From Plumapathes pennacea (taxonomy: Eukaryota; Cnidaria; Anthozoa; Antipatharia; Myriopathidae), in NCBI GenBank assembly GCA_964036295.1, contig OZ038473.1:6913501-6977500 (forward strand): 64,000 nt of DNA. Direction: 5' to 3'. Shown piece after piece: positions 1 to 64,000 of the stretch. How positions within the stretch are numbered: the first letter of the stretch is position 1; each line of letters starts with the position of its first letter. Under the pieces are notes generated by a model. The model saw only the letters and a list, made by a program, of their open reading frames with translations. It ran no database searches and was not told where the DNA came from. Made by a program: the position numbers and the translations under genes.

Positions 1-49
1 TGAATGATAGTTGCAACGTTTGTCAAAGATTTATAGGAATCGCATAAAA

Positions 50-307
50 AAGACCCTCTCTCCGTAGATGCTTTGCGCACCCATGTTTATATTTTCATCC
101 GGAGCTCGACTTTTCTGAGGCGCCCACATTATGACTGATCGATCTAACTGTCGCTGCTTGCCGTATTTAGTACACTTTCTGAATTTGTGCTGATTTATTT
201 CGCGATAAAACGCAGAAAACATGAGAATCCGCCATTTTCGTATGATACGAAAATGGCCGCCGTCAGTCACTGGGCGCGCAAAAGCATCTACGATGAGATG
301 GTCTCTT
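50..307. mobile_element. MITE family A, copy 1
   Basis: Terminal inverted repeats include agaccctctc and gtagatgctttgcgc, with a second inner palindrome around ccgccattttcgtatgatac. Related copies lie at 22175-22434 (inverted) and about 31428-31722. It sits inside an older repeat whose uninterrupted copy is at 53255-53370. Confidence 0.8.
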
Positions 308-1140
308 TAATTAAAGACAAAAAAGTTGTGATCAAAAGTTTGTCGTGAACGAGTGCGCCCGATGAAACTCACCACTTTGCTAGAGGAGGCACGACTTTCC
401 TGTGAGGCATTGCAAAAAGACGCCCCACAACTTTTGGCTCTTTTAAGCGGTTGATTGTGTGTTCATTTGAAGTACCACACACCATTATCGTTTGATGATT
501 ACGTTTTCCTCCATTATCGGACTTTGCGTTTTATTTGGTGACCGTTTTAGTAAGGTTTTCTCCGTTTTAGGAGTCTTCCCTTTGTGCTAACTGGTGCAGG
601 GGTTAAAGGTAACAGGTCAAACAATCATGACGCAAAGTCTGGAACTGCTTCTTTTATTCTTCAAATATACCAAATGTGAAACTGTTTAGGTGGCTTCAAT
701 GCTCTTTATGACTTGTTCCATTATAATGCAGCTTTTTGATGTTGTCTTTGAAATCCAGTTTAAAACGAGGTGCAGTGCAAAGCCTTCCAAGTGAAAGTTT
801 CTGTTTACATAAATACTTTCATGCAAAACTGTTTTTACATTTGAACCACTACTCCAAACCTAATTTTGACAGGCACAGCAGAAAATTAAAAAGCTCTTTG
901 GATCCAGTTGACTTGTGGGCACTTGCATCTTGCAGTCGCTGTGTACGAGCTTTACCGTACTGTATGTAGTACGGTGCGTGCGCCGCGCCTTATTTGGAGA
1001 TGTTTTCCTTTCTATGTCTTCATACCACAAGTCACTGCTAGTTTCTCGCACTCTGATTTATCGATTTGCCGAGGTAAATTGGAATCCAGACAATGATGCT
1101 GATGCCAGCATATCACGCTTTGCAACGTAATACAACAATT
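308..1140. other. No gene recognised
   Basis: Contains the rest of the repeat that hosts MITE A and AT-rich sequence. Short frames at 736-1130 overlap one another and lack splice or domain support. Confidence 0.5.
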
Positions 1141-1141
1141 A

Positions 1142-1337
1142 ACAAATTGACGTCAGTTTTTTATGTGTCTGTCCTCTTATTGATCATGAAACGCGTCATA
1201 ACATTGTCAAAAAGTTGTGGATCCACGAGGCGCTTCGCCGAGTGGATCCGCAACTTTTTGACAATGTTATGACGCGTTTCGTGATCAATAAGAGGACAGA
1301 CACGTAAAAAACTGACGTCAATTTGTTTTTTACAATA
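1142..1337. repeat. Near-perfect fold-back (long hairpin)
   Basis: Arms of about 85-90 bases meet around ccacgaggcgcttcgccgag. Each arm carries caaattgacgtcag, tgtcctcttattgatcatg and cgcgtcataacattgtc. A shortened relative is at 13565-13680. Confidence 0.85.
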
Positions 1338-1562
1338 ACAAAAATCAAGCGACGACGCGGGGAAAACACGCACTAAAACTGCACTTTATTCAATCTGACA
1401 AAATCATTGTCAATAACTTTCACGCTGTCTGATTGGTTAACGTTAAATTTCAAGACATTTCATTGGCTAAAAAATGACAGTTTGACGTGAGCATTTGAAG
1501 CATGAATAAATTAAGAAGGCAAAACTCAGTCAAGGAAAGTTCGGCAAAATTTGCACAATTGT

Positions 1563-2670
1563 TCAAGAATTAGAGGTGTTTTGTGGCAAGATAAAAACCT
1601 GTGCTTGGCCAATGTTACAAGAATTGAAAATCCCGTTCAGGGAGCCATTTGTCGCCAACGCAGCCACCGATCTTGACGAGCTGGAAGACAAGGTTGCGCT
1701 TTGGCTCGGAGCTTGACCACCTTGCTCGAGAGCACGTGAAATAATTTCTGAGCAATTCTTCAGCTGAGTTTTGGAGGGCCGTCTGTTATAGCTCGCCAAA
1801 CTTTGCTCATTAGCATGGCCAGAGATGCTCCTGATGTGGCGGTCTGGAACGCTTGCATCTGACCATAGGGTAATGGCTGTTGCACGAACAGAATGATTCG
1901 TGTAGACTTTGGACAAACCAGCTCCCAAGGAGATTTCTTTCATAATCGTCGACAGACGATTAACCCCCAGAGGCTTGTTTTGGAACGAAACAGCATCCGA
2001 CCATTCGAACTTGGTTTTCGGTTTTTGGAAGAATGCTTCCTGTGCGGGGTTCAGTTTAGACAGGTACATTTTCAAGCAAGAAAATGCATCGCCTTCCCTT
2101 CCAGTGCTGTACAGACGGGTCTGCCTTTCGTCGCTGGGCCGGTCATTAAATCCTCCCTGGTGATTTTTTGTTAGTTCCTTGTGTGTCATGGTTGCATAAT
2201 CAGTCCCGTCTGCGTCCTTCTTAAACTGAAAGCTGGAACTGCGAAGTGAACGCTGTCCTTCGCAACCTCGGCGACACCAGTGCAGAGTGACAGTGAACCA
2301 AACCTTCTGAAGGAGTCCGTCGGGCGTACTGTGATCCATGAAGGGGCTGTCCTTCAGCTTCAGTAGGTCTTCAGACTTGATTACTGGCTTGTGTTTTATG
2401 TTTTCCTCCCCGCTCTGCGTATGGATTTTAACTTTGACTCCAACATTTTGTTGCTTCGGCTAAAAGCCGGATTCTTCGTCAGTTTCAAAGATCGCCCACT
2501 GGCATTGAAGTGGCGCTCTACCGAGTTTCTGAAACCCAGGAGCGAGGATCGGCTGTATTCCTCGCCTGATTTGGTTCTCGCTTCTGCATAGAGCCTCCGA
2601 AGATTTTCGTCCAGCTCAGCGACCGTCATGTTGAAAAGGGTTTTCTTGATGCCCCTCTCGCTACACCAAT
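1563..2670 (-). pseudogene. Crypton-type tyrosine recombinase (KIAA1958-like), frameshifted
   Basis: Crypton elements move with a tyrosine recombinase; animal proteins such as KIAA1958 and ZMYM family members carry domesticated copies. From 2670 down to 2396 the frame reads the N-terminal core-binding part (ELDENLRRLYAEARTKSGEE, then SSLLGFRNSVERHF). A one-base shift near 2391 moves the frame, and from about 2390 to 1563 the catalytic domain follows. Its catalytic set looks complete: Arg in CRRGCEGQR, His and Arg in NHSVRAT, His in SISGH, and the nucleophile Tyr in SLASYNR. An acceptor-like tttttacag precedes TDWCSERG at 2671, so an upstream exon or element part is missing. Low-complexity Ser/Ala follows the Tyr before the stop at 1563. 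The frameshift makes it a pseudogene unless it is a sequencing error. Confidence 0.85.
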
Positions 2671-2809
2671 CTGTAAAAACGAGGTACGTACAAACTTTTA
2701 GTTCGTGTTTATGTTCAGGTAATAGGTCAATAATGTAAAAACACCAGGAAAAATAAACTGATATTTACCTTATATATATGATATATACCCTATATCAATC
2801 AAATTTCCG

Positions 2810-3110
2810 CGGTGAACTTAGGAACGCAAGCAAAAATCATCCCTAAAATCCAGTTTATCGGTTCCGTAACATGTTCCACAGAGCCAAACGGTGTTAAGTT
2901 TGGATGGGATGCAGTTATCTTTCACACACAAGTAACAAGCAATTCAACAGCCCACATCTCAAGTTGTTCGCAAAGTCAATTACGTCGTCGCATGTCATGT
3001 GACAATGTGAACCCCAATCACCGTGTGCTGATTTTCGACCCACAAAAATAAAACGGAAAAAGAATTTGCAATTTTAAGCTCGCCGCAGCCACGAGCAAAT
3101 AGGAGTCCAC
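2810..3110 (+). repeat. Repeat family R, partial copy
   Basis: It shares aatccagtttatcggttcc, ccaatcaccgtgtgctgatt and taagctcgccgcag with copies at 10470-10850, 11780-12235, 12600-12880, 30930-31320 and 57850-58340. Confidence 0.75.
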
Positions 3111-3879
3111 ACCACGGCAAACCAGTGGAAAACTGTTAATTAGAACGAGTTCAATGTGAAAATAACAAATAAATCACTTTCACAGTCATGCGCAGTTTGT
3201 GAAGTGCAGATGTTCTGGCGGGCCAGCTGACGATAAAACTTGGCTGGCAGAGTGGATAACTAATTCTTCAGTGATTATGTATAAACAAAGACCAAGCTTT
3301 ACAGATACACTTAGTTGACAGACACTTGCTTATGTGGTCAGAAAAAGTACTATTTGCTACTGCGCATGACCGTGAAAGTGCCTTATTCCATTCTAATCCA
3401 AAAAGGTTAGCAAAGAGTTATGGGCCTTTTATTTCTGATTGTATTGTTTGGCCGCTGATTGACTGAAGAAAACATCCGATTAGACAGCACCTGGGCTCCT
3501 ACTTGATAAACAAGTGAGAACAACTAAATAACAAATGTTACTTTATTGGTCAAAATAAATAACGTAATATAATATACAATCGTACTGGCCATTAATACTG
3601 TATTAAAATAAAGCTGTGTGCACGTGTTGCAAAAGCGCTTGTATTATTCGTCATTCGGGTTCATCTTCACGTTATCCTTGTCGATATTCTGGAGTTTCTC
3701 CATTACAAACCCCAAACTTTCAATTCGAGGCTACTATCGAAGTCTCATCTCATTTGAGTCCGAATTGAGTCAATACCGTGGAATGATTTGCATTCATTAA
3801 TTGCAATTTATTTTGTTTGGAATTACTCATAAACACTAAACTGCCGTCCTCAAATAAGTATACCAAATAATGCCCTGTT

Positions 3880-4080
3880 TACAGGCCATTACAGTGCCAG
3901 ACGAAACAAGAAATGGACCGCAAATTGATTTTACGTACGTTCTGATTGGTCAATTTACCCTGTACGGACCACACAATCAGTTTGCACATGTGGATTGCGA
4001 ATGATTACTGGAAAAGCTGCTAAAAGTTTGCCATAGAAGGCCCAGAAGTGCAATAGGAAGTTTAAACGTTCCAGATATTA
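3880..4080 (+). repeat. Repeat family C, partial copy
   Basis: attgattttacgtacgttc and gccatagaaggcccagaag are shared with 48890-49060 and 49800-49960. Confidence 0.7.
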
Positions 4081-4599
4081 AGTTACAAAAAATACGATAT
4101 CGCAGATATCCCTTCGCCCTGTAGTAGATTTTCGGGAAGCGGGATTCTTGCCTATATTCCGCTTGGAGATTATTCTGCTAAACCGTTGTGAACTTATATT
4201 TCGAACAGATTTGTACGGATCGGAGTTTTTGTCGAGTTCGATTTCTCTGCTTTTTGAAACAACCGCCAGAAGCAGAACAAATGCTAGGTATATATAGTAC
4301 GTATTCTGTACAAGGCACAACCAGAGGAGCAAATACCTGGCCCAGATGAGCAAATACGCCACCTCGAAGAATAATGAGCCGTAAATGCATTGGTGCGAGT
4401 GAAAGATACTTCAGTAGTGGACAAAATTAATTCAGTAAATTGCCTTGATTCGGGAAGGCATTGTAAATCCACTAATAGTGACTACAACTTGCACTAAGAG
4501 GGCCAGTTTTAATGAGACAGTGTAGTCTTTGCGGTAAAATCTGCTAGTCAACATAAATAATATTCGCAGCACAAGTCAACGAAACACAGATATTATATA

Positions 4600-5062
4600 C
4601 AGTCGAACCCCGCTATTTTGAACTCGGTTAATTCGAAGTCCCCGTCATTTGAAGTAAAGCCGAATTCCATTGGATTTACCGTCATTTACTATCGGCTATT
4701 TCGAACTAATCCTTGTTCCCCTGGACCTAAATTCGATCCCGTTATTTCGAACTCTGTGTCAACTTTTATGGAACAAACAACAGAACACATCAGAGCACAG
4801 TTGGAAATATCGAATTATAGTTAAATTCGTACTGGTCTATTAGTCGATGACGTACTATTGCTTGACAACTTGCAGTGTCCATTTTCTGTATCTTCATATC
4901 CTGTTGTGAAAGCTTGGAAGTTTGCATGCTTACATACAGTTGTGGATCAGTCCTCAATCAAATAAACAATGTGAATACAAACTCTTGTAATTTGATGCTA
5001 GCTTGGTTATTTCAAAACCCCGCTGTCTCAAACTTTTTTCATGTCCCGTGGGACTTCGACTG
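4600..5062. mobile_element. Tigger/pogo-like MITE
   Basis: The left end cagtcgaaccccgctatttt and the right end gtgggacttcgactg are partly inverse and each is flanked by TA. Similar words occur at 20600-20755 and 54833-54998. No transposase. Confidence 0.65.
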
Positions 5063-5069
5063 TACATAC

Positions 5070-6450
5070 GAAAAATAGGCACCTGAGAGGTGCATGTGTC
5101 TACTGCATTTCATCTTTTATTTTTTACATGACTCATGGCATTTGCCACAGGTACTGAATGAAACAGCTCCCACACCTCGCATACACCACAAGATGATTTG
5201 TGACCTATTCCAGTTAGCTCGAATTAGCTGGCCTGCTGCCAAAATGTCGCATCGCATCTGTGTTTACGCTGAACTGTTCTATAAAAAAAAACATTTTTTT
5301 TCTGGGGAAACTGAGAAAATTTAAGCACAGGAAAAACGCACACACTTATAAATGCAGGAACAGAGGGAAGGATACCCAGACAGATCAAAATTCGGATCAG
5401 CATCAAGAAGCACTTGGGTTACCTCGGCTCTGGGAGTGTCTCGAGGCGAAGGAATATAGGATCCCGGAGATGAAGGTGCTTCAGGGGCAGTAACCACTGC
5501 TAGGAAATATGACTATTCAGTTGCCATTGACAGTTTCTGTAAACATTTCACCCCATAGCCGTCACGGCCAAATCCTATATTTATTAAATACTTATAATAA
5601 TAATCAAATGGAAGATTCATAGGTGCTTCATATTTTACTGTCTCTGCCGACTGAAACATTGACACAAAATAATAACTGGTCGAGTTACGTACTGTTGCAA
5701 TGTGTTGTCACATTTTACACAGTTCATCAGGAAAATCGGGCGATGCATAGTCCTGGCCAGAAGCTTCTATTCAAGTGTTTTCAGCATACATATTTTCAAA
5801 AACTGTGATTCGAGACCATATTTGAAATAGGTCTAAAAGTGCACATGCCAGGGGTCAATAGCAAGGAGACAGGGTGATATTGCTCACCACAGGAATCACA
5901 ACCATGCACTCAATCATGCGTAACATGCATATTTAATTCTGCTGAACAGAGTGAGTCAGAATAATATTGCTCTGCAAACTCAAAGCGGCTGAAATTCCTC
6001 CCAAATCAAAGCAAATTTGGCATGTATTCTACATTGCACAAAACCTTGCCTGTTTTACCCTCCCAAGCGCTAAAATCCATTTTGAGCAGCATATCTTGTT
6101 TCCGAGCGGTATTCATATTCATTAACCGGTGTACCAGTAAATGTGTTCCCCACGGCTGTTTCAAACTGCCAAATGTCACCATTCGGTTCCAGTCCACCAA
6201 AATGTGCTAACTACTCGGTCAGTCAGCCTCGTGCTGGTGTGACGCAGCGTGAGGTCACACACGGCGTTGAGACGTAAACAGATGAATTGTTCTCTCTTGC
6301 GCTTACTTCGGTCGATCGAGATGAGCCGCAGTGATTTTATCCGAGGGAATGTCAAGATTATTGTACAAGTAGTACCTAGTGTGTTTGCCGTTTTGGCAAA
6401 CTTTTGTTCGGTGCTCAATTTCAAGCTTGGTTTTTGACTTCGAAAACAAG
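5070..6450. other. Upstream region of the 83-residue gene, nothing assigned
   Basis: Short frames only. Minus-strand frames of 64 and 103 codons at 6006-6487 have no family I recognise and end without splice sites. Confidence 0.45.
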
Positions 6451-6456
6451 ACAGAA

Positions 6457-7088
6457 ATGGCAGTTTGCTTGGGAGAGAAGTCAGCAATCGACAGTGGAAA
6501 GCAAAGGTAAGAGTGAAGCTCTGTACTTACTTAATCATTTCTTTTAGATTTAGTTAGCTAACTATTTTTTTAGCGTGTATTTGGGCGATCGAGGGAAGGC
6601 ACCGTGTGTTGATTTCAGTTCGAATGTTCGCCGTTTTGGTGTTTTCCCGCCTTCTCATTTGTAGCGGCCGCGCACAGACTCCCGCTTTTTTCAGGCTTCG
6701 GTCGATCATGGAGGCTCCATGAAGGTAGATATAAAGATTGACACGTTTCAGCAATTTATCTCACTTCTATTTCCTTTGGCGTATTTCATATGTGTCTTTG
6801 AAATGCAGAGTGTACAAATGGCCGGCGCCGCCGAAGAAGAGAAAAAGAGTTGTCCCCCGTGGCGTCCAGTTCGTGGACGTTGAAATGTAAGAAGTGGTGT
6901 TTTGATTTGCCTAAAATTTATTGACCATAAATTACCGATGTTCGTTTGGAATTTGTATATGTAGTACACCCAAGGAAGCCCAAAAACAGGAGAAAGAGAA
7001 GAAGAGGAGAGAAATGCTAGTGAAGATGCTCGAGGAGCAGAAGGCAAAAAGCGAGAAAAAGAAGAAGAAAAGAAAAAATCCTTTTTAA
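6457..7088 (+). CDS. Small three-exon gene, 83-residue lysine-rich protein, function unknown
   Basis: Three exons join perfectly: 6457-6506, 6809-6886 and 6965-7088. Total length is 252 bases including the stop, with phases 2 and 2. Donors are gtaaga and gtaaga; acceptors are tgcag and tgtag. The protein begins MAVCLGEKSAIDSGKQRVYK, has a basic stretch APPKKRKRVVPRG around residues 23-35 that looks like a nuclear localisation signal, a charged coiled-coil-like segment (QKQEKEKKRREMLVKMLEEQ), and a very basic tail ending KKKKKRKNPF. I do not recognise the family; a nuclear or nucleolar role is inference from composition only. AATAAA lies at 7176-7181, so the transcript should end near 7195-7200, touching the stop codon of the convergent RAG1-like gene. 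Confidence 0.82.
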
Positions 7089-7175
7089 GTTTGGGAAGAC
7101 GTGTGGTACACGTTAAGTTATTTTTGTGAGCATTTACGGCGTGGAAATTCAAGGAAAATGCTGTGCAACTTGTGA

Positions 7176-7181
7176 AATAAA
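7176..7181 (+). terminator. Poly(A) signal of the 83-residue gene
   Basis: A canonical AATAAA lies 88 bases after the stop codon, followed by a T-rich and GT-rich stretch. Cleavage would fall close to 7197, where the opposite-strand gene has its stop codon. Confidence 0.7.
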
Positions 7182-7196
7182 TTGTTGTTGATTTCC

Positions 7197-7805
7197 TTAA
7201 TTGGGGCATGTCTCCTGGCCAGTTCTGAAGTATTCTTGGATGCAGACAAAACAGAAGAAGTGCTGGCAGGGTCCTTGAATGGGCTGTTGTAATATATCCT
7301 TGCAGATGGGGCAGATTAACTCGAGGCTGGGGTCTATGAAGCGGTCGAAGGGTGGCATATCTTCTATAAGTTTGGGTGGCACAATGTCGCTGTTCATACA
7401 ACTAGTGCTTGTTGGAGTTGCTTCATGTGCACACAGTTTCTTGGGTGGTCTACCCCTCCCCATAGTGGCTTTCCTCTTTTTGCCACCTTTTTGCTTGGCA
7501 AGGAAGAAATTACAAACACGACAAGGCGATGCATGCTCTTCCCACGGTACAACTTTTGTGGAGCAGTGATAATGGTGGTTCGCAATAGCTTTCCCACACT
7601 TAACGTAGCAGTTGTTGCACAGCTTCCGGGGGTGAATGTTTTCTTGGTCTTTTTGAATGTCTATATTGAAACCAGAAAGAAGCATACCAGACACCTTTGT
7701 AGCAGAGACATTGCAGGCCACCCTATCTTTATTCACGAAGGTTGTACAGACTCGGCAGCATCTCTCGAGCTGACTCAAATGAAATTGTTCCGATGCGCGC
7801 TCCAT
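7197..7805 (-). CDS. RAG1 N-terminal-region-like zinc protein with a truncated RING finger
   Basis: The 202-residue protein starts at the ATG at 7805, directly after a splice acceptor CAG; the codons before it are intronic. Residues 16-98 carry a zinc-binding pattern like the RAG1 N-terminal region: CRVC near 17-20, FNIDIQKD and IHP (46-59), CNNC (63-66), W88, H91 and CRVC (95-98), followed by a basic KGGKKRK. Residues 116-123 (RGRPPKK) resemble an AT-hook. Residues 165-202 are a C3HC4 RING finger (C165, C168, C180, H182, C185, C188, C200), but a TAA follows CPN, so the eighth ligand expected at position 203 is missing. There is no RAG1 core (DDE) domain here. A domesticated N-terminal-only RAG1-like gene or a decayed transposon fragment both fit. 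No GT that would allow alternative splicing around the stop was seen. Confidence 0.8.
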   Translation of the reverse strand: MERASEQFHLSQLERCCRVCTTFVNKDRVACNVSATKVSGMLLSGFNIDIQKDQENIHPRKLCNNCYVKCGKAIANHHYHCSTKVVPWEEHASPCRVCNFFLAKQKGGKKRKATMGRGRPPKKLCAHEATPTSTSCMNSDIVPPKLIEDMPPFDRFIDPSLELICPICKDILQQPIQGPCQHFFCFVCIQEYFRTGQETCPN

Positions 7806-7927
7806 CTGATTCAATTAAAACAATGAATCAGCAAAAAGTACCTTTTAAGCAATTAAAAAAATAGTTAGCACCCAAATCGTTTAAAAGTCATCATGAGCAG
7901 ATGTTATAGTTTTCCAGAAGTACTTAC

Positions 7928-7975
7928 ATTTTTCACTTCATTGCTTCGTCACAGCTCCAACTGCCGGTGAAAGTC
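7928..7975 (-). other. Probable non-coding first exon of the RAG1-like gene (5' limit unknown)
   Basis: A strong minus-strand donor (gtaagt at 7922-7927) lies 121 bases upstream of the acceptor that precedes the ATG of the RAG1-like gene. The sequence before it has a short ATG-AAG-stop frame, so it would be untranslated. The outer limit is a guess. Confidence 0.45.
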
Positions 7976-8882
7976 GACCAAATCGTGGACGAGTGTGATG
8001 TTCCCGCAACAGTTACGGGTCTTTATTCTTCAACTTACGGATTCTCCGTGGGAGAAATCTTAATATTCCTTGAAGTTTTTCAGTCGGACCCCTGTCCTTC
8101 TCAAAAATGCGCTTTGCTCGTCTCGAAGTATTACAATTTTAAATTGCCCGCTTTGTTTTTATCTTACGTAATTTTCATATCAGCCGCCATTTTCGTTGGT
8201 ACGGGACCGCTTTCTCATAGCAACACTTTTTGGCCGCGCGTGTGCCTGAAACCGAATGGCGCGATTGAAACAGCCGTGTCCCCCCTAAAAGTGTTCTCCC
8301 CGGAACACATTTCCTAGTAAATATGTTTCCTAGGATATGTGTTTCACCTATCGGAAATATGTTCCCCCCAAGTTAACATTAGCTGTATACGATAACAATT
8401 GTCTGCGCAACTGCAACAGGGATTCGGGCAGAGTCAAACTTATTGCGTTTTGCGTTTTCAACTCTGGTCTACACGAAAACGAAAGAATTCGGTGATAAAA
8501 ATACATCGATTCGAAAACACAGCCAAAAGTGGATCGTTTTCAAAACGGCTCGGTTTCTCTTTCCGTGTAAACGCATCGGTATAAACCGTGCCTCAACAAA
8601 GAACGATAACAGATAAAAACATTAAGCAAAGCAAGAATTCAACATTAGGCATGCAAATTAACAATGTGGACTAAATGCCCGCTGAAAAAGCCCGCCGTGT
8701 CGTGAATAAAATCGTTTCTTTTGTGTTGTGAGGTAATGACGTGAATGATTGACACATTGTTATTATGTTTACTCCACCCATAAAGTGACAAAATGCATTG
8801 ACCAATAATTGTAAGACTGGAATAAAAAACCTCCCAGGGTTTCTGTAGAGTGAAGAGGAGTAAACTGCGAGGAGAAGCAAAG

Positions 8883-9032
8883 ATGGATTCAAAGGAGTAT
8901 AGTGTTATCTATAATTATGTTGCAAGAGGAGAGTATCCAGATAGGTTCTCTAAAGAAGAAAAGAGATCTCTGAGAGTGAAGGTCGACGCGAGAGGAACGC
9001 GGAAACGGACTATTGAAAGATATAAACTTTGA
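8883..9032 (+). pseudogene. N-terminal fragment of a Ginger/KRBA2-type integrase ORF
   Basis: The 49-residue frame MDSKEYSVIYNYVARGEYPD and onward (RFSKEEKRSLRVKVD) matches the start of cnidarian integrase proteins of the GIN/KRBA2 type as I recall them. It is cut short at ERYKL and followed, 135 bases on, by a PHD-finger remnant, so the integrase core seems to have been deleted. The family call is from memory; confidence is moderate. Confidence 0.55.
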
Positions 9033-9157
9033 TCAAGTGAAGATGAGGGTGCACCTACTTGAGTGCCTAGAGAACGAAGCAATCACGGCCTTTCCCCATT
9101 CACATAAAGCACCGAAACAGCAACAAAGAAGTCACAAACTGCAGGTGATTCAAACCT

Positions 9158-9322
9158 TTTTTTACCTGCCATCTACCCGAGGCGTATGATGACATGATCA
9201 GATGTGATTTGTGCGACAAGTGGTATCACGCTAAATGCGTGAAATTATCTTCAATTCCCGCCGATAATGAAGAATGGCTCTGCCGATCATGCCTGCCACC
9301 TAAGAAAGTTAGCCAGAGATAA
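9158..9322 (+). pseudogene. PHD-finger fragment of the same element
   Basis: The frame contains MIRCDLCDKWYHAKCVKL and EEWLCRSC, the core of a C4HC3 PHD finger, ending in a stop at 9320-9322. Only one Cys of the first C-x-C pair remains (TCHLPEAYDD), so the finger is probably broken. PHD fingers are found at the C-terminus of some Ginger-type integrases, which fits the fragment at 8883. Confidence 0.7.
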
Positions 9323-10046
9323 ACAGTTGATAACCCGTAGACTGTACATAAACATTTGTTTCAAGCCTGGGAGCTTTTAGCCCCGAGTACATGCGCCGAC
9401 GCCGAGACTCATGCAAACACAACTGACTAAACATCATGTTACAGTTTAATGGAATACTAGACTTCCACTAGTGTGCGTAAATCGGTGGAGCAATTTATTT
9501 GGTATCTATACAAACATGCGTCTTGAGCAGATAAGCCCACAATACAAAAGAAGCAGTGTCACAATTGATCGAGAATTGTCGTAATTTTGGACGTCAGTAT
9601 ACCTGACAAGGGCAGGGCACAATTATGCCTTCGGCATGGTCAACGTTTACTGGGGGGAACACATATCCTAGGAAATGTGTTCCGGGGGGAACACATTTCC
9701 TGTCACACCTTATTAGACGACCAATACAACATGTGTTTTCAAGAGTAGCATTTATTTTTAACTCGCACGAACAAATGCAAACGCCACCCTTCGAGGTTCA
9801 TAGACTGGTTTCACCATTTACAGTCTCAGTCAAACCAATGAAATAAATAAACATTGACTGGGTGACTGAATACATACTAGCATGTGTTGTTTTCTTGCAG
9901 AGTTCCGTCAGGGAAAATCGAGCGAAGTTTTGACGAACTCACTTTAACCCTTCAAGAGCAACTTGGTACTTATCCTGGCAACTTTGAAGGCATCGTAAAC
10001 AAATGCTCACTGAAGTAAACGACCAAATGGCCAATGGGTCTTTCAC

Positions 10047-10110
10047 ATTTTACGATCTGCCGACTGAAATATTAACACAAAATGATAACTAGCTAGCTAC
10101 GCATCGTACC
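10047..10110 (+). repeat. Short repeat shared with 5628-5690
   Basis: Both read ctgccgactgaaa, attaacacaaaat or attgacacaaaat, and ataact. It is a short fragment of an unidentified family. Confidence 0.5.
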
Positions 10111-10469
10111 GGTGAAGAAATTCATCGTGAACTTTCACTAACCTCAACACACGTTTTCCTTTTAAACGATCGGAACACATCGCTTTTGTCGAGTCGATCA
10201 TCGTTTGGTCGTTGTGCTCCGACGCGAAAGCTCTTTGCTTTCATATTTCCGATGGGCTGATGGTGGATCCGATCGAAATACTCTTTATTTTGATTGGTTC
10301 CGATTTATCCATTGTTAACTACATTACATTTGTTTACATGAGTCGATGGCATAGTGTCTACTAGCGCAAGCGCAGTAGACACAAAAATACGGCCAAAGCC
10401 TGGCCATAACCCTAAATCTAACATAAAACTATAACCCAAACAGGATCTCGAATTTATTATCGTCGCATC

Positions 10470-10850
10470 AAACGTTTTTGGCATAGTATCTTCCCAGAAG
10501 TATTTCGTGTCACCACAGAAAGTTTCGTCGGGACAAAATAATTAGCGGCGACAGAGTTATTTGTTAACGGCTATTCTCAAAGCTTCCGCGATGTAGGAAC
10601 GCAAGCCAAAATCATTCCATAAGATCCAGTTGATCCGTGCACGTTCCACAGAGCGGTGCTGAGTTTGGATGCAGTTATAACTTTTACAAACGAGAAATGA
10701 ACAATTCAATAGCCCACATTTCAAGTTGTCATCGGATATCATGTAACAATGTAACCAATCACCGTGTGCTGATTCTCGACCCAGAAAAAAAAAAAAAAAA
10801 AAAAAGGAGAGAAGTTGCAATTTTAAGCTCGCCGCAGCTACGAACAATTA
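10470..10850 (+). repeat. Repeat family R, copy with poly(A) run
   Basis: Contains agtttcgtcgggacaaaata, tcaccgtgtgctgattctcg and taagctcgccgcag. A 23-base A run at 10785-10807 lies where other copies have shorter A-rich sequence. Confidence 0.75.
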
Positions 10851-11100
10851 ACAAAGGTCGCCTTTTGAGATGCCACAAACTCGTTGCCCCCGCTCGAGAG
10901 GAAATATTTGATGGGTCATAACAGCAAATATCCCCTGCCTGGCAAACTATCGCTGTTTATTGACAATATCCGAACACAGTTTTATATATTAATCACAAAA
11001 AGAGCCATTACGAGATGACTACTGAGGAGGACATCAATTCATTTGTTGTAAAAGCAGTTCCAGAAAGCACCAAAGAGCTTCACAGTCCTTGAGCCATTAT

Positions 11101-11330
11101 TTGCGCTGCGAGAGGAAATAGTTGAAGGATAATAAAGACAATAAACTACTTTTGGCTTCGGAAATATGCACGGATAATTGTCCTTCGACATTATCTGTTC
11201 CGAGAAGCAAACAGTTGCCCTCGAGCTTCGCTGTCAGGCAACTGTTCGCTTCTCGGAACAGATAATATCCTCGGACAATTATCCGTGCATATTTCCTCGC
11301 CAAAAGTAGCTTATTGTTTATATAACCCAT
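11101..11330. mobile_element. Fold-back MITE E, copy 1
   Basis: Arms contain ctacttttggc, gcacggataattgtcc and gttccgagaagc and meet near ccctcgagcttcgctgtcag. A second copy is at 53840-54012. Confidence 0.8.
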
Positions 11331-11777
11331 CTGTGGACAACTATGGTCAATGAACGCGTGAGCGACGAAGTACTGTTGAGAAAGTTTTTTTAAGATTTCA
11401 CGACCTTTACAGAGTGGCTTGCAAGTCCCAAGTGAGACAAATTTACAATACTAATTGAAGAATCAGCAAAGAGGAAATAAATGCATGCCTCAAGTATTTT
11501 TACACATCAGCAAAGGGAACAAGACGGCACCTTCGCTCAAGTCGATACGAGCAGCCATTGATCGATCGCTTTCTTCGGTTTGCCTCCCTGGTGAAAACAG
11601 TTTTTCATCGCCGCCCTGCCCTCACAGAAGCAACTATAGTATTTTTTCATCAGTTTTCCTTGCTGATGTTCGAGCAGCTTCAGTTCTCGTTCAGAACAAC
11701 CAGTTGTTAGTTCCAAGCAGCATCACAAACGTCGCACATAGCGAGTAAGGCCAAGCGATTCCCTCCGTCAGCTTTTT

Positions 11778-13651
11778 GTGTGTCCTCTTATTGCTCGCGG
11801 GGGCCTGGGGCCCACGAGAGCTTAAAAATGGAGATTTTTATTTAATTTTTTTTTCCTTTTTGTGGGTCGAGGATCAGCACACGGTGATTGGTTCATATTA
11901 TCACGTGCTGGGCGATGACGTAATTGACTTCGCTAAACAACTCGAGATGTGGCCAGTGAATTGCTCGTTACTTGTGTGTAAAAGTTAACTGCATCCCATC
12001 CAAACTCAACACCATTTGGCTCTGTGGAATAGGCACGGATAAACTGGATTTTCGGGAACGATTTTGGCTCGCGTTCACCGCGGAAGCTTTGAGAATAGCC
12101 GTAAACAAATATTTGATGGTACCGCTGTCGCCGATAAATATTTAGTCCCGACGAAACTTTCTGTGGCGACACGAAATACTTTTGGGAAAATAACAGGGCG
12201 AAAGCAGAAACCAAAGCTACGGTGAGCTTTAGCCGTAAAACAATGACGCTTTATGCTTTACTCTGTACATGACATCTGTTGCCTCATAAAATTCTTCTGC
12301 GTATCGTACATTGCCTGTTGAAGTGTTTCTTTCATTCGATCATGTAGCCTTTGTTTCGCAATGGTCAGTGAATACCAGAAATGAAAAATACACCGAAATA
12401 ATTCTGAGGATTGAGTTTGCAGTCACAAATGGACTGAACACACTGTGAACAAAAGCGCAATAATATTGTAAACATCTCTCGTGTGACATTCCTCGCTTTC
12501 AATTTTATATTTCTTACAGAGCACGAATACTCGAAAGCCTGATAGAAAGAAACGTATTGAGTTAATAAAAGAAAACATATAAGTAGTGAAGCGAAAAAGT
12601 AAACTGCATCCCATTCAAATTCAACGCCATTTGGCTCTGTGGAATAGGCATGGATAAACTGGATTTTAGGAAAAGATTTTGGCTCGCGTTCACCGCACAA
12701 GCTTTGAGAATAGCCGTAAACAAATGTTTGATGGTACTTCTGGGGTATTGCAAATATCTCTGTCGCCGATAAGTATTTAGTCCCGACGAAACTTTCTGTG
12801 GCGACACGAAATACTTTTGGGAAAATAACAGGGCGAAAACAGAAACCAAAGCTACGGTGAGCTTTAGCCGTAAAACAATGACGCTTTATGCCTTACTCTG
12901 TACATGACATCTGTTGCCTCATAAAATTCTTCTGCGTATCGTACATTGCCTGTTGAAGTGTTTCTTTCATTCGATCATGTAGTCTTTGTTTCGCAATGTT
13001 CATTAAATACCAGAAATGAAAAATACACCGAAATAATTCTGAGGATTGAGTTTGCAGTCACAAATGGACTGAACACACTGTGAACAAAAGCGCAATAATA
13101 TTGTAAACATCTCTCGTGTGACATTCCTCGCTTTCAATTTTATATTTGTTACAGAGCACGAATACTCGAAAGCCTGATAGAAGAAACGTATTGAGTTAAG
13201 AAAAGAAAACACATAAGTAGTGAAGCGAAGGCTGGATTAATCGTGGCCTCTGATTAGAAATATGAGTCAAGGTCAAACTGTCAAAATCGATTGTGCATAA
13301 AAAGATATGTCACGCATTCTCAAGATGCAGGGTCGCTCAACCTTTAAGAAGCAAGTGTATGAGTGTTGTAATAATAATTTTTAGTTTAATCAAGGTGTCA
13401 AAAGAGCAAGGTGTCAAAAGCCAAGTTCTCTATACTGTGTGATATTTTTATGGTGAGAAATTGGAAGTCTCTCTTGGGAGTTCCGCTCTTGTCCCCTACT
13501 TTCCATTTTATATTCTGGTCTCGACCCAACTCACGCCGCGAGCTCACTGGCAAGGCCAGTCTAGTTGATGATGAAACGCGTCATAACATTATCAAAAAGA
13601 TGTGGATCCACGAGACGCTCCGCCGTTTCATCGTCAATAAGAGGACACACA
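11778..13651 (-). mobile_element. Longest copy of family R (composite, about 1.9 kb)
   Basis: It begins gtgtgtcctcttattg and ends with the inverse caataagaggacacac. Its interior matches 56540-58345 in opposite orientation along nearly its whole length (gccagtgagctcg, gaactcccaagagacttcc, gagcaactc, attcgtg). It contains a tandem duplication. No transposase frame was found, so it is non-autonomous; the superfamily is unknown. Confidence 0.7.
11990..13225. repeat. Tandem duplication inside family R
   Basis: The unit starting tttggctctgtggaatagg at 12015 recurs at 12630 (offset 615); acaatgacgctttatgc at 12240 recurs at 12875 (offset 635). The 20-base difference is an extra block near 12745 (ggggtattgcaaatatctc). 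Divergence between units is low. Confidence 0.85.
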
Positions 13652-13850
13652 TAAAAAACTGACGTCAATTTGTTTCTTACAATAACAAACTCAAGCTACG
13701 AAGCAGGAAAACACGCAAAACTGGATTTTGTTCGATTTGAATGAAATTTTGTCAACAACTTTTCTCGCTTTCTAATTGGTCGAGGTTAAAATTCAAGACA
13801 GTTCATTGGCCAAAAAGTGACAGTTTGACGTGAGCATTTTGCGCTTGCAA
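13565..13850. repeat. Shortened relative of the 1142-1500 repeat
   Basis: gatgatgaaacgcgtcataa and caataagaggacacac match the fold-back at 1142, with most of one arm lost. The next 170 bases (attggtcgaggtt, gtgacagtttgacgtgagc) match 1338-1500, the sequence just downstream of the Crypton stop codon. Confidence 0.75.
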
Positions 13851-14240
13851 AATAAAATTCTGTCAAAGAAGTTGGAAAGAAATGATTAAACGCTTTTCTG
13901 CTGCGTTTTCTCGACACTTCTGGTTCTCTACTTCAATTGTCGAATGTCGCTTTTGCAATAATTGAGGTAAATTTAAAGCTGAATTCACCTTCTTCGTCCA
14001 AATCACTGTCGTTAGCACTCGATTTTGTGTCTACCCCCTTATTGATGATGAAAATTAGCCAATCACAAAGCGAGAAAATTGACATGTTATTGTAAAATGC
14101 TTTCTTCACTCGATTTTTACTGACTTAGTCATACTTGCAGTTATCACGTGATCATTGTATTTTTTGGATCGGAAGTTAAGTCGTCTTCCGGTCTTTTTTA
14201 CATCAATTAAAATCAGGGTAGAGTAATTTGTGATCCAGTT
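13851..14240. other. Unassigned, possible coding trace on the minus strand
   Basis: A minus-strand stretch near 13940-14030 reads SSANDSDLDEEGEF and then a stop; it might be a decayed protein start. Nothing else was seen. Confidence 0.3.
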
Positions 14241-14253
14241 TTTTAATAAAACA

Positions 14254-14350
14254 ATTACTTTACTGGGGCTTGCCGAATATGGAATGATAAATAACCAACT
14301 CGGCGCGGCACCTCGTTAATTATTTATCATTCCATATTCGGCAAGCCCTC
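14254..14350. repeat. Palindromic MITE
   Basis: ggcttgccgaatatggaatg and its inverse cattccatattcggcaagcc enclose a short centre around ctcggcgcggcacctcg. It lies immediately outside the large inverted repeat. Confidence 0.8.
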
Positions 14351-16204
14351 GTAGAAAAATGGTTAAGAGCGAATTTTCCTAAACACCGGGTGAAATGAGA
14401 AAAATGTGGCACATGAGTCAAAAATCGGGGTTCTTCATATTTTGTCCAGAGATAGCCTATGGTGTGCCAATTACTCTCGTATACTTATTTTGTTAAAAAA
14501 TTTTTGGAGTTTCAAGAAAAAAAATAAAAACCGCTACGCCTCAAAATGACTAAAATGAAAGGGATTAGGAGGACCACAAAAGCCTTCGCGCGCGACCGCG
14601 CAATGAAACTCTACACATAAATGTCTTCATCTATTAATTAAGAAGACATCTACGAGCAATTTGAGCCTATAAATAGAATTATAGGTCAAATATTGAATAT
14701 CTGGTGTCGGGGCAAAGACAGCCCAAATTTCAATGCTCGCAAATCTCAGTTCAGAGCACTTTTTCAAAAAATCGTTTCTATGTCCGGTATAACTCAGATT
14801 TGCACATAAATTCGGTTGTAATATCTAGAAGTGTTGTTCTTATTTAGAATATAAAAATTAGTTTGGTACTTTTCATTGCTCGAAAGAACTAACGCGGCTA
14901 ATTTTGCCAAAATCACAACTTCGACTTGTAAACAACGCGCAACGATCAATTCACACTTTCGGATAAACTTGAACAAAAACTTCGCCCTCCACGTCAAACT
15001 TGGCACAAAACTCTGTAGGAGACCTTATAATAAGTTTAACTTTCCATACCACCGGTTAACGATTGATTTATGTGGTTTTTCCTATCAAAATGCCTCTTCA
15101 ACTCAGTGGTCGACAAGCGCTGAACTGATCGGCGGCTTAAATACGGCAAGTCTTGAACATCACTTTCTTTGCCAATTTACGCCTCATTTCGCTTTATACT
15201 GCTACAATATAGCACAAATATCTTCCAAGGATGTGCCTGTCACTTTAAGAGCTCTTTCTTGTAAAAAATGAAAGAGTCATGCAGTCAAAATATACGCGCC
15301 GACGTTGCCGTGCGTTCGTTATTGGTGTCACGCAATCCTTAACTCAGCGAGATATGTTTATTATATTTAGTTACATTGATGTCCCTTGTTTGACCCAAAA
15401 ATATATTAACTTTGTTTTGTCATTATCGCTACCGGGAATGAAAATGCGAATGAAAATGAAACTTTATTATTTGGGTATCAAAGTGGCCAAATAATGAAAA
15501 CAACAGCAACCATAAACTAGAATGGTTATGGCCTGAGCAATCAAAACAGCACAAAGGCAAAAGTAACTCTTCTAACTTGACATTGGACCGTACACGTCAT
15601 TAGGAGCTGCAAGCCAACTATATAGAAAATACCCCCAAAACTCCCCCTCCCCTCTCCTTCCCATACCAAGAAACGGATCCTATATATATTGTGGTCTTCC
15701 CCTCTCGCAATTTTCAATTTTCTCCAATACATTATTTGTACTTTACACCTTTGAGACTCCACTCCGTCCCAACACAACCCACTGTCCTAATACAATTGTG
15801 TCATAAACCGGCTTGGGGAGAAAAAAATCAATAATCAAAAATTCCGAAAGCGGCAATTTTTAAGTTAAAAGCCCTGTATATATGAAAAAAGTTGGCCCGG
15901 GAACCCTAGCCTGGGCGCGCCCACTATTCATACTTAAGAAACCACTCGGCGGCCTCGTGGTTTCCTTACGCTACTCTCGTGTTCTCCCAACTTCCCGCGT
16001 GTTTAGATGAGGCTATATTACAGGGGAACACGTTATATATTTCTTTTATAAAATAATTAGTCAAGTAAAAAACATCGCGTATCGCGTCAGCGTGTAATAT
16101 ACTCTCATCTAACACGGTTATTTAGCCAATCAGGGTGTGCGTAGTATCATAGTTATTTTATAAGTTTCTTTATTATAGAGTTGAAGCGAGCGCGTACATG
16201 GCAA

Positions 16205-16375
16205 AAGGCTGGTTCACACGGTAAAGCAAGCGCAAGAGAATGAAAACTTTTCCATTCTCTTGCGCTTGCGTTTGCGCTTGATTTACAAATTGTACCGTGT
16301 GAACTGGTCGCTTGCGCTTGCGTTAGCGTTTGCGTTTGCTTTACTCGTGAGAACCAGGCTAAAGTGATTTAAAGT
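16205..16375. repeat. Fold-back rich in gcaagcgcaag words
   Basis: gctggttcacacggtaaagc at the left matches the inverse of the right end (ctttactcgtgagaaccagg) and of an inner copy (accgtgtgaact). A tight hairpin joins gcgcaagagaatg to cattctcttgcgc. Confidence 0.65.
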
Positions 16376-17303
16376 TACAGTAATCTACTTGGAATAGATT
16401 AGTTTTAGTATGTACCGTAAGCACACCCATGCACTGCAGATAATCTTAAAGTTATATTTTCCGTTTTTCTTTCTTTTTTTAATTGTACCAATAAAGAAAA
16501 TATGAAGCCAGATTTGGAAACGAGTTTCCTATCAGAGCAGATAACAAATTCTAAAATAAAGACTTGACGTACGTACCCAAACCAGCCGCAACAAATATAC
16601 CAGTGCGGCGAAGGATTGACCTAGAGAGCGCTTTGTTGATCCCGCGATCAGCCTTGCGCGATTTCCCCTTCTCACCATGTCTGCATAGGTCAGCTGGAAC
16701 TCGGCAACGCTGCGATCCTTTGCGCCAAACAATTCGCAAAGAAGAGCGGTGTGAAGCGCAAATCGTCAATTTTGATATATTAGACGGCGGAGTAAATATC
16801 GACGCCCGTGCTAATATCAATTCAACTTCGGTCTCAACATCGCTTATCCCTATCGCCTTTTTGTGCCCCGAAATATCCTTGGTACAGGAAAGAAGGGGAA
16901 TTGCTGTCGCGCTGCTTTCTTGTTTCGCTTGTCAAGGGCATAACATCCCCCTTGAAAAACTGAAACTTTTTTGTCACCGTTGCTATTTTTTCCTAACACC
17001 TAACGGCAACTGCTTCGACAACCAAAACAGGTATTCATTTTGGTGTGTCGGGAAAAAGTAAAACGGAAGTTGCCCCACCCGACCGCGCCTTTACGAGTCC
17101 TTTCATTTTCTTTCTTTTCCCTCGGCACTGAATAACAAGACAAGACGGCCACTGAATAGAAAGAAAATTACGGAAAAGAACTAAAATGTGAATCTCTGTT
17201 AGTGATGTAAATTTGAGAAAAGGTCATATTAGAGCCGAAAAAAAAAAAAAAACAAAACAAAACAAAAACAAAAAAATACAACAACAACAACACGAGGGTG
17301 ATT

Positions 17304-17323
17304 GGGGGGGGGGGGGGGGGGGG
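17304..17323 (+). repeat. Run of 20 G
   Basis: An uninterrupted G tract follows A- and CAA-rich sequence and precedes TATAAAAG by a few bases. Confidence 0.9.
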
Positions 17324-18699
17324 TGTATAAAAGCAATATTTAGATTACTCATGCGCTTCATGAACAGATAAAACTCTCGAGAGATTCCTTGTCAGTTTCT
17401 TATTAGATCTGTGTGCAGTTCATTAAGCCGGATCCGGTAAAATAACTCGTTTTGGTAAATAAAGTCAGCTTAGTTTGAAATCTAGGTGCCACTAAAACCT
17501 ACGGATCTTATCGTGTGTTATTTGTGTATAAAGAAAACAAAATATTTCTTGGCCAGATGCGTATTCATGTATCACTTCAAGTACAAATTCTATTGTTGTT
17601 GTTGTTTTCATTATTTGGCCGGCACTTTGATACCCAAATAATAAAGTTTCATGTCGCATTTTCATTCACGGTAGCGATAATGACAAAACAAAGTTAATAT
17701 ATTTTTGGGTCAAACAAGGGATATCAATGTAACTATAAAATATAATAAACATATCTCGCTGAGTTTTAAGATTGCGTGACACCACGGCGACGTCGGCGCG
17801 TATATTTTGACTGCATGACTCTTTCATTTTTTACAAGAAAGAGCTCTTAAAGTGACAGGGACATCCTTAGAAGCATATTTGTGCTATATTGTAGCAGAAT
17901 AAAGCGAAATGAGGCGTAAATTGGCAAAGAAAGTGAAGCAATCAGTTAGCGCTTGTCGACTACTGAGTTGAAGAGGCATTTTGATAGGAAAAACCACATA
18001 AATCAATCGTTAACCGGTTGTATTGAAAGTTAAACTTATTATAAGGTCTCCTACAGAGTTTTGTGCCAAGTTTGACGTGGAAGGCGAAGTTTTTGTTCAA
18101 GTTTATCCGAAAGTGTGAATTGATCGTTGCGCGTTATTTACAAGTCGACGTTGTGATTTTGGCAAAATTAGCCGCGTTAGTTCTTTCGAGCAATGAAAAG
18201 TACCAAACTAATTTTTATATTCTAAATAAGAACAACACTTCTAGATATTACAACCGAATTTATGTGCAAATCTGAGTTATACCGGACATAGAAATGATTT
18301 TTTGAAAAAGTGCTCTGAACTGAGATTTGCCAGCACTGGAATTTGGGCTGTCTTTGCCCCGACACCAGATAATCAATATTTGACCTATAATTCTATTTAT
18401 AGGTTCAAATTGCTCGTAGATGTCTTCTTAATCAATAGATGAGGATATTTATGTGTAGAGTTTCGTTGCGCGGTCGCGTGCGAAGGTTTTTGTGGTCCTC
18501 CAAATCCTTTTATTTTAGTGATTTCGAGGGGCATGGCGGTTTTTCAAAAATTTCACGAAATAAAAAAACTTCCGGAAAAACTAAATATACCAGGGTGATT
18601 GGCAAACCATAGGTTATCTTTTGACAAAATAAAAAGAACCCCGAATTTTGACTGATGTGCCACTCCTCACCCGGTCAGAAAAGAAAGTCGCTCTTAATT

Positions 18700-20574
<1,875 letters not shown>

Positions 20575-20599
20575 ATATATATAATATATACACACACAC

Positions 20600-20931
<332 letters not shown>

Positions 20932-21729
20932 TCGTTTCAAAAAAGATTGACCCTCAAAAAATAGATAATAGAGTGTGAGCAACTTTGGGAGAATTCTCGG
21001 CAAGGAACAAACATTCAAGGCAAAAGTAGCAATGCCGTTTTCTCGCACAGCTCATTATTTTGATCTCTTCTTCAAACTAAAAACATCGAAAATTTCTTTG
21101 GCTTATGGTTGGTTGAAATTGGAAATGTCAATTAAAAAAAATAAAACAATCGATTGTCATGCATATCATTATCTACAGTGGACAACACAGGATGGCAAAG
21201 CTTGTGCACACAATTAACACATTTTCAAACGTTAACAAAAAATCATTGATACTAGAATAATAATAGTGCATTACTTTAGTGAGCATTTTTTTGCTTTGTT
21301 GAAAGTCAGATGGTTGTAAATATAAAGACAGAAATACGCGACATCATATTTGATATACGAACAAAGTACACGAAACTCTAATTCGAGCTCAAGCCCAGTC
21401 TCACGAGTCTTGACATTGTATTTCTAACAGTGGTCAGTATTAAATGTCTCTTTTCAGGTTAGTCAGATGAGTATTATGGAAAGAAGAAGTGCTACTGAAT
21501 ACAGGATAAAACACAAATTTGTACACCAAAAATTATGAGCAGAAATTTTCCTTCCTAAAGCCCTGGCCAAGCCCTGGAGATGCCAGCCGATGCAAGCTTG
21601 GCTTGAGTTAAACTTGTGTCAACTTGCAAAAAGGTGGCCAAAAGTCGGTGCAAGCTAATGCAAGTTTCATAGAAGGGTTCTTGCGAAAAAACCAAAAATA
21701 CAAAAATTCCCTCAGAACATGTAAGGATG

Positions 21730-21854
21730 TTAAACTTGCGACGACTTGCACGAAAATTGAACACGTTCAAATTTGATGCACGTCCGTGCAAATGGGTGCT
21801 CGAACTTGCAAACTTGCATCGACTTACAAGAAAGGTTTCGCACTAGGCCTCGGT
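21730..21854 (-). CDS. PTCD3: PTCD3 last exon, end uncertain
   Basis: Begins DRGLVRNLS after a tttcag acceptor. If read through, a stop occurs at 21730. A donor-like gtaagt at 21827 could instead splice to an acceptor at 21555 and end at a TGA right at that junction. The read-through part (21730-21825) holds internal repeats around the word acttgca, so the C-terminal tail is doubtful. Confidence 0.55.
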
Positions 21855-23851
21855 CTGAAACAGAGGCAACATTGCTCAGTATAGAGCAGCATTTATTTGG
21901 AAGGTGAGTACACAAGCCACAGCTCCAGTACTCACCTAGAGCAGACATGTCTTCAAACAAACCATTGATGTACTGCCTGTAGGAGTAAAAGAGCTCAGCG
22001 AATGATTCTGTGTATTTAAACAATTAATTCAAAACAATTAATAAAACAACTATAATATTTTAATATTGCAACGTGGATGCATGGGCCGTGCACGCAAAAC
22101 GCAACCTTAATCCCTGGAATTGAAACTACAATCCCGCTTCAGATACATGTATGCCTTGCTTTTCAAACAATTTCAAAGACCCTCTCACCGTAGATGCTTT
22201 GCGCACCCAGTGACTGATGGCAGCCATTTTCGTATCAACCGAAAATGGCGGATTCTCATGTTTTTCTACGTTTTATCGCGAAATAAATCAGCACAAACTC
22301 AGAAAGTGTATAGAATACGGCAATCAGCGACAGGTAGATCAATCAATCATAACGCGGGTGCCTCAGAAAATTTGAGCTCTGGATGTAAATATAAACATGG
22401 GCGCGTAAAGCATCTACGGTGGGAGGGTCTCTTTAAGTGGCTGTGTATGTACAGGAGTAATTCTGTTCAGTGCTAGGCCGTACGCAGATACACAGTTTAA
22501 ACAGAAAGCCACTGTATACTGCTGTAGACCTAGTCAGCTTTTTAAGCTAACACGTGTTCTTATCTGGTTCTACTCAGAGCATTACCTTTCTTCAAGTGTG
22601 AATCTCACAAAGTCGAATACATCACTCCTCCGTTTCTGGTTCAGATGAAATCCGAGTTTTGACATCACCTCAAGTGCTTTCTGAGAGGAAAAATTGTAAT
22701 GAAATGGATTTCACAGAACGTGTAAAGTTAGGTTTGAGTGCAGGTTTTGAGTGTAATTACGATGGAGGTAATGACAATGAAGATGGGTGTTTGGTGATGG
22801 GTGATGATGACGATGATGGTGATGATAACGATGACTACGGAGCTTATCCCTGAGCGTAAGCGAGGGTAATAATCATGACGCTAATGCAGTAGTATCGCCT
22901 TATGTGGAGACTCCAAGCGGGTCGCCATCTCAAAATTTAATGTTCGTCAGTCAGTCATCGTACGATCTCAAGACAAGGTTACTTAGCGGCTCAACTGTTA
23001 ACCATTTTTTTGGTGACAAGCGGTAGAGTGCGAACGGAAGTGATTTTGTACAACAAGATGCAGATACAAGGCCAAGCAGTTCGACGGACGCCTGTAAACT
23101 GCCCAGATATTGTGCCATTGTATGGGAGGCAAGCTTGCTAGCTGTGAAACGAACTCTTTAAGGCATCGACTGGCCGACCTGAACACAATCCCAGACGCAG
23201 CCAGTATTGTGTCAAAACGCAGACACTTCTTCAGAAAGGAATAGCAAAATACAGTCGGTGGAAATCGAACAATCACCATGGCTATGGCTTTCAGGAACCG
23301 GTGAGTTTTGAAAAATTACATCAATTAATGTACAGTACACGTATGCTATTTGAAAGTCGTGTTACCATTCGTGTATTTCAACAATTGCTGCATATTTTGT
23401 CGTTTGATGCCCCTGTGATGAGGGCCAAGTAAGACTATATTGTGATTTTTTCGCTAGTTTTCAAAGCTATTTCAGAGTGCCTTCGTGCAAGATTGTGTCA
23501 TCCGATTCCTGACATATTCCTGACGTGTTTGTTGGCACACTGTATTCAAGGATGAAATATGACCAGGTTGAAGTGCTCTCGCTTTCTGAAGGCTATTAAA
23601 GTAGAGAATACCCAGCCAGGGGCCACTGCTTTCCAAATAAAACAATTACAAGTCTATTGTATATTATTGTCTATGGGTGGCCGATTTTTCCCGCTCAACA
23701 CAATCGGACCTTGTATTATTTAGTGACGTATGTGGATATGATACAGCGTTGGCTGGAGCAATCGCGGCTTTTATATATATATATATATAGCATATAATAC
23801 CACGACCGAAAGGGATCTTGGGATTCGTGATTAATTTCAGCTTGTTTACTG

Positions 23852-23903
<52 letters not shown>

Positions 23904-24517
23904 GAGTGTTTTACTGGAAAATATACCGTGCGTAAAATCCATACGAAACTACATTCGGGACCCGAGTGGCGTATTTTCCATATCCTCACTTAGTGAGAAT
24001 ATCATTGGCATCATTTCTCGCTTTTACACGGTTTGTGCAATTTCTCGTAAAACAATCGTGTCTAATATAATAAATAGAAAATTGCACGGTGGCTTGAAGA
24101 TATGGATTTTGTTTTCTCATGGTAAAAACAATATTTTACTCAGTCGCGAAGCACTCGTTCGTAAAATACTGTTTTTAACACTCAAAAATAAAATTCATAT
24201 CTTCGCGCCGCCGTGTAATATCCTATATATATATATATACAGCCCTTTGCAAAAATTTTGAGCCCTCAATATATATCACTATATACAAATATCAAGTGCA
24301 TTGTGGGAAGAGTTCAACTGGAAAATTTTCTTCCACAGCCAAATAACGAGGAGGAACACGCAGTAATCATTGTATTTTGAACTTAAATATCTTTCTGGTA
24401 ATATATTGTTCTGATTTGTGTGGTTTGTATGCAATTTTAGAACCATTACCTTCCCACAATGCACTTAATATTTGTATATAGTGATCTATATTGAGGGCTC
24501 AAAATTTTTGCAAAGGG

Positions 24518-24565
<48 letters not shown>

Positions 24566-27500
24566 AGAGAGAGAGAGGATATATACGGTTGTTTGTGCAA
24601 TTTCTCGTAAAACACTCGTGTCTAACATAATAAAAAGAAAATTACACGGCGGCTTGAAGATATGGATTTTATTTTCGAGTGGTAAAAACAATATTTTACC
24701 ACTCGAAAATAAAATTCATATCTTCATATATATATATATATATATATATAAGTTTGTGTAAACCCGAGCCGCCGCCGAGAGGGTTTACACAAACTTTAGA
24801 GTTCTCCCAAACTCACTCGAGTGTTTGCATCAGGCTATGTAAACACGGCAATCATTTTATATTTCTTTTATAAAATAAACGACAGCAATACTACCGCAAA
24901 AACGACCATTTTACGTGATCATCAAAGCCGAGATTCTCAGCACGCAAACTGAAACTAATCACAGATCGTTGTGCCGAGCGGATGAGACAAAGTTTTGAAA
25001 TCTTCAAACTACGAACTTACAAATGCTGGAGAAATGAATAATCTAAAGGTCATTCCATCAATGAGTCTCAAACTGAACTTCCCTCGGCTCGGTTGGCGTT
25101 TCCGTTGTATCCAGAGCAGAGCTGTCTTAAACCGACCGAGCAGCTAGTGAAGCTTCTACTGTGCCGATTGAACTGCACTAAATGTAAACGCAACGTTTGG
25201 GAAGCTACTTCTCTATGATTACTTTCTGCTCCACTTGTCCGAGGTCTCGTCCAGAACTGATTTGGTGTGGTACAAGTAAATGACCTTTCACAAGATCTTT
25301 TAAGAAATCACGTCGATTTTTCGCCGGAGTTGAACGGATGAATGTTTTGCAGTGACGTAATCACGTATGTACTGTACTTTGTAACCACTTTACGTTTTTT
25401 GTTTACACATATTCCAGAATGGGATTGAGTTTTGATGAACCGATACTTACTGTATTTATTCGTGTTTGTGGTGTGTTAAAGAGGTACCGCATTCATTACT
25501 GAATTGTATTTAGTAGGTCACAAGCAAACGAGATCACAACTGATTGTACAAATGCTCTGTAAATTATCATTCGGTTTTCAATGTTCACTGTAAGTTGCCT
25601 GTTGCTCAGTTCAACAATTCAGTGGACTTATCCTTTCCGCTGTTATTTCAAAGAAATTTGAGTGTTAGCGAACTGTTTCTGCCCAGCGCTAAATAATCTT
25701 TCGTCAATCATTCCTTCTGCTACAACCGCCGTTGTCGTTTCTTTGCTGGAGGCTTATAATTTGTTTTTCTCGTAAATTCAGGCCAAATGAAGGATCGGGA
25801 ACTTCACTAAAATCGAGCAGTCCAAAAATTTGTCCCACTGCGCAACCTCAGAGCAATATAACACATTTTCCGTGTTACATAGCCTCATGTAAACACGGTT
25901 GGGAACCAATCACAGCACTCGTTATATAAGTTTTATTTTATAAATATATATATCGGCATATTTATATATATTTTATATTTATATAAAAGAAGCAAAGAAA
26001 AAGCTGAGCTTTAGTTCCAACTTACAATAGCCCTCTCCTTGTCTTTCTTCAATTTAGCACATTCAAGCAGGTAACCCATTGCAGTGAAGCTGTGAAAGTC
26101 AAAGAAAATACTCAGAAGGTGGAGGATGTAATGGGACAGACAGGCAGAGGCATGACACTAAACACAAAATTACTGCTAAAGCGAGAGGAGAGACAAGAAA
26201 GAAACTGACAGTTAAAAGATGACACAGCTAGTGCGAACACCAGTGAAAAGGGAAAAGAAGAGGGACCCAAAGAGTAAATGCATAAAAAAGGAAAGTGTGA
26301 GATTGAGAAAAAGACAGACAAAAAAGATCAAGTGAAAGAAAAATCAGGATAGAAGGAAGAAGGAAACGTAAATAGAGAAAAGTAGGATTAGTGGAGAAGC
26401 CGACAGAAACCAACAGATCACGCTAAAAATATAACCCGATAAACGCACTTTGGTGTTAGGTTGTATTCCTGGTACATATCAAGAACTTTCCTAAAAAAGA
26501 TGAAGAAAAACCATGACTTGTACCGTGCTTCGTCAGCTGAGAAACTTGCAACAGACTAGGCCAAACGATATACCGACAGTATTTTAAGGTCTTGATAAAG
26601 GTTCGCGAGTCCCTCGTGGAAAAAAATCATCGTAGCGTTATAATTTAACGTACATACACGTATTATAACATATAGTTGTAAAGGTCTTGAACTACAGAAT
26701 ATAGATCTGTTATCGTTTCCAGGCACATTAAAGGTAGAGTACTTGAAAATTGACTGTTTCGGAACCAAGAAGCAAAACTTTTATAAGTTTTATTCGAAAG
26801 TGCTAAAACAACTTTTTTCTGATATTCAACGAAGTTGATTAAAATACCGTGTCAACGAATTTTGATCTGTTTTGGTTTAAGGATTTTATACCCTTTTAAA
26901 CTGGACGGAGCGTTTCAGGACCCGTTTTTTATACAAAACATTAACGAAAAAGACATCGAAAATCGCTGACACGTTATTTGATAATTTTGTCTTCTACACC
27001 TCATGAAAATTTGAGGGCATATGAAAAACATAATAGTAGATCTGTATTCTTCAGTCTCAGACCTTTATGACGATATATAGTACGTGTATACACCTTAAAG
27101 GAGAACTGTATGCAAAAAAATAACCAATTTTTAAATGAATCTTCGAAGTGTGAATGATCAAATTCCCAACTGTTTTTGCACGTTGCGGTTTCTGATTTTT
27201 TTAAAAATTGTTTTCTGTTCGATTTGAGGCACCAACATCGTGGCGCAGAATTCGCATGTCAGCGGTTATTATTGGAATCTATGACGTCAGATACGGGGAA
27301 AGGAGGTGGAAAATAACAAGAAAGATAAACTGCGTTACACGGCAGAAATATAATTAAAACGTCGCTTCTTTGATGGTATCGTAACTTTATGGCAAGGGTT
27401 ATTGCTCGCCAAAACGATGTGATTTTCTACCTCTGCTCCCCGTATCTGACGTCGTAAATTCCAAAAATACCCGCTGACACGCGAATTATGCGCCGCAGTG

Positions 27501-30500
27501 TTGGCACCTCGAATCGAACAGAAAACAATTTTTTAAACAAATCCAAAACCGCAACAAAAAATAAGTTGGGAATTCGATCATTCACACTTCGAAGATTCAT
27601 TTAAAAATTGGTTATTTTTTGCATACAGTTCTCCTTTAAATAGCAATGCTACAATGATTTTTTTCGAGAATATTTAGTTGAGGGATGCGCGAACCTTTAC
27701 CTTCATAGCCAGTATTCACATTCATTATGATTAACAACATACATGGGACCAAACAATAATATTATGGAACATTAGTTCTTGCAGGGGAACTATAATTTGG
27801 TCTGTATCGACGTGGTAGTAAAATTGTATCAACCTTATGTGGATATGATGAAGCCGTCTAAATAATATCACTAATTTTGTTGCGAAAATAATACACTTAA
27901 AATGCAAATATTTGAAACGACATCTCACAAACAATAAAATCTCACCAAGCAGACTTAATCTGGCCTCCAAGACAATACATTCGAACAAGACTTCCCAGGA
28001 CATAATGGCTGATGCTGCAACAAACGAAATTTTTCACAAGTTAAAACAGTAGCAGCTATTTAATTGATGATTGCCAATCTACTATCACTTACGGAATATT
28101 ATAGGTTTTCATCCAGTGCAGAACATCCAACATCACCTCCAGATATCTCTTTTGATGCTGCAATATAAAAGCAGTCAATTTTCAAATATAAAGAAACATT
28201 TGTAGTCAGTTTACCTTGAGAACGGCACGTAGCCGAAACATGTTGGTGCAAAACTGATTGATTCTGTGCCTTTACTGGATTCATGCACCTTTACATTCTT
28301 CCACTATCAATATCAATATCAATATCAATATCTAGGGAGAGAGAGAGGATATTACACGGCGGCGCGAAGATATGAATTTTATTTTCGAGTGGTAGAAACA
28401 ATATTTTATGAACGAGCGCTTCGCGAGTGAACATATCTTCAAGCCGCTGTGTAATTTTCTTTTTATTATATTAGACATGAGTGTTTTACGAGAAATTGCA
28501 CAAACAACCGTGCAAAAGCGGGAAATGATGCCAACGATATCCTCACTAGTGACACTAGTGTCACACTAGTGTCACTAGTGAGGATATGGAAAATACGCCA
28601 CTTGGGTCCCGGATGTAGTTTCGTATGGATTTTACGCTCGGTATATTTTCCAGTAAAACACTCGTGTCTATATATATATACAGTCAAAACGCCTGCTTAA
28701 ACTTCTCGTTTCGACTTTTAGCTGCTTTATCACAGGTTTTGTCTAACAGACTGCCTGGCAGTGAAGTAAGTGTACTGCAACATAGAGTGCTTTTCAGGTG
28801 ACTTTCGAAAGCCAAAACCAAAGCAATCACAGAGCCAGTCAATGAGGCGAGCAAAAACACATCAGACAAATTAGAAGTCCGAACAAAATCAATACCAAGT
28901 AATTGCGATTGGTTTTAGAAACCAATCAGCAGTGCAAGAACACGCCATCGCAACCTGCTGTCTTGCGTGAGAATATAGCCAATAATGTTGCTGCACTTGT
29001 TAGGACCAGTCGGAAAGCGTAGCAAACGCAAAACCAAAGCAATAACACGATTGCTTTCGACAGTCATCCGAAAACGGCTCTATAACTCACTCTGATCTCA
29101 GTTCTTCTGGTCAGGGCACCAAAAATTGCATTGGCAGCTCCTTCGGATATAAAAACCCGGTATTTCTTCATGTCTGCAGTGGAAAACAGGTTGTTCTTAA
29201 GTCGAGCAGCTTCCTTGCCCAGAAGATAAGCCGTCTGCTTTACAGTACTTACGTTCCAGATCGGTCTTATTGACTCTCGAAAACAAAACCAAAATATCAC
29301 AGTGCCTTTCACAGTGTCCGTAAGCAACATTTTTAATCAACCGGAAAGCCAATGTAGTTTGCAACTGTTTTTATTTTAAGGTAAAGACCAGTCAGCAATG
29401 TTAGAAAACAGCATCGCCATTCACTTTGGTCCTGATTGACAAAAATGCTGCCAAACTTATTTGGACCAATCAGAAGGGCCCCAAACACAACTATTATTGT
29501 CCAGTCAACCTGAAAAATCCCCTACAACTTCAGTAAGCCAAACTGAGGAAGCTTGGCTTTGTCCCATACCCAAACAAGCTCAAAACATTTAACAACGTAC
29601 GTACTTTAGAATCAAAGCAGGCCATTGTGATTGCTATTACCTTCGTACAACTTGGGAACAAGTCGAGGGAGCTTAGCTTTGTCCACCATCCAAAACATTT
29701 CCTTGTAAACCCATTCCCTGGGCACAAATTTCTAAATAAAGCGAATCACGGAGTTAAAAAGAAAAAAACAAAACAATCAAGCAAACAACAAAAACAACAA
29801 CAAGACACAGCACACATACAGTTGTGGAATGACTTCTGTGTGACATGCGTGAAAATATAAATTGTAAATGTGTATACGGTCGTGGACGGCGGCTCACCAA
29901 TAGGTTGTTTTCTCCTTGGAAACTCTGCCAGCAGGTTACAGAATTATGTATGAAATAAGGTAAATAGGTTTTACCCTAACACGCACAGTTTCAGCAAAGT
30001 AAATACAGCACAATAGATAGAGGATACTACACAGCGGCACGAAGATATGAATTTTATCCCCGAGTGGTAAAAACAATATTTTACGAACGAGCGCTGCGCG
30101 AGTAAGTAAAAATGTTTTTACCATGAGAAAATAAAATTCATATCTTCAAGCCGCCGTGTCATTTTCTTTTAAAGGTATAGACACGAGTGTTTTACGAGAA
30201 AATGCACAAACAACCGCGCAAAAGCGGGAAATGATACCATCGATATCCTCACTAGTGAGGATATGGATGTAGTTTCGTATGGATTTTACACACAGTATAT
30301 TTTCCAGTAGAACACCCGTGTGTATATAATAAAATAAGCCATTCACACTTAATTATGCATCATTGGTATTTGGGACAAACAAAGTAACACGCACAAGACA
30401 AAGGCTGCTTTCTAACTACGTGTTAAATGACAAAAATGACACAGGACAAAAAATGACAAAGTACGTAAGCTGCTCTCGATCACGCGATGAATCCACCTTT

Positions 30501-32111
30501 TTTTTCTTTTGAACGTAAAATTGAAATATCCTCAGTCAAACGTTGTCAGAAAGCACCTCAAGTATTAACAAAACATAGGTAGGAAATCAAACTTCATGAA
30601 CGTTAAAAGAAGAGCCGAACGTGCGACGGAACACTGAATCTGAAGACTGCATCATTAAGTGTGAAAGGGCTTATTATCGTGAATGGATATTTTGAACTTT
30701 CTATGTATAGAACTCACAGAAGGTACGAGTTCCTCATAAAGGCTGTACACATATTCTGCATTGTTTTCTCCTCTAACAAATGTTAGTAGCAGATTCCCAC
30801 TGAAAAGAAAAAAAAAGCCAATCAGAGAAAGAATCACGCGACAATAATCATGTACAATCTTGTACAAGGCAACATATGTCATGTACAGTGTAAAGCGTAT
30901 TAAAATCATCATTGTTTACGGCTAAAGTTTGCCATGGCTTTGGCGCTCGTGTTTGGCCTGATATCTTCCCAGAGGTATTTCATGTCGCCACAGAAAGTTC
31001 GTCAGGACTAAATAATTATTGGCGACAGTTATTTGCAATCCCGTAACGGTATCCATTAAATATAATCAAATCCATCAAACATTTGTTTACGGCTATGACG
31101 GTGAACTTAAGAACGCAATCCAAAATCGTTCCCTAAAACCCAGTTTATCCGTGCATGTTCCACACAGCCAAACGGTGTTGAGTTTGGATGGGATACAGCT
31201 AACTTTACACACAATTGTATTGCTCAAGTTGTTCGCGAAGTCATCTTACGTCATCGTATATCACGTGGCAATGTGAACCAATCACCGTGTGCTGATTCGT
31301 AACCCAGAAGAAAATATGATAAAGACACGGAGTGCAGACCTACGCACGTCAAGCTACGCCCAACCAGCAATAATGTGCAGTCCCAGAATGTTTTATTAGG
31401 ATAGCATCACCGTTGATACAATGTCCCCAATTGACCTATTCAGCGTTAATGCTCTGCGTGCCCGTATTTATGTTATCGTCCGGGAGCTTTGCAACTTTTC
31501 GGTCGGCCACGATGTGGTTTTTCGTTCTGGCTCCTACTGCATGCAATGTGTATTTAATTTCCTTAAGATCAAACTACGTTGTACTTGCGAAAAAAAAAAA
31601 AAAAAACAAAAAAAACAAAAACAAACTAGAAACGCCAAAGCCGTCATTTTCGTATGATACGAAGATGACCGCCAACTGTTTATGGAAGCGCAATGCATTA
31701 ACGGTGAGAGTGCCTTTTTAAATCATGTGTTAGTATTTACCATTGGATACGGCTGCCCTAAAATTTGATCTGATGCTGAGGGAGCACACACATGGACACA
31801 CGTGTGTGTGGACTAAAAGAAAGTTGATCACTTTCAGGAGTTTAAATCTAAAAGTTTGAACCTCCCAACAACCACAACAAGCAGATTCTCATAACAAAAG
31901 CACTTACAAAAACGGGCTTCTTATCTGTCCGAGCAAGTTGCTGTTGTTTTGAGTTGACAAACGGAAAATCCTCATGGCCAACCGTGTGTCTTCAGACAAT
32001 AGGGCCTGTAAATAAGAAAATAATTTGTATAACCACAAAGTGTTCAGAAATGGACAGTGCTACCACTATAACAAACAACAGCAACGGTGTGGGGTCAGAG
32101 GGTCAGAGAAA

Positions 32112-32153
<42 letters not shown>

Positions 32154-35100
32154 AATAACAACCGGGAGGTACGTATAAAGTAATTGGGCAGTTTTCAGAT
32201 GACTGTCGAAAATTCGTGTAACTGCGTGCTTTGGGTTTTGTTTTCTTCCCTTGCAGGCTCAGGAAAGTATATGTTTATGAAGTGATCAAAAGTACACTTG
32301 AATAAAGATCTGATGTTATAAAGGTTGTATCTAATTCATGGGCTCAAGTTCTATACAGACCTAAAATTAAAAATATATATATAAGTTTTCACAAATAATC
32401 ACAACGCTAATGCAACGCAAATTGATCACGCAAATTGATCACGTGTGGCCCTGTAGTTTTACTCGCAATAAAAGAAATTAGATTGAACGAAGTAACTACA
32501 GTATATCGTAGCCGTGTTTACAAAAATGGAAAACTGGAAAACTTGAAACACAACAGTCTCGCGAAGCTCATCTTCAAAAAAGGGAACAGGCAAGGGCAAG
32601 GCGAAATCGTGAAACGATCGAACAGCGCCAAATACGTCTAGAGAAAAGACGACAACCATGTTATGACCAACAGCAAGAAGCGTGCCAAAGAAACGATTCC
32701 GCAAAGAGAACAACGCCTGAAAGCAAATCTGGAGCTTCAGAAGCAAAAATACTCCGCAAAGAGAACAGCGCCTGAAAGCAAATCGGCAGCTTCAGAAGCA
32801 AAAGCGGGCCGAAGAAAATACTCCGCAAAGAGAACAGCGCTTGAAAGCAAATCGGGAGCTTCAGACGCCCTTTTGTGTTAAATTCAGATAGTTATTCAGA
32901 AAGGACAAGCAACAAAGATCACTCAGTGGAAATCGAACAATCACCGTGACAAATATATTCTATCCCTTTGTAACTCGATCACTTCAAGAATGTATTAAAA
33001 TTTGTACGCTGATCATTTTCCCTCAAAGTATTGTTTTAATACTCTTCTGTCGCCAGTTTCGGCTACCGTATTCGCTCAGAGCAATCGGAACTTAGAGTCT
33101 TGAATGATTTAGTTAGATGTCTTATTTTTTCTTTCAAGACTAAAACTGTAACAAATGCTGTAATCTGACACGCGGTGATTGTAGCGAGAATCGTTCACAA
33201 GCCCTTAGAAGTATGACTATGTCTGAAGCCCGTGTATAATTTGAAGTAAACCGTTCAAGTTTTGCTTTGATTTTGGGAGAAATCATGCTGTTTTGAGCAG
33301 GTTCACATACAAAAAAATTCGAGCTCATTAAATATGCATGCCTGAGTCTTGCGCATGCATCCAGAGTAAAAAAAAATCGTACAGGAAGCCTATTTAATTG
33401 TACTGCCTATGAATTCAAAATTGGAAAATCAGTGTTCCTTTTTTCCCATACTACGGCGGTCGACTAGCTTCAAAATTTAAGTATTACATGAACATTCAAA
33501 ATTTAAGTAGAACATGCTTGGCAGACTGTATGAATTAATTTGACGTGCCGACCGTGGGAAATACGTACGGCGTCACGCAATCGACACTTTTTCAACGCAA
33601 AAGTATAACACACACCATTCTTTTTCTCCTTCCTTTGCGTGTAGCACTTGACTTCGAAGAAAAGATTGCGTCAACATTTCGGTAAAACAAAGGCTGCTCT
33701 TGTTGAGCAGTACGAAAGTAAAAGTCCAACAATGGCAGAGTGAGGGGGTATCTGCGATTAACGTCTTTCTAGTGAAAAAATAAGTTTTATGATCTCTGGG
33801 AGTGAATTACGAGCTTTACTTACTGCTCCCATGGCTGTGTGGAAAAACCGCACTGCAGAGAAATGAAATACAAGTAATCAACAGAAATGTCAACAAACAT
33901 TGAGCAAGTGGGTTTGATAAAGAAGTAGGTTTACAAAGAGAAATAAGCTGGGGTCCATACCACACATGTTGAAATATCCATAAGTGCATTCATTTATTAC
34001 AAGAAACACACAACAACAACAACAACAACAACAACAACACAACAACTCATCATGATGTGGATAATTTAGGAGGTTGCAATGTTTAAATTTGATCACCGTA
34101 CCATCATTTGGATCCTGGATGTCTGGCAGCTTGTCAAAAGTCTCTAAATGTGAAATTACATCATTCAGCAGTTTGCCGTTTGCGGCAGGTTCTTTAGATT
34201 TAATTCCTGTGGATGAAATGATGCCAGTATTAATAAAATTAAGGTTTACGCTAAACCTCCAAAGTCATATATGCATTTATCAAAATTGTATGCACGAACT
34301 GTTCCAAATCACAGCGACGTGTAGCTCATATTTTTGTGCTGGGACTTTTTCTGGGAAATTGATAAAAGAGTCGCAATTAGCATATATATTGCGTAAATGT
34401 TTTGAGCCGGAAGAGCTTTGGAAATTGAAATACTTCTCTTTTGGTGTCCCAAAACATTAGGTGGCTATAGAACTAATGAGATGAATTGATATTTTGCAGA
34501 GATAAACTACAATCCTGGACAAAATTGTTGGGACAACAGACATGATTTGTGCCTGTCACATGACAATAACACTCCCCCTCCCCCCTCCCATTTCAATGTT
34601 GAAAAGCGGAGAACCAAGACATGATGTGTGCGTTGTCAAGTTTATGTCTTCAACATTGTCGAGGGAGGGAGGGGGGGATACATAACCATTGAATCTGTAA
34701 GCTACGAGCCGTTCAGGATACTGTGTCCACACAATTTTGTCCGGGATTGTCTGAAAAGTAGCCAAACTATTCCGACGTTCATTTTATGAACGGAATACAG
34801 CGGATAGCTTCCATTTTTCACTCTATTCATCAATATGTGCTACTAATCCCAAAAGTAGACAGAAAGTGACATTTCAAAATTATTTCTTCGTCAGTGCTTG
34901 TCACGTGTAGCCAACGTGTGTTAATTTCATATGAATTTTGAATAACTCACTTAGAAAAGTATATACATGAAAAAAGGGCTTTAAAACTATGAACATCATG
35001 ACTACACAGTCTCTCAGCAAGGTTTGTATCCCGAAGCCCGTGGTTAGAGATAAAGCTGTTACCATTACGGCTCCGACACGCGTCACGCAACTGGGACCAC

Positions 35101-38100
35101 AAGTGCTCCTGGAGCGCCTTCACAGGCTCCAGTATAAGAAGGCTGTTTTCTGAGTCAGGACGGGTACATTTGACAACTGAACTTGTACACAATAGCTTCA
35201 TGCTATGTTATCAATATGAAAACCACCAGAAATGGTAGAAATTAATGCGAGGAAGGTTGTATTGGACATTTATCCACTCCAACGGCATAAATTAAATTCA
35301 AATATCTTGTTTTAATTATCAAACTGATGTGGTGAACTGTGAGATTTCCCAGAAGAAAGCGAATTCCCAGCACCTGGTTACGCTTAGATATAGGATGGTG
35401 TTTGTTATATCACATATATGCAACTCTCGTGGATAGATAAGACGTTCTTTGGATAAAACAAACGGGCTTTTGGGTGGTGAACTGGACGGAGATATGTTCT
35501 ATTTATAAATCCACTTATGCGTCACGGCGGCATAACAAAAATAGAGCGAGCTTCGAACTGAAACAGCGGCTGCACCTTAGAAATAATGAAATAAATGATT
35601 TTGAGGACAAATCTGCCGTGCTGTCTTAAAAGGCGGAGTGTCTGCAATTGTTAGAACTTCTCAAAAAAAGCCATTAGTACAATTGTCACAAAACGAAAAG
35701 TGTGCCAGTTCTCTAATAATATTATGCTACTCTCACAAATTTTGGTGCATGAGTGCTGTGTATAGGAGACTAAACACAAGAAATTTAGACATGCAAAACT
35801 TTTGAAATGAGATAGCTTTTCAGCTCATATGCAGCCGGGCATTTATTCAGTGTCACAGGCAGGATGCCATGCTGATCACGCCCACTTCGAAAAATGTACT
35901 TTCAGCACAGGAAAAAAAAATATTATTCCGATATTTCAACTCGATCTTATTGCACTATCAATTAGTTACTAAATAATTGATTACGGCGGGCGATTCAACG
36001 CAATTCTTCTTTTCTGTGAGCAAAACACTCATGCTTGTATTTTTCAGACAATCCTGGACAAATTGTTGGGACAACAGACATGATTTGTGCCTGTCACACG
36101 ACAATAACACTCCCCCTCCCCCTCCCATTTCAATGTTGAAAAGCGGAGAACCAAGACATGATGTGTGTGCATTGTCAAGTTTATGTCTTCAACATTGTCG
36201 AAGGGGAAAGAGGGGATACTAAGCTAAGAGCCATTCAGGATACGGTGTCCCACACAATTTTGTCCGGGATTGTAGATAAATTGTATTGTGTTACCTCGAA
36301 GCAATTGTTGTACAGTGGAAATATTACATGTCTGGTACTGTGAAGCAACCAGCCGGATTCGTCGAAGAGTGTATAATTTTCTGCCGTTGAGTCATTTTGA
36401 GACGGTGGAGCAATATGGCAGCGGGAAAAATACACGATTCGTCAGTGCGAGTTCAGGTATGTCTGGTTTACCTAATTCATCGTTTCCTAATCTTTTATAT
36501 CGTTCCTATCAGATGTAGTTTAATTCCTACTGAACATGATTTAGAAATTGCAGTCGCAAAGTGAAGTTTATGTAATCAAGTTCGCGTTCAGCTGTGTTAC
36601 TGTGCTTTGCAATATTTGTAAGTCGAGAAATTAAAGGAAAAAAAAAGTAGAAATGCTAGTTACCGGGCTTGGTCGGTCCGTATACAGAAAACCTCTGACC
36701 GAGGGCTTGATATGGAAGTTTTCCCCTACACGGACCTCCCGCTCGGTAAATAACATTTATATATTACCAATTACGAACAAAACCTAGCTCCAAGGTAACA
36801 CAGAAGACCTTACACTTTGCTTGGGACACGAATTCCTGCTTTACAGAACTTATCTTTAGATATATACATGCAATTAAAATATAGTAAGATCTGCTCTTGT
36901 AAAACCAATAGTAATATAATTCTATCATAGGGAAATACTCTTACGAGATTTTAACCCTTTTACTCCCAAGAGTGATCAACTTCAATTTTCTCCTTTAATA
37001 TTTCTCATCAAAGATCGTCGCTCGTGCTTTGAGTACCGCTATACGCCGGGCTTTGTCTTTAAACTCACCACCCACAAACAATATTAAGTCAATATATCGC
37101 AAGATTGTTTTTCAGTTCATGTTTCAAAGTCTATGTAGAATATGCGATGTGCCCGTAGCAAGCGTCTGTTCAACGTAAAAATGCACGTGCGACGAACCAT
37201 GCAAGGAAAAGTCATGCTTATCTTGTCACGAGCACAAACTGAGCAAACTCAATAGCTTTAAAAAGACTAACGGAATAAAAGTTTTGTCAAATAGTGCAAA
37301 CGGCACATTTTAGATGGTTCGTTGAAAGATAAAACCCGGTGTTACAACTTATTCTACCCCTCACACCAATTATATTACCCCCTTAAACCCCTGCCCTCCC
37401 CTGGATGGAACCATTGCAAGCTTTGAACGGGATGATACCACAGCAGTAATGTACTTGTCAACAGCTTTTATCTATTTGTTTTGGTCAAACTTTATGCTTT
37501 TGCCAATTATTTATGAGAGGAACTTTAGACTCAATAAGTGGCAATGCCTGCATTGTGTATATTAATAATATCTACTTACTGTTCATGATATTCTCTTGTT
37601 TCTTCAGGTGGAATTTTGTGTATTCAGCCCTTAATAAGTGATTGAAAGTTGCCAAAGAGGGCTCTGAAGAAAAAGGAGACCAGCTGTTAGCACTTTAATA
37701 ACATGCATACAGTAATTTCTGCATTCTGATTGGCTGAGCGCACGTCAGTTTATCCCAAACATTACAGAAATGTGTAATTAACAGTGCAGAAATGTGAAAT
37801 TAAGAGTGCAGAAGTTTGAAATTGAAAATTGCCGACAGATGGCGCGATTATTTACGGCAAAGCCAAAAGAAACAGAAAGCGTCTCTTTATTCCTCAGGAC
37901 GATTCTGATTTTGTTTACGAGAAACAAAGTTCTTGAGACACTTTTGAATTGTAACGAAATTAAAATTGCGCTACGTAAATTATTAAAGTTTTCAAAGACC
38001 CCAAATTGCACTTGCGCGGCGCTCGTGCAGTTTTGTGGTTTTTGAAAATTTACTCGTGCCCATTTATTCCAAAAATTGCATTCGAAATTATGCGATTACC

Positions 38101-41100
38101 TATACTAATCACATCTATACTAACATGACATGTACCATTAATAAATTACAGTCAAACCTCTACTAAAGGGGCAGTGTGGGCAGATGCGCATGCATTTAAT
38201 CGAATCTTGAAAACACTCGCCCAATATTTTTTAAGTTTGAAATCCAAGATGGTGTCCACAACGGCGGCAAGCTATCGAGCAGCAGATCCACCGCTGTTGT
38301 GGACGCCATCTTAGATTTCAACTTAAAAAAACATCAGACAAATGTCTTCAAGATTCGAGTTTACGGCTCATGCTCAACAAAAAATATAAAAACTCAGTGT
38401 AACAGACCGATTCTTACATTACCCAGACTGGTTTTCAATACAATCAATACAATGCAACCCACAATACGATGAACCTGGTATTTGTCTCCAGAGCCCCTTT
38501 TTTTTTCGTTGAACAGTTTGTCAACGAAACAGAAGCTGACAAAAACCACCAGAGCCTTAGGCCCACTGTTTGAAATTTTTGTGGGTTTGTCAAGTTGTTT
38601 ATGAATCTTGGTGTTCAGTAAGACATGCGGGTAACTGAAGCATGTAGCTTTAGGCATAGTGACTCTTTGTCTTTTCTCTTCTTGAGATCACGCGGAGGGC
38701 TGCGTGTGCATGTGTGTGTGAGATATGGACACTTGTATGTATAATTTACGTAAACCCTGTATTTAAATTAAACATGTATTATGTATTTATATGTAAGTGA
38801 CATTGTAAGTGAAGTATTAGTGTAAGTGTAAGTGTAAGCAAAGAAATCTGAACCTCTGTGTAACAAATTTAGAATACAAAATAAAACCTTTTTGTTAAAA
38901 AAAAAAGAAGCTGTTTATGACTGGCAAACAATTGGGCTCGTGCAAGTTGACGTCACAAACCACGTGATTTTTGTTTATCCGCCATTTTGGGGGTCAAATT
39001 GTCGTCTTTCGGGAGGCACGTTTTTGTCGAACGTCAGCTAATCTGAAGCATTTTGAGGGCGTCAGGAGATAGATACATCGGAGATAATTGAGGGGCACAA
39101 TACTGTAGCAGTACCTACTCGTAATTTGGTGGCCGAAATCTCATTTAGTGACTCCTGATCGTGAGCGATCGCCAGCTTCTTCTCCACGTCAGATTCCTGT
39201 TTCAGCGCCGTAAAATCCAAATGTTAGGGCTTAATTTATTGTCTGACGATGTCAGAGCAATTCTATCTGGAGAGGAACATTGTAAAGGTAAAAGGGAAGC
39301 AACTGTAGCTCTGCATGGCTGTTACGAGTTATTTCTCGGAATCTCTCTGTCAGGTTTGAAGGCCATGTTCCGAGTTTCGGGATACTGTCACGACAGTTTC
39401 GAAGTGCTGTCTCGCTTCAGGCGGGAGACTGTGCTGTTTTACATCAGAAGTAGTATCAATGGTATCGACACTTCTCTTCTTTAAGAGTCGTTGGCGTAAA
39501 TTAAACTGTGTTGACCCATTCATTGAGTCTTGGTCAAATGCTTTGTTTGCGCACGCTTGTCGTTCCGGGGATGATTAGCAGATGTGCAGCTGTTGCTGTG
39601 TCCTAAAATGTCGAGTGTATCATTTTATTGCTTTGTATTAGGCCCTGAGTGGAGTATCCAGTTGGTTGGAGCACCAAGCGGAAAATCAGGACAGATAATA
39701 AATAATGATTAGAATGCGAAACAATCTTTTATAAATGAATTTTTGGAGGCTGCAGAACACCTGAAAGGCTGTTCAGTTTATACGACAAATCTTTACCAGG
39801 AGATGGTGCAGTTGCATCTGACTAATTCAGTACACTTCTGAGTATCTGAAGCACAAGTTGCTGTCAGTTGCTTGATCTTTAGTCCTTCTGTAGCATTAAT
39901 ACTATTAGGTAGTATTGGATCAAAAGACAGTTGCATTCATTTACACATTAGTTACTATATTTTTACAATATTTACTCTTGAGAACTTTGTTTCATCTTAT
40001 AAAGTATTGCATAATATATAGTATTCCGTCTGAAAAAATCTGTTTAGCTAAGGTCAAGTTTCACACTGCTATATTTCATTTGTTCGAGAGCTCTGTCCAT
40101 GAAAGAAGTTTCATGTTGATATTAACATTCATGTTCAAAAAAACAATAGGTGTTGTTAATAAGGTAATGCAGTTACCCAGGTTGTGTGCAGAGTAGAGCA
40201 AAATAATCAACCCATCTGTGGACAAGCATACTTTGTTGCTGGATGTTATCCTTCAACTTTTTTATATTGTTGCTTTGGAATTTGGCAAACCAGCTCAGTA
40301 AAATCAGTTTCCTTCAGCCTTCAGAATATACCTAACCTATTCCTGTGCAGTCTTCCCCATTGATACTTTGCATTTCAATTCCTTTCTGTGCCAAATTGAC
40401 TAGGATAATACAAATGCCACATTGTGGAAAAGGAATTCAATTAAACTGCAACAACACTGTTAAAATCTCAGTGAGACAAACAACAGTGGTATGAGGGAGA
40501 GGATGGGGCCACTGGGCTCTTCTAAGAAGGAGCAATAAACCTTGCAAAAATATAGCTGACTTCTTTATCAAAACAGTCCGATACTGTACAAAAGGATGCA
40601 AAAGACAGGTGCAACTTAAGTAAAAGCTTTCCCTGAAACATTACAGCACTGGATTCAAAAAATATTAGGGGCACAACACTATCAAAAATAAAATACCACA
40701 GGGGTTAATGATAGTACTTTATACATACTTTCAAAACTGTCCAGGAATATTAACACACTGATTTGGCTAAGATTGAAACGCTGCTCTCTTTACAAGTTAT
40801 CCCAAATGTTCATGGCCTTCCGTGATTTAGCTGTGCGCGGTGAGGGAACAAATGTCCAAGAAACAAGCTAAACCGACTCGAACTCCGGCAGAAAACTCCT
40901 ACATCGACCCGATGGATAAATGTAGCACTTCACTGATGACCTCCGCAGTTCTGGACAGTCAAACAACTGGTGCAGTGTTTATATAGTATCAAGAATTATT
41001 CATTCTGAGTGTTCGCCACGATTCTGACACGAGCACCACGGCCGGCGACAATTTCCGAAGGCAAGCACTCTACTTTGAACAACAACACTTTAACAAAATG

Positions 41101-44100
41101 GACTGACACAGTTTAATTTAGAGCCAGCAACTCCGAAATAAACACACAGTCTACATATATCATTGACAGTGTGTTACTGGTGATACAAAGCAGCAGACTT
41201 GACAGCATTTTGCAAGTTCCTCACAGTGCATATATGAGTGCCAAACTGACAGAGAAATCCTGCGAATTAACTCGTATTAGCCATGCAGAGCTACAGTTGC
41301 TTCCCTTTACCTTTACAATGTTCCTCCCCAGATAGAATTGTTCTGGCATCGTCAGACAATAAATTAAGCCCTAAAATTTTGATTTCACGACGGTGAAACA
41401 GGAATCTGACGTGGAGAAGAAACTGGCGATCGCTCACGATCAGAGTCACTAAATGAGATTTCGGCCACCAAATTACGAGTAGATACTGCTACAGTATTGT
41501 GTCGCTTAATTCTCTCCGATGTATCTCTATCCTGGATCGCTCAAATGGCTTCAGAGTAGCTGACGCTCGACAAAAACGTGCCTCCCGAAAAACGACAATT
41601 TGACCCCCAAAATGGCGCATAAACAAATTCACGTGATTTATGACGTCATTTGCACGAGCCCAATAGGCCTGTACACATACCAACGCCGGCCTCTGACATA
41701 TCCCTGATGATGCCCACTGCAGTATCGGTACCAGTCCCGTCATCAATGTCCTTGCACAGTTGAAGTATAGAGTTGTACGTCACTGTTGAAGATAGGGATA
41801 CAATTTGCATTGTGCAGTACATATGAGAACTGATGGCCGGTTGCAGCCACGTTACTGTACAAGTATTGCTTGCAAACCATTTGTGAAATTATAGAAGCCG
41901 TTTTGGGCCCGGTTGTTCAAAGCCCGGTTAGGCTGACCCCAGTTAAGGCTAAACCTTTTTGTCATTTTAGGTCTAAAAATACAAGCGTTTACTCAAAACA
42001 AGACTCCATCGCTATGTTAAAAACTTCTTAGCTAGTCTCTGATCAAATTCTGCAGTTTGTTGACAAAAAAAATGCGCGAAAAGGAATTTGGTTAACCCTA
42101 GGTTAGCTTAACCGGGCTTCGAACAACCCAGCCCAGGTCTTTGAAAAATTTACCCGTGCTCATATATTCCAAATTGTACTCGAAATCATGTGATTAAGTA
42201 TACTTTAAAAACTTGTATTATCGAACTTCCCGCTTCATACACCGCCACACAAGGTGCGGCTCTAGCAGACCAAAAGCGTAGTCCATTTAATCACAATACT
42301 CTCCTTTGTACAAAGGAGGCCACAGGAAAAAAACTAAACTGAGATGCAGACCACGCTGACTCTTTTCTCCTTGGTCGCTTGATATACTACTGGGCCCGAA
42401 ACGCTGAAAACTTGGAGCTGCTAAACAAGCAAGTATTTAGAGTTGCTCTAAACGACTCCACAAGCACGTATGATGATTACGAAAGCTCAAAATGATTACC
42501 CTTGCTGAGATGAGAATTAAGAGACATCTTAGTCATAACGTACAAATGCTTGGTTAACTCGGCACCGCATTACTTTACCTCTCTACGTATTCCCAGACGT
42601 AATTTATATAACTTAAGGTGACTCCATAGGGTATTTCCCTGCACTTGCTCGTATTAACTTATGACACCAAAACTGTCATATTTTCATTTCATTATATTCT
42701 TTCTTGATCAAATTTGCAGGGTAGATGTTTCGAAAGGTCTGTTGCGTATACGTTTTACTTTTGTCACTCTAGTGTGGTTTCTATGGAAACAATACGTCCT
42801 TGAAATAAAGGTCTTCTACCCCGTTTTCAAACTTTCTGCTCTATTTTCTCGAGTTTTCTTCGGTGAATTTTTCTGAAACTTTCAGTATGTTTAGAAATTT
42901 GTATAAGGTAAACATAACTGAAAAAAAGTTGGGGTTAGAGGAGCGGATTCCGAGCTAATTGGCAATTTATGTTTTTTGCAAATAAAAAAAATTCTGCTCC
43001 ATAAATTTCCATTAAAATCAAATATTACAAAACCGGATGTAATCTTCGTTTGCCTGCAAAATTTAAGACAGATTCACCGATGGAAACTCGAGAAAAATGC
43101 AAAGAAAAACTTGATATTTTACATATTGCGCCATCAAATGCAAAATAATGACTCGACAAGATCGACAAGTGCGCATGCGTTAGCCGTAATGTGTGCATGT
43201 AAACACGAGGAGAACGCGGCGATCGCACACCTGCAAGTTTTCTTGGTGCGAAGCTAAAAGGAAACACCATGCAATTCCCGAATTTCTGTCTTGAGAAGCT
43301 CGTACTGGATATATCAGCCACGAATTATGCTGTGCGAACTACTGTTAGCGAAGTCTCGAACAATTTGAGGGTGATAGCTGTTCAACAACTCAATCCTTTT
43401 CAATACAAAGCCGTGAAGACAGTTCGAAAGTCGTCAGTTCAAACCGTCGAATGCTAGTCCACTAGCTCCCAACAAGTTTGTTGGCAGTTGTGTCCCATCA
43501 AGTTCATTCATACTTATTCAGTACAGTTCGTGAATATTTAGTTTTGCGACTGCTCACCTGAGATAATATGCCACAGACTGAGACACGGGATCAAACTCTG
43601 CAGGTTAGTAGGATTTGCAAAGCTTCATAACAACGCCAATAATTTCTGTCTAAGTTTGCTTACTTCCAAGAATTGCTGTCAGTGTTGTGACTAGGCCGAA
43701 TGTACTGGTTTGTCCATTGCAACTGATGATTGCCGAAATGACCGTTCGAGCCGCGTTTGTGACGGCTGTTCATTTCAAAGTCAAACAGAATAAAATCTGA
43801 ATTGTAGAACTTCTTCATCGTTGTGTTGCTTGTTTAGTTATTGGCCTGACAGGATGTGCAGAAACAATACTTTCAAACTAATTCAGTAGAGTTATATACA
43901 TTCGAAGGTAAAGTGATAAAGATCGGCGATCAAGTAAAGCCGGCGTGTACTTAGTTTGATTGAAAGGCTTTCAAGTTTGGTTTCTTCGTGACTCGAAGAA
44001 CCGTGCACGCATCGTAAACTGTTGTTACTCCGAGATTTTAGGATTTTCCTGTTAAATTCAGATTTCCTCCAGAGAATTACGAAAGTCGGGTTTTTATTTC

Positions 44101-47100
44101 ATTGTGATTTTGGTGCCCACGCGAATTTGCGTCTGAAAACTCTATGGAGCCACCTTAAGAGGCTTAAGAAAATTGTCGTTATCTTAAGTTAGAACTATAT
44201 ATTCTTTGGAATACATTCGCTAAAATACGCTGCTGCCAAAGCATGGAACAACGTAACGGACAAAACTAGGGATGCCACATTCCTTCAAGTTTTAAGAACT
44301 TATGCTCTTAAATAATTTAGGATTTTACATTCTGAAGTAGTTTTTTTTTACTACATATTTCAATCTTTTAAAGAAAGTGTCCCGATCCTGCGCATGTGCG
44401 AATTTAAAGTTTCAGAAACAATCGTTTATACAAATCTGAGTCACGGAAATTAACGATCAAATTTCTCAACCAATGAAAAAGCGACGAAGGTTACAATCTG
44501 CACGTAATTTGCATACGTCGTACATATTTGATTTTTACTGAGAGATCTTTTTTTTTTTTGCCAGGAGGGAGGCAGCGTGGCCGAGTGGTTAGGGCGCCGG
44601 ACTTGAAATCCGGAGGTCCCAGGTTCAAGTCCCGCTCTGAGCACTAACTGAATTTGTAACACGGTAGCCCTGCGTTCAAATCCTCGGCCTCGACCAGTTG
44701 GGATTTTTAACAGATTTACGTTGAGTTTAAAACACGGCCCCACCAGCTCTGCTGAATTACTTACCGTGTATAAATAAAGACACTTTACTTTACTTTATTT
44801 TACTTTACTCATAAACGGTAACAGATCAGTACAAAAATCTAAAAAACGATTACCAACAAGAATGCTTCTCAAACTTATTTTGTTGGCACTACTTCTGCGA
44901 CAGCAGGTAGACAGAAATCTGACAAACAAAGAGGTTTCGGCACAATGCCGAATGGAGATCAAAATTCTGTTGGATAAATCAGTCACAGGACCATCTTCGT
45001 TTATAATTTCCTATATATTTTGTATTTCCTTGCACAAAGAAACCGCTCGAATTCCATGATGTTGGTTCCAGAGCAGCATTAGATCAGTCTTGGTCTGTGA
45101 ACTTCGAACGGTCTTTTGGAAAATAGCAGCCTCCCAATCGCCAAACTTTTTTGTCCGATACACTTGACCACAACTAAATTATTCGAATTGGATAAGCAAA
45201 ATAAAAACTAGGCAAATATGCCAAAGATTCTACCGGATTCACTACGTCTGACTCAACTTTGATTTCTGTTACACCCTGAAAAATAAATTAAAGGAGCGCA
45301 CGCAAAGGATCGGGACGCTGTTCCTTTCAGATTTTTTTTCTTTAATCTTTTAGTCACTTAAAGGCGGGGACGCACTATAAAAGGCCTACACAGAGATCTT
45401 GCTAAGGAATATTTTGATAAGGTTTCGATTACACAAAATGGTTCCGCTTATGAAACAATGCTGTGCACAATTTCCGACCAAGAACATACGACATTGATCA
45501 GAAATCAAATCTAGTCGACCTCCTCGCCAATTTATTTGTTCGGCTGAGCCCGAATTAAATCAATATTAGACTGACTGAACCGTGAAATGATTTGCACTTT
45601 GTAACTGCGATATATTTTGTTCGGAATTACTCAAAGACAACAAATATTGCTGCCCTCAAGAGAGTATACCAAGAAAAATTGTGCCCTTCGGTCGGTCGAA
45701 AACCAAGGCGACCCGAGAGAATGGCGCGCGATTCGAAAGTAGGCCGCCCACGCTGAATCTGTTGTTCTGCCTATTGCTAACGAACACAACATGAAAACGC
45801 ACAATTCGCGACTTTTAAACGTAAATCTTGCTGTGTAAAACCGTTTACTTAGCTGAAGTTCAGTTCATATGGCGAGAAAAACAAGATGTTTCCATTTTGC
45901 TTTCTTCATTACACCATTTTGTATTTAATTTGAAAATTTTTATACCCTTTTATAGCGCGCCCCCGCGTTTAAGGTGGCTCCATAAGGTTTTGCGAATGCG
46001 CTATTGTGGAACATTTCGGAAATATATTCGTCAAGTCCTTATTTTGCAGTTAATGGCGCAACACACACGTAAATTATCAAGTTTCTCTCTGATTTTTTTC
46101 TCAGGTTTCTTTCGGTGAATATTTCTTAAACTTTCCGGGAAAACGAAGACTATGTCCGGTCTTGTCATATTTGACTTTAATGGAAATTTATGGAGCAGAT
46201 ATTTTATATTCGCAGAAAACTTAAATTGCCAATTAGTTCGGAATCCGCTCCTTTAACCCCCCCCCCCCCCCCCTTCTTTTCACAGCTATAATTACTTTAT
46301 ATAAATTCCAAATATACTGAAAGTTTCAGGAAATTTCACCGAAGAGAACTCCATAAAATAGAGCAGAAAATGGGGTAGAAGACCCTTAATTCAAGGAAGT
46401 ATTGTTCCATAGAAACCAAATTAGAGTGACAAAATTAAGACCTATACGCAACAGACCTTTTGAAATATCCACGCTGTGAATTTGATCAACAAAGAATATA
46501 ATAAAGAAATGAAAATATGACAGTTTTAGTGTCATAAACTAGTTCTAAACACGTTCAGCGAAAACCCCTATGGAGCCACCCTAATACTTTTATTAGTTTT
46601 CGGAGATACTAGTATGCTACTATAGAAATCCGAATGGAAATACAGATTGCATGTAAGTTTGTAAGTATGCGTCCTTCCTTCCCAAAACGTTGACAATAAC
46701 GCCTCACACATCGACAATGCATATCTCTCACTACATTTACAATCACCATACACTACTTCACACTCTATCCTTCCGCTTGGGAAACTATTTATCATCTCTT
46801 TCATCTCTTCGATCCACTCATCCGAAGATTACACACCAATGTTTCCAAATTTGCCGGGGTCCAGGTAGTAATTAAATTATTGATGCTACAGATGCTACCT
46901 ATACTTTTGAAACAACACGAGCCTGAATCATTATGCTTGATGACATTACATTAATAACACAGTCAACTTACGCAAATTAGGACGCACCACAGGTTCTTCA
47001 TTCATGCTTGAAACAAGTTTCTGTCAGAAGAAATCATTTCTCAAAATCATTAATAATTCATGGCATTATTAGCCAACCAGCGGATCATATTTGGTCAGAT

Positions 47101-50100
47101 GGATGGGTTTTGAAACGGTGTCAAACACTGGTTTGAGTACTTGATCCAATTTATAGTTCTTGGGATAAATTTCCTAATTTACATACACTCCTTTGGGAAA
47201 TTATTTAAAAAGAATCTTGTGGTCTGTCTTTGATGAGGGATTCCACGCGGTCTCGTGCATTCATTGTTCTCGGTGTTTAAAATCCCTCATCAAACACTCG
47301 CACTCGTGTTTGAAATATGACTTCAACACACCATGTCCATCTATGCATACGTAACACTCCTCCTCACACACAGTAGGCCTCTATACCAGCCTTCGCGCTA
47401 GGTTTTTGAAAAATGCAATGAAAAACGCGGACCTGCCGTAAAAATGCGTATGACGGTCTGAAAAATACGAATTACCATACTTTACTCTAATTTAGGCGCC
47501 ATTCCGCACAGTATTTTTTCGTTTGACTCCCCCACGACACGATTATTACTTTCTTTTTAATGGCGCTAATAGTTGTGCCACAAGATATTAACGGTAATAG
47601 TTTCAGAAATAGTGGCCGAGGATTAGTAATTAGAAGTATGGCCCACGTCATCGATTTGCAATACAATTCCTTCGAAGCGCCAAACATAGCGTAAGCACGC
47701 GAGTCTCAAAGTTTAAATTTTTATTATTGCCGTCTTATGATCACTTAAAATCTTTCTCGAAGAAACTGAACTTGCATAATTAAAATGCAGAGGTTCAAAG
47801 AGAATCTTTGAAGAAAACACAAGATCAATGCTGGCAGCGTGCCCAGCGCAGCGCAAACATTTCGATTCGCGACAAGACGCCGACTGTAATTGTAAACAAG
47901 GGATCAAAGTTGGAATACCGTCCACTCTAAAGAAAAACCCGAACTTTGCAAAGTTCACACGCACGGTTAGTGATACCGCTGCTGTCACCCTTCCATTGCG
48001 ATCAACATTGGATTGTCCACATCCTCGTCGGTCAAAGGTGAACGCTCAGCAACCAATGTGAATCTGTGACCGCATAATAGGTCATGATTGGCTAATTTAC
48101 GTGTTGTCACATATGTTTACAGACAGAGATCCGTGTATGACATTGTTTCCGCGACGTGTCGCACGAATTTCGTTCGAGTAACTTTCAAAAGCTCACAAGC
48201 ACAAAGCATCCCAGTTTATTCTTGACATCTTGAGGTTTGAATCGCCAGTAAAAACGCGTAAGCAAACACATCGCGTCATTAAAAATGCGTTTTCAAGAAA
48301 AAATATGCGTAAAAACCGCACGTTTATGCGTCTAACGCATTAGGCTGTATACGTCTCACAGTTGCAGTGCATAGATGTAGAACCTTTGAATAACTCTTTG
48401 CATGTCATGTGGCACACACTAACTACCCCAGAGATGCCAACATCGACACATTTTTAGGGAAGAGATTCAAGCCGGGGGTCAGAGCCACACCCAGTCAAGG
48501 GCCGGATCTCTCAAGAGAAACTTCAGAACTAAAGTCGACTTTTGCAACAAAATTGAGTTGAAGTTGACACCCTGTGCTGTAAATTAAGTAATGTCTAAAG
48601 TTATAATGGTTCTTTAAAGTTGGAGATCGAAGTGGGCTTGTGGGAGACCAAGCATGAAAACAAGAGATTTGCCATGAGCTTGCAGGAGACATGACACATT
48701 TTACCACTCATTTTCTCTCGCTGAATGGAGAGTGAGAATTCAAATTCAATAAATTTACTTTGAGAGACCTGCTCATTGATCCACATAACCCTGGCACGAG
48801 CCCTTTAAATTCAGGCATTAATTTTTTTAGTACATGGCACTGATACTACGCACGCTACGATTGGTTAATTTACCGATCCATACTTTCCTGTACGAACCGC
48901 AAATTGATTTTACGCACGTTCTGATTGGTCGATTTTACCGGTCTAAAACTCACTGTACGGACCGCAAAATCAGTTTGCACACGTGGATCGCAAATGATTA
49001 CACGAAAAGTCGCTAACATTTGCCATAGAAGGCCCAGAAGTTTAAGGGAAGTTTAAGCGTTCCGGATACTCACTGTTAAGTTATGATGATCGGGGAAAGC
49101 TTACAATCCGGGAAAATGACCATAACAAGGAAAACATCCGAGGAAAAGTTTGCTTGCGACCTCAGCCGTCATTGACAACAAGTGCTGAAGATTCGCACAC
49201 TTGCCAGGAAGAAAGTGGAAATCGAACAATCATCGTGAACAGTTCTGACTAAAACCGTGCAAGAATCAACTTTTGCAGTCGTGTTTGCTCGTCATGGCGC
49301 ACTGTGAAGACTGTAAAATATATAATTTTCACAATGCACGAGAACCCCATATTTCGAAATTACTGACTGAGACAAAGACGGAGGATGTTTATTTTGAAGA
49401 AACCCAAACCGGCTCCATGAGGAAGCAGGAAAATTAATCGGTAAGTTTCGAATAATATAACTTTCAACGATGTGTCGGTCGCAGTGTGTGAAGAAATGAT
49501 TTCCCTTTAGTGTCATTTTGCCTTCTTCATTCTTGTGTGTGCAAGAAAATTATTCAAAAAAATGAAAAATACTCTGAGTCATTAAAACAGTTTCCTCTGA
49601 AATAAGATGACTGCAGTTTTTTTTTTTTAAAGCTTTAGGGCTGAGTGAGCGAGCAACCGCTCACGGGGGAGTTCACTGAATGAAGTTAACTGACCTGATT
49701 CTTGTTTTTTTCGTCGCCTTCGGTCCATAACTTACGGTACGGACCAAGGAAACGAGGTTAATAAGATGTATTTGTTATATGGCACTGATACAACGCACGC
49801 TACGATTGGTCAATTTTACCGGTCCATAACTTACTTTAAGGACCGCAAAATTAGTTTCCACATGTGGATCGCAAATGATTACTTGAAAAGTTGCTAAGCC
49901 TTTGTTATAGAAGGCCCAGAAGTGGGCCTGAAGTTTAAACGTTCCGTATAGTCATTGAGTTATGATGATCGGGAAAAGCTTACAATCCGGGAAAATGACC
50001 ATTATGAAGAAGGAAAAATCTCAGGAAAAATTTGCTTGCGACCTCAGCCGTCATTGACAACAAATGCTGCAGATCTATGGAAGGTTGTTTCACCCCTGTG

Positions 50101-51096
50101 TTAAAATTGGCACACTTGCCAGGAAGAAAGTGGAAAGAGAACAATCACCGTGAACAGTTATGACTAAAAAGAACCGTGCAAGAATCAAGTTTTGCAGACG
50201 TGTTTGCTCGCCGGTCATGGCGCACTGTGACGACTGTAAATATATTTTTCACATTGCACGAGAACTCTATATTTCGAAATAACTGACTGGGACAAAGACG
50301 CTGTGGTGATTTGAGGATGTTTAGTTTGCTGGAAGCCGACCTAAACGCTACACGAGAAGGCAAGAAAACTAATGGTGAGTTTTGAATAACAACTTTTAAC
50401 GATGTGTCGGTCGCAGTGTCTGATGAAATGATTTTTCTTTAGTGTCATTTTGCCTTCTACACTATTGCATGTGTAATAAACTTATTCAAAAGAATAAAAA
50501 ATACTCTAAGTTACAAAGCAGTTCTTTCTGGAAAAAGATAAGACTGCAGTTTTTTTAAAGCTTTAGCGAGCGACGGCGGCTCGAGGGCGAGTTCGTTCAC
50601 TGAATAAAAGTTCACTGCAGTGTCGTTGTTTGACAAATGCTATCGGCCATTTCATTCAGCTCAGAACAACGGGGATTTATTTAGGCAGTTGGCTCGACAG
50701 ACGCTTTTTTTTTCTTTCGAGGTTTTTAAATCGGTAGAATTTAAAGCTGTTAACTGAATTTGTTGTCAAAACAAACTAACAAAACAAATTGTAATTCATG
50801 CCTGATTGCGATTGATGTTGTTGAATGAACGAGACGAGCACTCGTTGGGGCCTTGTTTTGTGTTTGCCAAAAGATCTAAAGCCATAATAAATATCTTATC
50901 AACCTCGTTTGCTTGGTCCATACCTTTAGTTATGGATCCGCGTAGCGCGCTCGGGCCGAAGAGGCTCGCCAAAATACTGCACGACTCGTAAAAATATACA
51001 GCCGTACTATACGCCTGTCTTATAAGATATATCTATTCACCAGCACTTCAACGAATAATAGTTAATTATTATTATTGCAATTACTATTACTATTAC

Positions 51097-51183
<87 letters not shown>

Positions 51184-54100
51184 CATTGTTGTAATTGTAA
51201 GCTTTTAGGAGTAAAACGAGCTTTGAAAAAGCATTCATGTCACTGGAAATTATCTGTATCTATCACAATTATGAGATCCTCAGCCCTCACACATACCTGC
51301 ACTATTGGCCACCTGTAGCTGGACAGAACCTGGTACTTTGCAATAAAATTGAGCAAGGTGTTGTAGGTGAAGACGCTAGCTGCGGGAAAACATGCAGAAA
51401 TTACGATATTACGCATTCACATATGTTCATGGCACTTTCCTACTTTTCAGCAGGTACTTTCATCTAAATAGTATTAAGAAATTCTAGTCGCGTTCGGAGT
51501 TTGGGTTGTGGGCTGTTGCAGTTCTTTGCCTTCTTTGCTTGTGGGACTTCGAATGCATCTGCAATCTCTGATTCTCTGTTATTAATTGACCTTATGGTAA
51601 ACACACACTCTTCACTTGAGAGGTTTGTATTGGGATACCACAGTGTCGTGTCCACTATAGCTCTGGGCTACCAGACTGGCTAAGCCAGTAGACTTTCCCA
51701 ACAACTTGCTCGGAATAGCTATCTATCTGGCTCTTGTGCAGCTGCCATTTGTTCTGACGGAAGGACTGACGCCAGGCGCCTGACGCAGTCTTCCTTGCAA
51801 TATGCGAGGACGCCTCGCTTAAACTTGTACGATATTATCGGCTGAATGGAACTATGTACATATATGTACATTTACAAAATAGAGCCAACTTGTGGTAAGA
51901 TAGGCAAAAACTTGGTGTCTGCTAGATACATGCATTAAAATCGTGTGTCAGTGATTGGCCGTGATTGATGCAGGGCTATTCGAGGATACATAATTTTCTG
52001 TACATTCAGTACCTTGAAATCCTTTCTTTCTCATCTCATCAAACAACTCAAATGCCTTGTTCATGTTTCCATGCTGAAAGATTCAAGTGAAGAACTGTAA
52101 ATAATGCTAAACTTGAGAGTAACAAGAAACCATCTAAGTCAGTGCGTAATGCTCGTGCACCACACTCAGTGTATAAACCCCAAGAGTGGTCAGAGGCCAA
52201 TTTCTCCTTTTGATATGCGTAGTTCAGTATGGAGAAAACGAGAGACGACAGGTTATCAGGGTCCGTACAGCCTTTCAAATTGAAGTTCAAGGACTTCTCA
52301 AGGTCAATTTTCATTTTTAAAGGACTTAAAGGGCGCTTTCCATTTGACCAAAAAACCCGGAAATTCCAGGAAAAATCAAATGGAACCGCAAGTTTTCGGT
52401 AAGAAATTTTCGAAAATTGTGGACAACCTCTCGAGGTTGTCCTCTTTTTTCGAAAATTCTGGAATGACCGATGGTCAAATGGAAAGCGCCAAAAGTATCT
52501 GTTTGTCTGAGTAAAATGTTAGCATTCTTTAAAGATTTCAGTTTTTCTTTAAGCTTCTCCTCAACTGACTGCATCTGAACAGTTTTCTGAGACGATTGAC
52601 TTGCCCACCGAAGGGCTGCCAGTCCATTCATTTCTGGGTTGATCCTAGCTGTTCTGAAGACTTATTACTTAAATTCTTTTCAAGGTCTGCTTTCTAAATT
52701 CAAGCGATTTTCAAGGTACCGTACGAATTAAAGGACTTCTCCAGACCAGCACCCAGCTTTATAGCTTTTTTTAATATTGCGCGAATCCTGTGTTATTCTA
52801 TTGCTTAGTTCAAGATGGGCAGACCAGCAAGTCTCCTGATAAAATACTGTACTACCACGTTGTTCAGTGATATTATACTAGAAATACGATATTTCGCAGA
52901 GCAGATATCCCGCCCCGCTGCAGTAATCCCAATCTAGCGTACACGTGATCTGAATTAAAATCAACCTGGAAATAATCACAACGCGGCACAGTTTCGGTGG
53001 AAGTCGCGTATTCGTCCACGACAATATGATAGAATTCGATTTAACTGGGGAAAAATATTTTCAGTGATATTTTAGCCTAAGTGGACAGCACTTTTTTAAC
53101 AAAATCGCACCCAGTGAATAATTTTGCTGGTATATTGGTATATTTTTGTTAAATTTCTGGAATCAGCTTATAGTGACTTAACACATACCTTAACCAAGTT
53201 TCATCAAAATCGTCGTATTTCTCCTCAGTATTTTTCCCAGAATTCTATCATATGATTGCTAAATGATAGCTGTAACGTTTCTCAAAGTTTTATACGAATC
53301 GCATAAAAACGTTATGATCCAAAGTATGTCATGGACGAGTACGCATGGTAAAACTCCGGAGTCACCTTAAGTACTGTTCTTGTTTTATTGAAGTCTCAAG
53401 TAAATTGTTGCACACACATACTGTACCTTTACAAGTGCAAGAATGAAGACTTCGTGTGTTCTTGCATTTTTTGTTTCCATGCTGTTAAACAGCATTTCTG
53501 CATAGCTATCATTCCTGTAGAGACGACACATCATTCAACATTATAATTATTATCATGCTCTATAATGCTTTAATGAATTAGGCCCCAGTCAAACGCCGTA
53601 CTTCACATGAGCCGAATTCAATTACAGTTTAGGTCGACCCAAATTAATTACGTTTGCCTGTCGAGTCAACTTACTTCAGCCAAACTCAACTGAAGCCGTT
53701 ATCCGCGGCTGCACTAGCCATGAAGATCGGGTCAAACGCCAAACTTCACATGAACTTAATTCGCTGAATTATGTTCGGCTCATGTAAATTAAGGCGTTTG
53801 ACCCAGGCCTTACTCCTAAAAACAGTATTGCACTATGTTTACAATAAACTACTTTTGGCGAGAAAATATACGCGGATAACTGTCCTTGAACATCATATGT
53901 TTGCTTCTCGGAACAGATAAGATCCTCGGACAATTATCCGTGCCGTATTTCCTCGCTAAAAGTAGTTACTGGATTGTCTTTATTATCCTTCAAATATTTT
54001 CTCTCGCAGCGAAATTATAGCTTTGCAGCCAGAATACTGGCTGAACACCTGTTTGGCAATCCAACATTAAAATTTAAAGTAGAGTCAACTCCATCTAAGA

Positions 54101-57100
54101 CAGACACCATCGGAACCAGTTCCAAATGTCTGTTTTCGACAGGTGCCCGTGTTAAAGAAAGTTCAGTCCAGTTAGAGTAAATGATCGAACAAACGGCTGA
54201 TACCCCTCCTACCAGGTGTCTGGCTTAGAAAGGCCTCCGTCCTTACGTAGCGTTTGTTAAGAGGGAGTTTACTGTATAATCGTGTTGGAATGGCTGACGA
54301 AGTTTTGGCTGTTTCATCTTTCTCGCCCTACTCCTAATGTGCCTCCTTTTTATGGAGAAGACTTTGCACTAATTCAAAATGCGATTTTTTATTTCTTATT
54401 TATTTTTATTTATTTGTTAATTTTTGAGTGTTTCTAAGGTTGTTCCAGGATGTTCTAAGGTCTTCCAGGATGTTCCGGGTGTTCCTAATCAAATACGTGT
54501 ATGTTATTTTTACTTTATAAACTACGTTTTTTCAAGTGTAACAATTTTCAAACTGAGAGCGAGGGTTGCGTTTACTCTTTCGAAGTATCGTATTGTCAAT
54601 TAATTAAGAGATGATTATATGAATGTTTCTTGATTTGAATTAAATTTCAAAAAATAATGCTGACGCAATGACAACCGGTAGGCATCATAATTTATTATAT
54701 AAAAATTTGTTGGTATGACTAGATATAAATGTTTTTCTTTCAAAGAAGGCTGAAGCAGCTGATTTAAGTTCCTCTGTTTCCTGTTTTATATAATTTTACA
54801 ATGTCCCTTTAGTATAAACATTATTTTATATACAGTAGAACCCTGATATCTCGAACTCTGTTATCTCGAACTCCCCGCTATCTTGGAAATGAACTTGGTA
54901 GAAATTTCCTTTTTTAGCACCCCACTATCTCGATTCCCCGCAATTCTAAATATTTCTCAATCCCCTCCAGAGTTCGAAATAGTGGGGTTCTAATGTACAG
55001 TAAAATAGTGTATAAGTAGTGTGCAATCATGCATTGTGTGCAGGAACATTTTAGTTTTAAACACTACTGTGTTATTATTCAACATCAGACCTCTATTCTA
55101 AAGTAAACAAAGGACACTTTTACCTCCATGTGGTTTCAAATCTTTGTTTTTTACCTCTGTATTCCTCCTGCAATGAAAGAAAACAGAAAGAAAGCTTTAA
55201 AATTACAGATGTGCATGAAAAGTATTTTTAAAATATGAAAGTGTGGCATAACATATCATCATACTTGTATGTATATATGTACAGATAAAGACCTCTTCAA
55301 CAAATTCTTCCTCTTCTGGTAATTCTTCACTCTCCAGAGGGTCTTCATCTTTTGTTTCATCTTCTTGGTCAAGTGCTTTCTATAAAACATCAACATACAG
55401 TACAAGAATACCAGTAAGACTTTTTAACGCACTGTACACCACAAAAAATAGAATTAGGACCCTATTGTAAGAAGGGAGGGGTAGAATGAGAAAGGAAGAG
55501 AAGAAGACCCTGGAAACACTGTACATACAGAACAGGGCCTGGTTGCTCCAAGCACAATTACTGTAGGCTCATCCTGGGTTAAATCAAAACTTTGGTGACA
55601 TTTTTTAGCCTGAAAATGAGGAAACATTTCTCACAAAATGACTTCCTTTCTTTGTTTTAGCTAGAACAAAACTCCTTCATGCAGTGGAAAAGAGGAAAGA
55701 AAGAATTTGGCACAGGGTTCACTTAACCAAGCTTCCAACAACCAGGCCCAATTCAGGAGCCATTTAGGTGGCATGCTCTGATTGGGTAAAGAAAAAGTGA
55801 TCTATTATACTTTTTCGGCCAATTGTTGATTGATGGACAGTTCCCAGCACTCTCCTCTTCCACCAATTGTTGTCCCTTGCCCCAATTAATCTACCCCTGG
55901 GTCTGTGCTGACAATTACCAACAAGTACATGTACCACCTAAAACGTCAGCTTTTTGCTGGATGAAAGGTGTTGCACTGACTTGAAAGTATAGTCATAATT
56001 TTATCATTAGTCTCACTGGCACATACTGTACCATAACCAGCCCTCACACTACTACTGTAAGTCTACTAATGTGCTGTAAAATATACACTGTGTAAGTATA
56101 GGTAATTGTATGAGTGCCAATGCAATTAATGATTTACTGCATGAGCATCACATATGATAACTTGCTTATCATGTGACAACAGTATAAAATAGTTTGTCTT
56201 ATTTTGAGTGTGTATACTTTTCCGACACTGAAATCTAGCTTTCGTCAGAAGAAGCAGTGGAAAAGCTACATTAAAAACAAAATGTTGAAATTATTGGTTG
56301 CTTTGGTAAAATCAATTACACTACATAGTTACATTTTGTGTGGCTCATGAGTGTTTTTAACAATAAAACGAACCTTCAAAGATTCCTCAGCAGATACACT
56401 GCCAAGAACATGACCAACAAGATCCAGGAGGTCGTTTTGTGTGTCTAATGAAATCTGAACTCCTGGAAGGAAGAGAAAAAAAAAAGAAAAAAAGACTGAG
56501 GCAACATGTACCTTGTTTTGTGTAAGACAGAACTTGATCTCAGGGTGTGTCCTAATTTTAACCAGACTAAACTAGACTGGCGTTGCCAGTGAGCTCGTGG
56601 CGTTAGTTGGGTGGAGAGCAGAATAAACTAAAATGGAAAGCAAGGACAAGAGCGGAACTCCCAAGAGACTTCCAGTTTCTCACCAGAAATGTATCACACA
56701 GTATAGAGAACTTGGCTTTTGACACCTTGCTTAAATGAAACCTGATTAAACTATAAATTTATCATTACAACACTCATACACTTGGTTCTTAACGGTTGAG
56801 CAACTCTGCATTTTGAGCTTAGAAGCGAAACGGTTACCCACCGAGTAAATCTGAGTAATGCGTGACTTACAAGCCTTTTTATGAATCGATTTTGACAGTT
56901 TGACTTCAAACACTTAATTCTAATCAGAGGCCACAATTAATCCAGCCTTCGCTTCAATACTAGTCTGTCTTGTTTTTTAACTGAATACATTTCACTTCTA
57001 TCAGGCTTTCGAGTATTTGTGCTTTGTAACAAATATAAAATTGAAAGCGACGAATGTAACAAGAGCCCAACACGAGACTTGTTTACAATATTATTGCAGT

Positions 57101-60100
57101 TTTGTTCACAGCATGTTCAGTCCATTTGTGACTGTAAACTCAATGCTCAGGACTATTTCGGTGTATTTTTCATTTCTAGTATACACACAGGGCAGCCCAG
57201 GCTCCGGGGGTCTGTCTGTCTGTCACACAGTAATATGTGATACCTTTTTTATTACAAAAGAACATGACCTTTGGCAATTATAAAGAAATGTATGGGGATT
57301 TTGGTCGTTTGCCAAACAGCGGTCTTTGGCAACGACTGAACTTAAAAACTGGCTAAATTTGTTTAGTTGCGCATTATCTTACCTCTCTTCGAACGTCAGT
57401 TCGCTGCGCTTGCTGGAACCGGTAAAAATTTCGGGGCGAAATTCTGACATCTCTTCTTATGCACAATCAACTTCGACTCTTATTTCTAATCAGAGGCCAC
57501 GATCAATCCAGCCTTTGCTTCAATACTTGTGTGTTTTCTTGTATTAACTGAATACGTTTCTTCTATCAGGCTTTCGAGTATTCGTGAGGAATGTAACACA
57601 AGACATGTTAAAAATATTATTGCGGTTTTGTTCACATTATTGCGGGTGTGTTCAGTCCATTTGTGACTGCAAACTTAATACTCAGGACTATTTTGGTGTA
57701 TTTTTCATTTCTGGTATACAATGACCATTGCGAAACAAAGGCTACATGATCGAATGAAAGAAACATTTCAACAGGCAATGTATGATAAGCAGAAGAATTT
57801 TATGAGGCAACAGATGTCATGTACAGAGTGAAGCATAAATCGCCATTGTTTTGCGGCTAAAGCTGATCGTAGCTTTGGTTTCCGTTTTCGGCCTGTTTTC
57901 TTCCCAGAAGTATTTTGTGTCGCCAGAGAAAGTTTCGTCGGGACTAAATATTTAGTGGTGACAGAGATATTTGCAGTCCCCCAGCGGTATCCATCAAACA
58001 TCTGTTTACGGCTATTCTCAAAGCTTCCGTGGCAAACTCAAGAATGCAAGCCAAAATCGTTCCCTAACATCCAGTTTATCAGTGCGTGTTCGGCACAAAG
58101 CCAAACGGTGTTGAGTTTGGATTAAATGCAGTTAACTTTTACACACAAGTACCGAGCAATTCATAGCCACACTCAAGTTGTTTAATGAAGTCAATTACAT
58201 CATTGCATATCACGTGATAATCTGAACCAATCACCGTGCGCTGATTCTCGACCGACAAAAAATAAAAATAAAAAAAAAAAGAATTTGCAGTCCTAAGCTC
58301 ACGTTGGGCGCCAGGCCCCTGCGAGCAATTATGTGGCCATAGCATTCTCAGATTGCAGTTAACAAGACTGTTTTGCTGTTTTGCAGTTTTGCAGGTTGCA
58401 GTTTCACAAATACTGTATCATTCACTATCAAATATAATGTGCCCTAAAATTGTACCATTCATAAGCATTAAATCTTCAGTATTCATATGTTACAGTACCT
58501 TTTGACTTCAGACTCTCAAACCCCCTGATAGCTTTCTTGACTTCCTTCCACTGACAAAGCACTACAAAAGGTAACAGGTGAAGGTTGTAAAAAAAAAAAT
58601 AGAAGGCTGTCTGAGAACAAACAGATGGTGTACTTCAAATTTAACCTCTGGTTTGAACCCAGCTCAACATATTTTGGTTTGAACATTTTTGGACCAGTTC
58701 AAATTTTTTCAAATTCTAAGACTAAAACATTCCCCACCCACAAGAAGTCTGGAACTACCCATACCTTTATCCTTATACCTGTTATACAGTGGAACCTCCC
58801 TGAGCAACCAACTCTAAGCAACCAGTAACCAAAGTATTGATTGGTTTCCCAGTCAAATTACTATTAGTGAAACTTCTCACAAATGACCACCTCTCATAAG
58901 CAACCGTGACCACCTTTGTGGCTCACTGTTTGAGTTTTGTATATTCTTTTTTATCTCTGGTATTAAGCGACCACCCTGTGCTCCCAAAGCACAATTTTTT
59001 GACCAAGGCCTAACTCCCTTGCAGAAACCAGACTGGAGAAAACACAGGCATATGTAATGTACTGTGCAACAGGATGCAGAGGTACAGTATACTCAAGCTG
59101 TTAATATTAACTCATGAAAACCACATCATTTGACACTGGTCATGGCTTACAGCAGCATCTTAATTAAACCTCCCATGGTGAGAATTGCCTGTAAGCGACC
59201 ACTTCCCATGAGCAACCCTGAAGGGTGGTTGTTTACAGGACCTTTTTTGAACATAATATGTAAGACAACCGGGCACAGCCACCACCTTAGACTGTTGTCA
59301 ATAAGATTAGAATGTACAAAAAAGGTGTTTTATTACCATGGCTGTCTAGTTTTTAATCGAAATATAAAGTTTAGTTTTATTGCAGTATAGTTCAGAGAAA
59401 TTTGATCTACACTCAGAGACAAAATTCTTGGAACACTTGCTAAATTTCAATAATTTCTATATATTCTTTAGTAACAAACAACCCCCCTCCCCAATTCAAT
59501 GTTGCAGCAACACAAGCTTGGTTTATAACACAAGCAACATTGTTCTAGGGGGGGGGGGGGGGGGAGGGGGAGCATAAATTGCTACTGCTTATTTTTGAGA
59601 CTCAATTTATGCATTATCTATATAACAATACAATATTTTCAAAGTGTCCCAAGGACTTTTGTCCCTGATTGTAGTTTTATTTATGTAATCTTTATACTTT
59701 TAAACCTTTTATAGTGAGCCATACATTTTCTATTATACTACCAACATTATCATATTACTAAATCAATGTGACGTTATATGAACAGGTTTTACATGTTTGT
59801 CAAAGTAACTAAACAAACTGTGATTAGATTTATACAAATGGCTTATACCATGTTGTTGTTTATAGGCAAATTTTACGCATTACAAAAAACAAATGGTCAT
59901 CTGGCCACAATGGGCGAAAATTAGATGAGCACCCTAACCTTAAACGTCATCTTGCCATATCAAAAAAAAAAATTGTAGTAAGGCACTCCTTAAATTGCAT
60001 TGTTCAAGAGGAAGGGGAAGATCTGGTATGTGATGCTTTCTTTTTCAGTCTCTCTATCATGTCTGTAGTTGTAAATAAGTTACATCTGATTGAACTATTA

Positions 60101-62160
60101 TCATTATTTTTGAATAGGTGTAAATTCTCAAATTTGGAGTTACAATGTAAACATTTAATGGTGTGTGGCAATCTGGCATAATTTTGAAGCTCAAGTTTGT
60201 ACAGTACAGTAATGATTTCCTCTTGGATCAGTATCTGTAAAGAATCGATAAGGCAAACTTACATTTCAGATCTTCTTCACTATCAACAGAGTCTGAAACT
60301 GCTTGAGTCTCAGGAGGAGGCCAGCTCTAGACAAGCACAAAAATAATAATAATATATGATATATTAATGATAGTGAAAGTGACCTTCACAGTTATGCAGT
60401 TAAGCAGTTGCAAAGATTTTTATTTTCCAGGCTATCTAGTTTGCAACTGCTTAAGTTGCTCCATAACTGTGAAGGTCACTTTCACTCTTCTTCTCTATCC
60501 GCAGTTCATATATATGTGCTTTCTCATATGTAAATCGTAGCATGGTTTGAACCCATGAGTTTGAACAACTCATGCCACTTGGTTGTGGATGAGAGTAGTC
60601 TTCAGGAAGACTGACATTTCGATGTGACTGATGTTTCAACTACCAGTACTTGACTCTGAATATGACTTCTGCTTACATGTAGGTAGTCAAAACTTTAGTC
60701 ACCAATAACAGTATTTCAAAGACTGCTCTCACCTGGACAATCAGAACTAACACATGTACTGTAGAACTTTTGCTACAAAACCAAGTTTAGAAAATTATTT
60801 CAGTTTTACAATTTTGTCACAAGACAGTACAGTACATTCAATTTAAAAAATACTGATAATCATAATGACATTAATAAAAAAATACTTATAACCTTCAATA
60901 ATCAGTTACAAACTGTTGACCCAGCAAAGAATTTCTTTTGTGCATGCATGCAATAATTGGATATTTATTATTATGATGAGACAGAAAAGTGCCAAAATAG
61001 GCAATTACAAGATCAAACTTTGTATAAATATACGCACTGGTTGTGGTGATCGGATGGGGAAGAGTTGGGGATACTTGTCAATCACAAATTGTGCTGCCCT
61101 GCTCCCAGACTCACGGGCAAGCTTGCATTCTTTCTGTTGTGATAAAGAAAATGTCATGATTAACTGTAGGTTCATCAATAATGAAACACACATGTACATG
61201 CAGTGCTTGACATTAACATTTTAGGTTGGTTGCCCTTCGGGCTGTAGAATGGCTTCAAGCAATAGAAAGTTTCAAAATTTCTGGGTTGCCTGGCCCTGAA
61301 TTTACCTGCCCAACCAAAATTTTTGGTTGCCCCGGGCATAGCAGGCAACCATTAATGTTGAGGACTGACATGTATATAAGAAATATTTGCAGATGACCCC
61401 TACAGTACAAGATCAGTTGATTTTGTATATCCAAGTCTGATTATTTACCTTATTACCTTGTGATGTCCCTACACCCCAATTCACATAAGCTACAGTATGG
61501 ATCTTTGGGTAAGTCTTAAAATGAAGGAAGCCACCCCACACAAAATGAAGAAGACAAATGAGATGTTGCCATGTACTAAATACACCCTTGCAGGGCTTGG
61601 GGACAATCATATACAGTACAATGTATATACTGTACTGTATGGTTCATATAGACAGGCAAAGAATACAATAATGATGGTAAGGAGTTGAGAAGACCTTTTA
61701 AAACCACTTCTACCTGCATATCCCTAGATCTTGGCAGCAAAAACACATCTTCCATCAGTGCTTTTGGAGGTGACATGGAGCTCTACATGACAAATACTAG
61801 ACAAGTCAGTTGTACTGTAACTACCTTATTTATGTGAACTAATGTGAACATGCAGATGATTTTTGGATCAAACAAGCTACAGTAACAACACATTTAATTA
61901 CTAATAAATATGAAATAAATACACATTTAAATACATTCAAATTGTTGTTATTAATGGGACATGCAGTGTAAGAAAGCCAAAATCAGCCAGGGACACCAGC
62001 TCGATACATATATTGTACCTACAACAGTCCATAAAATGCTATGGCTGCTTCACTGAAGTAAGATGATCGTATTACTAAAAGCTGATTTGCAAAACAAATA
62101 GAGAATGGACTCACTGCATGTACTGTGGATGCTAGAGCTTTAAGAACAGCCAGCCTGTCT
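21730..62160 (-). CDS. PTCD3: PTCD3 (mS39), mitochondrial small ribosomal subunit PPR protein, 27 exons, N-terminus missing
   Basis: PTCD3 is a pentatricopeptide-repeat protein that sits in the small subunit of the mitochondrial ribosome and supports mitochondrial translation. Joining the 27 minus-strand exons listed separately gives one frame of about 640 residues, and nearly every junction has GT-AG ends and matching phase. The order of segments follows human PTCD3 as I remember it: an early block with LAVLKALASTV, a segment with SLDTQNDLLDL, PPR helices such as TYNTLLNF and TYNSILQLC, the block EPSLATFNHLLR, DPNDVRFFHTAM, LYEELVPS, and the C-terminal AWKVLDMYQEYNLTP. Human PTCD3 is about 690 residues with roughly 70 before the first block found here, so only the first exon or exons (targeting peptide) are missing. 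Introns range from about 80 bases to over 5 kb and carry most of the transposons in the window. Uncertain points are the 5' edge of the exon ending at 29091 and the last exon. Confidence 0.93.
21936..21976 (-). CDS. PTCD3: PTCD3 exon (41 bases)
   Basis: Reads RQYINGLFEDMSAL. The acceptor is tacag and the donor gtgagt. Confidence 0.85.
22175..22434. mobile_element. MITE family A, copy 2 (inverted)
   Basis: The ends are aaagaccctctcaccgtag and its inverse, with the internal sequence (cgcgataaa, gagctctggatg) matching copy 1 on the other strand. It lies in a PTCD3 intron. Confidence 0.8.
22586..22680 (-). CDS. PTCD3: PTCD3 exon
   Basis: Reads KALEVMSKLGFHLNQKRRSD then VFDFVRFTLEE, in phase with the exon at 26026. 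It matches the C-terminal helix pair of PTCD3. Confidence 0.9.
22690..23770. other. PTCD3 intron, mostly unassigned
   Basis: A run of GATGAT-type codons at 22795-22850 and the shared 24-base word at 23258 are the only features seen. Confidence 0.45.
23772..23898. repeat. TA-rich arrays
   Basis: Two short TA runs (23772-23789 and 23858-23897) flank about 70 bases; the second abuts the family F element at 23899. Confidence 0.85.
23899..24224. mobile_element. Fold-back family F, copy 1
   Basis: Two hairpins in tandem. The first runs from gacacgagtgttttactgg to ctcgtaaaacaatcgtgtc with ccatatcctcacttagtgag near its tip; the second runs from attgcacggtggcttgaag to cttcgcgccgccgtgtaat. Confidence 0.75.
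24240..24520. mobile_element. Mariner-like fold-back MITE
   Basis: cagccctttgcaaaaatttt and aaaatttttgcaaagggctg form ends of about 70 inverted bases each, reaching gcattgtggga at the inner edge. Both sides are TA repeats. Confidence 0.85.
24592..24727. mobile_element. Fold-back family F, partial copy
   Basis: gtgcaatttctcgtaaaaca and ggcggcttgaagatatgg match copy 1; the inner hairpin ttttaccactcgaaaataaa is perfect here. Confidence 0.75.
24752..25950. mobile_element. Family D element, long copy
   Basis: Inverted ends share tgtttgcatcaggctatgta and tacatagcctcatgtaaaca plus ttttataaaat. A snap-back (tttgtgtaaacccgagccg and its inverse) lies at the left. The interior matches 19840-20449. No protein frame. 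Confidence 0.75.
26026..26089 (-). CDS. PTCD3: PTCD3 exon
   Basis: Reads FTAMGYLLECAKLKKDKERA then I, matching 'LLNELMDSAKVSNSPSQAI'. Strong cacag acceptor and gtaagt donor. Confidence 0.92.
26449..26490 (-). CDS. PTCD3: PTCD3 exon (42 bases)
   Basis: Reads KVLDMYQEYNLTP, matching 'KMLGLFRKHNKIP' of PTCD3. The acceptor is tttag and the donor gtgcgt. Confidence 0.9.
27098..27635. mobile_element. TTAA-flanked element with long inverted arms (piggyBac-like MITE)
   Basis: Outer ends aggagaactgtatgc and gcatacagttctcct are exact inverses and TTAA lies on both sides (27094-27097 and 27636-27639). Arms extend about 220 bases (tttaaatgaatcttcgaagt and its inverse, ccgtatctgacgtc). No transposase frame. 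Confidence 0.85.
27946..28014 (-). CDS. PTCD3: PTCD3 exon
   Basis: Reads ISHYVLGSLVRMYCLGGQIK, then SA and a split Trp. The intron before it is only 78 bases. It aligns with 'LFLRAGRTQEAW' of PTCD3; the coral form seems shorter than human just upstream, so a small exon could be missed. Confidence 0.9.
28093..28157 (-). CDS. PTCD3: PTCD3 exon
   Basis: Reads HQKRYLEVMLDVLHWMKTYN and then I, with two bases left over. Strong ttgcag acceptor and gtaagt donor. Confidence 0.9.
28350..28670. mobile_element. Fold-back family F, copy in opposite orientation
   Basis: attacacggcggcgcgaaga at one end and aacactcgtgtcta at the other. The tip of one hairpin is the expanded palindrome at 28546-28590. Confidence 0.8.
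28541..28591. repeat. Expanded palindrome made of cactagtg units
   Basis: atatcctcactagtg ... cactagtgaggatat is palindromic except for one base at the centre. The matching site in the copy at 30026 has a single unit, atatcctcactagtgagg. Confidence 0.9.
28680..29500. other. PTCD3 intron sequence with a local duplication
   Basis: aaccaatcagcagtgcaaga with accagtcggaaag (28910-29015) resembles gaccagtcagcaatgttag with accaatcagaaggg (29385-29480). Probably two decayed copies of one repeat. Confidence 0.4.
29091..29165 (-). CDS. PTCD3: PTCD3 exon, 5' edge uncertain
   Basis: With an acceptor AG at 29166-29167 it is 25 codons in phase (KYRVFISEGAANAIFGALTR and five more). A nicer acceptor at 29174-29175 would be out of phase, and one at 29235-29236 would add 23 in-frame codons. 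The donor gtgagt is clear. Confidence 0.75.
30026..30322. mobile_element. Fold-back family F, another copy
   Basis: actacacagcggcacgaaga to gtagaacacccgtgt. It has the short 22-base palindrome at 30245-30266. Confidence 0.8.
30718..30799 (-). CDS. PTCD3: PTCD3 exon
   Basis: Reads FGNLLLTFVRGENNAEYVY then SLYEELVPS, matching 'FFDL...WYEDLIPS' of PTCD3. The acceptor has a long T-rich tract and the donor is gtgagt. Confidence 0.93.
30930..31320 (+). repeat. Repeat family R, partial copy
   Basis: Shares cagaggtatttcatgtcgcc, aacatttgtttacggctat and caatcaccgtgtgctgattc with the other copies. Confidence 0.72.
31428..31722. mobile_element. MITE family A, copy 3 (diverged, with A-rich insertion)
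   Basis: It shares the inner palindrome cgtcattttcgtatgatac and the ends in decayed form (gcgttaatgctctgcg, inverse gcattaacggtgagag). An A-rich run at 31590-31622 interrupts it. Confidence 0.65.
31908..32005 (-). CDS. PTCD3: PTCD3 exon
   Basis: 32 codons plus two bases, with LSEDTRLAMRIFRLSTQNN. The acceptor is tacag and the donor gtaagt. Confidence 0.9.
32114..32149. repeat. (CA)n microsatellite
   Basis: About 18 CA units near the PTCD3 exon at 31908-32005. Confidence 0.95.
32545..32877 (+). pseudogene. STPR-repeat coding fragment (possible Helitron-associated ORF)
   Basis: Three decayed 69-base units at 32699, 32754 and 32823 encode TPQREQRLKANRELQKQKRA-like 23-residue repeats, typical of STPR domains, which are often found in invertebrate Helitron-type helicase proteins. 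Unit 1 lacks 14 bases (gcgggccgaagaaa) compared with unit 2, which shifts the frame. An upstream stretch (REQARARRNRETIEQRQ) in another frame belongs to the same domain. It lies in a PTCD3 intron. Confidence 0.7.
33824..33852 (-). CDS. PTCD3: PTCD3 exon (29 bases)
   Basis: Codes VRFFHTAMGA, equivalent to 'DKFFQSAMSI' in PTCD3. The acceptor is tgcag and the donor gtaagt. Confidence 0.9.
34009..34045. repeat. (CAA)n microsatellite
   Basis: About 12 CAA units within the PTCD3 intron between 33852 and 34102. Confidence 0.92.
34102..34206 (-). CDS. PTCD3: PTCD3 exon
   Basis: Reads GKLLNDVISHLETFDKLPDI then QDPND, equivalent to the PTCD3 stretch ending in 'KDPDD'. Phase 1 on both sides. Confidence 0.9.
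34508..34751. mobile_element. Mariner-like MITE G, copy 1
   Basis: tacaatcctggacaaaattg and caattttgtccgggattgt are inverse ends; the inside is purine/pyrimidine-rich (actccccctccc, gggagggggggat). Confidence 0.82.
35063..35176 (-). CDS. PTCD3: PTCD3 exon
   Basis: 37 codons with phase 1 at each side, containing LLILEPVKALQEHLWSQLRD. The acceptor is ttcag and the donor gtaaca. Confidence 0.87.
36048..36274. mobile_element. Mariner-like MITE G, copy 2
   Basis: Almost identical to 34508-34751 in the same orientation, with a deletion of the gaatctgtaagctacg part. Confidence 0.85.
36415..36456 (+). CDS. Possible first exon of a nested plus-strand gene
   Basis: ATG GCA GCG opens a frame coding MAAGKIHDSSVRVQ and ends in phase 0 at a strong donor (gtatgt). 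It lies in a PTCD3 intron on the opposite strand. I found no convincing second exon, so this may be chance. Confidence 0.25.
37580..37663 (-). CDS. PTCD3: PTCD3 exon
   Basis: Reads EPSLATFNHLLRAEYTKF and onward, matching 'EPSLATYHHIIRLF' of PTCD3. It has a long pyrimidine tract, a CAG acceptor and a gtaagt donor. Phase 1 on both sides. Confidence 0.92.
37700..38110. repeat. Dispersed repeat (aatttctgcattctgattgg type)
   Basis: The right part, tttactcgtgcccatttattcc through gaaattatgcgatta, recurs diverged at 42150-42200. The left part carries three copies of a gtgcagaaatgtg-type word. Confidence 0.5.
38186..38374. mobile_element. Palindromic MITE
   Basis: gaatcttgaaaac, tgaaatccaagatgg and gtccacaacggcgg are mirrored by the inverse right half (cgctgttgtggacgccatct, tcttcaagattcgag). 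Confidence 0.8.
38931..41664. mobile_element. 2.7 kb element with terminal inverted repeats of about 400 bases
   Basis: attgggctcgtgca and tgcacgagcccaat are the exact outer ends. The arms 38931-39330 and 41265-41664 are inverse throughout (cgtgagcgatcgcc, ccacgtcagattcctgtttc, gagaggaacattgtaaaggt). The interior 39330-41265 has only short frames; one of 107 codons at 39161 runs out of the left arm and is not recognised. It sits in the PTCD3 intron, 16 bases from an exon. Confidence 0.85.
41681..41782 (-). CDS. PTCD3: PTCD3 exon, PPR
   Basis: Reads LTYNSILQLCKDIDDGTGTD followed by TAVGIIRDMSEAGV, a full PPR motif. It lies only 17 bases beyond the terminal repeat of the 38931-41664 element. 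Confidence 0.95.
41904..42135. mobile_element. MITE with ends gggcccggttgttc
   Basis: gggcccggttgttcaaagcc and ggcttcgaacaacccagccc are inverse ends. A relative lies at 55535-55749. Confidence 0.75.
42617..44154. mobile_element. TTAA-flanked element, long copy (1.54 kb)
   Basis: The ends ggtgactccatagggt and ctatggagccacc are inverse, each next to TTAA (42613-42616, 44155-44158). The left 480 bases match the right part of 45973-46580 in inverse orientation. The inner part (43200-44100) has no recognised gene; a 62-codon frame at 43269 is unassigned. Confidence 0.8.
44570..44809 (+). mobile_element. tRNA-derived SINE (Ser-like head, tttac tail)
   Basis: The head has an A box (tggccgagtggttagggc) and a B box (ggttcaagtcc), with a stem-loop gccggacttgaaatccgg that would place anticodon TGA (serine). 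The acceptor stem does not pair, so it is not a working tRNA gene. It ends in tttactttactttatttta-type repeats. Confidence 0.85.
45973..46580. mobile_element. TTAA-flanked element, short copy (0.6 kb)
   Basis: ggtggctccataaggt and ctatggagccacc are its ends, with TTAA on the left and CTAA on the right. It carries a run of 17 C at 46257-46273 and the words tttaatggaaatttatggag and ggaatccgctcctt shared with 42617-44154. Confidence 0.8.
46972..47020 (-). CDS. PTCD3: PTCD3 exon
   Basis: Reads KLVSSMNEEPVVRPNL, the end of a PPR with the conserved 'V.PNL' before the next TYN. The donor is gtaagt. The intron that follows is about 5.2 kb and holds two TTAA-flanked elements and a SINE. Confidence 0.93.
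47030..48830. other. PTCD3 intron, no gene or element recognised
   Basis: Short frames without support. A small inverted pair (gatgagggattcc and aaatccctcatc) lies at 47232-47290. Confidence 0.4.
48834..50618 (+). repeat. Tandem duplication, period about 945 bases
   Basis: atggcactgatac at 48834 recurs at 49779. Both units continue in parallel (atggatcgcaaatgattac-type stretch, gacctcagccgtcattgaca, cgatgtgtcggtcgcagtgt, taaagctttag). Unit 1 is 48834-49692 and unit 2 is 49779-50618. It lies downstream (5') of the PTCD3 exon at 46972-47020 and below the exon at 51297. No gene was recognised in the unit. Confidence 0.8.
51059..51184. repeat. (ATT)n microsatellite
   Basis: Over 100 bases of ATT repeats, slightly impure at the left. 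Confidence 0.95.
51297..51379 (-). CDS. PTCD3: PTCD3 exon, PPR helix
   Basis: Reads ASVFTYNTLLNFIAKYQVLS, the 'TYN.LL' start of a PPR. The acceptor gcag and donor gtatgt are strong; the exon ends in phase 0. Confidence 0.93.
52013..52073 (-). CDS. PTCD3: PTCD3 exon, PPR helix
   Basis: Reads HGNMNKAFELFDEMRKKGFQ, a textbook PPR second helix. 20 codons plus one base, with a CAG acceptor and a gtactg donor. Confidence 0.92.
52331..52490. mobile_element. MITE with ends ggcgctttccatttgac
   Basis: gggcgctttccatttgacc and ggtcaaatggaaagcgcc are inverse ends; a second inner hairpin is gacaacctctcgaggttgtc. Confidence 0.85.
53255..53370. repeat. Uninterrupted copy of the repeat that hosts MITE A copy 1
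   Basis: The stretch from tgatagctgtaacgttt through tcatggacgagtacgc matches 5-48 plus 315-360, i.e. both flanks of the MITE at 50-307, without the insert. It ends ggagtcacc|ttaa, the terminus of the TTAA family described at 42617. Confidence 0.7.
53427..53514 (-). CDS. PTCD3: PTCD3 exon, PPR helix pair
   Basis: Reads NDSYAEMLFNSMETKNARTH and then EVFILALVK, a PPR-like helix pair equivalent to 'NNAERIFSLMPEKN' in PTCD3. It starts in phase 2 and ends in phase 0. Confidence 0.92.
53580..53811. mobile_element. MITE with ends aggcctgggtcaaacgcc
   Basis: aggccccagtcaaacgcc and ggcgtttgacccaggcctt are inverse ends. Internal words aacttcacatgaacttaatt and tacttcacatgagccgaatt are repeated. Confidence 0.8.
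53840..54012. mobile_element. Fold-back MITE E, copy 2
   Basis: Contains acaataaactacttttggc and the inverse gctaaaagtagtt, plus gcttctcggaacagataaga as in copy 1, in opposite orientation. The hairpin loop is shorter. Confidence 0.78.
54081..54276. mobile_element. Decayed MITE with ends agagtcaactcc
   Basis: agagtcaactccatctaag and gttaagagggagtttact are diverged inverse ends, related to 62218-62828. Confidence 0.55.
54833..54998. mobile_element. Tigger/pogo-like MITE
   Basis: Ends cagtagaaccctgatatctc and gttcgaaatagtggggttc are inverse. It lies between PTCD3 exons at 53514 and 55124. Confidence 0.65.
55124..55167 (-). CDS. PTCD3: PTCD3 exon (44 bases)
   Basis: Reads EEYRGKKQRFETTWR across the junction. 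An earlier GT inside the exon (after 13 bases) would break phase with the next exon, while the donor gtaaaa at 55122-55123 joins perfectly. The TWR block matches PTCD3. Confidence 0.85.
55293..55379 (-). CDS. PTCD3: PTCD3 exon, acidic linker
   Basis: 29 codons, phase 0 to phase 0, rich in Asp and Glu (ESEELPEEEEFVEE). It corresponds to the acidic loop seen in PTCD3 orthologues between two helical blocks. The donor gtcttt is weak; the frame continues cleanly into the next exon. Confidence 0.85.
55535..55749. mobile_element. MITE, relative of 41904
   Basis: gggcctggttgctccaagc and gcttccaacaaccaggccc are inverse ends. Confidence 0.75.
56374..56462 (-). CDS. PTCD3: PTCD3 exon
   Basis: Reads GVQISLDTQNDLLDLVGHVL, matching the 'SLET.NSLLDLL' helix of PTCD3. 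It starts in phase 1 and ends in phase 0. The donor gttcgt is weak but keeps the frame. Confidence 0.9.
56540..58345 (+). mobile_element. Second long copy of family R (inverted relative to 11778)
   Basis: It matches 11778-13600 on the other strand, including the block repeated at 57000-57190 and 57540-57720. The end gcgagcaattatgtggcc mirrors the start of the other copy. It lies in the PTCD3 intron between exons at 58499 and 56462. Confidence 0.72.
58499..58561 (-). CDS. PTCD3: PTCD3 exon
   Basis: Reads LLCQWKEVKKAIRGFESLK across the junction. The acceptor TAG at 58562-58564 keeps phase; the nearer CAG inside the exon would bring in a stop. It matches the helix preceding the first PPR pair. 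Confidence 0.88.
58797..59239. mobile_element. Probable MITE (cagtggaacctccctgag)
   Basis: It starts in the style of Tigger-like ends and carries several copies of the word gagcaacc or aagcaacc near both ends. The right end is not sharply defined. Confidence 0.45.
59407..59674. mobile_element. Mariner-like MITE, relative of G
   Basis: ctacactcagagacaaaatt and ggacttttgtccctgattgtag-type ends are inverse. It contains a 17-base G run at 59548-59564. Confidence 0.7.
60263..60326 (-). CDS. PTCD3: PTCD3 exon
   Basis: 21 codons plus one base. The peptide is acidic (SVDSEEDLK at its end). The acceptor is ctag and the donor is a strong gtaagt. Confidence 0.85.
60372..60486. repeat. Fold-back MITE
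   Basis: gtgaaagtgaccttcacagt and actgtgaaggtcactttcac are inverse, with gcagttaagcagttgcaaa mirrored further in. Confidence 0.85.
61038..61133 (-). CDS. PTCD3: PTCD3 exon
   Basis: 32 codons, phase 0 at both ends. It contains AAQFVIDKYPQLFP, equivalent to the conserved 'F.I..YP..F' stretch of PTCD3. The acceptor is aacag and the donor gtgcgt. Confidence 0.9.
61207..61366. mobile_element. Small MITE
   Basis: tgacattaacattttaggtt and attaatgttgaggactgaca are diverged inverse ends; inside, ggttgcccttcgggc and ggttgccccgggc repeat. Confidence 0.6.
61714..61782 (-). CDS. PTCD3: PTCD3 exon
   Basis: Exactly 23 codons, phase 0 at both ends, with a TAG acceptor and a gtagaa donor. The peptide includes PKALMEDVFLLPRSRDMQ, which corresponds to the region of PTCD3 where the substrate-facing N-terminal part begins. 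Confidence 0.9.
62115..62160 (-). CDS. PTCD3: PTCD3 exon (first one found)
   Basis: Reads DRLAVLKALASTVHA after a one-base phase remainder. The acceptor follows a pyrimidine tract ending in CAG and the donor is gtgagt. It matches the start of the conserved part of PTCD3. The preceding exon must end in phase 2; I did not find it before the end of the window. Confidence 0.88.
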
Positions 62161-62217
62161 CTGAAAAGAAAAAAATGAACTAACATAAAACATACATGTC
62201 TGGCATATTATACAATA

Positions 62218-62828
62218 CAGTCAACTCTCTCTAAGTGAACACTTCTCTAAGGTGTACAGCAAATACAGTTCCTGCCAAATTTTGTTTCTCTGTAACTGGA
62301 CTCTCTCTAAGGTGGACACCTCTCTAAGACAGACAGCGGACACTTTTTTTTTCAAAATTTTAGTTCAAAAAACCTCTCAAAACAGACACTGGATCTTTGC
62401 CAAAGTTTATAACAGATCTGAATTGCACAGCTTTCACTGGAGTCACTTGCATTCTTCTGTTGCTTTTTGCATCTTGATTTCAATCAATGGCAGTTTTAAT
62501 CTTCTCATTTTCTTTGTCCATACACTTTGCTAACTAAGTGCAACAACAGTGCAGTATTACAAACATAAGGTATTTTTCGTAATGAATGGAGGTTATGAAC
62601 ACAAATGAGTTTTGTTAAGTTACTGTAATTCACAAACATTCAAAGTGCATATTAACTGTGTTGGATGTACAAGAGATGCAACTGGTCCATTACATGATTA
62701 CATTGTACACTGTAATAAAGCACTGGTTTCAGTTTTGAGGTTTGGGTATCAGGTTACATATTGAACTCTCTTTAAAGTCAGACAGTAAACTTGGTCCCGA
62801 GGGTGTCCACCTTAGAGAGAGTTGACTG
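62218..62828. mobile_element. MITE with ends cagtcaactctctctaag
   Basis: cagtcaactctctctaag and cttagagagagttgactg are exact inverses. Internal words ctctctaaggtggacac repeat near the left end. Confidence 0.82.
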
Positions 62829-62999
62829 TGCGTATAATTTATGTACTGCACATGAACTTTACTACAAATACGTGAGTTATTATAAGTGGTCATGCCTGTG
62901 TGCCTTCCTCTATAACGACTGGATAACATCAACAACTTACTTCAAAGGTGGGATATCAACAGAACAAAATTTTACAACAAAGAAATTGCCACATTACAG

Positions 63000-63135
63000 T
63001 GGTAATTGTGAACAAGTTGAACTGTCCGTAAGTGGTCGGTAGACGACTTACCAACCACATACTGACCACGTGACTGACTTTACCGACCACATACCAACCA
63101 CTCAAAAACTTTTACTGACCACTTACTGACCACAC
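63000..63135. repeat. Imperfect gaccacttactgaccac repeats
   Basis: Ten or so variants of accaaccac or ctgaccac in 130 bases. No gene was seen around it. Confidence 0.6.
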
Positions 63136-64000
63136 TATTTTTTTTCCGTTCTCTTTTCTTTTTTAAGAATTGAAAGCAAGAAAGACCGTTTGATTTATTC
63201 TCCATGTGATTTGCACGTGTGCTGTAATTGATGTGCGTGAGCAAAATCAGACTGGTTGTCAAAGTGAAGTTGTCAATGACTTTTATTGAACTTGGTGGCT
63301 CCTAAAGGAGCCGTTGTTTTCAAGGCGAATCTCACTCAAAGAAGATGAAAATTGAAAATTACTCGTTCAAGCTCGTGACTGACTGGACGCGTGTATGTAT
63401 GGACATGAGCCAAAAATTTACTCGTATTTATACATACACAATAAACTTGGCAGATCGAAATGCACTAACTTTTATTGGTCTAAAGAATCTTGTTTGTTCT
63501 ATTCATGGATAAAAATACACCGAAATACACCAGCATTTAGAAAAGCTTTTAAAAGGATTCATTGTTTACGCGATTTGATACCTCAACACGTCAACACCTG
63601 AACGCCCCCTTTGGCTCATTAGTCCTAAACATCTATTGAAACAGATTATTTGTGCTTGTGCTTCTTTGTGCTAATGTTTCTAGTTGAATCTCTTTCAAGA
63701 TTTAATAAATTCTAGTGTTTGCAAATACCAGTACCACTACATGTTGCAAAATCATGTGACATGCCCACTGAGAACACATAAACACTGAATATTGGTGTCA
63801 AATGAAGAAGCAGCCTACAGTTGCTGAATGTACCGGTCGGTAACTCTGCAAAGTCCAGGCTAGATAAGTAACCATGCACAACACCTTTATGATTAATTAT
63901 GCATTGCCCTAAATGTTCTGATACATGTAGTGATGGCAACAATGCCTCACAAATTACTGCCAAGGCCCATGAATTATCTCAATCTCTTCCAAGGTTAAGT

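Follow-up and report, generated by a model that had tools for sequence, protein, structure and literature searches.

A truncated RAG1-like frame in Plumapathes pennacea, read as part of an internally deleted Chapaev-type transposon

Chapaev transposons and other elements with RAG1-like sequence

As far as the available parts of the relevant papers describe them, Chapaev DNA transposons are recognised by a target site duplication (TSD) of generally 3 to 4 bp and by CAC/GTG termini (PMC4079192), and DUF1280 has been assigned to their transposases, which are placed in the same clade as RAG1 (PMC3985635). In two Chapaev subgroups a Chapa domain is followed by a RING finger (Kapitonov and Koonin, 2015, PMC4411706). 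A TSD of 5 bp is given for Transib and RAG1/2 in the literature available to us. Sequence related to the N-terminal part of RAG1 is also described for the RAGL/ProtoRAG elements (PMC7204232) and for N-RAG-TP of Aplysia (PMC8355894).

The locus presented here lies in a stretch of 64 kb (C12:6913501-6977500, hereafter the window) of the Plumapathes pennacea genome, which was searched as 290 Mb in 24 contigs. Judged from its sequence and that of its relatives, it is very probably a non-autonomous, internally deleted DNA transposon of Chapaev type, of the kind with a RAG1-like zinc-finger region and a RING finger at the start of the transposase. The ends of the element, the deletion junction inside it and the published Chapaev elements with RAG1-like zinc fingers and a RING lead to this reading and away from a domesticated RAG1 N-terminus.

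The truncated frame and its fuller relatives

The frame is read on the minus strand from an ATG at 7805 to a TAA at 7199-7197 and encodes 202 aa (the list of open reading frames gives 205 aa, counted from an upstream TTG); in translation, the plus strand of 7197-7805 is not open. A preliminary description of this DNA had proposed a RAG1 N-terminal-like protein with an AT-hook-like motif and an incomplete RING, with no core nearby, and had called for profile searches, which returned significant matches to both parts. In Pfam scans RAG1_imp_bd, used here as a stand-in for the Chapa domain, matches the frame (E 2e-10), as do several RING models (E 5e-9 and weaker), and the best PDB match is RAG1 (E 1.3e-7, residues 44-204 of the 205-aa form). 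The NCBIfam search gave a sub-cut-off RING match only, and no relative was found in IMG/VR. The motif RGRPPKK is present, and the RING reads C-x2-C...C-x-H-x2-C-x2-C...C-P-N-stop, with seven of the eight ligands in place and only the last missing, the TAA coming straight after CPN as described. No GTRAG splice donor occurs inside the 202-aa frame. The claim about the core also held, since none of the family's catalytic exons was found within the 64 kb (tblastn, E 1e-3, exon pieces of the C1 copy as queries).

The closest relative, at C1:35315827-35316414, encodes a protein 97% identical to the window frame, and its frame of 279 aa stays open through a complete RING (CPMCKN). It belongs to a copy of 6,030 bp (C1, 35315363-35321392) with recognisable terminal inverted repeats (TIRs) at its ends, of which the left one has three mismatches by eye. 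The flanks of this copy are unmatched (TAGT and CCGC, no TSD), and together with the mutated left TIR this means that it is no clean parent of the window element. Its downstream exons include SEIWIKIGGDKGGGSFK... and HILEDHMVNWMKTWKVGFGLMGEQGAESIH..., the first of which matches DUF1280 in Pfam (E 2e-12), as do all six rows for this exon, C1 included (best 2.4e-15). No significant Pfam match was obtained for the second, the exon with the GEQGAESIH motif, and seven pieces of the C1 copy gave no kelch match in Pfam. The profiles of the catalytic exons, A1 and A2, did not match RAG1 in PDB, and the RAG1 catalytic core PF12940 had no match in the genome, where the control was likewise empty. The link between the catalytic exons and the RAG1 core is taken from the papers (PMC3985635, PMC4079192, PMC4411706) and not from the sequence studied here.

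DUF1280 is found in the relatives only and not in the window copy, while the order Chapa then RING, with RAG1_imp_bd as stand-in, is present in both the window and the C1 frames. A diverged sister protein at C1:31.7 Mb matches RING models and not RAG1_imp_bd. The resemblance to RAG1 is real and has already been published for Chapaev, and the 202-aa frame is no gene of its own: it forms the first (5') exon of the transposase of a Chapaev-type element bounded by TIRs and a TSD. A separate capture of two host genes was considered and rejected, both halves being found in one C1 stretch with recognisable TIRs. A literature search of partial coverage, by titles and the opening lines of abstracts, found no description of this particular Chapaev family.

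The window frame has 39 matches in the genome, 15 of them to the RING end only; the other 24 rows correspond to 18 sites, the window included. In the stretches fetched around the 17 others, tblastn (E 1e-3) located one or both of two catalytic exons downstream at 10 sites and neither at seven (C2:12.5, C11:7.8, C7:5.1, C11:10.3, C2:28.0, C1:20.1 and C9:8.1), so that core-less copies are common beside core-bearing ones.

Other subfamilies were also encountered. A second RING-Chapaev subfamily (L028, L030, L031, L033 and L034) consists of copies near-identical by eye, with an internal-deletion series of its own. Locus L038 (C1:20.06 Mb) carries at 2629-3297 a 223-aa frame with the RAG1-like N-terminal part of another subfamily and no RING or core within 10 kb, and in L039 (about 1738-3718) a RAG1-like/RING fragment of another subfamily is followed by frames that are Helitron-like by eye. 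Elsewhere in the window, a 258-aa frame at 1563-2339 on the minus strand (Phage_integrase 1.4e-6; DUF3504 1.4e-6, just under its cut-off) represents a mobile gene of the tyrosine-recombinase type. A tRNA match (Rfam RF00005, 35 bits) lies at 44571-44640 on the plus strand, and a histone 3' UTR stem-loop (Rfam RF00032) at 63274-63317 on the minus strand suggests a histone gene close to the window's end.

Element ends, deletion junction and selection

The element in the window has perfect TIRs of 14 bp and TSDs of 4 bp, its termini reading CACGGCTGTTTCAA...TTGAAACAGCCGTG with TCCC on either side (Table 1). An empty site exists on C11, where the surrounding repeat occurs without the element and 60 of 60 bases equal the window flanks rejoined with a single TCCC. 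A sister copy (C2:28037725-28039927) is flanked by AACG at both ends. A DNA search with window positions 5900-8500 gave at least 54 matches (40 of 281 candidates scored); among the matches listed, homology begins at 6151 at four other sites and stops at 8278 at three, and in the C1 copy, with its mutated left TIR, it begins at 6158.

Table 1. Features of the Chapaev-like element, in positions of the window
Feature	Positions	Strand	Evidence
Whole non-autonomous Chapaev-like element, probably internally deleted, 2,128 bp	6151..8278		TIRs, TSD, empty site, homologous copies
TSD TCCC, left	6147..6150		flanks and empty site
Left TIR, CACGGCTGTTTCAA	6151..6164	+	end comparison
Putative gene X, exon 1, donor CAAAG/GTAAGAG	6457..6506	+	GT-AG borders
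Putative gene X, exon 2	6809..6886	+	GT-AG borders
Putative gene X, exon 3, end KKKKKRKNPF-stop, convergent with transposase frame	6965..7088	+	GT-AG borders
Truncated transposase exon 1: RAG1-like zinc-finger (Chapa) region, AT-hook-like motif, RING without eighth ligand	7197..7805	-	Pfam, PDB, junction comparison
Deletion junction, one shared base at 7202	7198..7203		comparison with C1, C2:25.3, C2:28.0
Right TIR, CACGGCTGTTTCAA on minus strand	8265..8278	-	end comparison
TSD TCCC, right	8279..8282		flanks and empty site

The repeat that received the element occupies about 6126-6150 and 8279-9709 of the window. Its relative on C11 sits in another Chapaev copy (CCGG/TGTACC... and ...CACA/CCGG), so that the two kinds are inserted into one another, one way round here and the other way round on C11. 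An element of this sort, with TGT...ACA ends and a 4-bp TSD, is taken to resemble Ginger, and a 49-aa frame within it has no Pfam match.

Relative to the C1 copy, the window copy is missing about 4 kb. To the left of 7202 the window tracks the copies at C2:25.3 and C2:28.0 (...TAATT/CGATTTT) and to the right it tracks C1 (CACA/TGGGGCATG), with one base common to both sides. Since the homology switches at this point, the last sense codon AAT (Asn) and the stop TAA are, bar the shared base, not transposase-coding, and the missing eighth Cys is an accident of the breakpoint. C2:12.52 Mb has this junction too, beside a different flank (TTCTTA/CACGG); among the at least 54 matches listed, only these two copies cross it. 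The copy at C2:12.52 Mb has lost its right end, being further truncated than that in the window, and therefore offers no TSD pair for comparison. A second deletion endpoint, at window 7512, is common to C2:28.0 and C11:7.8, which indicates that the subfamily gave more than one deletion derivative.

The preliminary description had foreseen that related genomes might hold a longer intact frame and expose the stop as an error. A longer frame does exist, in the same genome, and it could mean that the gene is intact and the stop an artefact of assembly or sequencing; the identical junction at C2:12.52 Mb and the jump of homology to another part of the element leave such an error a vanishingly small chance. 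It had also offered a choice between a domesticated gene and a fresh truncation, of which the junction upholds the truncation, and the recurrence of that junction at another site, together with the TIR/TSD-bounded element, tells against the domestication.

A domesticated, N-terminal-only RAG1-like gene with a host function and no catalytic core would draw on the open frame and on the comparison between the window and C1, in which 148 codons hold five synonymous and four nonsynonymous changes (dN/dS 0.21, Fisher P 0.023). This ratio, which mixes both branches and includes the time before the deletion, reflects constraint on the whole family. The count stops at 148 codons because of a 24-base gap in the alignment, and the remainder is covered by a polarised count, for which C1, C2:12.5, C2:28.0 and C11:7.8 served wherever they cover the codon. 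On the window branch, three codons (21, 31 and 161) changed nonsynonymously and two (27 and 110) synonymously, and codons 99, 147, 152 and 175 are not polarisable; the changes at 21, 27 and 31 could predate the deletion, as the copy at C2:12.52 Mb, the only other one with this junction, does not reach these codons. With three nonsynonymous and two synonymous changes the branch does not depart from neutrality (P 0.28 for three or fewer nonsynonymous of five, on few changes). Considering also that TIRs and a TSD enclose the frame, that a paralogous empty site exists, that the frame's stop codon derives from non-coding sequence and that the copy with the same junction is truncated further, domestication is highly improbable.

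For the truncation, the most likely course of events, as read from the junction, is that end joining removed the middle of an element of C1 type, perhaps in abortive gap repair after excision, as the one-base overlap suggests. The short product, which kept both TIRs, would then have been moved in trans by the transposase of fuller copies, a step suggested by the recurrence of the junction at C2:12.52 Mb. Most likely the truncated frame itself does nothing and is a passenger between the element ends. The zinc-finger region is kept, as is the greater part of the RING, and this raises the idea that a truncated protein is produced which regulates full Chapaev copies in a trans-dominant manner, a case for which the KP repressors of the P element offer a comparison. 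The start codon and the zinc-finger region are intact and two different deletion derivatives both retain the 5' part of the transposase gene, but keeping both element ends already accounts for retention of the 5' exon and the other derivative, at C2:28.0, carries indels in the frame, which makes a regulator quite unlikely. An internal deletion that cut a known jumping gene at the RING makes the locus an ordinary one.

A possible convergent frame and comparison with known elements

The sole mildly unusual part of the locus is a possible frame on the plus strand, here called gene X, whose three exons with GT-AG borders join to a lysine-rich sequence of 83 aa. We know of no description of a Chapaev element with such a convergent frame. 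It matches neither Pfam models above cut-off nor kelch, and a search of the stretches fetched for other subfamilies, which may stop before the place of gene X, gave no match below E 0.1. The frame is damaged in the copies at C2:12.5, C2:28.0 and C2:25.3. Variable columns number 11 of 231 in its exons versus 55 of 694 in non-coding sequence, a lower share in the exons that does not reach significance (P 0.14; five copies, with gapped columns dropped and C7:4.0, which is without exons 2 and 3, left out). The C1, C2:28.0 and C11 copies hold an imperfect duplicate of the part with its last intron and exon, and the copy at C2:25.3 a partial one. Gene X may be a small accessory gene of the subfamily or a chance frame, and a second, convergent gene of this RING-bearing Chapaev subfamily, encoding an accessory transposition factor, is a tentative proposal with the balance against it.

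As far as the available parts of PMC4411706 allow a comparison, the locus shares with Chapaev elements carrying Chapa and RING the CAC...GTG TIRs, the 4-bp TSD and a RAG1-like zinc-finger region followed by a RING, as well as, in the fuller copies only, the DUF1280 catalytic exon. It differs from them in that about 4 kb, with the catalytic exons and the eighth RING ligand, are missing from the window copy, which also carries the possible convergent 83-aa frame. With RAGL/ProtoRAG, as described in the accessible portion of PMC7204232, it has in common the RAG1-like N-terminal zinc fingers, the RING of some members and a possible second gene placed tail-to-tail; in contrast, its TSD is of 4 and not 5 bp, its catalytic exon is DUF1280, and the second frame would give a short basic protein and matches no Pfam model above cut-off. 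N-RAG-TP of Aplysia, likened here by description from part of PMC8355894 and not by sequence, is also a mobile element with RAG1 N-terminal-like sequence, of which it is wholly made, whereas the core-less state of the present element is a secondary deletion, given the core-bearing copies in the same genome.

If the second gene were real, a transposon distantly related to the RAG1-RAG2 elements, and with a RAG1-like N-terminus, would parallel their tail-to-tail two-gene layout. The analysis removes a false lead: as the core-bearing copies in the same genome show, a RAG1 N-terminal frame without the core can be what a deletion has left of a Chapaev element. A family with both full and deleted copies provides material for the published idea that a zinc-finger and RING module was fused to a transposase before RAG.
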